Positions 1-64,000 of a stretch of 64,000 nucleotides of DNA are shown piece after piece. Position 1 is the stretch's first letter; every line of letters begins with the position of its first letter. The stretch is from the NCBI GenBank assembly GCA_030248225.1, contig JASANE010005129.1:1-64000 (forward strand). Direction: 5' to 3'. The translations under genes were made by a program, and so were the position numbers. A model generated the notes under the pieces. That model did no database searches, had not been told where the DNA came from, and saw nothing but the letters and a program-made list of their open reading frames with translations. Source of the DNA: Trileptium ribeirensis. Taxonomy: Eukaryota > Nematoda > Enoplea > Enoplida > Thoracostomopsidae.

Positions 1-1
1 A

Positions 2-97
2 TATCTTTTCCTAGATTTGAAGGCAAACACAGAAAATATTCTAAGGGTTCCACAAAATGTATTTCTCGATGATGATCAGATGTATGTATATGCTTAA
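2..97 (+). CDS. C-terminal end of an upstream gene (partial)
   Basis: The frame beginning at base 2 is open for 31 codons and stops at TAA 95-97. It ends in a acidic stretch (LDDDQ) and the residues YVYA. I do not recognise the family. The stop codon is embedded in the ATGCTTAAAAA motif, exactly as at the end of the major capsid gene (KYA then TAA at 4066-4068). That shared arrangement is the main reason to read this as a real gene end belonging to the same virus-like element, which then continues past the left edge of the window. Confidence 0.45.
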   Translation, partial: YLFLDLKANTENILRVPQNVFLDDDQMYVYA

Positions 98-100
98 AAA
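90..100 (+). promoter_or_regulatory. ATGCTTAAAAA motif, copy 1
   Basis: This is an exact copy of the 11-base motif seen again at 1900, 2560 and 4095. It ends 24 bases before the ATG of the first small capsid-associated ORF and overlaps the stop codon of the preceding gene. Position and recurrence suggest a core promoter of the virus-like element. Function is inferred. Confidence 0.55.
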
Positions 101-124
101 GATTTTGATAGATGTAGGAACAAC

Positions 125-400
125 ATGTCGGAACATATGAAAAAACATAAAATTTCTTTAAAGTTTTTGAACGAAGCATCCTCAAGAATTGTGACAGCGG
201 TTATAAAGGTTGCTCCAGATTCACTTGTACGAGCGTTTTCTGAAATTGCACACAACGCGCTAGCGAGGGCTAAGGCGCGTAGAAAATTTTTTAAAAAGCT
301 CGCAAATAAGAAAACAAGAGCTTTTGAGAAAAGAAAAATATTGAAACCGAAACTTGTGAAATATTTAACCAGCTATTTCATCAAATATTATGGCGCGTAA
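125..400 (+). CDS. Small basic Polinton/adintovirus-type protein
   Basis: An intact 91-residue, Lys/Arg-rich ORF. Residues 31-47 (PDSLVRAFSEIAHNALA) resemble the P-x-x-(V/I)-x-A-(I/F)-S-x-x-A-x-N-A-L segment of small proteins that recur beside capsid genes in invertebrate Polintons and adintoviruses, and a KRK run with a basic tail follows. Its job in the family is not well established; a nucleic-acid-associated virion component is plausible. It starts 24 bases after motif copy 1 and overlaps the next ORF by 11 bases, suggesting coupled translation. No break is seen. Family assignment rests on pattern memory, not a search. Confidence 0.65.
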   Translation: MSEHMKKHKISLKFLNEASSRIVTAVIKVAPDSLVRAFSEIAHNALARAKARRKFFKKLANKKTRAFEKRKILKPKLVKYLTSYFIKYYGA

Positions 401-807
401 AATGGCTGTAGTTCCTGTAAGTTGGCTTGATGTAATGCGAAATGGTAAGCTACGAGAGAAAACCCATACACCAATAAGAAATGAAGTTTCTGTGTACGAC
501 CAACATGAGCACAAAAATGACCTATCTTTAATGTTTCCCAAAAATTTGCGAAATAAAGCGAAGTTAATGCTTAATAGTGTTAAAAAATTTAAACCTCAAT
601 GAAAATAATGAAATTACCTATCCGGATAAAACTATTGGATGAAATATTTTTGATCTTATTAGATACTTTGTATCTGATATCAACTTTTCACCTCCACGAC
701 CTTTAGATTCTGAAAAGTTTGAGACACTGCTCTCAGGTGTACCAAGGTCGGCATTTGGGCGGGGGAGAAAAGACAAAATGACGTCATCATGGGAAAGTAT
801 ATACTAG
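390..807 (+). pseudogene. Second small capsid-associated ORF, frameshifted
   Basis: The ATG at 390 lies inside the end of the previous ORF. The N-terminus (MARKMAVVP) matches the M-A-(K/R)-K-M-x-(L/V)-(V/I)-P opening typical of the ORF that follows the small basic protein in invertebrate Polintons. The first frame stops at 600-602. The frame one base on (from about 592) carries the expected distal half (NIFDLIRYF, PPRPLDSEKFETLL, GVPRS) until TAG 805-807, with one internal TGA at 640-642. So one indel, probably in the A-run near 581-587, and one nonsense change separate it from an intact gene. Function unknown; found next to capsid genes in related elements. Confidence 0.6.
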
Positions 808-840
808 CTAACTAACCAATCATCGTGCTTTGTGAAAAAC

Positions 841-849
841 TATATAAAG
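841..849 (+). promoter_or_regulatory. TATA box upstream of NADAR/TBP genes
   Basis: TATATAAAG lies 43 bases before the NADAR start codon, leaving room for a normal initiation site about 30 bases downstream. No ATGCTTAAAAA motif is found in front of this gene pair. The contrast suggests host-type (early) transcription of NADAR and TBP versus motif-driven transcription of structural genes. This is inference from position. Confidence 0.55.
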
Positions 850-891
850 TCTCGCCGCTAGAACCCAAATTCATTTTAATGTTTTGATGCA

Positions 892-1350
892 ATGGAGCAT
901 ACAAAATACTGCACCTCTGTTGACAATACACCACTCGTACTTTTTCGTTCAGGGTGGAGTGTATTCAGCAAGTTTAACGGTAAAATTTTTGTAAATGGAG
1001 TCAACTACAACTGCGTAGAACAGTGGTATCAGAGCGAGAAAGCTCGCTATTTCAATGATGGAGCTTCTTACAACGCTATCATGAATACTTATAAACCGTC
1101 ACAACAGAAGAAAATTGGTCGATATATTATAAACTTTGATGAAAATGAGTGGATACAACACGGTAATGCTATATCCATCATGAAGGTTGGTCTACAAGCA
1201 AAATTCCAACAACTTCCACACGTAAGAGCAGCTCTTATTGGGACTGAAAAAGCTTTAATAGCAGAAGCATCAGAGTGGGATAACTATTGGGGCATAGGCG
1301 AGAGTATATATGATGCAACGAGTCGTGACATTAGGCAATGGACAGGGTAA
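892..1350 (+). CDS. NADAR-domain protein (YbiA-like)
   Basis: Intact 152-residue ORF. NADAR signatures appear in order: FSKFNGKIFVNG near residues 25-36, the C-x-EQ-W-Y-Q-x-x-K block at 41-50, a P-x-x-x-K-x-IGR segment, GLQAKFQQ, and AEASEWDNYWGIG at 124-136 with the conserved W-G-x-G. NADAR proteins remove ADP-ribose from guanosine in nucleic acid (known for DarT-NADAR toxin-antitoxin systems) or act as N-glycosidases on riboflavin intermediates. The usual C-terminal N-x-L-G-x-x-L-M-x-x-R helix is missing or replaced, so the protein is short. It has a TATA box upstream and overlaps the TBP-like ORF by 13 bases. A role in countering host ADP-ribosylation is inference. It is the only long undamaged gene of the cluster besides the first basic ORF. 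Confidence 0.85.
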   Translation: MEHTKYCTSVDNTPLVLFRSGWSVFSKFNGKIFVNGVNYNCVEQWYQSEKARYFNDGASYNAIMNTYKPSQQKKIGRYIINFDENEWIQHGNAISIMKVGLQAKFQQLPHVRAALIGTEKALIAEASEWDNYWGIGESIYDATSRDIRQWTG

Positions 1351-1929
1351 AATGTGTTGGGGCAACTGTGGATGGAACTCCGGGACGAACCCAAGTGCTT
1401 ATAACGAATATGACAATATTATCTAATACAGGTTGTACTATAGACTTGCTGTATTTATCATATAACATTGATAATTTTAATTATAACGCAAAAACATTTA
1501 GCGGGGGAATCTGGAAATTCAAACCACGAGGTACTGTTTTGTTATTTTCTAACGGAAAAATTGTTTTGGTTGGGGTCCGGTCAGAAAATGAAGCTTTTGC
1601 AAATATTGAATCAGGTTCGGGAAAATCTTTTCAAATTAAATTATAACTGTTTAGCACTGTTTAGCTTTACTGTTAAAAATGTAGTTGGACTTTTACACAC
1701 TGGACAGAAACTAAATTTAGGCAATCTGTATAATGAATTGAAACGTACTTTCCGAGTTATGTACGAACCTGAATTACATAACGCGGTTATCCTAAAACTT
1801 GATAAATGTGCTACACTGATATTTAGAACAGGAAAAGTAGTGATTACTGGTTGTGGTAGTATTGAAAGCTATTATATTTATGTGTCTATTGTACATAGTA
1901 TGCTTAAAAGCTTTTATAACCATGTGTGA
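1338..1929 (+). pseudogene. TATA-binding-protein homologue, one frameshift
   Basis: Two tandem TBP repeats are visible. Repeat 1 (frame of 1338) has ITNMTILSNTGCTIDL, a YNAKTF-G turn and PRGTVLLFSNGKIVLVG, the counterpart of the conserved L-I-F-S-S-G-K-x-V-x-T-G strand. Repeat 2 (frame of 1468, stop at 1927-1929) has FTVKNVVG, YEPELHNAVI and LIFRTGKVVITG. The linker reads properly in the second frame from about 1600, so a single indel near 1595-1610 splits the gene; no slippery heptamer is evident. TBP bends promoter DNA and nucleates transcription; virus TBP-like proteins (e.g. in gammaherpesviruses) drive late genes. It overlaps NADAR by 13 bases. The C-terminus contains motif copy 2. Sequence is very diverged from cellular TBP, but repeat order and key strands are clear. 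Confidence 0.8.
1900..1909 (+). promoter_or_regulatory. ATGCTTAAAA motif, copy 2
   Basis: ATGCTTAAAAG, ten of eleven bases identical to the other copies. It sits inside the last codons of the TBP-like gene, 12 bases before the first start codon (1922) of the penton-like gene, so it would serve as that gene's promoter. Confidence 0.5.
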
Positions 1930-2559
1930 TCTAATAATAAACATGGAGGTTGTGATAATTTGTAGTTTGGGAAATGCAACAGTTGAATTTCCGACACAGT
2001 GTTGCGCTACTAATGTTCGCGTGTTGGAAGCAAAAATACCAAAAAAGTATATAAATTTGAACAAAAACACCGTGGAATACATAGAGGCAAAATCATGGAA
2101 AACTTTTACGTTGGAAGATGGTTATTATGACATTGAGACGCTGCTTGAATTTTTAAACAGATTTTCTTCAAAAATTACGTTTATTGTAAACCCTACATGT
2201 GACAAAATAAATATTTATTGTTTGGACGATGCAGAAATAAAGTTATCAGAAGAACTCAAAGCTCTGTTTGGCTTCCAAGTCTCACATTTAAAAATGGAAG
2301 ACACATTGGTGCAAAACCCTTAGATTTGTCTCATAATAAACCTCTCTTTATCTTATGTTCATTTGTAAAAGAGAGACTTTTTAATGGAAAATATAAACCT
2401 ATACTACATGTCATTTCAGAAAATTGCAATAATACTGTATATCTACAACTAAACAACACCCTGCAGAAAACGTTCGAGTTCCAAGTGGTAGATGCAGATT
2501 TCAAACCTGTTAGATTCTTTAAACAATCACAACTATTATTGCGGTTGTGGTTCACATGA
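1922..2559 (+). pseudogene. Penton-like minor capsid protein, frameshifted
   Basis: Frame 1 runs from ATG 1922 (or 1943) to 2323, frame 2 from about 2310 to TGA 2557-2559. Early strands (ATVEFPTQ, RVLEAKIPKKYINL), the LEDGYYDIETLLEFLN segment and, after the break, LDLSHNKPLFILCSFV and YKPILHVI follow the pattern of single-jelly-roll penton-type proteins of Polintons/adintoviruses: fibre-like N-terminal strands, G-x-Y-x-x-x-x-L-L-x-x-L-N, then D-(L/I)-S-x-x-x-x-x-(I/F)-x-(V/L)-x-C. Such proteins form the capsid vertices. One indel near the AAAACCC run at 2312-2318 breaks it. It lies between TBP and the basic core protein, upstream of the major capsid gene, as expected. Confidence 0.65.
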
Positions 2560-2570
2560 ATGCTTAAAAA
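2560..2570 (+). promoter_or_regulatory. ATGCTTAAAAA motif, copy 3
   Basis: Exact copy, 36 bases before the ATG (2606) of the basic core protein gene and directly after the penton stop. It would drive core and major capsid genes together. Confidence 0.55.
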
Positions 2571-2605
2571 GACTTGCATTGCTGTTAATCTTACACTTTT
2601 ATAAA

Positions 2606-2805
2606 ATGTCTACTCCACTTTGTTTCAATTCACCAAAACTGCAGAACGTGACAGTTTCAAGACGTGTTCAAGTTATCAGACGAAAAATCAACCAATTGTT
2701 CGAAAACGCAAAATAACTTCCAGAAAACCCAAAACTCTTAAAAGGAGACGAAAACTTGTCAAACAACAGAAAAAATGGCGCAAACGTATGGGCTTGAAAA
2801 ATTAA
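2606..2805 (+). pseudogene. Lys/Arg-rich core-type protein, frameshifted
   Basis: ATG 2606 opens a frame ending at 2716 with VSRRVQVIRRK; the next frame (2620-2805) continues as an extremely basic tail (RKRK, LKRRRKLVKQQKKWRKR). The shift lies near 2685-2700. Small very basic proteins encoded just before the major capsid gene are typical of Polinton/adenovirus-type gene clusters and are thought to condense DNA. The end overlaps the major capsid start by 31 bases. The assignment rests on composition and position. Confidence 0.5.
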
Positions 2806-4068
2806 ACTGGGAAAAAGGCGTCTATCCTACACAGGACTCTGTTGTTTCAAATCAACTTATTGAAGTAGCGTGTGAAACCACATTACCTAGTTGTGACGTT
2901 GATGATATACTGAGATTCAAAATTAGTGAAAGTGTTTATGATTTAATAGATTTATCTCAAATTTATGTTTACCTTGAGATACAAGTACTACAATCAGACG
3001 GGAAAAATGTACCTGCTGACAAATTAATAATACCTTGCAATCTGTTCGGGTATTCATTATTTTCTGCTATCGAAATGAAGCTTAGTGGTGAACCTATAAC
3101 ATTCAATCAAAAACATTACCCGTGGATGACATACGTACTTTATCACCTGCACATCAGCGCTGATTTTCGAAAACAGTATCTCACGGTGCAATATATGATG
3201 ACGAAGCACCTTACATGTTTAACGAAATAACAGCTGATAATTCTCCAGGTGTACGAAGGAACACAACATTATGATGTCTCAGAAGTGTGAACTATACTTC
3301 CCAGTTGTAACAGATTCACACATAAACCCAAAGTATTTACCACCGAAAACCCGTATGGAATTAGAATTTGTTAGGAGTCCAACAAATTTAGTGCTTTTAC
3401 ACGACGGTAGTTCGGAATATCAAATTCGAATAAATGAGTTCAAACTTTACGTTTCTAAAGTAAAGTTAACAAAACAGGCACTAGAACACCAATCTAGACT
3501 CTTAAGTACCACGGGAGCAAATTATTTCGGAATCAGGTATAAAATACATACCCTATCTGTAAACAAAGGGTTACAAAACGTAGACCGGACAATTTTTGAA
3601 GTAAATCTACCTCGTAGGATATACATATGGTCCATTCTACAGGAAGCTTATGGAGGTTCCGCAAAGAAAAATTTGTTTGACTTTTCCCTTCCGGATATGG
3701 ATCATTTCACAGTATTTATGAACGACGATCGCTATCCGTGTAACATCACTGTACCTTGTTAAAGCTCTAGTGCATTACGGTGGTATTATTTTACATTGCA
3801 GGCATTGGATTATAAAAATGATAACTTGGGTTTAAACCCAACAGCATTTAAACCAGGTGCTGGATATAAAATATTTTGCATTGATTTGAGTCGAGACCAT
3901 AGCAGTGATTGTAACTATCTGAGTAATCCAGAGAATGGACAACTCCGATTATGTATAGACTTCTCGAGCGAACTCAGTAAGGCAATAGTTATTTTCGCAA
4001 TGGGTGAATTTCCTGCTGAACTTCAAATTAACTCTAATCACGATGTGGCTTGGAACAAATATGCTTAA
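2775..4068 (+). pseudogene. Major capsid protein, F54H12.2/Polinton type, broken
   Basis: About 430 codons spread over frames. Segment 1 (2775-3185) holds a FKISESVYDLIDLSQIYVYL block, then IPCNLFGYSLFSAIEMKLSG and HYPWMTYVLYHL. A second frame (about 3187-3271) has DDEAPYMFNE. Segment 3 (3271-3762) has ELYFPVV, YQIRINEFKLYVSKVKL, RRIYIWSI, GSAKKNLFDFSL. After an in-frame TAA (3760-3762) the same frame continues to 4068 with GQLRLCIDFS. This order matches the double-jelly-roll capsid protein annotated in animals as F54H12.2-like, the Polinton/adintovirus hexon equivalent. Two indels (near 3185 and 3265) and one stop make it non-functional as written. The gene ends in KYA with the stop inside a motif-like ATGCTTAAA. 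Confidence 0.8.
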
Positions 4069-4069
4069 A
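4061..4069 (+). promoter_or_regulatory. Partial ATGCTTAAA motif at capsid gene end
   Basis: Nine of the eleven motif bases, overlapping the capsid stop codon. A full copy follows 34 bases downstream, so this may be a duplicated or spent copy. Confidence 0.3.
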
Positions 4070-4094
4070 TGGTTTAAATGCTTTTTCATTAAAC

Positions 4095-4105
4095 ATGCTT
4101 AAAAA
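4095..4105 (+). promoter_or_regulatory. ATGCTTAAAAA motif, copy 4
   Basis: Exact copy, 22 bases before ATG 4128 of the membrane glycoprotein ORF. Spacing agrees with copy 1 (24 bases). Confidence 0.55.
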
Positions 4106-4127
4106 GGTGTCGATTCATAGAGCAAAC

Positions 4128-4622
4128 ATGACCAATAAACTGGTGACTACATAGAAATTTAACCGAACCATACTTTGTCTTGTACTGTTGGCTGCATTAG
4201 TTGTTGTTGAAGGTGTTATATTATTAATCACTGGTATTACGGACCAAAAATTTTCGTGTTTTGAAAATTGGTCGAATGCTTCACAAGTAAAGTTTAATGC
4301 AATAAGCGTGTACGACATTCAATGGATCAATAAAACGTCATCAGACCTACATTTCAATGTCCGTTTGCAACCACCAGCAAATGTGACGTGGGGAAAACAA
4401 GTTATTTATTTGTATGACGTTTTTGAATACGTATTTTTCAAATTACCAATCAACTACAAACATGGCACCATATTTATTCGTGCAGCAGGAATATATCGAG
4501 GTTTTACCTTCTATAAGTGTAACATTGCATCTCAGTTCATGGCAAAATTAGCACAGTTTGACTTTGCGCGAGTCCTTCAAGAAAGATATATAAACGTCAA
4601 AATTCTCGAAGCGTTTCAGTAG
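4128..4622 (+). pseudogene. Putative membrane-anchored glycoprotein of the virus-like element
   Basis: The frame from ATG 4128 meets TAG at codon 9, then is open to TAG 4620-4622. Right after the stop comes a long hydrophobic stretch (ILCLVLLAALVVVEGVILLI), a signal-anchor or signal peptide. The rest is polar with four N-glycosylation sequons (NWS, NAS, NKT, NVT) and two cysteines near the start and end, consistent with an extracellular domain. No family is recognised. It sits behind motif copy 4, directly after the capsid gene, where accessory virion or egress genes often lie. Without the early stop it would be about 164 residues. The stop may be a decay lesion. Confidence 0.45.
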
Positions 4623-4654
4623 TTGATTTCGATTTCCCACAGAACAGTCGTGTC

Positions 4655-4993
4655 ATGGATAACAGACAAGCAAAGACTCACTATAACATTGTCGATTATG
4701 TGCATAATGAATACTTTCAAGAGGAGATTGCTTGTTGGCAATCAAAGGTTATTGAATTTCAAAAGAAGTGTCAATCGACTGGTGAATTTATTGACGGGCG
4801 CTCTCAATGTGAAGATGAATTATTTCACGTACTACAACTACGGCAAACGTTGTTAACAGCAGTTAAATTTATCGCTAGGGAACGGAAAAGGGGAAAAACT
4901 TTTGAGGAATCTATGTATAAATTATCGTGTAAATATCCTCTGTTGTACACAACACATTGTAAAGTACTTGTAAAGTTATTTAAATCAGTGTAG
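4655..4993 (+). CDS. Unrecognised 112-residue ORF
   Basis: Intact ATG-started ORF 33 bases after the glycoprotein frame. It is rich in charged residues with a predicted helical middle (ECEDELFHVLQLRQ-type spacing, ARERKRGKTFEES) and six cysteines. No signal peptide or membrane segment. No motif copy directly upstream, so probably cotranscribed. No domain recognised; base composition and codon use resemble its neighbours, supporting a real gene. Confidence 0.45.
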   Translation: MDNRQAKTHYNIVDYVHNEYFQEEIACWQSKVIEFQKKCQSTGEFIDGRSQCEDELFHVLQLRQTLLTAVKFIARERKRGKTFEESMYKLSCKYPLLYTTHCKVLVKLFKSV

Positions 4994-5017
4994 GTCAGGA
5001 GTGCTCTCATGAGATAG

Positions 5018-5030
5018 GCATTTAAAAAAA
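5018..5030 (+). promoter_or_regulatory. Degenerate TTAAAAA-type element
   Basis: GCATTTAAAAAAA lies 52 bases before ATG 5083. It shares the GC-T-TTAAAAA outline of the motif copies but not the ATG. Weak candidate. Confidence 0.2.
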
Positions 5031-5082
5031 CCTGTTGTTGGTCAGTCTTCATTCTTGTTTTGAACGTTCATAGAAATTAGAA

Positions 5083-5404
5083 ATGTCAGGGCTCATGTTA
5101 AGTCATCATTTAATAGAAAATCACGTTGGAAATTGCATCGTAGGAAACTCTGTTCTTATCGATGACTATAAAAAAACACATATATCAAGCTATAAGAAAC
5201 AGTGATGACCGTTTCATAAGGGGTGACAACCGGACGAAGTACTTTAAAATGTTCGATAAAGTTATTGGTTACAGGGGTTGGGACAATAAACCAGCTAATA
5301 TACTTTGTGTCATTACGGAAGGTAATATTATCATAACAGCTTTTGTATATGCACATGCTGTTTATGCGCGAAAGAGAAAGTATGAGCTTAGAAACCGTAT
5401 GTAA
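5083..5404 (+). pseudogene. Unrecognised last ORF of the cluster, possibly frameshifted
   Basis: ATG 5083 opens a 40-codon frame ending at TGA 5203-5205. The next frame has an ATG at 5162 and continues 80 codons to 5404 (TEGNIIITAF, then ARKRKYELRNR). Both read as plausible protein with hydrophobic strands, so one indel near 5160-5200 may join them. No family recognised. An AATAAA polyadenylation signal follows at 5441-5446, suggesting the 3' end of the + strand transcript. Confidence 0.35.
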
Positions 5405-5689
5405 TTTGCATTTATATTTTGTAATGTAAATATTTTTAGAAAATAAAGAAAAAAAGATTAGCCGTTTGTGACACCGGTAAACTTGATACTTCAACAGCGC
5501 TGGCAAAGCATAAGGACAAGCGTAACTGCGTAACTATAAATAGTAGCTGTGGCATACTAGTCATGTAAAATCCTTGATTTTTTGAAAATGATTTTTATGC
5601 GCTACCGTGCAAACATTGCACGTTGTTGTTGCTGTCGGTCGATATTTATATTTTCTCTTCTAACTCTTTATGGATCCAAGGCAATAGGA
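5405..5689. other. Right flank of the virus-like gene cluster
   Basis: AT-rich DNA with AATAAA at 5441-5446. I see no gene and cannot identify a terminal inverted repeat of the element here. Confidence 0.4.
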
Positions 5690-5812
5690 TGCTATAGGCA
5701 TATATAGCATATATCTATAGCATCCTATAGGTATATATAGGGCATCCTATATATACCTATATACATCCTATAGGTATATAGGGCATCCTATATATACCTA
5801 TAGGATGCCCCA
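5690..5812. repeat. Palindromic TATA/CCTATAGG array
   Basis: Repeated units built from CCTATAGGTATATATAGGGCAT in both orientations, so single strands could fold into long hairpins. It directly abuts the left copy of the inverted block starting at about 5810. Confidence 0.7.
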
Positions 5813-7750
5813 GGGAGGAACAGACTACAGGATTGGACCCAACGAGGAGTCGGGGCCGGGTCACCCCCTTGGAGCCCACCCGCCGAGAGGATCCCCAACC
5901 GCCCCGGACCCACCAGCCCTACGACAGTGCTCCAAACCTGTCCCCTTTTACACCTATGTACATATATAACCATATACATTTGAAAATTTGTAAAACTCAT
6001 GAAGTTTGGCTAATGATTGTTTTTATTATGGGTATATACCTATATATTGTTTGCGTTTATATATCCGTCAGGTCTGTTCTTATATAGACATTATATACAT
6101 ATATAAATGCTGTGTAATAATATTAATAATTATTTGGTTTTAATTACGAAAGAGGCAGATTTTCGAACAAGAGAAAGAGCGAACAAGGAGACAAGAAAAA
6201 GACGAAGGGTCACAGACAGAGATAGAGAGACGAGCGCAGGGAAAGGAGAGAGCGGAAAAACGGACAAAAGGTCGGGAACAGAATGCAACCAAAGATAAAA
6301 GAAAGAATAGACAACCACAGACGACAACCGAAATGTTCGGGTTAAAGAGACAAAAAGACAAAAAGAAAAAACAAGAAGGGCACGGAACGGGACTGATAAC
6401 AAAGGGTTCCCGAAGGAAGTTCTGTGGGCCGGGGTCAGATACGGGCCCAGGACAAAGAACGGGTCCGAACGATACTAAAGACAAGTGGTGTAGACACAAA
6501 AATGGGAGTTGATCCACCGGTGCCAACTTACATATATAAGTACAGAGAGAGTATAGAGTATATAGGTTGTCGGAGCGATGCCGCAATAGACTTGTTGGCC
6601 TCGCCGTCAGAGCACGATTTGGACAAGGGGTGATATCCCTGTCCCGTGGGCAAAAGCCATAACAGTGCTATCATGGCGCAGACAAAGAGAGTTCTAGTAA
6701 GGGTGGGGCGCATTTAGCGATTGTCCTGCGTTAACGGGCGGTCGGACAGAGACATGCGGATATATTTGTGGACGTCACGACCAGTTGAATACAACGAGGA
6801 GTGATTTGCTCACTTTAGAGCTACAAATAAGATTTCGAGGCTTTTATGAACACTATCGGTCATAACGGAACGAGAGCATTTTAACGGGCTATATCGGGCC
6901 AACAATGGTGTTGGTCAAGACCAGGCGCGTTGGATAAGGGGTCGCATACGTATATTGGATATTGCATACGCATACTGGAGAGGCGACTTACGTCATAAAA
7001 CGCCCTCCACGTGGAAGATTTGTCAGTGTGTGATCACGACCATACCATAGTTCATGGTAGTTGGAAGGCTATACTGTTCAGCACAAGTAATGGTGTCGCG
7101 GACACCGTGTACATTGATACACTATGGTGTTGTCGATACCCTATAATTGAACCATAGTTTAAAAAATGAGGGAAAATTAAATTTGGAAATATTTACGCTA
7201 ATTCATTGTATCCCATAAACCATGTCTATTAAAGCTTTGCGTAGGAAGCGCATGAACAAAATTTGCATTGTATAAACTCCCTACAACGGAAACAATGACA
7301 AAACATCTTGCCAAAGAACTTTCATCACCGGTACCCAGAAGCTTACGGTGTTCATGACATAATACATAAATGCAGATGGTGTCCCAAACATCATATAAAA
7401 CTGCTTAGAATACAGTGTTGGTGATCTGTACACAATATCGTTAACGGTGTTACACAGACTGTACGTGGACAAAACTTCCACATGGCGGGCAAATTATAAC
7501 GTAAACGCAGCATTAACGACTAGGCCGATCGAGACACGCTTGGGCTCGCTAGATTCTGTGATAAATGGACTACCACACAACGCACGAAATTTCTCCTTAT
7601 TATATTGCAGTGAAAAGAACGAGGGATTGTAATGTCGGTGGACAAGCGATTTTAGATATCAATGAAGTGAAAACGAGAATTTTGCTGCTGTTATTCGGTG
7701 GGCCAAAGAGTGCGACGAAACCCAATGGTGTACTTTAGTTGTCCAATGGT
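5810..7750 (+). mobile_element. Repeat block, left copy of an inverted pair
   Basis: Several stretches match 15.13-16.19 kb in reverse orientation: the GGATTGGACCCA region (5.82 kb vs about 16.15 kb), CAAACCTGTCCCCTT (5.93 vs 16.05 kb), the TTTTTATTAT and TTTTAATTACGAAAGAGGCAGAT boundary (6.13 vs 15.81 kb), the purine-rich GAAAGAG tract, and ATATCAATGAAGTGAAAACGA (7.66 vs 15.22 kb). No coding capacity; open frames here are low-complexity shadows. Either two copies of one element or long terminal inverted repeats of a 10.4-kb element. Edges are approximate. Confidence 0.5.
7440..7515 (+). repeat. Short dispersed repeat shared with 21.7 kb
   Basis: GTTAACGGTGTTACAC through CTGTACGTGGACAAAACTTCC and TATAACGTAAACGC recur with small changes at 21,700-21,815 in the same orientation. 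Probably a fragment of a repeat family; not coding. Confidence 0.5.
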
Positions 7751-9190
7751 AAGGCTTATCTAACAAAATATCCAGTTCCCATGGGGACGCCTTGTTCGTG
7801 AAAATAAAAAATCACAAAAGTAATTGTTCAACAAAGTTGGTCAAAACCACTGATGAAGCATAATAATTCCTGGTATTATAGGTTTTTACAGAGAGATGGG
7901 GGCAGTGGAAGATTCATTTGTGAGAGTGAGAAAGGAAGTACTCAAGGTATTTCCCCGAAACATAAACCGTTAGACTGTTACGGACTGACGAACGAACCCG
8001 ACACCCATCGCTTCCTAACAGTCGCAAACTTCTGTTTTCATGACGCTGTTATTTTCAGCTTGTTGCTGTCTGTTTCTCTCGCGGGCCAACACTTTGTGTG
8101 TGAGTTCTGCTTAGCCATTACGATACGGTGGAGCAGCTTACAATCAGCATGGGTGAAGTTGATACTTTTAATTTTGCTTACTACCCACTCAGAATTTAAA
8201 CATTCGCCGTTCACTTCCTGGTAAGAGGTCAATGGCCTCCCATTCCCGGACGGTAGTAGCTTTGAGTTTTCGACTGCCTGGGGGTGGTTGAGATCCGTAT
8301 GAATTCAGCCTACAACGACCTCAAAAGCCCTAATACCCTATTCATGTCTGTGGTAGGGTTGTTCTGGCTCTCCTCTAGCTGTTTCTGCTAAATCGAGTAC
8401 GAATGATTCTGCACACATCCGCATGAACTAATCCATCGGATAGGCATAAGGTAAAAACAAAACATGCAAGAACACACACAGCATAAAATAAACCACAACA
8501 TAAGCATAGGAAGGCAATAATAATAACTTATGGACAAAACCACATCGCGACCGCAACCGTGGCACCATGCAGCATGCTATTCCCTAGTTTCCTAAACAAA
8601 TCTCATCCAAAGCACAGCAAAGTGTCTACTTCATAGTGTTGCGGCCCCTATTGTTGCCAAATTCTGGTCCTGGTTATGTTTCTGCTGGATGTTTTGACTC
8701 CGAAATCAGTTGCAGCGCACGTTACAGACCTGAATGGTCTTGTTACGTATGGAAAGGGAAGTTACATCAACCAACTAAAAATCGACGAAAAAAAGCTAGA
8801 AGCATAACTGAAAGCGTAAAAAATGAGAATATGGAAGCGAAGAACGCATAACAGGGCAACAGCCGCTCTTTTTGACCATTTCGGCGGACTGGTCCTGATG
8901 CCGCATCGGACTACCATCTTTTATACCTTCAGTTTATGCCTTGTCCACAGAGAAATGTGTGCGCTTACTCGACATCGTCAGCATATACACGTATGTATGG
9001 ATACATTACATTAGAAATTATGTAACAACCTTCGTGAGTGGTTACGGAAAGTGGGTTCTGTGTAACAACTTTGGTGCGCTGTACGCAGAAGCGCTTGATT
9101 GTAACATTTATAATGTTATTACTTTCGGATGTTGTTATGAGCTTGTTACTCACAACTTTATAACAACAATGCGAGATTGTTACGAAATTG
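7751..9190. other. No gene recognised
   Basis: Mixed-composition DNA. The 9.0-9.19 kb part repeats GTTAC/GTAAC words many times (TGTAACAAC and its reverse). No domain or RNA gene seen. Confidence 0.4.
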
Positions 9191-9196
9191 TATTAA

Positions 9197-9491
9197 TCAT
9201 ATATAATCAAGGTCCGATGTCGTAGAAGACTGTAGGCTTACAACGAGGGTGGGAGGTCGGTCTTCGGTCTTCAAGGGGTGCATGTCGGGTAGATAAAGAA
9301 AATTTGAATCCGTCTCGTTTTGGGTACCGAATGAGCCCCGCCAAACGTGACGAAACGCCACAGTAGTCGTGGCAGGGCTCTGCTGCCGGATCGAACCCAT
9401 TGAATGGCGGTACGATCGCTCTGAAATTCTCGGACTCTGACCTTAAGAGTGCGGACAGTAGGGCTTGGTTTTGTTCTCGCAATATTGCCAT
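9197..9491 (-). pseudogene. Gypsy-type gag N-terminal fragment
   Basis: The minus frame begins MAILREQNQALLSALL and has IVPPFNGFDPAAEPCHDY, resembling the P-x-F-x-(G)-F-D-P-x-x-E-P-W-x-x-Y opening of many Ty3/gypsy Gag proteins. Reading continues in an overlapping frame. It lies 200 bases downstream (minus direction) of an LTR/PBS, the right place for gag. The rest of the element is lost or unrecognisable. Confidence 0.5.
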
Positions 9492-9679
9492 ATGTGCCTC
9501 ATGTTATTGTTGAAGCACTTTGATCAGCTGGGCAGTTTCGGATATCTCATACAAAACTTTCGTGGCATATCAAACGAGAAAAAAATCAGAGCAATGTCGA
9601 AACTAAACCTAATCAGCGAACAAAAGAAACAGTGAACTTGCCGAGTTGACAATAGGAATTATTTCGCTGAGTCGAAATT

Positions 9680-9697
9680 CTCATCCTGATCGCCAGT
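9680..9697 (-). other. Primer binding site next to the 278-bp LTR
   Basis: On the minus strand, ACTGGCGATCAGGATGA follows the LTR end ...CGTAACA. TGGCGA at two bases from the LTR edge is the usual layout for tRNA-primed gypsy elements. Confidence 0.5.
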
Positions 9698-9975
9698 TGT
9701 TACGTTTCCGTATAAAGGAACCAATTCAGAATGCAGTAAAAGTCTAACAAAATGCACTAAAACTTTATTGAAGCAAAACACACTAGAACCAAATACACCA
9801 AAACACTGAATACCCACTGTTTATAAACAACAATGTTGCATCCGAAAACTATGAAGGAACAACTCACGCTGAGTTTCTGTTTCGTCATTTCTATTTTGAT
9901 TGTATCAGATTTTCTCAGTATAGCATCATCAGTCTTCATGAGTGTTCCTACTGTTACGTTTGGTATATCCTAACA
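9698..9975 (-). mobile_element. LTR (278 bp) of a gypsy-type element
   Basis: On the + strand it begins TGTTACG and ends CCTAACA, giving TG...CA ends with TGTTA/TAACA inverted tips. A PBS lies on the inner side and a gag fragment follows in minus orientation, so this is the 5' LTR. A TATA-like TTTATAAAC occurs inside on the minus strand. No partner LTR was found. Confidence 0.6.
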
Positions 9976-10202
9976 GTTTTTATGAAAACCTGCTTATTGG
10001 CAGTCTGTAAATAACACTGTACAGGCTATGGATGAAATATTTAGGAGTCTACTTTCATAAGCGAGGCAGTAAAGATAATCATTAATATGGTCCATATCAT
10101 CACCACCGTTTCTTTTGTATAATGTTCAATAACGTATATTTACCAAATGTCAAACAGTCGCTTTCACGAAAGTTCATTCAATGCACGGTTTGTATATCAA
10201 GT

Positions 10203-10467
10203 TTAATCCTTTGCTGCGGTTTAGATCCAAATGGTCCTAACGCACATTGCGAGTCGATATATTTTCTGAGTTTGTGGTATGTCGTACGTTTGAAGTTGCA
10301 TTGTTATTCGTTCACATTGTGAAGTTCCTTAAGGAACCGAGCAACAGCTCCCAAATAGCTAATGATGGTATGCGTACGCAAGTTTCACTCGTACGTTCCG
10401 AGTTCGATGGCTTGACTTTGTCAAACATTGCACGATACGTAAATTAATTCCGGGATGAAAGGATTAA
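10203..10467 (+). mobile_element. TTAA-ended MITE with tRNA-like core, copy 1
   Basis: This copy is inverted relative to those at 18.5 and 32.3 kb and is the most diverged. It keeps AACGCACATT, the GTTCCTTAAGGAACCGAGCAAC palindrome region, the tRNA-like arm and ACATTGCACGATAC, and ends in a degenerate GGGATGAAAGGATTAA. Confidence 0.65.
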
Positions 10468-13400
10468 CAAGAATTATAAATCAATTTAATTATTTATGAC
10501 AAGCGAAATAATTTCTCTACACCTTAAAAAATATTTATTTCAAACTGTAGGACGATTGTCATTTCAGAGACAGAATATTAGCAAATTTCTCATTTGTGCT
10601 GCAGTATTCCATTCCCCTTGGAATGGACTGCTACGGATTAATAAACGGGAACGTGCATTGTATAACGCGATGCCTACAAACAGAAATAAAAAGGTCACGT
10701 TTGCGTCGCTAAATATGGACATTTTGTCGTACTGCTCATATATAACCGCCAAACTAGTGAGAAATTCAAATGGTTGCAAAACAGAGTATATACAATACGC
10801 ATTATACATTATATCTAACAGCCCAAGTTTTTTATAGGAACTTCGAGTCAATGCAACAAAGGTATAATAAGCAGGGCGAATCTATCCCCATCTAATCGAT
10901 ACCACTGGACGGCCGGATACTGGTGGCGCGTGGCTCGGGTAAGGATTTTTGTTCGTAGTATGTATCGAATAAATTGTGTATCAATATCGGAAAGTATCAG
11001 GACAGTCGTGTTCAACCCCCCCGCCGAGGTGCACGGGTGATTCTCGCACCACAACGGAACTTTTTGGAACCCAATTGGTAGATACCCGGTCTATCCAGCA
11101 AGGGTGAAGTCATGGAATTGACATTGTGTTTGTAATAAAGTGTTTGTGCGCACTCGGAGAGGCCAGGGAAAAAAGGCTAGAATCTTCACGGTACTTCGCT
11201 CGAATTTACAGCTTCGGTGCCCTCCGGCCGATCCCGATGCGCATCCTCGGCAACCGTATAAAGTTTTTATGTTATGTAATTTAGTGTGTAGTGTAGTGCG
11301 TGTCAGGACGGGTCGGATCATGGTGTAGAATCCTAATAAGATAGACGTTTGCAACGATTTAACTCTCGAAAAGACTTGCTCTGGCACGCATGAGTATCTT
11401 AAGGAACCGAGGCTCAAGGAAAATCGATAAAATTCACTGGGCGGGCTGTTTTACTAGGGCGATACAAAATCAACAAAATTTCAGGTAATTCCATAGCTAA
11501 TGCCATTCAGATTGACAGAACTATCATCAGGGCCCACTAAGGCCCTAAAATCACACGTTCGGGCCAACCTATCCTGCACCCGTAAGTACTTAGGAACCTT
11601 CAACTAGGCGTTTAAACACCCAACCTTCAAAGCTTCAAATCACCACAAAAACAACCAAAACCCTAATTATTAGAACCCTGCAGTTCCATTGGGTCTTATA
11701 CTACCTATCTTGCAAAAATCCGGAACCGCCCAACCTATGGGTTCGCTTAGGATCCGCATAACTCACCTGGGATACTAAATTTTACTACTTTCGACACCTA
11801 GAACGGCCTCTAACAGGTCACTCAGAAGAGATATACCAAAATAACCAAAGTAGGCAAGCAGCCGGGGCCTGACCCTGTCGCCTACTGCGTTCCGTTATCC
11901 AGAAATAATAAAAAGCATATGGAAATCTCTATTACAGATCAAGCGCCCTAATCGCTTTGATAAAATTCCTTTTCCAGCGCCTCGCGGTGACCAGCGTGAG
12001 GTTTATATTTAGCAGGCAAATGTTGGCCGCAACCCGTATTTGTCTGCAGATAAACATATCAGCGAAATTCTTGACATACTGTACACTTGAGTGTGTGCAG
12101 CGATCTAATGATATACATATACGTGTTTATTCTACACCGCGTCGTAAGATGATTGTAGATGCCTCTCGATGGGAACGTAAATAACTGTAATTTCGGAATC
12201 TGGGAATTCTGGAATTTAGTTTTTTTTATAAATTCCCTGAATTTGGGAATATTTCTTTTATGAAATTTCCGGAATTTGGGAAGCCCCTCAGGGTTACTTG
12301 GGCCGAATTATACATAATGTGCTGGGCTGCTCAGGGCTGGTTAGCACGAATAGCTACCAGTTTTCAAGTTTTACCATTCTCGCACTGTAGGGCCAAGCTA
12401 CGGTACATTTGGATGGGGGTATCTGGGCAAGTATAAAAGGAAATGGCACGATGCTGCATCGGAGCCATCGAGTTTTGGCAGCTTTCGGCGTTTGTCACCG
12501 GACGTCTGCTTATGTCTTTTAATTTTCGCTCTTAGTTTTATTTGCTTTCGTTTCGACTTACCCAGGAGGCTTCCTGCGGTGCTGCAACGGTGAAGAGTCT
12601 CTCCAGGAATCTTTTTCGAGATTCCAGATTTCAAAAGCAAAGGCCGCGTTTGCGGGCGCTGGTGCGTCAGTAGGATGCCCCGCGCGCCCGTTAATGTCGT
12701 ACCGCGCCAAAATTTCAAAATTGGCAAAATTACTCGCAAAAGCCGACCCGCCTTGTTCTCGACTGGTTCCCCGCTCATCGGGCCAGTTTTGTTTTCATTT
12801 CTCATGGGCCCGATAGGTTAAATCTGTTCGTATAAGTGTATGATTGTGTACCGAATTTTAGAACGACAAAAGGATGCAAACGACTCGCTCGTGCGCGAGG
12901 AGTACGATACGACAGTAAGATAAGAATTTGGTCGAACTGAGAGCCGGTCGCAATCGCCGTCGCGGTTTCATATCACCAAAGGTCTCCCAATAAATTAATC
13001 GGACGGGTGCGTAAATTTTCAACATGGGTCCAGTCGATGGGGGCTCGGGGATTCTTCCAAGCGACCGTGAAGCGCGGCTGGCTCCAGTAGTAATAAAATC
13101 CTAGGCCGACGAGGAACAAATCTACGGTTCAAATGGAATAAATATTAGGCCGATTAAGGAGTGAAGCCAAGACATGGTTGTTTGCACCAGGCGACGTAAG
13201 CGCTCAATGTCCGTGGTACCGGATTTCTTTCCACAACAAAGGGCTTGAAACAAAGGGCATGATGATTACGTGAGACAAATGACTGTAGACCTGGAGGGAG
13301 TCGCGCTGCGGTCGAGCGCCAGCAAACTGTGGAGTCTGCAGGAGCTGGAGCCGTTTTAAACTAAGGTAGGTCGCCCGTTTCGCGGTGCTCTAGCTCATGA

Positions 13401-14551
13401 GTCGTTCTTCGGTAAATAACACATTGCTTGTCCGCGGTTTTGGAACAGGCTCGCTGTTCACTCAACCCAATATTTAACTGAAAATGATTTCGGACAGAGA
13501 CTCTCTGGCCGAGTTTCACGGTAGGGACCTTCGTCGCATTCTCACTTTTAACATTAGACTGCGAGGAAGGCAGGGAACGTCGCCTTCTTCTCCAGGAGAC
13601 TAGGCGTTACCTTCCTGACCCCATTCTCGCTGCTAGCTTCCCACCTGTCATCGCTCGAATTACTTTTGGCGCAAACCTAGGACATTATTGAGTGGCGGTG
13701 ACAGACCATGCTCGAGTGACTCTAGACTCCTTAGAGTGGACTAAACGGAGCGGCACAGGCTGGACTGATACAGCGAAAGGATAATCAGTCCAAGGATCAA
13801 TCAAATAAGATAAACTCTGCTCGGAGATATCAAAATACAAAGGAGAAACAGTACCGAATTTTATATCTTACTTTTCAATGGTATAAGTGTAACAGGACCG
13901 TTGCGGTCTGTTACGTGCTTTCCTACGAGATTTTGTAAATACAACTACTCACGAACGTCCAATTTGGCCAAAACCTAAGCAGAACAACGATCGTAAGACT
14001 TTTATAATAATAATTCAGCATTCAAATCGGGCCGGTGGAAATTTAATTCATAGTGGAATAGCATGTTGCATTGTGTCATGGTCGTACACGTGATATTGCT
14101 TCGTTTATGATTAATTTGCGCATTATTAACCATACGTTTTTCTTTGTTCATAATTAATTTGCGTACCATTAATTTTGTTGCTTAATTATACTCATGTTAT
14201 GACCCATCTTGTGCCGTTAGTTGCATGATTTTGGTTTAGTAGAAATATAGTTTGGGGAAAACCAAAACAAGGATGATGGAGATATCAATAGGATAGCAAC
14301 CTTTTCTGAAAGTTTCAGAGATTAGTCGGGACTCGACCAATTGCCCCCGCGTCGTAGGAATTAAAAAGTTCAAATTTACGAGTGTCCGGGGATACGAGAA
14401 TATTGGCCGCTCACAAAGAAGTGAATGGCAAATCTCTAAACGTTCGGTGGAGTATGAATAAAATTTAAAATATTAGATCTACCAGCGTCCGTAACAAGTG
14501 ACACAACATATCCCGCCATGGTTAAGAAATAATATGTGGCGCAGTGGTCAC
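10468..14551. other. Gene-free stretch
   Basis: No coding region, RNA gene or full element is recognised. A CAATAAAG-like signal (TAATAAAGTGTTTGTGCG, about 11,131) suggests LTR debris. 12.19-12.29 kb repeats GGAATTT/TTTGGGAAT words. A 135-codon minus open frame (12,398-12,805) has no family match and a shuffled, basic composition. Confidence 0.4.
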
Positions 14552-14555
14552 GAGA

Positions 14556-14820
14556 AAACAATAGAGAACAACAAAATTGTAAAACAATAGCTTCCGAGTA
14601 TTCGGACTGTCGGGTATCTGTTGTCGGCCCGTAGCTGTTGAACGGTCAATATTTCGAGGATGCACCAGGAGTGCTTTCAGTAAACAATAGGCTGAGAAAT
14701 AATAAAATTACGAATACGGTAGTTTCCGACTACTCGGAAGCAAAGGGTGCTGGGTTCATTGGTCAGCCCGTAACCGCCTAACCGTTGATATTTCGAGCAA
14801 TAGCCCCGAGTACTTTTCGA
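14556..14820 (+). repeat. Diverged tandem duplication, period about 126 bp
   Basis: AAACAATAG, the GCTTCCGAGTATTCGGA hairpin, TCGGCCCGTA and ATATTTCGAG recur at 14,682 onward (AGTTTCCGACTACTCGGA, TCAGCCCGTA, ATATTTCGAG). Non-coding. Confidence 0.6.
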
Positions 14821-15129
14821 TACGAAATTTTACGACCTTTCCAACAATATCAAAATATATGAGACTTCATTGGAATTTAACTCTGAATTTAAACGGAAAT
14901 CATGCTAAAATTACACACACAGTCGTCACTTACACTAAGTTTGGCTGTTGGTAGTGGATTAGGATGTACCCATTTTATATAGTATTACGCATAATGTTTA
15001 TGTTTAACCTTAAAATGTATGTCTTCCCCTTTCTCGCTTTCCCGAACGCATCCTCACTAACCCAACTATCCACACGTATCTGAAATAGCGGGAGGCAGTA
15101 TGCCCGACCAACGTTTTTGGCTGACTTCA

Positions 15130-16190
15130 TCGAATCATTACATACATTGATGAGTACGCCACAACGTCGGGTCTTGCTCCGCTCTTTGGTCCAGCTAAAT
15201 CAGCAGCTAAATCTTCGTTTTCACTTCACTGATATCTACAATCGGCTGATCACTGACGGTAGAACCCTTCCTATTTCTCATTGCATTCGGTAATCGGGAG
15301 TTTTATGTAGCCCACCCATAAAGGGATCCAACGAGCCCGAGCGGGTCTTGATCCGCCTAGCCGTCAAGCCGTTTATCGTCTGTTTATGGCGAGTCTAACG
15401 ATCCTATGGGGGCATCGTTATGCCCGGCCATTAGAAAACTCCGTACACTAACACACTGAACTGACCTGATCGGGTCAACCCCCAATTTTACGTCTAGCCC
15501 CCTTGTGTTTGGCTACGTTCGTGCCCCTTAAAACCGCGTGTCCAAATCAGTCTCGTGCTCTTCAAGCTACCCCGGGAACTGCTTGGCGCCAGGCCTTTTC
15601 CGTGTCCCTTCTTTTCTTTGTTTTCTTTTTTCTCTCTCTGTTCGTCTCTCTCTTTCCGTCCTTTTCGGTCGTTGTCTGTTTCGCTCGTCTTATCATATTT
15701 CTCCTTTCTCTCACGACCTTTCGGTCGTTGTTTTGTCTTCTTTTCTTTCGTTGTCTGTGATCTTTTGGTCTTGTTTCTTTTTGTCTCCCTCTTTTTCCGG
15801 TATCTGCCACTCTTTCATTATTAAAACAAAAATTTTAATTATCGTTAGTAAAACTAGTTAATATTTTTAAACTGTAGATTTATATAAATATATATATTAT
15901 ATATATCCTAATCAGACCGACATACTAATACGATCAATACGTACAATCATAGGAATAATAAAAACAAATGGTCGTTAATATTGGTAGTTTTATAAAATTA
16001 CAGGTCGACATATATATATGTATATATCAGCGTACACATCGGTCTAAGGGGCAGGTTTGGATCCCGGTCGTGATCCCAGAGGTTCCCGGGTGAGGGTGTC
16101 CTCCCGGCAGGCGTTTCCCAAAGGGGTGCATCCCTCCTCAGCCGTGTCCTGGGTCCGGTCCAATAGTCCATCCCCCCGGCAGCAGCTGAA
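15130..16190 (-). mobile_element. Repeat block, right copy of the inverted pair
   Basis: Reverse-orientation partner of 5.81-7.75 kb, shorter by an internal gap. It contains the pyrimidine-rich 15.60-15.80 kb tract that creates several overlapping pseudo-frames of Phe/Leu/Ser, and a TA-rich stretch at 15.87-16.02 kb. No gene. Confidence 0.5.
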
Positions 16191-16253
16191 ACATGGCATT
16201 CGTCATATGAATTCTCGAATGACAATAAATACAAGTCCTCAGATCGAAATAAC

Positions 16254-16525
16254 CACGTGTAATGTCTGCACGGGATTATATGAAAAATATAGGGGATGTT
16301 TGCAATTTGGCAGCACGACCTCAGCAGATACGACAAAAGATTCACAACGCCAGACCGATATGTAAACATGCAATGTTTGCAAGTCGGCACGTAGGAAACA
16401 TAGGAAATACCTGGAATTTGGCAGTGTAAATCGGCAGATGTTACAACAAGCAGATACAGATAGACAGAGTGGTAAACGTGTAAGATTTGCACGCTTACCT
16501 GTGGATTACATACGGCATCTGTAAA
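16254..16525 (+). repeat. Tandem repeat, period about 111 bp, 2.4 copies
   Basis: Units start at 16,254, 16,367 and 16,477 with CACGTGTAATGTCTGCACG, CATGCAATGTTTGCAAGTC and CGTGTAAGATTTGCACGC, sharing AATTTGGCAG and CAGATA...ACA blocks. It creates an internally repetitive minus open frame that I regard as non-coding. Confidence 0.6.
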
Positions 16526-18525
16526 TTTAAGTAGGTCAGGGTTCAATCTTTGGCGTGGATATATCGTATATACATATTTTAGATTATTTACTGATATTTA
16601 GTTAAACTTAATATTCTGATAAAGAGGATAATAGATTTGCCAATGACTTCGTTAATTGATTTAGGATTTTAAGTGTTGTTTTCGTCTGCGAACGTCTGAC
16701 TTCCAGACGTAAACAGAGTAATTAATAGCTAGGAGACAAATAAAAATTTCCCCGAAAATTTCACCTCGACCCACTTTTCCAGGCGTCGTTCCATTGTGTT
16801 GGATTCTCTTTACGGGTCCCGACGGTTTGCGGTAGTGCCAAAATTGCTAACTTTTCAAACTTTTTGATTGTCTCCAGGAAATAAAACTGAACACAAGGGG
16901 CGTTAGAAAATCGTCGACGATTGGATGGTAACAAAATCGCTATCCTAAAATACAGGCCAAATTTTCACGTCGGGCGTGACGTCCAAAATCGGTTAATCAG
17001 TTCGACTTCGGCAGCGCGGAGTTCGCTCGATTTTACTGACCGGCTGCGACGCATTAGTTTATTTTGTTTTTGCATGTTGAGTTTTCTTTTCTTCACATGG
17101 ATCGTGCGAGGCCTGCTGATGGCTTGACTGCATATACGGGTTCATCTGGTGCTGCCCATGGGTTCGAGGCACATATTTTAGGCGCGGATGTTATGAGTAA
17201 TTCCCTAAGGAATAATCAAACTAAGCTCGCATCCAGGTAACATGTGCACAGAGTTTCCCACTAAATTGCATAGGCGAAAGTAGCTAGTCACCCGTTCGCT
17301 TCGAGTTGATTTTGTCTGTCCGATTTTTCGGCCAACGCACCCTGCCCCGATATGCTACAGCAAAGCGTTGCCTGGAATAGTTTCAGTCGGCCGAGTTGTG
17401 ATTTGTGTGATTGGATAAAACTCTCTAGCCGAGTCCTATTGGTTCCCCGCGGTCATAGGTAGATTTTCAACATAAATGAACCTCTGAGGTCCACGTTTTA
17501 CATGACTTATTGAGCTGAGTTAGGCTTGAAGAATTTTCCTTGAGACTTTCCCTAGAATGATTGCTCATGGGTTCAATCTAGGTGCTGTTGTCGTATTTGT
17601 CGTTTGCTGACTCGCTTCGTACTTCATAGTTTAGTAGAATGTTCGGCGTTCATGCCGCTCTTGGGTCCGATCAGATTTTTAGACGTACGATATGTACCCC
17701 ACGTGTGTCACCGAGTTTCGGATTAAATAAAAGCGGTTGCTTTAATCCTGGGTTAAGAGAATTTGGGAAAGAAGAGGAACAACAAAATTTTAGGCTTAAC
17801 TCTACTGGAGACTAGGGTTGATGTTTGCGAAGACGTGCACCTTGCACCTCACTTGTTCTTTTGATTTGTGCTTTCACTTAGCTTTTCGTGTTTGCATTTG
17901 TTCTGATTCAGTATGCTATATTTATGTATATATATCCTTATTTACACATGTATTTCCCGATGTGACTGTGTGGCAGTGGTGTTGTTATTGAACCATTCAT
18001 GGAGGTGCTAGAAAGTTATACTAAGGAAATCACACAAGGTTGAGTCGCGCGGCGCCCTGGTTCATAAAATTTGAAGCATTGAGCAGATGAAGATGTGCAT
18101 TATCAGGTGTTTGCGAACCTGGAGTATGATATGACATGAATTGGCAGGAATAGTTCACGTTTCTTCTAACTTTTGTCGACTGTTCATCAAAATTTCGCAG
18201 GATTATCTGGGACAAAAGCATTCAAGGTTCCACATTTCAATGTCATAGGATAAACCGATCCTAGCTTATTCGGTGCTTGGTGTTTAAAATTTTAGGATGG
18301 ATTAGGTGAAAACCAACCAGAGCTCTGCATTTAAACTTTGTGATAAAATCTAGGCCGAGGCTGTAGGATGTCCACATTTCAAGTCCAGGGGAATGTGAAG
18401 GCACTTTGCTAGATACTTCATGTTCGCACCTACCTTCGGCTTGGGCTTCGCGAGCGGATTAAGCTCAAGCTAGAGCCGCGCTCTAGCGTCAAGAAATTTC
18501 CCGGCCTGCCAACCAGCAGCAGTTT
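16526..18525. other. Gene-free stretch
   Basis: No gene or defined element recognised. Mixed composition with no repeats obvious by eye. Confidence 0.35.
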
Positions 18526-18797
18526 TTAACCCTTTCATGCCCGAATTAATTTGTGTATCGTGCAATGTTTGACAAACTCAAGCCTGTGCCAGGGATCGAA
18601 CCCGAAACGCACGGGTGAAACTTGTGTACGCAAACCACTGAGCTATCTGAGAGCTGTTGCTCGGTTCCTTAAGGAACCTCACTATGCGAGCGAATAACAA
18701 CGCACGTTCAAACGTACGATATACGACAAACACAGTAAACACAACGAGTCGTAATGTGCGTTGGGTCCATTTGGGCCCAGTGGGCATAAGAGTGTTA
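18526..18797 (-). mobile_element. TTAA-ended MITE with tRNA-like core, copy 2
   Basis: Begins TTAACCCTTTCATGCCC and ends GGGCATAAGAGTGTTAA, an imperfect 17-bp inverted terminus with TTAA at both ends, the target preference of piggyBac-type transposases. On the minus strand the centre reads TAGCTCAGTGGTTTGCG, about 30 bases, then GGGTTCGATCCC: the A and B boxes of a tRNA-type pol III promoter. The acceptor and anticodon arms do not pair properly, so this is not a working tRNA. A palindrome GGTTCCTTAAGGAACC sits next to it. Confidence 0.7.
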
Positions 18798-21699
18798 ATG
18801 ACTGTCATTTTTGACTATACATTCAGGTTAGGTAATATCAAGTTTACCCAGGCTCTAGTAAACATCAGTTCATGGACCGACGTTCGAACATGGAAATCAA
18901 GCCTTTTTTCGGAGTATAAAATAATAGGGGTTATGGGGCATTTAAGTTAATTTGTGTGCAGGCTGACACTGAAATGTCCAACAGCTTAAGCTGACTCTCA
19001 ATGCATTGCAATAGGCACAGCTGACTGTGCACTTTGTTTTAGTAGACATAGCTAGTCTTTTTTTCTGTTCAGGTAGTCTGACTTAACTATGTCAGACAAT
19101 TTTATGTGTTACCTCTGAGTGTTTTTCAAATTACATCTTCTTTATATAAAAGTTGATTTTACTTAATTTTTGGCTTGTGCGATTTAGTTTCTAGTGAGAT
19201 ATTCTGAACTTGCTGCAGGTATGTATTGTAACTGGGACATTAAACTGCTGAATATAATGGCTTTATATCTACATTCTCATAGGAGGATGTGGCTATGCCC
19301 CTGCGGCTGGGACCCTCCTCTGGATATGCGTGGATCCCTCTTCGAGGTAGACCAATTACAGTGGCAAATGACCCCTGCCATAGATATTAAACTGGGCCAC
19401 ACGTTGTGGCCCCAAGTCTTCCCAAATTTTTTTAATTTACGCAAAGTTCTCCGGAGCGGTGGACTTAAATATGAGTTCAGAAGGGTGTCTCTCCTTTGGA
19501 GGTAACCTCCTTAACCCCTATGGGCCGCTATGCCCCAAATTTGTTATATTTTATATTCCCTCCCAGATGTGTTTTATCATAGCTTACCCCCAGATTCAAA
19601 ATCGTTCCCGGGTGCCTGAGCACGTCCTTCGACAATTGTTTTATCTTAGCTTCCCCCACAGATGAATTTTATCATAGCTTGTCCCAGACTCAAAATCGCT
19701 GCCGGGTGCCTGGCCGATCAATCTAAAGCTGAAAGGGTGCGGAAACTCACTAAAATTAGCAAAAATCGACGGTAGGGAAAATTGGCACTAATCGGTGAAA
19801 ATTTGCAAGTATTGGGGTAAAATTGTCAAACACCTAGGGAAAATTTTGAGGGAAAAGCATTTCGCAAATTTAAATACCTGACTACTGCACCGACCGGCTG
19901 GTTCCATTGGAAGGCCTGTGACTCCTTCGCCAAGACAACACGGTTACCCCCTGGAACTTGACGTCTTGCATGTATGTTTGTTTCTGGTGTGAAGTAAGGA
20001 AAGTACAGCGCAGACGGCAGAAGGCCTGTCCGCGGATCCAAAGGCTGGAGGTCGTGATTTCATATCTCGCCCCAACACAACTCAGCCAGGTGTTTTTCAC
20101 GTCCATTCGTCGTAAAGCATCAATCCCATGCGATAGGTGCGCAAGCTCCGAGCTCCCATAGATGTAATCCGATGCCAGATAGTGGTTGGTCTTCAAGTTT
20201 TTAAGAGGCCAACTGGTCGACGTGGTGCAGTGGGCGGAAAAGTTCACAATTTTTACCATTTGCTCAATTTTCCTCATTTTTGCCAATTTCTTCCAGGTTT
20301 TCTAAAAAAATTATCCTCGTTTTTTGCCAATTTGTGCCTCATTTTCCTAATCTAACTTCTGCTAGTTTTCGAGAAAGTTTACATCGTCAGGGAGGGGGAG
20401 TGGCAGCAGGCAAATGTACTTCCCAACAACCAGCAGCTTAACTGAGGTTCAGGGAGGCTATCCCCCTATGAGGCCTCGGACCCCCTACCCAACCCAGATA
20501 CCCTGATCGACCCCCTCAGTGTACCACCGTACCCCACCCCTGGCGTGCCGCACCCCAGTACCCTTCAGTTATAGCAGGCTTCTATGAATGACAAGGAATG
20601 TCGACTATAGCAAATTTATAACCGCTGTAAGTGGGAGGGTGGACCGGTTGCGGATCCATTGCAGTAACATATCGAATTCGACCTCTACATTGGCCTAATT
20701 GGAACTCAAAGTTTTATCATAAAGCATGCACCTTATATTGGGAAGATAGCAGGCTTGTGGTAATGTTATATGACAAATTCCTAATTTCGGAACTCAGTGG
20801 GTGCGTGATTATAACGGGATGTGAATAACTATGAGCAGGTTGTAGGTGTCGATAGGGGGTCGTCAGGTTAACGCTCGAGGGTCGCTTCCGCTGAGTTGAC
20901 GGTTCCCTCTAAGCACCGAAGGTCCGCGGGCACTTTAGACAAGATATGTTAAAAATTAGGAAAAATTGGCTAAACATCTTACAAAGGGAAACAAATTGTC
21001 GCAAAACAGAAAAACATTGGTGAAAATTGAGGAAATTATGAGTTTCTAAAAATTTGGGAAATTGTCGCCCAGTTACGATTCTCTCTATGCCGGTTTTTCT
21101 ACCTGGCCTAAGCCGACGGCTCTTGAACAATAGGTATATATTGATTAGTACGCGTGATTTCTTCGCATGTCCTTTGGTCGATTAGTAATGCAACTGTAGA
21201 TTTGATTGCGGCGGTAAATGCAGTACAATTAGGTATTCCTTTGAGGACTGAGGAACTCATCTTTTGATGCACTGATAAGTTAATTCACAGTCACAGTGCA
21301 ACATGCAACTTGTTAATAATAACTTGTTTGCCCTGTAAGTGCTTTACTGAAGAAACTAAAACACATTTAATACTGTTTACTCTGTTCGATACTTTTTAGT
21401 TTATTACCAATGTGTAGATTATTACGTTAAATATGGTGAAAACTGAGTGCAAGCCTTTCGTTTCTTTGAAGGTAAGATTATCGCATTGTATCAACAGTGT
21501 AAACAGTATTTTGCAGACCATCTCATATTATATTTAGCTCCGTGCATTCTTATTTTCGCAAAAAGTGATATAAAATCTTTACTGTTAAGGACGTAACTGG
21601 AGTACTATTTTCGATAATAATGTCAGTATTGTATCACGCACGTCACTTTGTCGCAGAGTGCGCCTGGGTTTTTGGGCATCATGTAGGTTCGGGGGATTC
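18798..21699. other. Gene-free stretch with GAAAATT-rich tracts
   Basis: Short tracts of GGGAAAATT/AAAATTG words occur at 19.74-19.88, 20.22-20.36 (reverse) and 20.93-21.07 kb, resembling 36.88-37.02 kb. No protein family recognised in the open frames. Confidence 0.4.
19571..19715 (+). repeat. Tandem duplication, period about 97 bp
   Basis: TTTTATCATAGCTTACCCC-x-AGATTCAAAATCG and CCGGGTGCCTG recur at 19,668 as TTTTATCATAGCTTGTCCC and CCGGGTGCCTG. Confidence 0.55.
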
Positions 21700-21815
21700 T
21701 GGTGTTAACGATATAAGTAACATCCTTGATAGTAAATTGTTAACTTTCACCACGATAAGGCTGTACGTGGACAATACTTCCACAGGTACGGAGATTTATA
21801 ACGTAAACGCTGCCT
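21700..21815 (+). repeat. Short dispersed repeat shared with 7.45 kb
   Basis: GTTAACGATAT, CTGTACGTGGACAATACTTCC and TATAACGTAAACGCTGC match the 7.44-7.52 kb copy in the same orientation. Confidence 0.5.
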
Positions 21816-21950
21816 GAGAACATAACTTTATACTATTTTTGGAAAATAAATGTCAGTATTCGATCATACACTGTTGTCGTGGAGCGCGTGTGAATATTTT
21901 AAGTACAAGGTGCAGATTCATGTCTTACAGATATCAGTAATGCGCTAGTG

Positions 21951-22484
21951 AACTCAATATGACCCCGCCGACCATACTATTTAGTAATATTTTATAAAAA
22001 TTGTTGCGGGACGGCTTTTGACCAACTGAAATTCGTAAAACTGTTCGCGAAGACACACCGCTTGCGATTGAAGTCTTGGCATTTTGTGTTCGCGAAAATT
22101 CAAGTAAAATTTCCTAAATTTTTAGAACGAAACTTTGTCGGACTTGAATTAAACCGGTTTGTTCGCCAACACCAAGAGCTTAACCACAAGTTGGATTTGC
22201 TTGTTTCGTCACTTTTGCATTAAAATTTTAATTTGTTCGTGAACACTCAATAATCCAAATTTAAATAATTAGGCATTAAAGAACCGAATTTCTGCAAACT
22301 GTTAACGTCGAAATTATGTTCGAACACTGTGTAATTTCTAACACTTGGATTTGCTTTTACCAATTTTCGGTTAGCTAAAAACCGAACGAAATTCAACCTA
22401 GATTCCGCAACAAGGGTTTGCGATTCGATGTAGCTTATGACTAAATAGGATGGTTGGTGGGGTCACCTTAAGTTTGCTCCTGCC
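21951..22484. mobile_element. TIR MITE A
   Basis: Left end AACTCAATATGACCCCGCC...CCATACTATTTAG and, reversed, right end AAACTTAAGGTGACCCCACC...CCATCCTATTTAG form inverted repeats of about 40 bp. The interior repeats TTCGCGAA(C/G)AC words. No coding potential. Related to copy B at 24.24 kb. Confidence 0.6.
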
Positions 22485-24236
22485 TAACAAACCTGCCAAT
22501 AAAATCACTAATTTCACCATGAATGGCTAATAATGGGAAACCTTGTGAGCATATACAAACCAGAAATGCGATGTTTTGAAGTATAAAAAATAAAATATCG
22601 AATAAAACATAAACCTGCATTCTGTTTACATTTTTGATGCTTTTGGGTACAGCTGGCTTTTCCCATCTGTCTCTAAAGTACCTGGAAAGGAACTGAGGGC
22701 CCTAGATCGAAGTGGAGCACCTGATGGGACAAGAATTCTAATCTCCATTAGTCGAACTGGGGGTCTGGTGAACTGGAGGAAATCGCCTTCAAGGTATTTT
22801 CGGTTCCCCAGATCATGCCCCCAGTTATAGTTTTGGCAGTTAGCAGAAGATGGTATAATACATAGCAATATAGCCAAATATTTAGTTGTCATATTGGATT
22901 ACAAACCTTGGTGTAAAGCAATTTGGATCGTTCTGTCATCAGATATATATTGTAATGAGAAACTTTTCGACAGATAATCATGGGCTTCACTTGTAATGGA
23001 TATAGGAATTAATGCCAACGTTATTCTAAATACAGCCGTGCTAGTTTAATGATAATAGTATATCGGCAATATAATGCCAGACCGATCTCTAGAAACTAAT
23101 TCAAATTTACGTCAACGGTCTGAGTTGAATAGATGTGAATTACATATGAAACGTCATAAAGCCAAAAAGCAAAATCTTTTGAATCGGTTTTAGATAAAAA
23201 TTTACACAGCTCCTAGTTTTGTGAATAAGTTTAAAATCAGTCTCAGCATATTATACAAATATTAGCGCTACATCCCTTGATACATTATATTTCAATTGCT
23301 TTAATCCTCTTCATGCTTATTTTTAGATAAACTCATGTATTTTGCAGACTGCTGGTAATTTAAAAAAGATTGTCCAAATGCACGTAGTCTTGATTGTTTG
23401 CTTCTTCCAAAGAATAGTAAGCTTGTTAGTTGTTTTGTTGTACACCTGAGGTGTTGATACTGCAGGTTAATATGTTACAAACTAAAGTCGCACTGGATGA
23501 AATTTTGCCCGGATCGACCTGAGCATGCACATATTTGTACGTACAGCATCTTCTCTTAGGGCTCATCAGATTGCGAATTTGAAAGCTCTGTGGGTAAACC
23601 GATTTCTCTTAAACCGTTTTAAGGAGATCAGTAAATTCGGGTTCTCTTAAGGTTAATGTTTAGGTCCTAAAGTGGCCAAGGTTAGGTATCTAAATTTTGT
23701 TCCAGTGGTTTTGGAGTTTTAAGTTTATGTTTATGGTGACAAATCTTAATTATACCTGTGAATATTGGTATATTTAATAACTATGCGAGGCTAAGAAGTT
23801 GAACGATATACAACTAGTAGCTTTTATTTTTAGGAAGTGTAGATAATGGTAATGGGGTGACATGCGTTTTCTTTGTTATCCTACGTCCAAGAAGTTTGTG
23901 TTTTCTTCACCCTTGCTTCAGTTTTAAATGTTTCCAATAGTTGTTATAATCTTTATGTCATAGCAACAGAAAAAAAATATTATTTATATTGTTCCAATAT
24001 TCTTTTAGATGTAAAAGTAAATGACACTTTTGGTGGGAAAAAGCGTATTGTTTTGAAGATTCTCAACCGAATGTCGGTGAAATTGCCCTAGATGCTGAAA
24101 ATGTTGAATTATTGATCATCATGGCTTTTCATGCGTAGCGTATGAGTACACTAGTGCCACCAAACAGGCCTGTCAGAGTAACAAATATATTTTAAATACT
24201 GGGATTTAGGATTATTTTATAGTCTACCCACTTATA
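22485..24236. other. Gene-free stretch between the two MITEs
   Basis: Two open frames were weighed. A minus frame (22,626-22,892) begins with a signal-peptide-like hydrophobic stretch but has no family match. A + frame (23,873-24,091) is AT-rich. Neither is convincing as a gene. Confidence 0.35.
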
Positions 24237-24562
24237 CATGAGTAAACTTAAGCTGCGCCCCTTACTATCCTCTTTTTACAAAGGCGATTGCCATTCACTT
24301 GTTCACTGAACACAAATTTCATTTTTGTGTTAAAGAACAGAAATTAGTCCGTTTCGCATTCCGTGCATTATAATTTGAAAATGTTCGCGAACACATTGGT
24401 GTTAAAGTACAGGCGCCGAATTGCATTCGCTTATGGCGTTATGGAACAGAAGAATGTCGAAATTGGATACGGCTATTGAAATAAGAGTTTTGTTCGCTAA
24501 CAAGGTTTTGTATATAGTGTTAAAAGAGGATGGTGGGGCGCATCTTAAGTTTACTCTTGCAT
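24237..24562. mobile_element. TIR MITE B
   Basis: GAGTAAACTTAAGCTGCGCCCC...TATCCTCTTTTTAC at the left and its near-perfect reverse complement at the right (GAGTAAACTTAAGATGCGCCCC...ATCCTCTTTTAAC when reversed) give TIRs of about 40 bp. The interior is AT-rich with TTCGCGAACAC words shared with copy A. Confidence 0.65.
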
Positions 24563-24599
24563 TACAGCAAATTTTAATTCTCTAAATGTCGTCATATCA

Positions 24600-24665
24600 A
24601 ATATAAACACAAACACATACACACACGAACACATAAACACACAGTAAACACATATCGTACACATA
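24600..24665 (+). repeat. CA-rich microsatellite
   Basis: Irregular ACAC/ACACAT run, opposite strand TGTG. It yields a Val/Cys-rich spurious minus frame. Confidence 0.6.
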
Positions 24666-27600
24666 GACGTACATAACAACAACAAACTTTGCCTTCAACC
24701 ATGTACCAGCCGTGTAGAATATTTTTATTGACGACGTTTGTATATGTTCAATACTATTATTGTTATATTTTGAAAAATATGTTGACGAAACTTTCTCACC
24801 AAGCAAATACGACAGTGAGCGCTTAAAACTTCAAAATTTTCTAATAATATAATTAATAATTTGTTTAGGGCTCATACATTAAATGGTGTGATGCAATTGC
24901 TGTAAATAGAGTTTGTAATATTAAAACTATACTTTAAACACGACCCGTAGGGCATGAATATTCATATGCGAATGATTACAGTGTGTAGGATCAGCGATTT
25001 ATTGCAAGCATAAAGCTTTATTCCGAAAACCTGGCATATCAAATACGCCGCTCTGCTGTGCCGTCAAAGAAACTAGGGAGTACTTATATCTGTACGCGAC
25101 TAGTCACTAAACATACAAAATGACAGCCGTGGTAAATAGTTTATCTAACCACCACGTATCCGGCCTTTATTTTGCTGTCCCTATGAAACTCGTTACGTTC
25201 CGGACGGGTGATAAACTACATATTTTCCACTTTGGGGCTGAATTTAGTAGCAGAAGACGGGATTTTTTCAAACTTACAGTCGTTGGCTTTTAAGGCAAGT
25301 CTAAATAAAGCTATGTGCCTCTGGCCGCTGGTTTGCCTCGTAATTCTTTTAATACATCGGTGAAATTCACGGGACAATCAACATCAGTTCACGCTTTTGG
25401 ACCAAATATAGGTATTTACACAAGGTATTAGTTCAAAACCATTCTTTGGCGGCAATATTTAGCTGCACACTCGGTTTTTGCTTTTACCTTCTAAACGGCT
25501 TGTGCTGCCACGCTGATGTATGCAATTAATTGAGAAAAGTCCAAATTATTATTATTGGATCATAGAGTAATGCCAATTTTAGCTAGAATTTTTGTAATTT
25601 CCAAAAATTTGTCGAGCTCATTCATCGCTAAGAGGCGACGTTTGGCTGTGCTGTCAAGGTTGTTAACATTGGTTGAGGACGATTCGGCTTTCGGGCTTAC
25701 CACTACCCCTATGCAAATCTATACGGTTATTGACAGCCGCTGTTCGGGTGGGTAACAGGCCTCTGAATTAGACATAGGCATAGTGTACAGATTGTATAAG
25801 GACGTAAACTAAAGCTGAGGCTGTGTGTCCAGAACGATATGACGTACGTTTGATGTACACTACAGGGTTCACGTTGGCGCAATAATTTATGCGGGAAAGT
25901 GTTATCAAAGCCTAATAATATAAAAGCATGATAATTTGCTTTATATTCATTTAATTCGTTCTGCAGTTTTGCAAAATGTTAGAGTTATAGTTTCGGTCGT
26001 TCGCTTTGTTTTATTAACATCACGTTTGAATAAACATTCAGAATTGTGATTAATTAAATGAGCGCTGTTTCAAATTAGATACTCAGCGACAGTTACTGTC
26101 GAACCATGAACCTTAGATAAAACAGCGGGTATATCACGAGGACACACAGCTCGACGGGGGACAATCGAAACGTCAGTATGGACGGAATCATTGGTTTGAT
26201 GGTCGCGGGTTGACGGGACATATTTGTGCGAAGCCTGTCGGCTAGAGATATTGACGTACTGTAGCAATGACCACATAAGGAGTATATCAGTCGTGTTGAA
26301 CCAACAAGCGGTGGTAGCCCGGCAAGGAAAATGAACAGAATTGTTTGAACAGAAGACATATCACATCTGGAGAACTAAGTGGCAAAGCCGTGGGAAATAC
26401 AGAACAAAGATTCCAATTGAAACAGTAGTGGTCTGACGGCGATGGGCCATTGGGCGAGACAAGGCATGTGGCTTCGCACTAACAATGGTCTCGATATCCT
26501 ATCCAAAGGATGGTTGGAGCTGACGTCTTCTGTAGTGGGTGGTATGGCTGGGTCACGAACATTGTGTCGGTTCATACGGAATTTGGCGGTCGGTGGTCTA
26601 ATTGTCCTTGCTGAGAATCTAGAAGGACATATGTAATATGGCGAATGGGTGGAGAGAATAGTCTATAGTCACGGATAGATGCACTGCGACTGCGAAGATT
26701 GAATAGCCCCAGTGGGCGAGTTTGAATTGGCTGAGCGAACAATGCATTATAGACAATCATCGTTGAATGTGACCTGGACTGAAATGTCGGAACAAAAGTA
26801 GTAAGAGGGACTTCAGTGGCCGAAGGAAAGTGCTGTATGCATAAAATATGAGTCCTCATACGCGCGCTTAGAACGATAGTAACTTCACGTATGACATGAA
26901 GTACCAAGTGGCATGTCTGAATTTGCCACAAAGTGCACCAGCACCCGAAGAATCCTTCACAGACACGCTAAGATGATACAATAAGTTATAAATATATCAT
27001 TGCAACGCAATATATAAACATATACAGTATTTAGTATACTGTTTTATGATGGTATAACAATATATCATCAATTATATATGAGTACTTTGATATACAGTAA
27101 TCCCGGACTATACAGGACATTCGTCAGCGTCTTCGCAGACTGGTGTGGAAAAACGGGCAGTGCGACGAAGGTATCCGTTTTGTCACTACAGTTAGCTACC
27201 ACTGTATTGTGACATTGCGATAGTAACAGCTGACTCTAAGACATTGCTAAGTCACACTGCATTCAACTTATCGTAAACGACCCATTAATTAGAGTCAAAA
27301 TTTTAGCCTAAACCTTTGGACTCTTGAAGTGGGTACGAAACGCGTCGCGCGATGCGCGCCCATAACGTTTGAAATTTAGGCCTGATCAGAGAAAAGTTTG
27401 GCGTCAGATCGAGTGGGAGCAAAACCCCTGATTAATTTCATGGCGACTTGGTCGCTGAGTTTTGATATTTTGTTTTTATAAGCAGGCCCTTTAGTCTTTC
27501 AGTTGGCATCATGACATATGTGTTTCAATTTAGATTCAGTTCCAGAACAAATTCTTTTTTTCTGTCTCGCTCCTCGCGTATATTCAGTCATTGGCAGGAT

Positions 27601-30084
27601 GACTGATTCGCTCGCGCTCGCATAAGTAGCGCCAATATCAAATTTACAAGCGTTGGTGCTAAGCGCATCGCAGTGGAAACGCAAAGCAGCAGCTCAACAA
27701 CACTCTAATACACAACAAAGGCAGAAGGAAGAGAATTACAGGGCTGAGAAATAGTCAACATAGAGCGGGAAAATTTAGGGTTTAGAATTAAGATAGCGGG
27801 AGGAAGAAGGGGCAGGCTAAGGTTGGAATGGGATAGTGAGCGCGTTTCGATTCAAAACCCAGAACGACTTAGCGAGTTGAAGACAGCAAGTAGATTGCCT
27901 ATGATGGCTAGGAAGTACATTTGTGAAAATCCAGGCCGGCTTCGGGCACATCCCGTGTCCAGTACGTGAATGCTGAAGACGCCCCCATACCGAAAATTAT
28001 GGTCCAACTGTAGGACAGTCGTTACAACCCGTCAAAACTTTTATGACAACAAAATTGGTCGGTAAGGCGATCGCCGAAAATGGCATAAACTCGCGCCCCT
28101 CCAAAATTGGTCGTCAAATGATTCGATGGGGAGACCCCTCAAAGTGTCCGAAATCGCACCCCCGGCGACTGTTACATAGTTCAGAGAGTAACCTACCACA
28201 AAAATAAATTTAATTGCCGTACGACAATAATTCGCCAATTTTCTAGGGGTTAGGGCATACTAACTTCGACGTAGAATAAGATCGTTTTGGCACATTGTAA
28301 GTGCGTCTTTATGTTTCGGTACGATCATTTGTAGGGCCATTCTAAAGTCATCTTAGGAACTAGCGTCGGGGGTAGAGTAAAAGTTATCGGTCGCCATCGC
28401 ATTTAGGCATTCGCAGGTATCACCCGTTCGATGGGAGAACGCGAGTGAGAGACTGATGTTTACAGCGTAGACCTACCTAATAAAGACGACAGCTATCGTT
28501 AATCAGACCACAAGATTGGTGTACTGTGTGAAACAAAAGCTCCTGAACTTAGGAGCGCGTAAGCCTCGGGTCATAAGCGGCGCCACTCCGATGACTCTAT
28601 GTACTCTGATCGTTTAGAAAGCTTCGGAAATGCGCGACACTATTCTCTGAGAAAGGACTTACTGTTCTCGCTGTCGGCCTGGCACTGCTTCTGTCTCAGG
28701 ACGATGCGAGTGATGGTTTAATTATGGATGTGTGGAGATTGTATTCTTGAGGCATAACCCATGGTCATGTCTACGTGGAGGATACATTAAACCGGATGTG
28801 ATCCACCCGACCAAAGCATAGAGTTATTCGGACTCCATATTCAGTAATGTTAATTTCATACATGATCGGTAAGTCGCGCAAATAGTTGTTAGTAAGATCT
28901 GATACAGGACTCGCCCCTACGGCGAGATGATAGGAAAGCCGCGTTAGGAATATAATGCGGATTTTGCGGAATTAGGAATGGACACCTGATTGATTTACCG
29001 TTCATAAAAGTCTGAATTGTATCGCATTTTATTAGCGTTCATAATCATTCACTAATTTACGCCATACTCAACCCAATAATTGTAACCATGCTTTTGTTTG
29101 TATAGTATTCGTATTAACATCATTCATACATATCGCGTCAATTTTTCTTGCTTCTATTACCTACAGCAGTATAAATATTTTGGGCCTTAAATTTGGTCTC
29201 CGTTTCCCCCACACTCGAGTAATATCTCGCGGCCCCTAGTCACCAGGACAACCCGCCATACAGTAATCTTCAATTCTGGTAGCGCCGCGCGTTATGGGGA
29301 GCGAATTTCGAAGCACACCAGCGCACGTTCCTTGACCCATAGGTGAATCGGATATCGCTAAAACTAGGTATCATGGGGATGATTGTTGTTAATTGGTCCG
29401 ATATGTTACGGGATCGCACTCGCTCATACCTTCATCTTTCCATTCGAGTGCCCCTGGCCCAAAGTATTAACGGAGTTGTTAATTCGTGAATGTATTCCGG
29501 GGGCATGTTTTTATCGAAAACCTGTATTATTGTATGCTTCTTGTAATACCCTTGTCTAACTAGTAATGTACATAAGCTCAAATAAAAATCTAGAAAATCA
29601 ATCATCGTGTTCCGCGTCATTCGTTTTAGCAGCGTTATATGTTGCTCCGGTTGTCCGTTCGGACTGGCCAATCCTGCACGCCACGGCCTGCGGATTAGAA
29701 TATCCCAAGCCTTGACGCGTACGGTTCTCCTCTAATGTTGATATAATGACACAAAAAGGGGAAGCTGCGAGAGTAACCCACGATATTGATAAGAGTAATT
29801 GTCCACGACACCATCAATTATTAAACCCATTTAAAATTTACTACCGATCAAGCTGAATAACTACATAAACCCTTTACTAGAGCAACCGACGTTAAACTCT
29901 CAGGCGTTGAGCAACCGACGTTAAACGTTAGGGGATTGTCGGAATCCTGTGGGGGCCACCTTGGCTAAAATTAATTAAGGAAAATACGATCACATCCGAT
30001 TGAGGCCGAGTCAAAATCTCATGTAAGAATCAAATTCTCCTTATACAATGACAATTAAACAACTTCCATGTGACATTAGGATAG
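24666..30084. other. Gene-free stretch
   Basis: No recognisable gene. 26.07-26.94 kb has several overlapping minus open frames of up to 119 codons but no domain I can name. A palindromic ACAGTATTTAGTATACTGT lies near 27.03 kb, and GAGCAACCGACGTTAAAC is repeated twice at 29.88-29.93 kb. Confidence 0.4.
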
Positions 30085-30380
30085 GAAACATCGGTTTGAC
30101 ATTATGACCCGTGAGCAGGTTTCGATGTCAGCCTCCCTGGGGGTTCTCAGAAATCATACTCCTTACTAGACATGTGCGCAACCTCTCGGGCGGGGTCCGA
30201 ACACATGTCGTGAAGCGCGCCTGCAACTTACTAAGCTCCATAGCGTCTTGGGTTTGACCAGGAAAAGCGTTAAAATCGCAACATTACGGTCCACCCTTGA
30301 GGTTATGACAGCCGGGGTCGTAAGGGCATGGTGTTTAGAAAGTTGCGCCATGCAACTGCGTACCGCCACTACATAAGGAG
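30085..30380 (+). repeat. Left arm of a diverged inverted repeat
   Basis: GGTTTGACATTATGACC, TGTGCGCAAC, and (reversed) GGTACGCAGTTGCATGGCGC and CATAACCTCAAGG match 31,745-32,015 in opposite orientation. Arms of about 270-295 bp at roughly 75-80% identity by eye. Confidence 0.6.
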
Positions 30381-31079
30381 TTCAGGCCCAATCAAAACTA
30401 CGCCTCCCTAATACGGTAGGATTTGGGTATTTTGCGTGTTATACCGGGGTTGGGGAAAAGCTGAATATACCTTGTTTTGCCGGCTACCCATATATTTGTT
30501 ATTTTCTTTTACCTATGCAATTGAAGTTTGTTCCTTTGAACTATTTGTTTGTGGTCCATTCGTATATTTTTATCGATACATACATTTGTGTTCACCTGAA
30601 CGGCATAAATGTTAGAAGTGTGCTTCTTAGCCAACTTAAAGCAATATGTATTCTATAACTTCAATAGAGAGGATACCTAAACCAGGTTTATTTCGGAGTA
30701 GAGCAAATGGCTACACTTCAGTAGAGTAAACGGCGACACTTCATTAGAAGATAGCGGCTCTTCAAAGGGTCTCATAGGAAATTGTCCCACTCAATTAAAC
30801 CAAATTCCACTCGACCAAGTACAACTAAATGTGCTCCAATAAATAAGACCAACTAGCTCTACTAAGTATAATCAACCAAAATAAAATGAATAAATCTAGG
30901 GTTCTGGGGGCAGCGCCCCAGCGTCCCTCCGCTATTCGTAGTAACTGGCACGAGCTTCAGGTAAATTGGAGCACGTAAATCATAGGATCTATTCGTAAAG
31001 ATACGATCAAGGAATCGAAAGATTTTCCCTAGCCGGGATCATACAATAGGAACCTGGGACCACCAGGAATTCCTGTAAG

Positions 31080-31349
31080 ACGAGGAAAGGAGAGTCAGCC
31101 TTATTACCTGTGAGCAGGCGTAGCGGTAGATCCTGCCTCAGGGGCCTCCATACTACTAGAAAAGTGGGCCTATAGAGGAGCCAGGCCGAAAACCCTGGTA
31201 AACCCGCCGGCAGCCTGCTAAGCTAAGGGGTTCCCTTAGGTTGTCTACGAGATCACCGAGGAGTCGTGGAAGCCGGGGTTGTCCGGACCCACAACGCCAA
31301 GATGGTGGTGCAGCTGGGATCCCTTAGGGTCAGAACTGGTCCTACTACA
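31080..31349 (+). mobile_element. Truncated LTR of the giant retroelement family
   Basis: Reversed, this matches the first about 300 bp of the 3.8-kb LTRs: it ends AACTGGTCCTACTACA, the complement of the LTR start TGTACTA-GGACCAGTT, and contains AACCCGCCGGCAGCCTGCTAAGC and CCTTATTACCTGTGAGCAGG. Similarity stops abruptly near 31,080. It lies inside the inverted pair 30.1/31.9 kb, so it is a fragment nested in, or carried by, another element, in opposite orientation to the full element. Confidence 0.7.
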
Positions 31350-31744
31350 ATATTTATACAATATCCGGTGCGGTTTTAAAAATTTCAAAAGTGGCCGATG
31401 CATCGGAAATTGCACATAAATTTAATTGCAGTCGGTTGATTCGGCAGATCATGAGTTGTGTATACACTTCGATTGCACGGCACTATTATATACATCAAAT
31501 AAAGCAATATCAGTAGCGTAGCCTGAAATTTCCGCTGGGAGAAGGAAAATTTGCGACTAGCTAGTTGTCCAACATACGTGCTCACTGCTTTCACGCATTA
31601 CTGTTCGGAAGCAAGATGACGTCTCAGGGGCACATGGGGAAGGGGTCCGACCCTTAGGGGTAACTGCTACCCCATATGGTCATCTATCCTCTAAGTTTTA
31701 TTTTTGGGTTGTACGTGACGTGTCATATGGACATATGTAATAAC

Positions 31745-32015
31745 GGTACGCAGCTGCATGGCGCGATTTCTTACCGCCATGCCCATACGACCTCAGCTAT
31801 CATAACCTCAAGGATACACCTGAATTTTCCCAAGTTTTATAACTTTTCTCGGTCATACACAAGAAGCTACGGTGCTTAGTAAGCGCGCTTCCTGAGATGC
31901 AGTCAGACCCCACCTGATTGATTGCGCACGTGTCCATAATGTGGTATGATTCGTTGAGGTTCCCTAGAATGTTGACAGTGACACGTGCTCATAGGTCATA
32001 GTGTCCAACCAACGT
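31745..32015 (-). repeat. Right arm of the diverged inverted repeat
   Basis: Reverse partner of 30,085-30,380. The two arms enclose about 1.4 kb including the truncated LTR; no gene is seen between them. Confidence 0.6.
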
Positions 32016-32262
32016 TTCCTATCCTGACCTCATTCGGAAGTGGTTTGAATCAACATTGTTGAGGAATAAATTAATACTTATGTTCGTGCCCATGCACAAT
32101 AGCCGTGACCTATTCTTAACCCTGAGACAAATTTTAACGCAGTCTCGTTTGACTATGCTTCTAACTCTACCAATTGATAGTAGTGATTGTCGCCCCACAG
32201 GGTTCCGGCAGTCCCAGAGAGATTCCCGTCAGACTCTTCGGCTGATAATTTACTGATCATAC

Positions 32263-32556
32263 TTAACCCTTTCATACCCGAATTAATTTGTGTATCGTGC
32301 AATGTTGGAAAAACTCAAACCTGCGCCAGGAATGCATGACTGTAATGAGAGACAAACTCAACCCGGAACGTATGGGTTAAACTTCTGTATGCAAACCACT
32401 GAGCTATCTGGGAGCTGTTGCTCGATTCCTTGAGGAACCTCACTACGTGAGCGAATAACAACGCACGTTTAAATGGCATACGACAAACTCAGTAAATACA
32501 ACGATACTCACAATGTGTGTTGGTGCATTTGGACCTAGTGGGCATGAAATGATTAA
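32263..32556 (-). mobile_element. TTAA-ended MITE with tRNA-like core, copy 3
   Basis: Begins TTAACCCTTTCATACCC and ends GGGCATGAAATGATTAA. Same interior as copy 2 (CCACTGAGCTATCTGGGAGC, ATTCCTTGAGGAACC) with a small insertion of GCATGACTGTAATGAGAG in the B-box side, so the tRNA-like promoter is damaged. Confidence 0.7.
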
Positions 32557-32643
32557 TAACCTTGAAATGATGTACGCTTGTCTAGTAAATTGAGCGCACC
32601 CTCGTGCCTTACGATTCCACGAGTAAATTCTTTTATTACCAAT

Positions 32644-32863
32644 TTTGTGCACTCCTCACGCATTAGTATCATTTCTCTACTGTATTAGCATTCATAGTAA
32701 TCTATACACGTTTAGGTTTGCGATCTATCACCCATAGGTCAAAGCGGGGTTAGTTTGTGCACTCCTCATGCAGTAGTATCATTTCTGTACTGTATTAGCA
32801 TTCATAGTAAACTATACGTGATTAGGTTTGCGATATACCACCCATAGGTCAAAGCGGGGTTAG
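32644..32863 (+). repeat. Tandem duplication, period 110 bp
   Basis: TTTGTGCACTCCTCA(C/T)GCA through CATAGGTCAAAGCGGGGTTAG occurs twice head to tail, with few mismatches, just outside the 3' LTR of the giant element. Confidence 0.8.
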
Positions 32864-32984
32864 TTGACGGTCCGAGAGTACGAGCATATTACGCTTTCAG
32901 AGGAATCAACACGAGACACATTGATTGCTTTTCGATATATTTCAAGATTATTTTATAACATCTGGACAAAAGTATTAACTATGA

Positions 32985-35900
32985 TGTACTAGGACCAGTT
33001 CTGACCCTAAGGTATCCCAGCTGCACCACATACCTTTTCCACCGTGGTGCCCGGACAACCCCGGCTTACACGATTCCCCGCCGGACCTCGGTGCATCCTA
33101 GTCTGACCGAAAGGAACCGCTTTAGCTTAGCAGGCTGCCGGCGGGTTTACCAGGGTGTTGGTCCACGTATCTAATGGTATGGAGGTCCCCCAAGGGAGGA
33201 TCATCCCCTAAGCCTGCTCACAGGTAATAAGGCTGCCCCGTCGTTCCCTCACTTTCTCCCTAAGCTTCTACGCCGAAACCCCCTTACAGAACTCCTTAGG
33301 CGGTGAGCCCTACCTTTATGAGGTGGTGGGTCAAGATCCCGACTGCTCGCCTTAAACTCTTCAGGGGCAGTATTAGGGTCACCCTGGCCTTTCTCGGGTC
33401 GAAGCATTTATTGAGGCTTCGAGAAGCCAGGGGCGTCCATTTAGTGCATTGGTGATCACCCCATGCGCCAATCGTCAAAATTTAGCGCGACGAGAATGGC
33501 GATATTGTTCTAATTGAGTGAATGCGAGTACAACTTTTAGACCCGCCTGCCTTAACAAGGTTGTTTTATTTCGCTGTGATCGAGCTTATATGTGTTTAAT
33601 TCAAAGTAAACCTTTAGATATCGTCTACAAGCGGAGTGGATAGCGTTTCAGCGAGTGGGAGCGAAAAGGGTTGCAAGCGGGTCGTGGTCTGCGGAATTTG
33701 GCTAGGGCTTCCGATTCGAAGGTTAATTAGGTGTCACGGGCGAATCTGGGGAGAGCTTCAGGAGCCGCACATGGGGAGGGAATTCGCTGGAAAGGGCGTT
33801 TTAGTGGCAATAGAATTAGTTGGAATTAGCCGGAAGTTCCTTCAGTAGGAGACTTGAGTTTCTAAATTCAACCGGACCTAATTCGCTTAGTGTGGAATAC
33901 ACACTTCAATCGTTTACTATCCTTCCGGTATGATTAATATATAACATTGCATCACCCGAGTTGGGTGCACTCCACAAATATATACACAATAGCGGATAAA
34001 CGCATTTTGGCTCCGGGCATCACGCACCATACCCTATATTCTAATGTTATGCTAGTACACGTCCGTTAAACAAATGTGACCTAGTCGTCTAGTCCGTATT
34101 CTCTTTGAGAAACAACCTCTCATTGCTCGCCATAAAGTTTCACCTTGGAAAATGTTAAATCCGTTGCTACAGAATTGGTTGAGTAATAGCTCACGATCTG
34201 TGCTCGGGATGGCGAAAGCGTAATTCACGAGCTCCCTTTGGGCTCTTTTAGAAACGCGGAGCCCTCACCCCGAAATTGTATTAATTTGAGCTCGGATGGG
34301 CTTAAAATTTTAGACCATTTTGACGCACCTTATGTACATAAAGTTTATTAGAGTCGGGGTTCGAGCGCTCACGGCCGCGCGAGGCATCAAACGGACACCC
34401 CGCTTGCGCCGGCAAAAGCTACGACCTTTTTGTTGTGAAATTTGGAACTCTAGTCAAACCATTACCAGAAGCCTCGGGCGAAGCAAATGTTTAACGGAAT
34501 TTGGGCAATAACCGAAGTTTTGTTCAATTTGAGTATTAAGAAAATTTATGCGTTACCACGTAAAAGTTTTAACCCGGTGGAAGCCAGATTGGACGTGGCA
34601 CGTAATGGTTTTGGCTGTGTAGCTTTTAGCGGTAGCCAGGGGAAATTTTCCCCTCGGTTTTAAAGCTACCCTTGACGTCGGCGCCTAATTTCCCGTAGTG
34701 ACCGCAGGCAATTTTAACCTATTCGAGTCTAGTTGCGTGAAACCTCTCTACCACTGAACACTCACTAATGTCGAGATCGTTCACCCACTGAGCTTTGACA
34801 AATAGAACACAGCCCAGCGGGCAGGGAACCAGTCGAGCTAGCAGGGTCGACATTTTGATTGAGGGAATCGAATTTTTTATCTCTCCAGTTTTTTTGAGCG
34901 CGGGCTCAGCACTTGCGGTAACGCGGGACATCCGTCTGACGCCCCAGCACCCGCAGGGGCTGCCCACTCATCTGAGTGGAACCGCCGAAACAGAAAACAA
35001 CGTCTGCACAAAGAACAACAGATGTCCTCCCCACCTCTGCATAGCGAGGAGTCCATCCGAGAGAGGCGGGAGCAACCGAAACTGAAAACACTAAGCTATA
35101 AGCTAAAACGAAATAAACTGAATGGCGACAACCGCAGATAAAACAGCAAAGTTTACGGGCTCAAAACTCGACTGGTCCCACCTCCAAGCCGGGCTATCTC
35201 CTTTTATAGCAACTGCTGCCCCCTTCACTACTACATACCTCAGAAGCGCAAAATTTTAAATTTTTGAAAATAATGATAAAGCAATAGCAACATTAAGCAA
35301 GCGAACAAAACAACAATATGTCGACGTTGCCCTGTTATATATATATATTAAACCAGCCCCAAGTGGGCACACAACAATATGATGGCCAGCAGCAGCACTG
35401 ACTTGGCCGATGTTTGCCAAAGAGACAAAACCGCGCGCTGGTGGGCGCGGCCAAAATTTGAGAGGAAAAATATACCGACGCTCAGGGCGCTGTTTGCTCA
35501 TAGGGATATCGGCACATTTTTGCCGATATCTCCGGATCTAAAAGAGTAAGCGATCGGCGACAAGACCGAAATCTTGCCCTGGCAGACCGGCTACAGATGG
35601 TAATAACAATTTTTGTTTTTCTACAAGAGGAGGCCCGTTAGAGGCCATATTAGGCACATAAAACCTAAAATTTTGATGCCTCCTTCGAAATTAGGGATCC
35701 TGAGGGTGGGCGGCCCCGGTTTTCGGTTACCCAGCCAGGGTGGGACCCGATAAGTGCACCGAGCTCAAAAATCGGGGACTTTTAATTATTTTATGTGTCC
35801 TTTTAGGCTTGGAAAATTGGCGGCTTAAGCGCCTGTTCGGGGATCCGTAAGTACTTAGGGGAACCAAATTTTTTGGCCAGCCTGGGCAATTTGGCACCCC

Positions 35901-36740
35901 TAGGGGGTTCTTAGTAAGGTAGGATCAGCCCATTTGCCCTAAGTTTAGTCGAAAACCCGAAATTTGAACTTTTAGCACCGCACCTTAAAATGGTGCCTTA
36001 GGAATTTTATATCCGGAAATACTCAGTATTTCAGTGCTCCAACACCGAAAATTTGATTACGTAAAGATGATCGACAGCATATGATAAATTTTTGTGGTCT
36101 GTTAAACATATCAGGAGGGACCCGTTGTAGAACACCAAAAATCCGTGTCTTTGACTCCTCACCCATTTTCCAGTGGTTTTCGATAAGGTACGGACCAGTC
36201 CTGACACGCTGCTCTTTCTGTTCACATTCTCTGACCCTATACCTATGCATATACTTAACGCGCGAGGGATATTAGGCAGTTAATAATCATCAATCGGCGT
36301 GTGCGCTGGGATCAGGCTCAGGGCGAACAGTTTTCTTGTCCTGCTAAAAATTTCTGAGATTTCCGTTGTTCCCTGGCCATTCCCAACGTACACTCGTTCC
36401 CTATAACAAACGTAATACGTTAAACAATCCATACCCGAAAAAATACATCGAACAGTTGATTTTCACGAGGCTCGACCGGACACCCCATAGATGTTACCCT
36501 TTCTTTCACGTTCGGTGCCAAAATCACCCCGTGCACCTTCGGGTGGTGGAGTGTTACCTTGCAAGCAAAACAAAAACGAGATACAATATTGTTTATTTCA
36601 CAATAACGTTAACATTACACGATTATATCATTATATGGAAGTCACACTCCACCGGTATCCTGTCGTCCATTCCATCGATTCCCTACAAATTTTGGTGCGT
36701 TATAGGCGTTTTACCAATTTCGTAAATTCGGGCTGTTACA
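32985..36740 (-). mobile_element. 3' LTR of the giant element
   Basis: On the + strand it starts TGTACTAGGACC and ends GGGCTGTTACA. Aligned by eye to 53,044-56,853 over its whole length. Open frames within it are repeated in the other LTR with different breaks and are not genes. Confidence 0.8.
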
Positions 36741-36757
36741 TCTCTTAAAATTTTTTG
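36741..36757 (-). other. Candidate polypurine tract
   Basis: On the minus strand AAAATTTTAAGAGA immediately precedes the LTR start TGTAACAGCCC. Purine content is modest; position is right for plus-strand priming. Confidence 0.35.
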
Positions 36758-37738
36758 GATATGTTAGACTCCTTACTTAGGGTAGAAATGTAAATCGGGT
36801 GGAAAGATGGATTTGTGTTAAATTTCGCCGTTAAATTCGTAGATGTATAGCCCGTTATTCGTTTTAGCTTGAAAAATCTAAAATTGCTATAGAAATTAGC
36901 GTAAAATTTAAGAAAATTTTCGAAAGCTTTAAGAAAATGCGTGGAAATTTGAGAAAATTTTGTGGAAAATTTGGGAAAATTTAGAGAAAATTTACAAGAT
37001 TTCCGGAAGTTCCGTGAAAATTCCATAAACTTCAGGGTAGAAGGGCGACTTAGTGTTGTATGATATCCATGCACGCGAGAAAACCGTCGTCCCTTCTCCC
37101 TTATTTTCCGGATTTTTTGAAGTTTTCCCTCATCGCCTGAGCTTTTAAAGTTTTACTTGGTTTCACAAGAATGTTGATGTTATGATTCCTCACGTATGAT
37201 TATTATCATGAACAGTATTAACTCCATTTGTATTATACAACCAATACAGATATGTACATGTATATTTTGGCACGTACCTCCAAAGGTGTGTTTGGGATCG
37301 GTTACCCCCAGGAAAGGGTCCGGCTGCCGGGGTTCCTGACCCAGGAGTTCCCTTAAGAATCATAAAAATGTTTTAATATTGGATTGGTTAGCGGTTCTGT
37401 TTGGGTTTGAGAGTTCGGATTTCACATGTGGGCTTTATAATTTGGGTTTTGGTGTTAGGTTGTTTTGACTTGGGTTAACTGGTACTACTAGTGCTTTCTA
37501 ATTTAGCTAGTCTCAGATGATGTTATTCCTAAGGGATTTTGTATCGCTCTCTAGTTGTTTTGCGCTTGCTTTTGCTGCTTTCCGCTGCCACTAGCCTTAT
37601 TCGAGTCTCATTTATAGTTTTCGGTTGACTCTCGCATGATCTTATTCGCTCGCAGTACTGCCCTTGGCTCGCGCCTATGGGTTAGGTGTTTTCATTAATG
37701 CATTAGGCGTCCCAATTCGGCGTCCCTAACTAAACGGC
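36758..37738. other. 3' non-coding part of the giant element
   Basis: Between the last cassette and the LTR. It has a run of degenerate GAAAATTT words at 36.88-37.02 kb and a T-rich, Leu-coding-like tract at 37.4-37.65 kb. No gene recognised. Confidence 0.45.
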
Positions 37739-38933
37739 TCACTCACTCACGCAAATTCCGGCGGCAATAATAGGAGACCATCGGTTCGTCAAAGCGAGGT
37801 CGTTCCTGCCATTCCATATATTGCTCGTCCCGTTCCCATGCGTCTGCGGCGTGGAAGGCGACTGGCCAGGAGGAGATGTAGACATTATGAAAGGTGTCAT
37901 GTTGTTGCTGATGGTTGGACATAAATTGTTTGAGTTCGGCCGTCCAAGATAAAGCGTCCTGGTTGGTGGTGGCCCATCGAGGTACCGGCGGCGCAATGAT
38001 GATAGTGGTAGTGGCCGCGAATCGGCGGGAGAGCACGTCGAAGTGCCGCTTGAATTTGCGAAAGGCGGCATTCGGTAGGGACGCGTGGAGATGCACCATT
38101 GGTGCCTTGCGATAGACATACTGGAAGCCGCCGAGGATGACGATGCAGCTGGTTTGGGGCGTTACGATGGCGTTTTCCAGCTGTAAAAGACGCACACCGT
38201 GGATTCCGGCCATCTGTTGACAATCCATTTCTTGTCTGCTGCCATTTCGAGGATGGGTAGAGCAAGGGCATTGCCTACCACGATTGTTGTCGGCCATCGT
38301 GCGTGTCCAGTGGTGCGGTATTCGCGCACCTCTTTGAGTAGGTGCTCCATAACGGTGTGCCAGCGCACCGGGGCTTCACGTTGCTGTAGTTGTTGGTTGG
38401 TGCGCCCAACTCTCCAAAAATTGTCCGTCGAGGCTTCTAGCAATCGTTGGTCATTAGTGAGGCGCAGAATTCGCTCATATTCCGGTATGGCGAACTTGCT
38501 GAGGAGTATGGGCCTCATGATGTGCTCGAGGAACGGCTTGAGGCGTACCTGGGTAATAGGGTCGATGAGCTCGTTCTTCAATTCACGGGCTCGTGTTTTG
38601 AGCTGCAGCGGTTTGCCGGTCATGAGTAGTAGCTCCCGAACGGCGTCCGCAGTTGTACTTGGTAGTGTTCTCGACGGTTGATAAGGTGTTGCCGTCGCGG
38701 GAGAATGGTGCTGGTGTCTCGTGCATGTTCGATCATTCCGTCCAATCGGTGCTGTGGGACAGAAACGCAGCGTATGGCTTGACTAGGTCCACACGGTAGG
38801 TTGGGATTGCCGGGAGCTGGAACCAGGCCGACTCTGGCGGGGAAAATGGTCCTACCACTGGTATTCGCCGGCCAAATTGTCCCCAGTTCTGCTCGACTTC
38901 GTTGCTGCGTCGTGGTTGTGAGGTGTTGGCCAT
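37739..38933 (-). pseudogene. NADAR plus SGNH-like cassette, copy 2
   Basis: Order on the minus strand: a Pro-rich lead (38,933-38,733), a NADAR C-terminal half (38,623-38,162: HIMRPILLSKF, LLEASTDNFWRVG, VMEHLLKEVREY), then an SGNH-like half (38,297-37,743: SCIVILGGFQYVY, TIIIAPPVPRW, YISSWPVAFHAADAW). It is a diverged paralogue of copy 1. The W-G-x-G of NADAR is W-R-x-G here, suggesting loss of activity. The SGNH blocks show G-G but no G-D-S or D-x-x-H residues. Frames shift between the halves. It is the last gene before the 3' LTR. Confidence 0.65.
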
Positions 38934-39149
38934 CTACAGGAATAAAGTCATATAAATACTCGTGTTACCTTTGCATGGGGTCATAGTGTTTTGCTAAGCG
39001 CTCGCGATTTGCGTTTTCCTGCTCTGCCTTATTAATACTGTCCCACTTCTTACTCCTGTTTGCTTAGAGTGGATACTTGCTCCCCTTATTCTTTTCTGAT
39101 TACATATGCTCGGTTCAGTCGAACAGACTGGCCTCGCGCCTCTGTCAGA

Positions 39150-40300
39150 ATATGTTAGTGCCTCGAATTCGCTCTTCTATAAACTCGACAAGCTGCGGCC
39201 AAAATGGTGGAGATACCACCGATTCGGCGTATCGTCGCCCCTATTCGCCTCGGTTGAACGGTCCGACCGTATCCCAAGCTTCGCCTCCCATGAGCGTCGC
39301 TGGCCAACTCGGCATGATGACGCTACGGAGGGTCTGGTGTTTTTGCACCATCCTTGTCTTCCGAGCTGTGAGTTCATTGAACCACGTCAAGTTGGTGCCG
39401 TTGAAATGGTTCCAGTGGGGAGCCGGCGGAGTTATGATAATGGCCGAGGCTTTTCGAAGCCGACGCTCAAGGACCATTAAGTGGGGCTTAATTCGTTTGA
39501 GGTATGCGCCCTGCGAGAAGACCTTGTTTGGCGAGTGCCAAATATCCCTATAGCCGCCCATGATGATGGCGCAGTCGGTTTGCTGCGTCAAAAAGGCGTT
39601 AGTCCGAGGGATTCATTCGATCATTCCCGGCCGTACGAATATTAGCCAGTTGTGTTCATCGGCCACATCTAGCAACGGTAGGGCCCGCTCGTCGACGACG
39701 ATGATGACGCGTGGCCACCGTAACAGCCTGTCACGGTGAAAGGCACGGACCTCGCATAATAAGTGGCTCAACACATTTTGGTAAGCTGGTTGGTTGGCAC
39801 CACACTCGCTCCGATGGACACCCGTTCCCCAAAAGTTGTCGAGTGAATCGCAGAGGAGAGGCCGGCTGCCCGAGTACTCCAGCTCCTCCCGATACTCGAA
39901 GTCCTGGAATTTGGCTAACAGGATCGGACGCATCACGTGCGATTGGTACGGTTTGAGCCAGCGTCGGGTGCTCGTTGGCAGCGTGCGTAGGATAGCGATG
40001 CTGCGGAGTTGGACCTCGGCTGGCGAGATATGATGGCCCAACATTTCGTTGCCGGCGGTGGTGAAGCCTAGAAGTTCCAGAACCGTTAGGTAATAATATT
40101 CAGTAACGCTGGCAGTCGGCGGCCGTTGTGCACGATGCTGTCGGGCATGACGTGTTCATTTGCCAACGAGGTCCGATTCGACCGCTCGAGTGCGACCGCG
40201 TCGCAAAAGCGTGAGCTGTTCATCTGGCTTTGGGGAACGGCCGGATATTGGTGCCCGGCGCATATTGCAGGTACGTGCAGCACTCCCTGCGGAATCCTGG
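39150..40300 (-). pseudogene. NADAR plus SGNH-like cassette, copy 1
   Basis: Minus strand, starting near 40,283 (SNRTSLANEHVMPDSIVHNG, a NADAR-like start), then 40,044-39,613 (HVMRPILLAKFQDFEY, LLCDSLDNFWGTGV, NVLSHLLCEVRAF, the conserved W-G-x-G and final helix), running without a gap into WPRVIIVVDERALPLLD and a second frame (39,591-39,241: DCAIIMGGYRDIW, AIIITPPAPHW, VIMPSWPATLMGGEAWD). The second part follows the SGNH-hydrolase layout (block I, block III G-G-x-x-D, later P-P) but lacks the catalytic Ser. NADAR-type W-G-x-G is kept in this copy. At least two frameshifts. Confidence 0.65.
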
Positions 40301-40389
40301 GCGCCTGGACGTCGTTGAGGCTGTAGCTGCGGCGTATCTAGAATGGAGAAAGCACTAGTAATTTTACGCAACGTGCTACTATGGCGGGC

Positions 40390-41174
40390 AATTTAGTCTA
40401 CCTGCGGGTCTGATTCTTCGGACTCAGATTCCTCATCGGGTGGTGGTCGAGGTATGCGCTGTCTCCATGCGGCGGGGTGTAATTCTTGGCTAGAAGGATA
40501 TCGTGGGAATGAGGTTGGTGGCAGGGTCCCGCCTGGGGAGCCCTCTCTCATTAAAAGTTGTCTTGGGGTCAAAATTGGTGCACTGGTCATTAAGTTGGTG
40601 ACACCAATAGATTGTGTGCGTTTGCAGAGGCTAGTCTGGTTGATGTTCCTGCAGCATCGCTAATGGTTGTCGATTGTTCCTGGAAAGTCACACGTCTGGA
40701 CCTGCGTAGGGCGTCTCCTACTTCCTCGTCTGATGCTGCGCCGTATAGCCTAAAGACCCGACCCCTAGCCTGGCGATGCAGAAGATGCCTTGTTGGGACC
40801 GTGGCATGGGTGGTACTGGGTTGTATTATCCCGGAAGAGGTGGTGGTGGCGGCCGTAGGGTGTATCAGTTCAGTAATAGTCACCGTGGACGTTCCCGGTT
40901 GTTGAGTAGTAGCAAACTGTATAGTTGAACCTCCTTGTGCCGATATGACTTGTTGCCATTGAGTGGTCCCTCCGACAAGGACCTTTCCTCGGTCTTACGG
41001 CGGTGCTCGTGTGCGAGGAGGAGTATTTAGGGTCACTGGACGGCCAGTTCCCCTTCTGTGTGCCGGAGTTTCCCTTCTTGATTCCACAAGTGTTAGTTCG
41101 CTTTTTGAGCCAGAGGTTTCCGGCTGCGTGCTAGGCGTTCTAGAACCACTGCTTGATGTTTCCTGTTCCGCGTT
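40390..41174 (-). pseudogene. Low-complexity linker region between pol and cassette
   Basis: Minus open frames of 97, 65 and 71 codons rich in Pro, Ser, Thr and acidic residues (PPPDEESESEESDP). No domain. Possibly the pol C-terminal extension or the start of the first cassette protein. Confidence 0.35.
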
Positions 41175-42215
41175 TCAGACCCGCTCGGCGGAAGATGGTT
41201 CCTGTGAGGTCTGGCTAGTTAGCTCGTAGTCCGCTTCAGCTACTCTCACGACCACGGTCGTGCCCTCTCCAGCGGTCTCAGACAGGTAACTGGACACTGG
41301 TGACCCTGGGGGTGGATGAATGATGGCCGGTTCACGAAAGACCCAATGGTGGGGAGACATAGGTTTGTCGGCGGCTGCTGGTGGGGCGCTATAAGGACGC
41401 ATTGTGGCATAGTCTGCTACGGTTTGAGTTGACATTTCCATTGGTACTCGCAGTCGTGGCGCCATGATATGTTCAGCTGGTCGCGATTGAAACAGTGGGT
41501 GGTCCTGCGCAGCGACCATAATTGCGTCGCGTAGATCCCCTGAAGTGTATGGTCCAGGCACGACGATTCCACTCCAGTCGGTACGCCGAATGGAACTTCC
41601 TCGCTGGTAGCCACTATTCTTTCCATCGTGGTTACTGGCACAGTATGTTGTCCGTATTCTACCTGCGTATCTCGGTTAAAGAAATATCTGCATTTCCTGG
41701 CACAGCTCTTCGAACATGTGCGCGGTGAAAGCGCTTCCTCTATCAGAATACTGCCCCCTGGGAGCTCCATAAGTACTGACTACCTTGTTTAAGAATATAT
41801 GAGCGGCTGTGTGAGCATCCTGGTGCCTTATTGGTACTGCTATTGCGAATTTTGTAAATTGATCTATAACTGCAATAACATAGCGGTTGCCTGCTTGCAA
41901 CCTGACTTGAATATCAAGTATATCCACGAATATACGATACAATGGCTGATTTGCCAACCGAACCCTGCCCAATCCGGCCGTTATCCGAGAAATCGGGTCC
42001 TTCGTGGGTTGGCATAGAGTGAGTGGCCTGATCCATTGTTGTGCGGGTTCGGACATACCTTTCCAATTATAAAATTGTTTTGATTTTGTTATTAGCCGAT
42101 CGCGGCCAGGATGTCCTCCGTACAAGGTGTTATGCTCGTGTTTGAGTACTTGCTCTACTAGTGTGTTTGGGACGCACAACTTGTAATTTATGTCCCCTGG
42201 TTGTTGTGGGTGCAT
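41175..42215 (-). pseudogene. Integrase
   Basis: Frame 1 (42,215-41,676) has the zinc-binding start (HEHNTLYGGHPG then LTLCQPTK, first Cys of the C-x-x-C replaced), the core strand FVDILDIQVRLQAGNRYVIAVIDQFTKF with the first catalytic Asp, and STYGAPRGQYSDRGSAF with the second. Frame 2 (41,770-41,417) continues with TVPVTTMER, supplying the likely catalytic Glu. A third frame (41,561-41,175) gives a HPLFQSRPAEHIMAPRLRVP segment matching the post-core H-x-x-(T)-x-x-x-P...R...P pattern. Two frameshifts. It inserts element DNA into the genome; lies after RNase H as in Ty3/gypsy. No chromodomain seen. Confidence 0.75.
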
Positions 42216-42925
42216 GTATAATATCTTGGCGTCCGCGGCTGCACGAAATAATGTGCCCGAATTTATATTCTCAGCGCGCCTAATCCGGCCTTGGGCCGTG
42301 TTTTGTTATGTAGGTGCCACCAAATTGGGCCTAATTCTGGATCCTTTCGCTAGATATATGGTAAAAGCCGCACTAGATTAAAATCTGGGAGATCCGAAAA
42401 GAATGGCAAATATATGTTTTCATGGGTATCTTGAGCGTCATCGATCCTGGCAGCTGGTAATATCTCGGTTTCGTAATGCATCATTAATTTCATGAGCTTG
42501 GTGTGGTTGCTCTTAGGCCCGCGGTTTCTGATACGGTGCGAAACGGTCTTTTAGGACCTCGAGCATGAGGCCTGCCTCTAGGACCCGAGATAGTTGTTGT
42601 ACACACCGACATTACTGGGGTTTGTCCCGGATCCATGCTAAATGGGATAGCGCTTCGCGTTGCTGCTTGCTGCGTCAGCGTTGCTGGGGTATAGTAGTTG
42701 CTTGCGTGTCGGCCAATGCCATGGGATTGCTTCGGGGTTGGACTGGCCTGGGAGAGCTATTGGGCTTCCTGTTATAGGGGCCGGCGCGCCCGTTGCAAGC
42801 GGTGCTACAGTAGTACGGGATACGGCAGGTGCGATTGATCCCATGCTGCACAGATTGTTGGTGAACGAGGTCCGGTGGGACGTCCTGGAACCATCATAAG
42901 GACTTCGTATCTCCTGATTCCCCAA
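42216..42925 (-). other. Spacer between RNase H and integrase
   Basis: Broken frames; a Pro/Ser/Ala-rich 95-codon frame (42,925-42,638), then degenerate sequence leading to the integrase start. Confidence 0.4.
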
Positions 42926-44358
42926 CTACAGACGGGTCGTATCTAGGATCGCGTGATAGAGCATCTGCGTTGCCATTTTTCTTACCTGATCTATACAGTA
43001 TTTCGAATCCTCCAAATTCGAGTAATAGCTCACTTCGCCATTGGGATAAACGTGAATTTCTTGGTGGTTTATCAAACAGGGTTTAAGTGGTTTGTGGTCG
43101 GTCTCGACGTGAAATTTGTGCGCTACGAGGTAATGCTTGAAATGCAGTGCAGCCCATCTAATTGCGAGTGCTTCGGTTTCTATTGCGGGGTATCTGCGTT
43201 GATAATCAAGAAGGGCCTTGCTAGCATATGCAATGGGTTTGATTCCTTTTTTAGTTTTCTGGGATAACACTGCACCCATTGCGTATAAGGAAGCGTCCGT
43301 TTGCAGGATGAACGGCTGTGTGATGTCGGGGTGGATTAAGACCGGTTCAGCCAATAACGCTTGTTTCAATTTTTCGAATGCTTCCTCACACCTAGGGATA
43401 AATTTGAACTCTATATCCTTACATTTTAATTCATTCAATGGTTCACATATGTCCGAGTAATTTTGGATAAATTTATGGTAATACCCCGCAAGTCCTAAGA
43501 AACTTTGGAGCTGTTTCAATGTCTCCGGACGTTTAAATTTTTCTATGGCTATTGCCTTCTCTGGGTCTGATTTGACACCTTCGGTACTAATTATATGCCC
43601 TAAATATTTGATGCTGCCCCGTCCGAATTGACATTTTGATGGCTTGAGTTCTAAATTTGCTGTACGGAAGCGATCGAAGACACGGATCAAATCCGCCAAG
43701 TGGGCCTCGAATGATGGTGAGAAAACTAGTATGTCATCGATGTATATTAAACATTTTATCCACTCAAGTCCTTTCAAAATCATTGACATGCTGCGTTGAA
43801 AGGCTCCGGGGGATGACTTTAGGCCGAACGGTAGGACATTATACTCGTTCTGTCCGTGTACTGTCACAAAAGATGTTCTATCTTTGGTTTTGGGATCCAA
43901 TTCTAATTGCCAAAATCCCTTGTTTAGGTCTAAACTCGACATTAATTTCGTATTCTTGAGACATCCTAGTATGTCTTCTATCCGTGGCAGTGGGTACGCA
44001 TCTTGTTCTGCTACTGTGTTGACCTTCCGAAAGTCGACACAGCGTCGGAGAGAGCCATCGTTCTTTGTTACGTACACTACTGGAGACCCCAAGGTGAACT
44101 AGATGGGGCGATAAGGCCTGCATCTAACATGCTGTTTAGTTCCTCCCTAAGCGCTTCACGTAAGGAATGCGCCAGCCTATATGGTGCTTGCTTGATTGGT
44201 TTTGCATCTCCGGTTTCTATACGGTGTCGGTGTTCAGTGTATCTTCCTAGATCAAAGTCGTGCGTGCTGAATACGTCTGTATTCTCAGCAATCGCAGTTT
44301 TCAATTGTTTTAACTCAAAGGGTGACAATAATGTTATATCGAAGTCTATTTTACTCAA
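42926..44358 (-). pseudogene. Reverse transcriptase and RNase H
   Basis: The N-terminal part (44,358-44,077: KPIKQAPYRLA, LIAPSSSPW) and main part (44,092-42,926) are split by one indel in a GGGG run. The main frame shows SPVVYVTKNDGS, DAYPLPRIED, SSLDLNKGFWQLEL, PFGLKSSPGAFQR, the active site YIDD at residues 117-120, KYLGHIIS, then the connection and RNase H (LQTDASLYAMGAVLSQ, ETDHKPLK). NADALSR appears after another shift in an A-run near 42,960. Clear Ty3/gypsy RT; it copies element RNA into DNA. Confidence 0.92.
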
Positions 44359-44550
44359 TACTGTTTGAGCACGTTCGTGATCGATGGAGCGCTTGCCCGC
44401 CTCGATATGTTAGATAATCCTTTCAGGGTGGGCGGTTATATTATTTAGCTGTTTAGCGTCCTTATGTTCCTCATATCGTATCAAATTTTGATTGGTGTCT
44501 TTAAGGAATTGTATCGTTGGATTTATCATGGCCTCGATATGCTCGATGGT

Positions 44551-45426
44551 TTACCCCGAGTATATCGTGACCGGTGCGTTACCGAAATTGATTACCGCGA
44601 TTGGTATAGTCCGCTGACTCCTAAGCACTAATGCGTGTGCCATCGCGGTATCAGTCATTTCAGGAGCGGGGACAAATATGGCGGTTCCTACACCTATATC
44701 AGCAATTTCAGGGATAGCATTGATAAACGTTTCAGTATTTGGTTCGATGGTGGTGAGCTTTCTGCACATTACAGCGATTTGCGGTGCTTCGTATCGTTCC
44801 AAACCCGCAGAAGGTACCTTATCCTCTTCCTCGTCTACTGCAATTTCTAAACAGCGCTCGCGAAATTTGATGATGCATTTTGGCAGTTGCGACATGAAAT
44901 TTGTTCCTAAAATGCAGTGATATGGGGCGGTTTGGGTGACAAAAAACTCAGTCTGTACCTTAATGGGTCCGATCGACAAGGCTACACTTATGCTACCATT
45001 CAATACCAATTCCTGTTTGGTGCCTGATACTATCCGCGTTGAGTCGTCTGGACGGGGCTGAAGGCCTAGCTTACTTACCAGGTACTGTGATACGATAGAG
45101 ACGTCCGCGCCTGTATCAATCAACGTGAGTACCGGTGTCCGGTAGATGAAGGCGTTGATGCGTACATGTGGTGCATCACATTGACCTTCCGGTGGTCGGC
45201 TACCGTACGATGCCCCCTTACGTAGCACACGCTCGGACACTGCTAATAGTTCAGGGGGCTCTACCAGAACGACGCCTTCGTCCTGGTTGGTGGAATTTCT
45301 TCGGGCTGACCGACGGGAGCTGCTCAGTGCTCGCCATTCCAGGTGTCCCGTGGAAACGGCTGGGGCTGAGACCGTTGGTCGAGCCGCGTCTGGGGTGCCG
45401 TACTCATATCCAGTTTTGATACTCAA
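44551..45426 (-). CDS. Retroviral-type aspartic protease ORF
   Basis: Intact 291-codon frame. The catalytic motif LIDTGADVSIVS is at residues 102-113 and the second conserved stretch (CILGTNFM) near 170; the flap region lies between. The first 90 residues are polar and basic. It begins 40 bases after the Env-like stop and leads, after about 190 broken bases, into RT, so it is the N-terminal part of Pol. It would process Gag-Pol. Confidence 0.85.
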   Translation of the reverse strand: MSIKTGYEYGTPDAARPTVSAPAVSTGHLEWRALSSSRRSARRNSTNQDEGVVLVEPPELLAVSERVLRKGASYGSRPPEGQCDAPHVRINAFIYRTPVLTLIDTGADVSIVSQYLVSKLGLQPRPDDSTRIVSGTKQELVLNGSISVALSIGPIKVQTEFFVTQTAPYHCILGTNFMSQLPKCIIKFRERCLEIAVDEEEDKVPSAGLERYEAPQIAVMCRKLTTIEPNTETFINAIPEIADIGVGTAIFVPAPEMTDTAMAHALVLRSQRTIPIAVINFGNAPVTIYSG

Positions 45427-45465
45427 TTCAAGTCGCCTTGGCTCCGTCCCGCTACATGGTCGTTG

Positions 45466-47187
45466 CTACCACCAGCGCTGTAAGCGTCCATTTATGCATT
45501 TAGCGCAGAAACCAGCTTCCTTCCTGAAGTAAATTATTGCCCCTATGCCAACAACTACCAGCAAAATGAGCATCAATAGGTAAGGAGCTACTCCAGTTGT
45601 AGTAATATATGGAAAGTCGATTACCTTCTTCAACTGCTCATCTGCTATTTGCTGGACTTGCAGGTTCGTCGCCTTGGCGTGTTCTAATGAGCTCCAGGTG
45701 ATCGGCCTAAGAGGGATATCTGGGAAGTCATGTACGGTGATGTTGGGTCCAATGTGAACGGTGACCTCCTGAACGTCTAGGGTGCTGGCAAGCATTACTG
45801 GTCCGACCACTAGTTGGGTGTAATCGCCGTGCGACAACCATATTACTCCATTTTCTGGTATCTTGATGGTTTCTCCGCGGGTGACATGGCTGAGGTGTTT
45901 TTTCTTGGAAACAACGGCTTTGGGTTCGGCGGTTCGGATTAGCACCCCTTGAGCGGTGCTGTACACGTCGGTATGGTTAACCATTGGCCCGACCAATACG
46001 CTATTCTTGCATATGTAGCGTGTGTCATCTGGAGCGTTTTCGCCCATGATGATCCAATCCAGACAGCGTGAGGTATGATCGGTAGCCAATGCGTGAACTT
46101 CGCAAAAAGCAATGCCGGGTCGCGTGTTGCATGCGTGTAAGTTTAACACCTTATACCGCGCAAGTTCAACTCGCGTGGCGTATTCCGGCAGAGGCAGTGT
46201 CATATGCGCCCTACGTTCCGGTACAATCCAACCAACGTTGTAGATCCGAAAATAAGGCCGAACATCGTCTGACGAAACTAATGGTACCCTCAAAATGAAC
46301 GCAAACTTAAACGTGCCCAGGTCGATGTGTACCGGGTAAATCTGTCCAAACAGGTAGGCTAGTGCCGGCTCACGTATTAATATAGTTTGCAATATCCTTG
46401 GGTCCTTCTGGAATAGTTGCTTTAGCGCCGTGGCGTCCACCACTTTTGGTGACAGCTGCCCGCTCATCATGGCTTCATTGACGGCGTCAACCGAAGAGTG
46501 TAGGGTGGTGCAAAACATGTAGTTCACCAATTCACGATGGACCTCCGTAACGTAACGCTGTTCCTGGCACCTTATTTGTTCTATCATACTAACCACCTCC
46601 TGCATCTTATGATGTAGGAATGAATAGAGCTCCTCGTTAGAGCGTGTTAATTTCATGATCGCTCGCGAGTTACCATAGGCTACGTTGTAAGTGTTCCGCA
46701 TTTCCTTAGACAGCGTAACCACCTGTTTATTTAGATCCTTTAGATGCACCGCGTTAGTAAAAGCTACTCCAACCCCTAAGAATCCTGTAACTACGCCAGC
46801 AGCTCCAGCTAATGCAGCGAGAAATCGTTTCTTTGGAGCCTTAGACTCTTTGCAAAAATGGACGTTCGCTTCACAATACTCGCGCATTAAAGCCATATAG
46901 TAGCTCGTGTCTAACACGCCTTGGTACGTGCTTCGTAGTTCCCTTTCTAACTCCTGGATTTTACGTTGTAAATCCGGCATGGTAGTACAATTAGGGTTGG
47001 GACAACAGTCTCCCAGACATGGTTTACCTCTGGGGGTGTAAACACACCATGCCATACCGGTTGCTTGCCTGCTCGGTTGTAGCCCATCCAGGGACAATCG
47101 CAAAACGATCGGTAGGAAGGTGGATCGCGAGGCCGTTATTACCAAACCATGTGGTTCGATCAATGTACCCACTTGTTGGTTGACCAT
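45466..47187 (-). CDS. Env/F-like class I fusion glycoprotein
   Basis: Intact 573-codon frame. A basic KKR site (residues 119-121) precedes a Gly/Ala-rich hydrophobic fusion-peptide-like stretch (122-144), then a heptad-type helix region (about 150-215). A SGQLSPKVVD segment resembles the G-x-L-S-P element of baculovirus F/errantivirus Env. Several paired Cys follow, then a single membrane anchor (532-554) and a short Cys/basic tail. Sequons NCT and NHT are present; no clear N-terminal signal peptide is seen. Such proteins mediate membrane fusion. Position is odd: it lies before protease and pol, not after integrase. It is the longest undamaged frame in the window. Confidence 0.7.
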   Translation of the reverse strand: MVNQQVGTLIEPHGLVITASRSTFLPIVLRLSLDGLQPSRQATGMAWCVYTPRGKPCLGDCCPNPNCTTMPDLQRKIQELERELRSTYQGVLDTSYYMALMREYCEANVHFCKESKAPKKRFLAALAGAAGVVTGFLGVGVAFTNAVHLKDLNKQVVTLSKEMRNTYNVAYGNSRAIMKLTRSNEELYSFLHHKMQEVVSMIEQIRCQEQRYVTEVHRELVNYMFCTTLHSSVDAVNEAMMSGQLSPKVVDATALKQLFQKDPRILQTILIREPALAYLFGQIYPVHIDLGTFKFAFILRVPLVSSDDVRPYFRIYNVGWIVPERRAHMTLPLPEYATRVELARYKVLNLHACNTRPGIAFCEVHALATDHTSRCLDWIIMGENAPDDTRYICKNSVLVGPMVNHTDVYSTAQGVLIRTAEPKAVVSKKKHLSHVTRGETIKIPENGVIWLSHGDYTQLVVGPVMLASTLDVQEVTVHIGPNITVHDFPDIPLRPITWSSLEHAKATNLQVQQIADEQLKKVIDFPYITTTGVAPYLLMLILLVVVGIGAIIYFRKEAGFCAKCINGRLQRWW

Positions 47188-47201
47188 GGCTCCTAAGCAT
47201 G

Positions 47202-48115
47202 CTACCTGGTCCGAAAAAAGGTGTGGCGATTGCCTGAGTTTACCCTAGTTTTTGCAGGATAAGCAGGAAACGCATTATTCCCACGAACCTGGTTCCTTGG
47301 CTCCACAGTCTTACAGCTGCTATATATCGTTGGCGTAATATATTTTAGAGGGACCGTACCGACCTGGTCAAGTATTACTCGGCCGCTCTCACTTGTGCCA
47401 TTGTATGGTTCGTCTTCGAGATCGTCATTGTTCGAGAGGGAGTCAAGTTCAGAAACTACGTAGTCGGAGTCGAGTGATGCAATAGCATTCGCGTCAAACT
47501 CGTCCTCACTCATGTTTCTGCGCGATGTACTCAACTCACTCTCAAGCTCCTCCTCATCAATGAACGTTATGTCAGCGTCCGCGTTGACGGTTGTGCTTGT
47601 GTTTATGTCATCATTCGGATCAGCTTGCCAGATGTTTTGCGCGGGCCTGCGTAGCCACAATAGTCTCAGATATAACAGTTCCTCACGCTTTTGCTCACTA
47701 CCTACTTCCTTAAAAAGGGCATTTGCCATTGCCGCATATACGATGTGGTCGATTGACAGCACCGGTGCAATGGGACCGGATTCTCCATATTCAGTAATGA
47801 GGTAGTCTAGCAAGTACGGTGCGCTGGTCACAGTTTTTAACCATTCCAAATTAGCTTCCCTGTATGCGGTCAACTCAGAGGCAGTATGCACCCGTGTATA
47901 CGGCTTGGTTGGATTGTGATAGTTCCGTTGGGTCGAATTGTTCCGTAGCCTGCTGACAAATTCCCGGCATAGTCCCACTCGCCATCATAGGTAACAAAAC
48001 TGCAGCCGTCTGTGGGCATAAAATTTGTGTTATGTCGTTCCTCACACGCTTCGCATGTTCGAAGGACAGGGATCTGAGAACGGTACAATTCAGTGATGGC
48101 TTCCGTGATGCTCAT
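47202..48115 (-). pseudogene. Acidic ORF upstream of Env-like gene
   Basis: Frame 1 (48,115-47,870) with CEACEERH and frame 2 (47,978-47,202, 258 codons) appear to be one protein with an indel. The C-terminal half is strongly acidic and Ser/Asn-rich (EEELESELSTS, SLSNNDDLEDEPYNG). It ends 15 bases before the Env-like ATG. No family recognised; could be a structural or leader part of the Env unit. Confidence 0.45.
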
Positions 48116-48255
48116 TTAGTTTAGTACCCGGGCAACTAGTTCTAGTAAACCTTCGAGGTGTCTTACCATGCTGCTGCTAACGTATATTTCGGCCATGGTG
48201 TGCATACACGGAGATGCAAACCCTAACAGCCCAGACACAACGGCAGCACCCTCCG

Positions 48256-48597
48256 TCAGTCCAGTTGGGCCGTTCCAACCGCCCGAGTTCTGATCAACTG
48301 GTGGGCACGATAAATCCGCTTCGACTCAGCTATAACTTTCCAATAAAATATAGCCCTTTCGACTACCTTTTCTCTTCCTGGGCGTAACCGAGGGGGTATA
48401 AGTGAATAGCGGAGTAATTTCCCAGGTCCCAGGGTTATGATCGTAGGCGCAAACCCGGACGCCGGACCCAGCAATATCAAACGTTCCTCTTTGTGTAATT
48501 CCTGCAGAATTAGGGCTTCTACCTTTTCTTCGGTAGGACCCTTCGAAAATATCGTCCTTAGCAAGATATCCAGACAGTGTTGTTTGGTAGTTTGCAC
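48256..48597 (-). CDS. Unrecognised 113-codon ORF
   Basis: Minus frame with a helical, charged N-terminal half and a basic C-terminus. It lies between the repeat-rich region and the acidic ORF. No domain recognised; it may be a piece of the same protein as the acidic ORF. Confidence 0.3.
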   Translation of the reverse strand: MQTTKQHCLDILLRTIFSKGPTEEKVEALILQELHKEERLILLGPASGFAPTIITLGPGKLLRYSLIPPRLRPGREKVVERAIFYWKVIAESKRIYRAHQLIRTRAVGTAQLD

Positions 48598-48765
48598 GTT
48601 TAGTTCCTGCGTTGCCTGTTCAGGCGTTGCTATGTGATTGTTTGTAAGTTCTGTGGTGGGGTTCGCGTCAGTGGGCTCCCAGATCTGTCTAGTTCATAAT
48701 GTTCTAGGTTTAGCCACCGTTTGTTCAATTACGTCCATCAGGTTGACCGGAAATCCGGTCGTTCC

Positions 48766-50810
48766 TTATACAATTTCATTTACTGCTTCTCCACTTAGGT
48801 GGCAGGTTACTATATCCGGTTGTGTTGCTAGTTGTTCCACCATTCGGTTGGTCGCTCGAGCCTTTGCACTCATTTCTAGTACCATGGGCGCCACAATCAT
48901 AATATTCGAGCTTACGCTAGTAGTTATTGGTTCCTTCGGTTCAGTATTAAGTTCTGGTCGTTCGTTTGGTTTCAATCCCTTGTCATCGCACTTCCAAATC
49001 AGTCTCATTGTTGCTCGACTGCTGTGATCATCTACACCAAAAATGATCTCGGCACTCGGCCCAGTTTTGTCTCCATGTGGCTCGGAACCATTTTGGCTCA
49101 CATGTGGCACAGTTTCTCTTCCCGGTTCTACACACGCTCTGGAGGCGCCGGTTCCGGCCGACTCAGACTCAAACACACACATGTTCACCTGCCGATTGGA
49201 TTGACTGCGCGTTGACAGACACAAACCGTAGTTTCCGACCCGGTCAGATCCCACGGCCCCTACACTCAGGGATCGAACTCGACACGAGTTCGGCCCTACA
49301 TATAAATTACAATTTTGAACGGAGCTCGTGACATGGAGACGACTCATTTCCCAACGCCTCCCTTCTCCTGGCCAATGTCCTCTACGGTTTTCCCCGGCCT
49401 CTAAAGATACTACAGTACACATACGCTTCCGGATTTTGAACAGAGCTAAGACAATCGGACCGACCCGTGTTCCGAAGGTCTCCATCACACCTGACCAGTG
49501 TCCTTTACAGTCTTCCCCGGTCGCTTGAAAAGCTACAGGGGCCTCACGCGGCCTCCCTAAATTGGTGGAAGCCAGTTTAGTATCGGATGCATCCTCTAGG
49601 TTCTTAGGTTCATTTCGCTCCTTAGGTTCTCGGTTCCATTCCACTAGATTACTCGGTATTTCATTCCATCCGTTAGGTTCCGTTAGATTAGGTTCCGTTA
49701 GGTTCTCAGTATCCGCTAGTTCCACACTTCGCTATTAGGTTCCATTAGGTTCACTACTCCTGCTGCAGGTTCTTCTAGCTCCGCGCCTACATGAACCCTT
49801 GAATCAACAACGTCAGCAACAACATTCATACAGTTACACCATACTACACACATACAATTTTGACTAAGCCTAGGACTTTCGTCTCCGTCGCCCTCGACCA
49901 TTAACTGGTCTTTGTGAAATTTCGCGGGTTCGCGAGGTGTTACCGTGCCGGCGTTAAAGCCATCGCCAGACACGCGACCCCTATTAATCGGCCCCCGAAG
50001 TCCGAACGGCGTCTCTCTAGTTTCCATTCCATTAGGTTCATTAGGTTCCACATCCATAAGTCCATTAGGTTTCCTCTGATATCCCGCCGCCTGAGGTGGG
50101 TTATACGCGCCAGCCTTGTGGTCATTGCCACACACGGATGTCCGAAGTCCGAACTGCCACCTCCAATATTTCTCACTCGGCATATCAGGAACATTAAGTT
50201 CCCTTGGTTCCATTAGATCCTCAACTCCTCCTCCCCTCTCACTCCTCTCAGTATCTCGGTTTCCATCACTTCGCGCTGACTCCATCTTATGATATACACA
50301 TATATCGGTTGGCCAACCATTACTCACAAAGATACGAGTCACACCCGGCGCACCAGGGGTCGGAGACAATGAAACCGAGCGCCATTCGGTTTTATGGTTA
50401 GCTTGTTCTTTACTGCGCCCTACTTCTACTGTCCTGGTTAGTTTGTTTTCAAATGCGTTGAATTCTCCATTGTCGCCCCACGACCCGGTCGCTTGCGGCA
50501 ATATTCGTGCTGGTGTTTTGTTCGATTGTAATAGGTTCAATTGGTATACGGTTGGTTCGGATTCAATTTGGTCCTGACCCTCATTTTCCGCTTCAATGTT
50601 AGGGCTATTATATGTGTGTATTACGCTTTTTCTAGCGATCATTGCATTTATTTGTGCCGATCGGGCACTCAAACCAGCTGCCGCGCGTTCCTCTAAGGTC
50701 GATATTTCGTGTCGCATGACGTCTAGCCGATGCGCGAGCTCGGGGTCAGCTGCTCGAGTTACTGACATAACTCCTGCGTTGCGGCGACCTGATTGTTCAT
50801 TTTGGCTCAT
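48766..50810 (-). pseudogene. Repeat-rich open region after Gag (EPN repeats)
   Basis: Two long frames (50,810-49,716 and 49,725-48,766). The first opens with a coiled-coil-like segment (HRLDVMRHEISTLEER). Both then become internally repetitive: EPN/TEPN words at 49.62-49.73 and 50.03-50.07 kb from TTAGGTTCC-type DNA repeats, a GEDCKGHWSG / GENRRGHWPG pair from a 126-bp duplication (49.31-49.56 kb), and an FGLR-type pair (49.96-50.17 kb). The array was probably expanded DNA that stayed open, rather than a conserved protein. Start may be the Gag C-terminal extension. Confidence 0.45.
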
Positions 50811-51304
50811 GTATGCCTGTGAAGCCCTGGCTCGAGGGGCTGCCCCTACTTGATTATCGTTGTCCTGCCGTTACTAGGTGCGCGCGGACGAAATGGTGCT
50901 GCTTCGGCTGACAATGGTTGTGATGGGCCTGTGTAACGTGCGTTAGGTGCAGCATTATAGTTATTATTCCAATTGTTAGGTCCGTTTGTATCGCGACCAC
51001 GTGATCGGTTGTAGTATTCAGTTCGACCGTAGTTTCCGTACGCATTCGAGCGGGTTCAGGGCGGTAATATTCTTGCTGCCCGTAACCTACAGGTCCTCGT
51101 TGGTGGTACCATTCATCGCGCCGTGAGTATCGGCCTGCTCCTCGGTGTTCAATTAGTCGGTATCGGGGACGATTGCTATACTGCGGGGTGCACTGGGATA
51201 ACAGTTAACAGTTGGCGCGGGTACATTCTGCATGTAGCCTGGGGCTACGCGAGTTGCCAAGCGGGTATACTCATTTTGGAGTGGGTCGTACATGTCCATT
51301 CGAT

Positions 51305-51899
51305 AGTACGGGCATTATCGTGCAATGTGTCCTATCATACGCACCGAAGGCATTGGTTATCTTTGGGTGCTGTTGGAACAGCGTTAGCTCCGGCTGCCGG
51401 GGTCACACTATTCTGCATCATCGCGTTTAGTTGGTGTTGTTCGGTGCGTTTATCTAGCAAATCAATAAGCCGAGCGATTTTAGCATCGCTGCTGGTCGTA
51501 GTGCGCTTAGTCTCATCTAGAGCTTCGCGTATTTGATCTACGAGTTGGGTATTCTCACCTCCTTGCGACATGCAGTTTACCGTTTTGGACCGGCTGCTTT
51601 TGCGAACCGGTATTCCAACTACCTCCTTTTGGGACGATAGAATAGCGTCTTCCTTGTACCTTAGCTTATTCATCATGTGCTTAAAAGACGGATATGTCTT
51701 TCCTATTACATCAGATTTTAGTTCCGGTCGTAGTCCCTGTCGGAGGAATTTTTGTAATAATGCATCGCGTTGTTCACCTTCGACCTCCGGGAACGCTTTG
51801 TCTACGAGGTTTTGCAAGTCAAGTCCGTACAGGGCAACCGATTCGCGTTCTCCCTGCACTCGCATGCGCAGCATTATTAAAGCGTCCTCGTCGCGTTAA
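51305..51899 (-). pseudogene. Gag with zinc knuckle
   Basis: Minus frame 51,874-51,335 has the retrotransposon Gag core pattern ALIMLRMRVQGERESVALYG, LVDKAFPEVEGEQRDALLQKF and LRQGLRPELKSDV. It ends at a CCHC knuckle (51,352-51,310): C-L-R-C, then after a one-base shift M-I-G-H-I-A-R, TAA, C-P. The TAA replaces the residue before the last Cys. Gag packages element RNA. Sequence before 51,899 is frameshifted and the true start is not clear. Confidence 0.7.
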
Positions 51900-53043
51900 A
51901 ATGACGAATACATGGCGAGCCGGCGAGCAGGACTACCACACTCACTGAAATTTTCCGCCGTATAGTTCAAAACTACTGGGAAGGTTACAATAAATTTCTA
52001 TTTAGCTAAAACGTCCGTTCCGGTTGCGCAGTTATTTCACCAGAAGAGTTAAGACTAGCCAAATAGCGACCAGAACCCGCCCAAGACTCGGTTTGAAGGT
52101 AAGTGCATTACTGCTGATAAATTTGCAAATCCGAGCACTGCGCGTGAAATATAAATACGGCTACACCAATAGCGTAAAGATACCTCAAAGCTATAATAAA
52201 GAACACAAAAATACCACAAATTAACTGTATACTGACCATGTAATAATTGTCTATGAGCGTCTTTATGATCAACGGCGTTTCGTACTCGTTCGATCTGTTT
52301 GCACCCAACGCTTAAGATCAGCGAAATTGGCGCTGAGGTTTATTGAAATCGGAAGCACTGAGATAAATGTCAAGTTTATGTAGTAGAGTTCGCCAACGAC
52401 GAGCTATTCTAAACGGCCAGTCGACTGTGAGTAAATCTGTCCTAGATGAATACTGCAGAGTTAATCGGGTCGTTTGAGCGATTTCGATGTTGGCGTTACC
52501 GTTTGTGATCGTACAACGACGAGCGTAATGTAAACGAATCAGTCAATATTGAATGTCACTTCGAATAAACTAGTCCGTGCACTTCGCAACACCGTAAAGC
52601 GTAATAATAACTACAATAGAGAATGCAATCAACCGACGAATTAAATGCTGATTTCTATCCTGAAATAAAGATTTGGCACCCCGTTCAGGACACGACGCTG
52701 CAACTTAAACCGCGCTGGAAAAGTACATACTTCACTCCGGCACTCCGATCAAACTTCCATCTCCACCTGCTCCAACTTACGCGATTTAACGAGCACAACG
52801 CTCCAAGTAATCCAATGCGCAGAACGATATAACATTTTAGACGGGCAGCACATAAATACACTAACGTTACGGCCAGCGCCAAATCGCAACCGGTAAACGC
52901 CCTAAAATGATCTGGTGTCCACCCTTTAAGCGAAACTGGTTGGTAATATACCGCGGTGCGAGAGGTCCGTCACCTAGTAATTTTAGTATTCTGTTATTCC
53001 CCAAAATTTATTGACACCTCACGGCGTGGCCCCACTTAATTAT
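51900..53043 (-). other. Leader / broken Gag N-terminus of the giant element
   Basis: From the 5' LTR edge to the recognisable Gag core. Broken frames near 51.9-52.0 kb may be Gag N-terminus; the rest looks non-coding. Confidence 0.45.
53017..53034 (-). other. Candidate primer binding site
   Basis: Minus strand TGGGGCCACGCCGTGAGG begins nine bases inside the LTR edge. TGG start fits a tRNA 3' CCA, but the spacing is larger than usual and the tRNA is not identified. Confidence 0.3.
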
Positions 53044-56000
53044 TGTACTACGACCGGTTCTGGCCCTAAGGGATCCCAGCTGCACCACATACCTTTTCCA
53101 CCGTGGCGCCAGAGGTTTTCAACCACGGCTTACACGATTCCCCGGTGGATCTTAGTCTGACCGAAAGGAACCGCTTAGCTTAGCAGGTTGCCGGCGGGTT
53201 TAGCAGGATGTTTGGCCTGGACCCTATGTTGGCCCACATATCTAATGGTATGGAGATCCCCCTGAGGGAGGGTCATCCCCTAAGCCTGATCACAGGTAAT
53301 AAGGCTGACCCGTCGTTCCCTCACTTTCTCCCTAACCTTCTACGTCGAAACCCCCTCAGACAACTCCTTAGGCGGTGAGCCCTACCTTCATGAGGTGGTG
53401 GGTTAAGATCCCGAGGTGTTCACCTTAAACTCTTCAGGGGCAGTATTAGGGTCACCCTGACTCAGCGGATAAGGCACACCAGGTGGCCTTTCTCGAGTCG
53501 AAGCATTTACTGAGGCTTCGAGAAGCCAGGGGCGTCCATTTAGTGCAGTGGTGTTCACCCCATGCGCCAATCGTCAGAACCTAGGGCGACGAGAGTGGCG
53601 AAATTGTTCTAATTGAGTGAATGCGGGTACAACTTTTAGGCCCGCCTGCCTTAACAAGGGTGTTTTATTTCGCTGTGCTCGAGCTTATCTGTGTCTAATT
53701 TCAAAGTAAACCTTTAGATATCGTCTACAAGCGGAGTGGATAGCGTTTCAGCGGAGTGGGACCGAAAAGGGTTGCAAGCAGGTCGTGGTCTTCTGGATTT
53801 GGCTAGGGCTTCCGATTCTAAGGTTAATTACGTGTCACGGGCGGATTTGGGGAGAGCTCCATGAGCCGCATATGGGGAGGGAATTTGCTGGAAAGAGCGT
53901 TTTAGTGGCAATAGAATTAATTGGAATTAGCCGGAACTTCCTTCTGTAGGAGACTTGAGTTTCTAAATTCAACCGGGCCTAATTCGCTTAGAGTGGAATA
54001 CACACTCCAATCGTTTACTATCCTTCCGGTAAAATTAATATATAACATTGCATTACCCGAGTTGGGTGCACTCTACAAATATATACACAATAGCGGATAA
54101 TCGCATTTTGGCTCCCGGCATCACGCACCGTACCCTATATTGTAATGCTATGCTAATGCACGTCCTTTAAACAAATGTGAGCTAGTCGTCTAGTTGGTAT
54201 TCTCTTTGAGAAACAACCTCTCATTGCTCGCCATAAAGTTTCACCTTGGAAAATGTTAAATCCGTTGCTACAGAATTGGTTGAGTAATAGCTCACGATCT
54301 GTGCTCGGGATGGCGAAAGCGTAATTCACGAGTTCCCTTTGGGCTCTTTTAGAAACGCGGAACCCTCACCCCGAAATTGTATTAATTTGAACTCGGATGG
54401 GCTTAAATTTTTAGACTTTTTGACGCACCTTATGTATATAAAGTTTATTAGAGTCGGGGTTCGAGCGCTTACAGCCGCGCGATGCATCAAACGGGCACCC
54501 CCCGCGCCCGCAAAAGCTACCCCCTTTTTGTTGTGAAATATAGAACTCTAGTCGAACCATTACCAGAAGCCTCCGGCGAACCAAATATATAACGAAATAT
54601 GGGTAATAACCGAAATTTTATTCAATTTGAGTATTAAGAAAATTTATGCGTTACCAAGTAAAAGTTTTAACCAGGTGGAAGCCAGATTGGACGTGGCACG
54701 TAATGGTTTTGGCTGCGTAGCTTTTAGCGGTAGCCAGTGGAAAGTTTCCCCTCGGTTTTAAAACTACACTTACGTCGGCGCCTAATTTCCCGTAGTGACC
54801 GCAGGCTATTTTAACCTATCCGAATCTAGTTGCGTGATTCCTCTCTACCACTGTACACTCACTAATGTCGAGATCGTTCACCCACTGAGCTTTGACAAAT
54901 AGAACACTGCCCAGTGGGTGGGGAACCAATCGAGCTAGCAGGGGCGAGATTTCGAATGAGGGAATGGAATTTTTTATCTCTCCAAGTTTTTTGAGCGCGG
55001 GCTCAGCACTTGCGGTAACGCGGGACATCCGTCGGACGCCCCAGCACCCGCAGGGGCTGCCCACTCATCTGGATAAACAGAAAACAACGCAAGCGCCTCG
55101 GACATATCGCCTCCCCACGTCCGGATAGCGAGGAGTCTAACCGAGTGAGGCGAGAGCAACCGAAGCTGAAAACACTAAGCTATAAGCTAAAACGAAATAA
55201 ACTGAGCGGCGACAACCGCAGATAAAGCAGCAAAGTTTACGTGCTCAAAACTCGATTGGTCCCACCTCCAAGCCGGGCTATCTGCTTTTATAACAACTGC
55301 TGCCCCTTCACTACTACATACCCCAGAAGCGCAAAATTTTAAATTTTTGAATATTAATGATAAAGTAATAGCAGCATTAAGCAAGCGAACAAAACAACAA
55401 TATATCGACGTTGCCCTGCTATATATATATTAAACCAGCCACAAGCGGGCACCCAACAATATGATGGCCAGCAGAAGCACTGACTTGGCCGATGTTTGCC
55501 AAAGGGACAAAACCGCGCGCAGTTGGGCGCGGCCAAAATTTGAGAGGAAAAATATACCGACGCTCAGGGCGCTGTTTGCTCATAGGGATATCGGCACATT
55601 TTTGGCACATCTCCGGATCTAAAAGCAGTAGGCGGTCGGGGGCAAGACCAAAATCTTGCCCTGGCAGACCGGCTACTGATGGAAATACGAATTTTTGTTT
55701 ATCTTTTTATAATTTTTATCGTTTATAATTTTTTGTTTAGAGGAGGATCGTTAGAGGCCGTATTAGGCACATAAAACCCAAAATTTTGATGCCCCTTCCA
55801 AATTAGGGGATCCTGAGCGGATCCGTGGGGGTGGGCGGCCCCGATTTTCAGTTAACCAGTAAGGGTAGGACCCGATAAGTGCACCGAGCTCAAAAATCGG
55901 GGACTTTTAATTATTTTATGTGTCCTTTTAGGCTTGGAAAATTGGCGGCTTAAGCGCCTGTTCGGGGATCCGTAAGTACTTAGAGGCACCAAATTTTTGG

Positions 56001-56853
56001 GCCCACCTGGACAATTTGGCACCCCTAGGGGGTTCTTAGTAAGGTTGGATCACCCCACTTGCCCTAAGATTAGTAGAAAACCCGAAATTTGAACTTTTAG
56101 CACCGCACCTTAAAATGGTGCCTTAGGAATTTTATATGCGGAAATTCTCACTATTTCAGTGCTCCAAGACCGAAAATTTGATTACCTAAAGAAGATCGAT
56201 TTGCATATAACAAATTTTTGTGGTTTGTTAAGCATATCAGGAGGGATCCGTTGTAGAACACCGAAAATCCCCACCCATTCTCCAATGGTTGGCGATAAGG
56301 TACGGACCCGTCCTGACACGCTGCTCTTTCTTTTCACATCCCCTGACCCTATACCTATGGATATACTTAACGCACAACAGATATTAGACAGTTAATAATC
56401 ATCACTCGGCGTGTGCACTGGGATCAAGCTCAGGGCGACCAGTTTTCTTGTACCACCAAAAATAAATTCCTGTGACTTCCGTTGGTCCCTGGCTCCTCCG
56501 AACGCACACCCGTTCTCTATAACAAACGTAATACGTTAAACAATCTATAACCGACAAAATATATCGAACAGTTGATTTTCACGAGGCTCGACCGGTCACC
56601 CCATACATGTTACCCTTTCTTTCACGTTTGGTTCAAAAATCACCCGGTGCACCTTCGGGGGATGAAGTGTGACCTTACAAGGACAACACAAGCGAGATAC
56701 AATATTATTTCACAATAACGTTAATATTTACACGATTATATCATTTTATGGAAGTCACACTCCACCGGTACCCGGTCGTCCATTCTCTCCATTCCCTACA
56801 AATTTTGGCGCGTTATAGGCGTTTTACCAGTTTCGTAAATTCGGGATGTTACA
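53044..56853 (-). mobile_element. 5' LTR of the giant element
   Basis: On the + strand starts TGTACTACGACC and ends GGGATGTTACA. Matches 32,985-36,740 in the same orientation with frequent substitutions and small indels. At about 3.8 kb it is several times longer than typical animal gypsy LTRs. Confidence 0.8.
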
Positions 56854-59429
56854 TGATACAATAAACGACTGATAATAATGCGATGCAACGGTTACAGGTT
56901 GCGGAATCAACGAAGCTACAGGCCACTGAAATATCTCCCGGCAAATAACACCTGACTACATGCAGACAGCGACTACGATCCCAGTACTACGCCACCAGAG
57001 CATCACTCAATTTTGTAATCTCCAATCTGGCGATATTTATCTCTGTTATGGGTTCAAAGATCTGCTGCAGCATGCTTCGAGATGCGCGAGACGCTACCAT
57101 CATTCGACAAAAGCAAGTTTCATTTAGGGACAACTCATGCACAAAATTCACGTTAATACCTTCAGGGTCCCTACATGAAACGGACAGAATCAGACAATGG
57201 AACACTAATGAAACATGTTACCTAAATGGCAAATCAGAACCCGATATAGCATATGTAACGTAAACAATTGAGTGCATGAACATATCGTGCAATAGATATG
57301 AGTCCGGAAATCATTCACGAGGGTTTAACCATTGATATTGAAATGTACGTAAGCTAAGGCGTTGTTTTGCTTCTCAGTTATAACACCCTAACATAGACGT
57401 ATTCACTTCGAGTGGGTGAGAATGGTAAATATGCCCCACAGATATTGCAGCTATATTAAACTATTATGCCGAAACGGAAAAAACACCGTTCCGGAAGGAC
57501 TAAGATTGTGAAAACTCCCAATTTTGCCAGCTCGGAACAACGCTAAAGTAACATCGCTCCAACCCCTGCAACCGGGGTTTTGCATCACAGTCTATACTAT
57601 ATACCATGTTCGTTTGTAAAATTCAAATGGTTATTTCAGTAGGTGTACATCATGATTTTCGAGCTATCTTTTATAGCTTCCATGTCAAAGGCGTTGCTTT
57701 TATGCTCTATTACGATAAGTAGCTTCTGTTCACAACGTACCTGGTTCCTGCTGTTGTCTTAAATTTGATGAAGCATTGCGCAGCTCCAGTTACAGATATT
57801 TGATTAAGCCCTGCTCTAAACGTCCTATGATACCTCTGGACCGTGTTACCCTTGGATAAAGTTGCCCCTTTTTGGAATAATGACCTTGATGTTAATTGGT
57901 TCATGTGTTTTATGTTTCAAGAGTAGTAAGCCACGGTTATATATACTTAGCTAGGTCGAAAGATTTCCTTTTAAAAACTATTATGTCTAAAGTGTTATTG
58001 TTGTTGGCGTTATATTTTAGGGCTGTCGGCGGTTAGGTAGGCTACAAGAAGGATTCCTGGTTCAAACCTATCTCAAATTCCTAAAAATTCCCCAAAACCC
58101 CAAAATTGTAAGTTTTCATTAAATTAATATCTATAACACCCCATCCCATCAACATTATTAAATCCTAAAATTTTATTACTTTTCTTGTTTGGTTGCAATT
58201 AACTTGCATATTTTGCAGCCGTTTGTTTTAATAGCTAACATGTAGTTAGCTTTCTTCCGTTTTTAGTTTTCAGTCTCGCTTTGCACCAGGATTGTTCGGT
58301 TGTGTATATATACCACTGCTGTGTACAATTTTGGGCGTAAAAGAATCACGCTAGAGTTAGAGACATAAATTCTTGATTATTGATTTGCGTAAAGAAGTAC
58401 GCGTTATGCTACCTTGTTTTTATTAATAGCTCAGTTGCCTACTTAGCTAATACAGTTGGTAGTAACTTGGTTTTGTGAAGGCGTTCATGCTATATGAGCT
58501 TAGACGTGCCTAATTATGGTTTGATTCAGGGTTTCTAAAGTCTATACTTGCCTTGTTGGTATTATTATCGAAAAGCGTCAAAAATTACGCGTGAATTCAC
58601 AGTGTTTAAAGATTTTAATAGGGAATCCTGTGTTTTATGGATTTTTGCTTCGGTGTTAAGGATTAACCTATTATTGGCTCAGCAACTTCACATCTAGGTA
58701 TTCTAACGTTACTTAACAGTAATTTTAGTAATAATATCTTTTCTAAGAACAACCTTAGGATTAAATAATTACTAGTACTGTTGATAGTGTATTAGCTTTT
58801 AATTGTTAATAATATTTCATAAAATCGGCCCTGAACCGTTGAGTAAGATTCACCAGGGCGGGCAGACTAGGGGTTCAGAGGGTTGTAGCACTTGTTGAGT
58901 GCGGCAGCCGTCCGGGGCGGCACAACAAGGGGGTGTTATTTTTGAGAAGATCGGGCGAGTAAGGGCGCGGTATAGGTTACCCCATCGAGTCACTTCATCC
59001 TCAATTACCAACTCTATCAGCCGTCCGCTGGCCTGTCCGCAGCTCTCCAAAAAGCGAGGGGGAACTTCGGGGCGGGGGCCCCATGTTCATTCTCGGGGGG
59101 GGGATAAATTTTCCTTAAAAATACTAAACATTTTCATATTTTCATGCAGTTTTACTACCGTAAATGTGTTTTCAAGCTAAAAAACGATATCTTAGCATTA
59201 TAAATAGTAATTATTTAATGTTTACAAACAACTACAAACAACAACAGAAATTTTCAGACATAAAAAATTTTTGGATTTAGTTGAACATGGGGGGGTGGGG
59301 AGATGGACATGATGGAAAATCTCACGAACATGGTGGATTTGGAAAGTGGAGAAAACACATTACGAACAATTCGGTATACGTAAAGAAAGAATCGACGCAA
59401 ATCAAATGGTATTGAACGCAAGCCGAAAT
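56854..59429. other. Gene-free AT-rich stretch
   Basis: No gene family recognised. A 72-codon minus frame (56,987-57,205) and a + frame at 58,899-59,180 look fortuitous. A GC-rich island lies at 58.84-59.10 kb. Confidence 0.4.
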
Positions 59430-59795
59430 CAATACGGTGCAAACCAAAGCGAAGTTGGTGCAAAGCAACAGCGATATAATACGAACTGAGAGCAATATGG
59501 TGCAAACCACAATCAATTTGGAGTGCGATTCAGTGCAAATCAAACGCGATCTAATGCAAACTGAAACCAAGGCATTGCAAATTACCATCAAATCGGTGCA
59601 AACTAAAGCTATTTCGGGGCAAATCAAAAACGATTCAACTCAAACAGAGATCAATGCAATACAAATCACGATCAATTCGATGTCAGCAAAGAACGATTCA
59701 GTGCGGACCAAATGCGATTCAATGCAAACCGCGATCAATTTGGTTCAAATAATGATCAATTCGATGCAAATAAAGAACTAATTGGCACGATTCAA
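59430..59795 (+). repeat. Degenerate tandem array coding QTK/NSMQ-type repeats
   Basis: Units of about 30-36 bases built on GATTC-x-(A/G)TGCAAA-(C/T)CAAA. The + frame 59,437-59,781 reads as Gln/Thr/Ile repeats (SVQTKA, SMQTAI, NSMQIK). It sits before a Gag-like region, so it may be an expanded Gag N-terminus or coiled-coil-like tail; the same words run on to about 59.9 kb in broken frames. Confidence 0.6.
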
Positions 59796-60186
59796 ATACA
59801 ATGCGGTGCAAATCAAAAAATTCTATGCAATATAAATACGATTCAGCGCAAATAAAGAACGAATTGATACAAGTCAATCGGTGAATTCAACGAATCAAAC
59901 ACAAGCATCGTACGCGACAACAAATTTCAGTGCAATTCAACGGGCGAATACGTGCAACCATGTGCAAATTCCATATGTAACAACGAATCGTTTCAGTGAA
60001 CGAGCACATGGAGTCAATACCAAAGAATAGCAACCGGTACAATACAAAGTGGTACACATGGATATTATGGCACTGGACCAACACCATTCAGCGTAAGCTA
60101 TTCTGCAATCAATCTCGGTGTACCATTAGCAACAGTAACACCGTATGTGTGCCAAATTCATCAAACACAGCTAGCGATGGCTACAA

Positions 60187-62220
60187 CGATGCAAACCAAC
60201 AATGAAGGGTCACAAAGTAATGATATAATGACGATGAACCAACGGCTGATTGAAGCGTTAATTAGATTGGCGACAAAAGAAATGCCGTAAGCAGCGAACA
60301 TAATGCAACAAACAATCATGGTCAAGATGGAGAACGAAGTTCGAAGTCTACAATCTTATAAGGGCGAGACGAGTTTCGATAAATTCCGTAAGGAACTCGA
60401 AAAGTTGGCCCAAGATGGCGTCGATAACCAACAGAAAACTCCTTATCCTGAAAGCCAAAATGCGCGGAAAGGCGGAGAAATACCTGGAAGTATTGACACT
60501 CGAGAAAGCTAAAGAACTATGCCACTATAATAACTTGGTAAAGAAATTTGAAAGAAAGATTCGACCTGCCAAAGACACTAACGAATCATATGAACAAGTT
60601 ACAAACTGGGTGGCCGCAGCCTCGAAAAACCTCGAAACGGCCAAAAACCCCGAATGTCATAACAAAACCCCGAAAAAATTTCTAATCATTTTTTAAATTT
60701 TTACTGCATCGTGCACCATGTTTTCGACTTCCAGTGCCGAATAAAAAATAAAAGTATTACTGTTACAATTGATTTTTCGCATGTAATAACTCGACAAATT
60801 GCATGTTTTTGGAAGCAAAACCTCATTTAACCTCTGCTTACCACGCTATTTTGTCGCAGCACGCGGCCTTCGCTAAAGGGGTTACACTGGTCCAAAGAAA
60901 CTATTGTTTGGAAAGAGGTGGGGGTTGCACCTGTCTCTAAGAAACCATTGTGTGCAAACCACTGCAGCCACTGTACCAAAGAAATTAAAATTGCGAACAG
61001 TGGAACGGCCACGACCCGGCGTTGAATTGGACCTGACTACCTTGGCTCCGCAGTCAAAACTGCTCAGGACTATCTAGTTCTGCCGAGTGGACTCTTCGTT
61101 TTTTCATTGGAATATTTTGTAAAATTAGTGTTTCGAACCATCAATCTACTAGTCCAGGTGTAACATGTTATTTTCGTGTTGGTCTCAATTATTTAATTGC
61201 AACGGTGCTAATAAGTTGTAATAGGTGTATTTTGATATTTGTTAGCTCTGTTTACGCTGAACGCAAAATTCGGATTTTTGTTGAAAAAACCCCGAACGTT
61301 GAACCGCGGTCTCAGCGGCCAACCTGTGCAATGCCTACGACAAACAAGAACGGTCAAAGATTTCGTGGACGAGCTATGAGTATACTCAGCACGAAAACTA
61401 ACCACGAAAGGTATACCCGAATCAATTGTTGAAGAGGTCCCTAAGTCTACGTTGATCACAAGATTAAAGAACGACATCCGAAACCGATTATGCGTTACTA
61501 AAGAAGAGACTTTCGCAACATTAACGGATAAAGCCGAAGCGGTAGAAAACCTGGGTCAACAAATGGATCAAGGACTGCAAAGTATAAGCGCTCAACGACC
61601 AAAATACAGAGAGATTACAGCTAGTCGACCGAGTCAAACGAGCCAAACGACACCGAATGCTAGCCAACAAATATGGCCACCGAGAGTACAAAGACCAAAA
61701 TGCAATGGCGTCCGCAACGGTGGAACAATCGACCGGTACAAGTATATACGTCAACCACAAAAACAAGTCGCGCAACCATGGACGACGGCGATACCGGTGA
61801 TGCCAACGTAGACTGGCATGAATTATGAGCAACCGATGCAACCGTACTATGGACAAATGCAAATGCATCAACCGACACCACAAACGATGTACCCGGTGCA
61901 AGTACCGCAACAAGTGACGCAACCGCAAACGAATTTTCAAAAAGAGCAAAGAATGTCAATATCGATGACAAACCAAAAACAGCTATATCGGCAAACATTA
62001 ACGAACCAAACGCCACCACAATGCAACAATTGTGGAAGGCTAGACCATAGAACGGAATAATGCTTTCCTAGGAGCGCAGTACAAAACTCAAGAGGGGATC
62101 AGCAACAAAACCACAATGGAGAATCAGCAACAAAACCACAATCGATACAGAGTGGTACCAAAGCGATCGTGTCCGCATAACGAAAGCATGAACAATGAAC
62201 CGGCGAGATCGAGTGGAGTA
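60187..62220 (+). pseudogene. Decayed gypsy-type Gag with internal insertion
   Basis: Pieces in shifting frames: 60,303-60,420 (YKGETSFDKFRKELEKLA), 60,415-60,640 (LLILKAKMRGKAEKYLEVL, FERKIRP), then about 640 bases of unrelated DNA, then 61,405-61,811 (ESIVEEVPKSTLITRLKND, TDKAEAVENL) and 61,818-62,060, a Gln/Pro/Tyr-rich stretch ending in a CCHC knuckle CNNCGRLDHRTE, TAA, C. The TAA sits at the residue before the last Cys. The pattern (Gag core, basic linker, Q-rich, knuckle) is Ty3/gypsy Gag on the + strand. Confidence 0.65.
60643..61300. mobile_element. Insertion inside the decayed Gag
   Basis: The Gag reading is lost at about 60,640 and resumes near 61,400. The interruption is bracketed by direct AAAAACCCCGAA(T/C)GT words at 60,643 and about 61,285. 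It has no coding potential that I recognise. It may be a small non-autonomous element. Confidence 0.4.
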
Positions 62221-62286
62221 CAGCAAAGAAAGAACATTCAAAAAGAACCAAAAAACACCGAAGATATATAGGCGGAAGAAAAAGAA

Positions 62287-62523
62287 AACAATTCGTAGCA
62301 GTGAACGAAATAGATAGATCAGAAGAACACGAACCGCGTAGCGGTCCGACGGTGCTGTCAAGATGCCACATTGATGCGTACCTAGAAGGAACTCCGAGGC
62401 CTAGTCGGTACTGGGTCCCAAATAACAATCATTAGCGACGAACAATACGAAAAACACTTCCGTCACTTGCCGCTCAAAGAAACGTCATTATGCCCGGTAG
62501 TGTTCAACAGAAATGAACAGAAA
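62287..62523 (+). pseudogene. Aspartic protease remnant
   Basis: After the Gag knuckle, one frame has SRCHIDAYLEGT and the next LVGTGSQITIISDEQY, the counterpart of L-(V/I)-D-T-G-(S/A)-x-x-(T/S)-(I/V)-(I/V)-S with catalytic Asp changed to Gly. It stops at TAG about 62,530. The rest of pol is missing because a non-LTR element fragment follows. Confidence 0.6.
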
Positions 62524-62533
62524 CACCGATAGG

Positions 62534-63810
62534 CTACTTCTTCGTACCGGTGCATTTAGAACAGAAAATGCGAAAGATGCTATTCATCGTGATCCCAAAT
62601 TTTTCATAGAGTGCAATATATTGACATGATTTCCTAGCAGCATTCAAATTGGTAATTGACTTTCGGCAATTAGGAATAACTATGAATGAGAAATTGTTAC
62701 CCCATAATTTAAAGATCTTTTCTAAATACATAGGTGTTGCTTGACCTCCTGATTTTAGGACAGTTGGACCAATACCATCAGTACCTGTAGACATAAAGCC
62801 TACATGCCGTTCTAGATTCCATTATGTTGTTTCGACATTCACCACTTTATCAATAAGATCAACCATCTTAGGTATCTTTATTGACCTCCCTAAAATGGAG
62901 TTGTTCTATTCCATCCTCAGAGGGGACGGAGCGCGCAATATGTATGCCCAGGAGTAGCTTTAAAACAATATTATCACATTCTGTATAGGAACAATTAGGG
63001 TATCGAAGCTGGCTAAAATCAACTGATTAATTCTGCCAAATATTTTATGAAGTATATTAAACACCGGAGTCTTACGCACTGATTTTCAAAAAGACCACCA
63101 TAAGCGTCTTTTCCTCCCTTCACAAGCCTTAGATTTTTTTCGTCGAGGAATAATACCTGTTCCATGATCTATCATCTCCATAGGTCATGACCATTCTCTA
63201 TATTTTCTAAACGTTTCTCCCAAGTCTCGCCAGCTCATCATTCCACCAACAGTTTTTATATTTACGCGTGTCGATATATGGACAACAATTTTGTCCCGCC
63301 GTAACAAGGGCACTCGTTATTATCTCAACCGCTGACTGTAGCTGTTAGCAGTTATCAAAGTGAATGTGCATGTGATTAAGTTCTTCTAGATTTCCTTGTA
63401 TTATGCCACAATATTTTTCCTGTCTATACGTTACTCAACTTTTTTTAGAAATATCGTCAATACTAAAACGTTCATACTAAATTTAACGAGTATAGGTGTG
63501 ATTCCGAATATTTCTCTATTACATGCCAGTTTTTAACACATTTTTCTAGACAACTGCTAACTACTGTGACATCAATTACCTCTGACCTTTTTTAATAACG
63601 AATGTGGGTGTCCAACCTTTATTCAACACACATATATCAGAACCAATAAGATTTCTGCCAAGTTAATACTTCTTCTATAACCATTTGTGCTATCCCGCAA
63701 GGTGTGATTCGCATTGGCATTAATTATGACCTGACGTTTTCTATTGGTTGAACAATCAACCATTCTAGTTAGGTCATTTCATGGCAACTTTTCGGTCGCG
63801 TCAGGGCATA
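62534..63810 (-). pseudogene. Decayed non-LTR retrotransposon (endonuclease and RT start)
   Basis: Minus strand. 63,735-63,658 encodes INANANHTLRDSTN, like the N-A-x-x-x-x-W/x-x-x-x-(T/S)-N block of APE-type endonucleases. About 63,590-63,550 gives VIDVTVVSS and then NWHV, matching the I-D-(V/L)-T-x-x-S and W-x-V elements. 63,265-63,223 encodes CWWNDELARLGRNV, typical of the linker after the endonuclease in R1/LOA/Jockey-type elements. 62,794-62,534 has GTDGIGPTVLKSGG and PLEKIF-like text from the RT N-terminus. Many stops and shifts; it continues past no recognisable RT active site. Confidence 0.65.
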
Positions 63811-64000
63811 TGTAAAAATACCATTAACGAGTCGCGATGATTGCCATCCCCCAAATTCTAACAACCGTACAGTCCCAGTTTGTCAGAGATAGTTGAATAG
63901 TTGCAGTAGTCATACTGAGACACAAATACAATTCTTATTCTTTTTGCAAAAACCGATCATAAAATAACCTACCGATGCAGCGTATTGGCACCGTTTCCAC

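What the first reader, a model, noticed from the sequence alone, without database searches (positions are those of the whole stretch)
1338..1929. A TATA-binding-protein homologue inside a Polinton-like capsid cluster
Both TBP repeats are recognisable (LLFSNGKIVLVG and LIFRTGKVVITG strands, YEPEL turn), yet the gene is wedged between NADAR and penton genes and overlaps NADAR by 13 bases, so it belongs to the element. I know virus TBP-like proteins from herpesviruses and some giant viruses, but not as a Polinton/adintovirus gene. It could be a captured host TBP used to redirect transcription.
Basis: partly seen in the sequence, partly recalled or inferred. Interest (0 to 1): 0.88.

Follow-up and report, generated by a model that had tools for sequence, protein, structure and literature searches.

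The report
TATA-binding protein inside animal Polinton elements
Virus-like Polinton elements in an animal-like genome carry, beside their capsid genes, their own version of the TATA-binding protein that cells use to start transcription; it is kept by selection in many copies and has altered DNA-contact residues, which suggests these elements bring their own promoter-recognition factor.

Summary
Window 1338-1929 encodes both TBP repeats (Pfam E 7e-13 and 6e-16) between a NADAR gene and F54H12.2-type capsid genes. This copy is a broken remnant: the repeats lie in different frames, and the capsid gene is in three pieces. The gene is no chance passenger. The window's own 687-Mb genome has at least 150 places matching its first repeat, apart from one intron-split host TBP gene. 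In all 44 TBP-found loci I read, other element genes lie beside it (NADAR 39, penton-like 40, capsid 41). Open copies evolve under purifying selection (median dN/dS 0.20). An independent Polinton contig (L001: integrase, capsid, PolB) also carries a TBP, which folds as one (pLDDT 97, TM 0.91 to human TBP). Element TBPs are about 31% identical to a fish TBP and outside the cellular clade, so any host capture is old. The TFIIB-facing YEPEL turn and most DNA-face residues are kept, while Thr124, Phe190 and the second stirrup are changed. Best reading (inferred): an element-encoded, re-targeted TBP for the element's own promoters; main rival: a decoy. How many related elements lack the gene could not be measured. 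No report of TBP in Polintons was found, but the founding adintovirus paper was not held.

The parts
125..400 (+). small basic ORF of the element, function unknown (W125)
   Evidence: no Pfam match; homologues at the same place in related loci
390..602 (+). ORF of the element, function unknown (W390)
   Evidence: no match over a Pfam cut-off; conserved in related loci
779..786 (+). TGACGTCA (CRE-like), the only one in the window
   Evidence: one is also what chance gives: mean 0.87 in shuffles; kept about 114 bases before NADAR in the window's own subfamily, absent from most other families
841..849 (+). TATATAAAG, TATA box about 50 bases before the NADAR start
   Evidence: 3 in the window, 0.89 expected; kept in the window's own subfamily
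892..1350 (+). NADAR-domain gene, open
   Evidence: PF08719 E 8.3e-29
1338..1646 (+). TBP-like gene, first repeat (broken copy, frame ends in a premature stop)
   Evidence: PF00352 E 7.4e-13; 95% identical to the first repeat of the open copy in L012
1627..1929 (+). TBP-like gene, second repeat, in another frame
   Evidence: PF00352 E 5.8e-16 in the frame of 1468-1929
   Evidence: conserved next to TBP in related loci; no Pfam match
2218..2559 (+). penton-like gene, continuing in another frame
   Evidence: conserved in related loci; both pieces fall in one ORF of 204-208 aa in eight of the 16 longer loci
2775..3230 (+). major capsid gene, piece a
   Evidence: capsid profile E 2.4e-16
3271..3762 (+). 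major capsid gene, piece b
   Evidence: capsid profile E 6.4e-24
3796..4068 (+). major capsid gene, piece c
   Evidence: capsid profile E 1.8e-12
4188..4622 (+). ORF of the element, function unknown (W4188)
   Evidence: no Pfam match; conserved after the capsid gene in related loci
4655..4993 (+). ORF of the element, function unknown (W4655)
   Evidence: no match over a Pfam cut-off; conserved in related loci

Best explanation
The window starts inside a decayed Polinton/adintovirus-type element whose capsid-gene cassette carries an element-encoded TBP. Shown: the gene is a TBP by profile (and, in L001, by predicted fold), it is a recurrent part of the NADAR - TBP - penton-like - capsid cassette, and open copies show purifying selection. 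Inferred: the protein enters the nucleus, binds DNA in the TBP manner but with altered sequence preference, and recruits host TFIIB and RNA polymerase II to element promoters, so that the element does not depend on, or competes with, host TBP/TFIID.
For: Profile and fold. Place in the element: 44 of 44 loci with other element genes, NADAR 39, penton-like 40, capsid 41, integrase in 10 of the 16 longer loci; L001, an independent Polinton contig with integrase, capsid, PolB and TBP. Selection: 35 pairs with dS 0.05-1.2, median dN/dS 0.20. Host-facing side: positions of the TFIIB contacts (yeast E186, E188, L189; role recalled) are E 31, E 32, L 25 + I 5 of 32 in this genome's element TBPs and E 80 + D 11, E 93 + D 8, L 53 + I 36 of 101 in family F. 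DNA side: N69 32 of 32, F99 32, F116 29, T215 32, F207 25 of 32 kept, but T124 is V 29 / L 3, F190 is H 21 of 32, and the second stirrup is two residues shorter in 32 of 32. In family F, T124 is N in 76 and N159 is T in 99 of 101. T124N abolishes DNA binding of yeast TBP (PMC2265533 Table 1, passages); F190 and N159 are in that table too, but not with the H and T seen here, nor T124 with V.
Against: No expression, binding or promoter data. No promoter motif shared by all families was found: CRE in 11 of 38 and a TATA match at -110 to -40 in 17 of 38 upstream regions, no shuffled control. The helix residue at yeast R141 is not kept in this genome's element clade, though it is in family F (91 of 101). 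The T124 change could mean loss rather than change of DNA binding. The loci were found through TBP, so the share of elements without it is unknown.
Confidence: 0.55

Rival explanations
1. Decoy: the element TBP no longer binds promoter DNA usefully but titrates TFIIB or other TBP partners, damping host (or competing virus) transcription.
For: TFIIB-facing YEPEL kept while Thr124 is replaced in 32 of 32 element copies of this genome, and by N (a yeast DNA-binding null, PMC2265533) in 76 of 101 of family F.
Against: N69, F99, F116, F207 and T215, all on the DNA face, stay largely conserved, which a pure decoy would not need.
Confidence: 0.2
2. A redundant TBP: the gene simply adds TBP dose and works as host TBP does on ordinary TATA boxes.
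For: Fold match of the L001 protein to human TBP, TM 0.91; TATATAAAG before NADAR in the window.
Against: About 31% identity to an animal TBP, changed DNA contacts and shortened stirrup; a TATA match upstream of the cassette in only 17 of 38 regions.
Confidence: 0.12
3. The protein uses the TBP fold for something other than transcription, such as bending element DNA for replication or packaging.
For: The gene sits in the capsid cassette beside small ORFs of unknown function; TBP bends DNA (recalled).
Against: TFIIB-contact residues E186/E188 kept in 31 and 32 of 32, for which there is no obvious reason outside transcription.
Confidence: 0.1
4. Host TBP duplicates or retrocopies that happen to lie near element fragments.
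For: The window copy is broken, and the rest of the window holds retroelement-like ORFs (by eye).
Against: 44 of 44 loci with other element genes and 37 of 37 on NADAR's strand; clade apart from cellular TBPs; purifying selection; an independent Polinton with the same kind of gene.
Confidence: 0.01

Closest known systems
Polinton/Maverick elements, adintoviruses (F54H12.2-type capsid)
   Same: Double-jelly-roll capsid, retrovirus-type integrase, PolB in L001
   Different: Carries a TBP gene and a NADAR gene in the capsid cassette; searched for inside PMC11071296, PMC11071308, PMC12220804, PMC10120064, PMC9952930 and PMC12721341, neither was found
Cellular TBP (PF00352; human TBP)
   Same: Two repeats, saddle fold, TM 0.91 for L001, YEPEL and most DNA-face residues
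   Different: Separate clade, Thr124 lost, F190 mostly His in this genome, second stirrup two residues shorter, tryptophan in the first stirrup in 26 of 32
TBPs of mirusviruses and giant viruses (ASFV B263R)
   Same: DNA-virus-encoded TBP; mirusviruses 59% of genomes (PMC10132985, passages); B263R (PMC5825884, search listing)
   Different: Those viruses carry their own RNA polymerase (PMC10132985 passages; ASFV abstract start); giant-virus TBP models are further from the L001 model than human TBP is
TBP of Haloarcula virus HJTV-2
   Same: Virus-encoded TBP beside other virus genes
   Different: Archaeal tailed virus; groups with haloarchaeal TBP
Tetranychus-type short TBPs (P0002 and kin)
   Same: Many short divergent TBPs in one animal, six Tetranychus urticae entries among the listed hits
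   Different: Own clade, canonical 18-residue second stirrup in 20 of 20; genomic surroundings unknown

Membership tests
TBP (PF00352) | profile match over the curated cut-off for both repeats | tested here: met
   window pieces 48.6 and 58.6 bits, cut-off 22.9; five intact relatives 97-113 bits over two stretches
TBP (PF00352) | saddle fold | tested here: met
TBP (PF00352) | DNA-contact residues | tested here: inconclusive
   N69, F99, F116, F207, T215 mostly kept; T124 and F190 mostly changed
TBP (PF00352) | binds TATA DNA and TFIIB | not testable with these tools
   needs protein
Polinton/Maverick (adintovirus-type) | double-jelly-roll major capsid of the F54H12.2 type | tested here: met
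Polinton/Maverick (adintovirus-type) | retrovirus-type integrase | tested here: met
   in relatives: 10 of 16 longer loci and L028, L001; none found in the window, which starts inside the element
Polinton/Maverick (adintovirus-type) | protein-primed PolB | tested here: inconclusive
   PF03175 in L001; no match in the window; not searched in the rest of the window's genome
Polinton/Maverick (adintovirus-type) | packaging ATPase and terminal inverted repeats | not tested
   window truncated at base 1; the repeat search of 1-9000 showed short AT-rich repeats near 5.7 kb and a 26-31-base direct repeat at 90, 2560 and 4095

The most novel reading that the evidence does not exclude
Polintons of animals encode an alternative TBP with its own DNA code: a virus-specific promoter-recognition factor that, without any viral RNA polymerase, diverts host polymerase II to element promoters. 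Two old lineages (the one in this genome and family F with L001) would carry parallel changes of the central DNA contacts (T124 to V or N, N159 to T in F) and the same shortened second stirrup.
Probability: 0.4. Interest if true: 0.92.

Novelty: new variant of a known kind. Interest (0 to 1): 0.8.

Why it matters
Polintons are seen as small virus-like elements that rely on host transcription (recalled). A TBP kept by selection in them would give a direct handle on how they find promoters, and supplies a large natural series of re-shaped TBPs with altered DNA contacts. That makes an old question testable: can TBP specificity be changed, and how do such elements tell their genes from the host's?

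Tried and rejected
Viral collections gave no context: eight scans of IMG/VR with the window TBP frame, a window capsid piece, TBP alignments A3, A4, A7 and A11, the L001 capsid and capsid alignment A10 found no relative. The phage collection gave no capsid match and only HJTV-2 (two records) for TBP. The plasmid collection gave 61 records, those named being haloarchaea.

A shared promoter (CRE + CCAAT + TATA) seemed common to the window and L001: L001 has 4 TGACGTCA against 0.11 expected, three of them just before its TBP, but no TATA match there, and the single one in the window is what chance gives (mean 0.87). Most other families in the genome lack it (CRE or near-CRE in 11 of 38 upstream regions; duplicates L052 and L053 and the empty L019 dropped). 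It is now a subfamily trait.

Placing the window's own pieces by tree failed: repeat 1 went next to the Tetranychus-type clade (97/88), repeat 2 was unresolved, and no grouping was rejected. Profile scores leaned to family F (repeat 1: F 47.4, T 29.6, cellular 24.8 bits; repeat 2: 42.0, 40.3, 35.9; the cellular profile rests on 5 rows). Open relatives in the same genome then gave one clade (99/93) that is not sister to family F, which went with cellular TBPs (94/80). This tree speaks against one origin of family F and this genome's TBPs; the shared short second stirrup (32 of 32; 100 of 101; 0 of 20 Tetranychus-type; 0 of 5 cellular) speaks for it. Left open.

An intron instead of a frame change in the window copy was considered and rejected: the span 1338-1929 is about as long as the uninterrupted ORF of the close relative L016, and the capsid gene is broken too. 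The reciprocal census (what share of capsid loci have a TBP) could not be run: the search did not complete. Of the 44 loci read, 28 are the best-scoring element places and 16 were picked by me from the same list to cover different frame lengths; several are near-identical copies, so they are not 44 independent cases. Selection was measured only on open copies, which favours low dN/dS: of 38 TBP ORFs, L025, L052 and L053 were dropped, leaving 35, of which 32 distinct; of 496 pairs 254 gave a defined value (35 in the range used, 210 deeper, 9 shallower). The tree holds 29 of those 32. The roles of residue positions (yeast numbering) are recalled, apart from the mutant table in PMC2265533.

Full report
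What is there. The window is contig C3402, bases 1-64000, of a 687-Mb genome of 20,229 contigs. Its first 5 kb hold a run of plus-strand genes: two small ORFs (125-400, 390-602), NADAR (892-1350), the TBP-like gene (1338-1929), a penton-like gene in two frames (1943-2559), a capsid gene in three pieces (2775-4068) and two more ORFs (4188-4622, 4655-4993). Both TBP repeats match PF00352 well over its cut-off (E 7.4e-13 and 5.8e-16) and match solved TBPs. This copy is broken: the frame gives way between about 1600 and 1630, and the capsid and penton-like genes are broken too. It is a fossil. The host was not identified; repeats and intron structure fit an animal, but that is inference.

The family. 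A profile of four rows found 395 proteins at E 0.001 or better, 120 listed. Most of those listed are short stand-alone TBPs of about 170 aa from unnamed contigs; named entries come from Mercenaria, Tetranychus and a Solemya symbiont assembly. With the seven hits and L001 this made 126 rows, of which by best match 101 fall in family F (with L001), 20 in a Tetranychus type and 5 in a cellular type.

In the window's own genome. A PF00352 search scored 150 of 975 candidates, all over the cut-off. One place stands out (110 bits, C9496): an ordinary, intron-split host TBP, whose exons are 59-67% identical to a fish TBP-like protein; a second exon of it scores 62 bits. The others score 53-63 bits per repeat. 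A search with the first repeat of an open copy scored 150 of 570 candidates; 133 of the 150 matched stretches hold no stop and 17 do. I read 44 element-type loci (L006-L050 without the host locus L014): all 44 carry at least one other element gene; NADAR 39, penton-like 40, capsid 41, NADAR and penton-like both 35. Of the 16 longer loci (L035-L050) capsid is in 16, NADAR in 15, penton-like in 14 and integrase in 10. Misses: no NADAR in L015, L026, L032 (short stretches), L028 (integrase in its place) and L046; no penton-like gene in L009, L033, L041, L047; no capsid in L009, L015, L033. TBP is on NADAR's strand in 37 of 37 loci where both were placed, and the matches touch or overlap in 19 of 37. 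Host locus L051 shows no element gene.

Selection. Among 32 distinct open copies, 35 pairs with dS between 0.05 and 1.2 have a median dN/dS of 0.20; 210 deeper pairs, 0.24. The elements keep this protein's sequence. Only open copies were used, which biases the value downwards.

Origin. A 61-row tree gives each group as one clade: this genome's element TBPs (29 rows, 99/93), family F with L001 (19 rows, 100/98), Tetranychus type (7 rows, 100/100) and cellular eukaryotic (5 rows, 99/93). Element TBPs are about 31% identical to a fish TBP (median over 32). So the gene was not taken recently from this host. Whether F and this genome's lineage share one capture is open: the tree joins F with cellular TBPs (94/80), but both lineages have a second stirrup of 16 rather than 18 residues (32 of 32 and 100 of 101) and mostly a tryptophan in the first stirrup (26 of 32 and 100 of 101), unlike the cellular (0 of 5) and Tetranychus-type proteins. 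The window copy has both marks.

How it may work. Kept in this genome's copies: N69, F99, F116, T215 and the YEPEL turn (TFIIB side; roles recalled). Changed: T124 to V (29) or L (3) of 32 here, and to N in 76 of 101 in family F; F190 to H in 21 of 32; N159 to T in 99 of 101 in family F but kept in 28 of 32 here. A published table lists T124N among yeast TBP mutants that lose DNA binding, and other changes at F190 and N159 than those seen here (PMC2265533, passages read). Changes at T124 in both lineages, in proteins that keep the rest of the saddle and the TFIIB turn, point to a re-targeted TBP; a decoy is the main rival. The window subfamily has TGACGTCA and TATATAAAG before NADAR, so the cassette itself could start from host factors, but most other families do not share this.

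Known or new. Virus-encoded TBPs are known in mirusviruses (PMC10132985, passages), ASFV (PMC5825884, listing) and a haloarchaeal virus. A paper on Cymbomonas names TATA-binding proteins in mirusvirus-like elements; the passages seen do not put them in its Polinton-like viruses (PMC10675990). Searches for TATA-binding protein with Polinton, NADAR with Polinton, adintovirus with TATA, Maverick with TBP and capsid, and a last mixed search (10 of 28 papers listed) gave no report of TBP in Polintons. Looked into by word search: PMC11071296, PMC11071308, PMC12220804, PMC10120064, PMC9952930 and PMC12721341 hold neither TBP nor NADAR; PMC7786948 and PMC11640650 hold the words in other senses. Other listed papers, PMC8696169 among them, were not opened.

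Noticed in passing
window 892-1350 and 39 of 44 related loci: A NADAR-domain gene is as regular a part of the cassette as TBP; the best phage matches listed are about 38-39% identical. NADAR was not found with Polinton in the papers searched.
   Followed up: partly
proteins P0002, P0008, P0017, P0018, P0025, P0080: Tetranychus urticae has several short divergent TBPs of a third type, which may also be element genes; their surroundings could not be seen.
   Followed up: no
L001 573-842 (-): A C2H2 zinc-finger-like ORF (by eye) lies beside the TBP end of the L001 element.
   Followed up: no
L028: An integrase stands directly before TBP where other loci have NADAR, so cassettes recombine or nest.
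   Followed up: no
window 42926-47187 (-): Reverse-transcriptase-like and envelope-like ORFs (388 aa and 573 aa) suggest an LTR retrotransposon with an env-type gene (by eye only).
   Followed up: no
G000 contigs with 267-, 272- and 333-aa frames: Groups of TBP-like copies with identical scores point to recent bursts of several element families in this genome.
   Followed up: no
window 90-120, 2560-2585, 4095-4125: A 26-31-base direct repeat (ATGCTTAAAAAG...) lies three times within the element; it may be a regulatory site.
   Followed up: no
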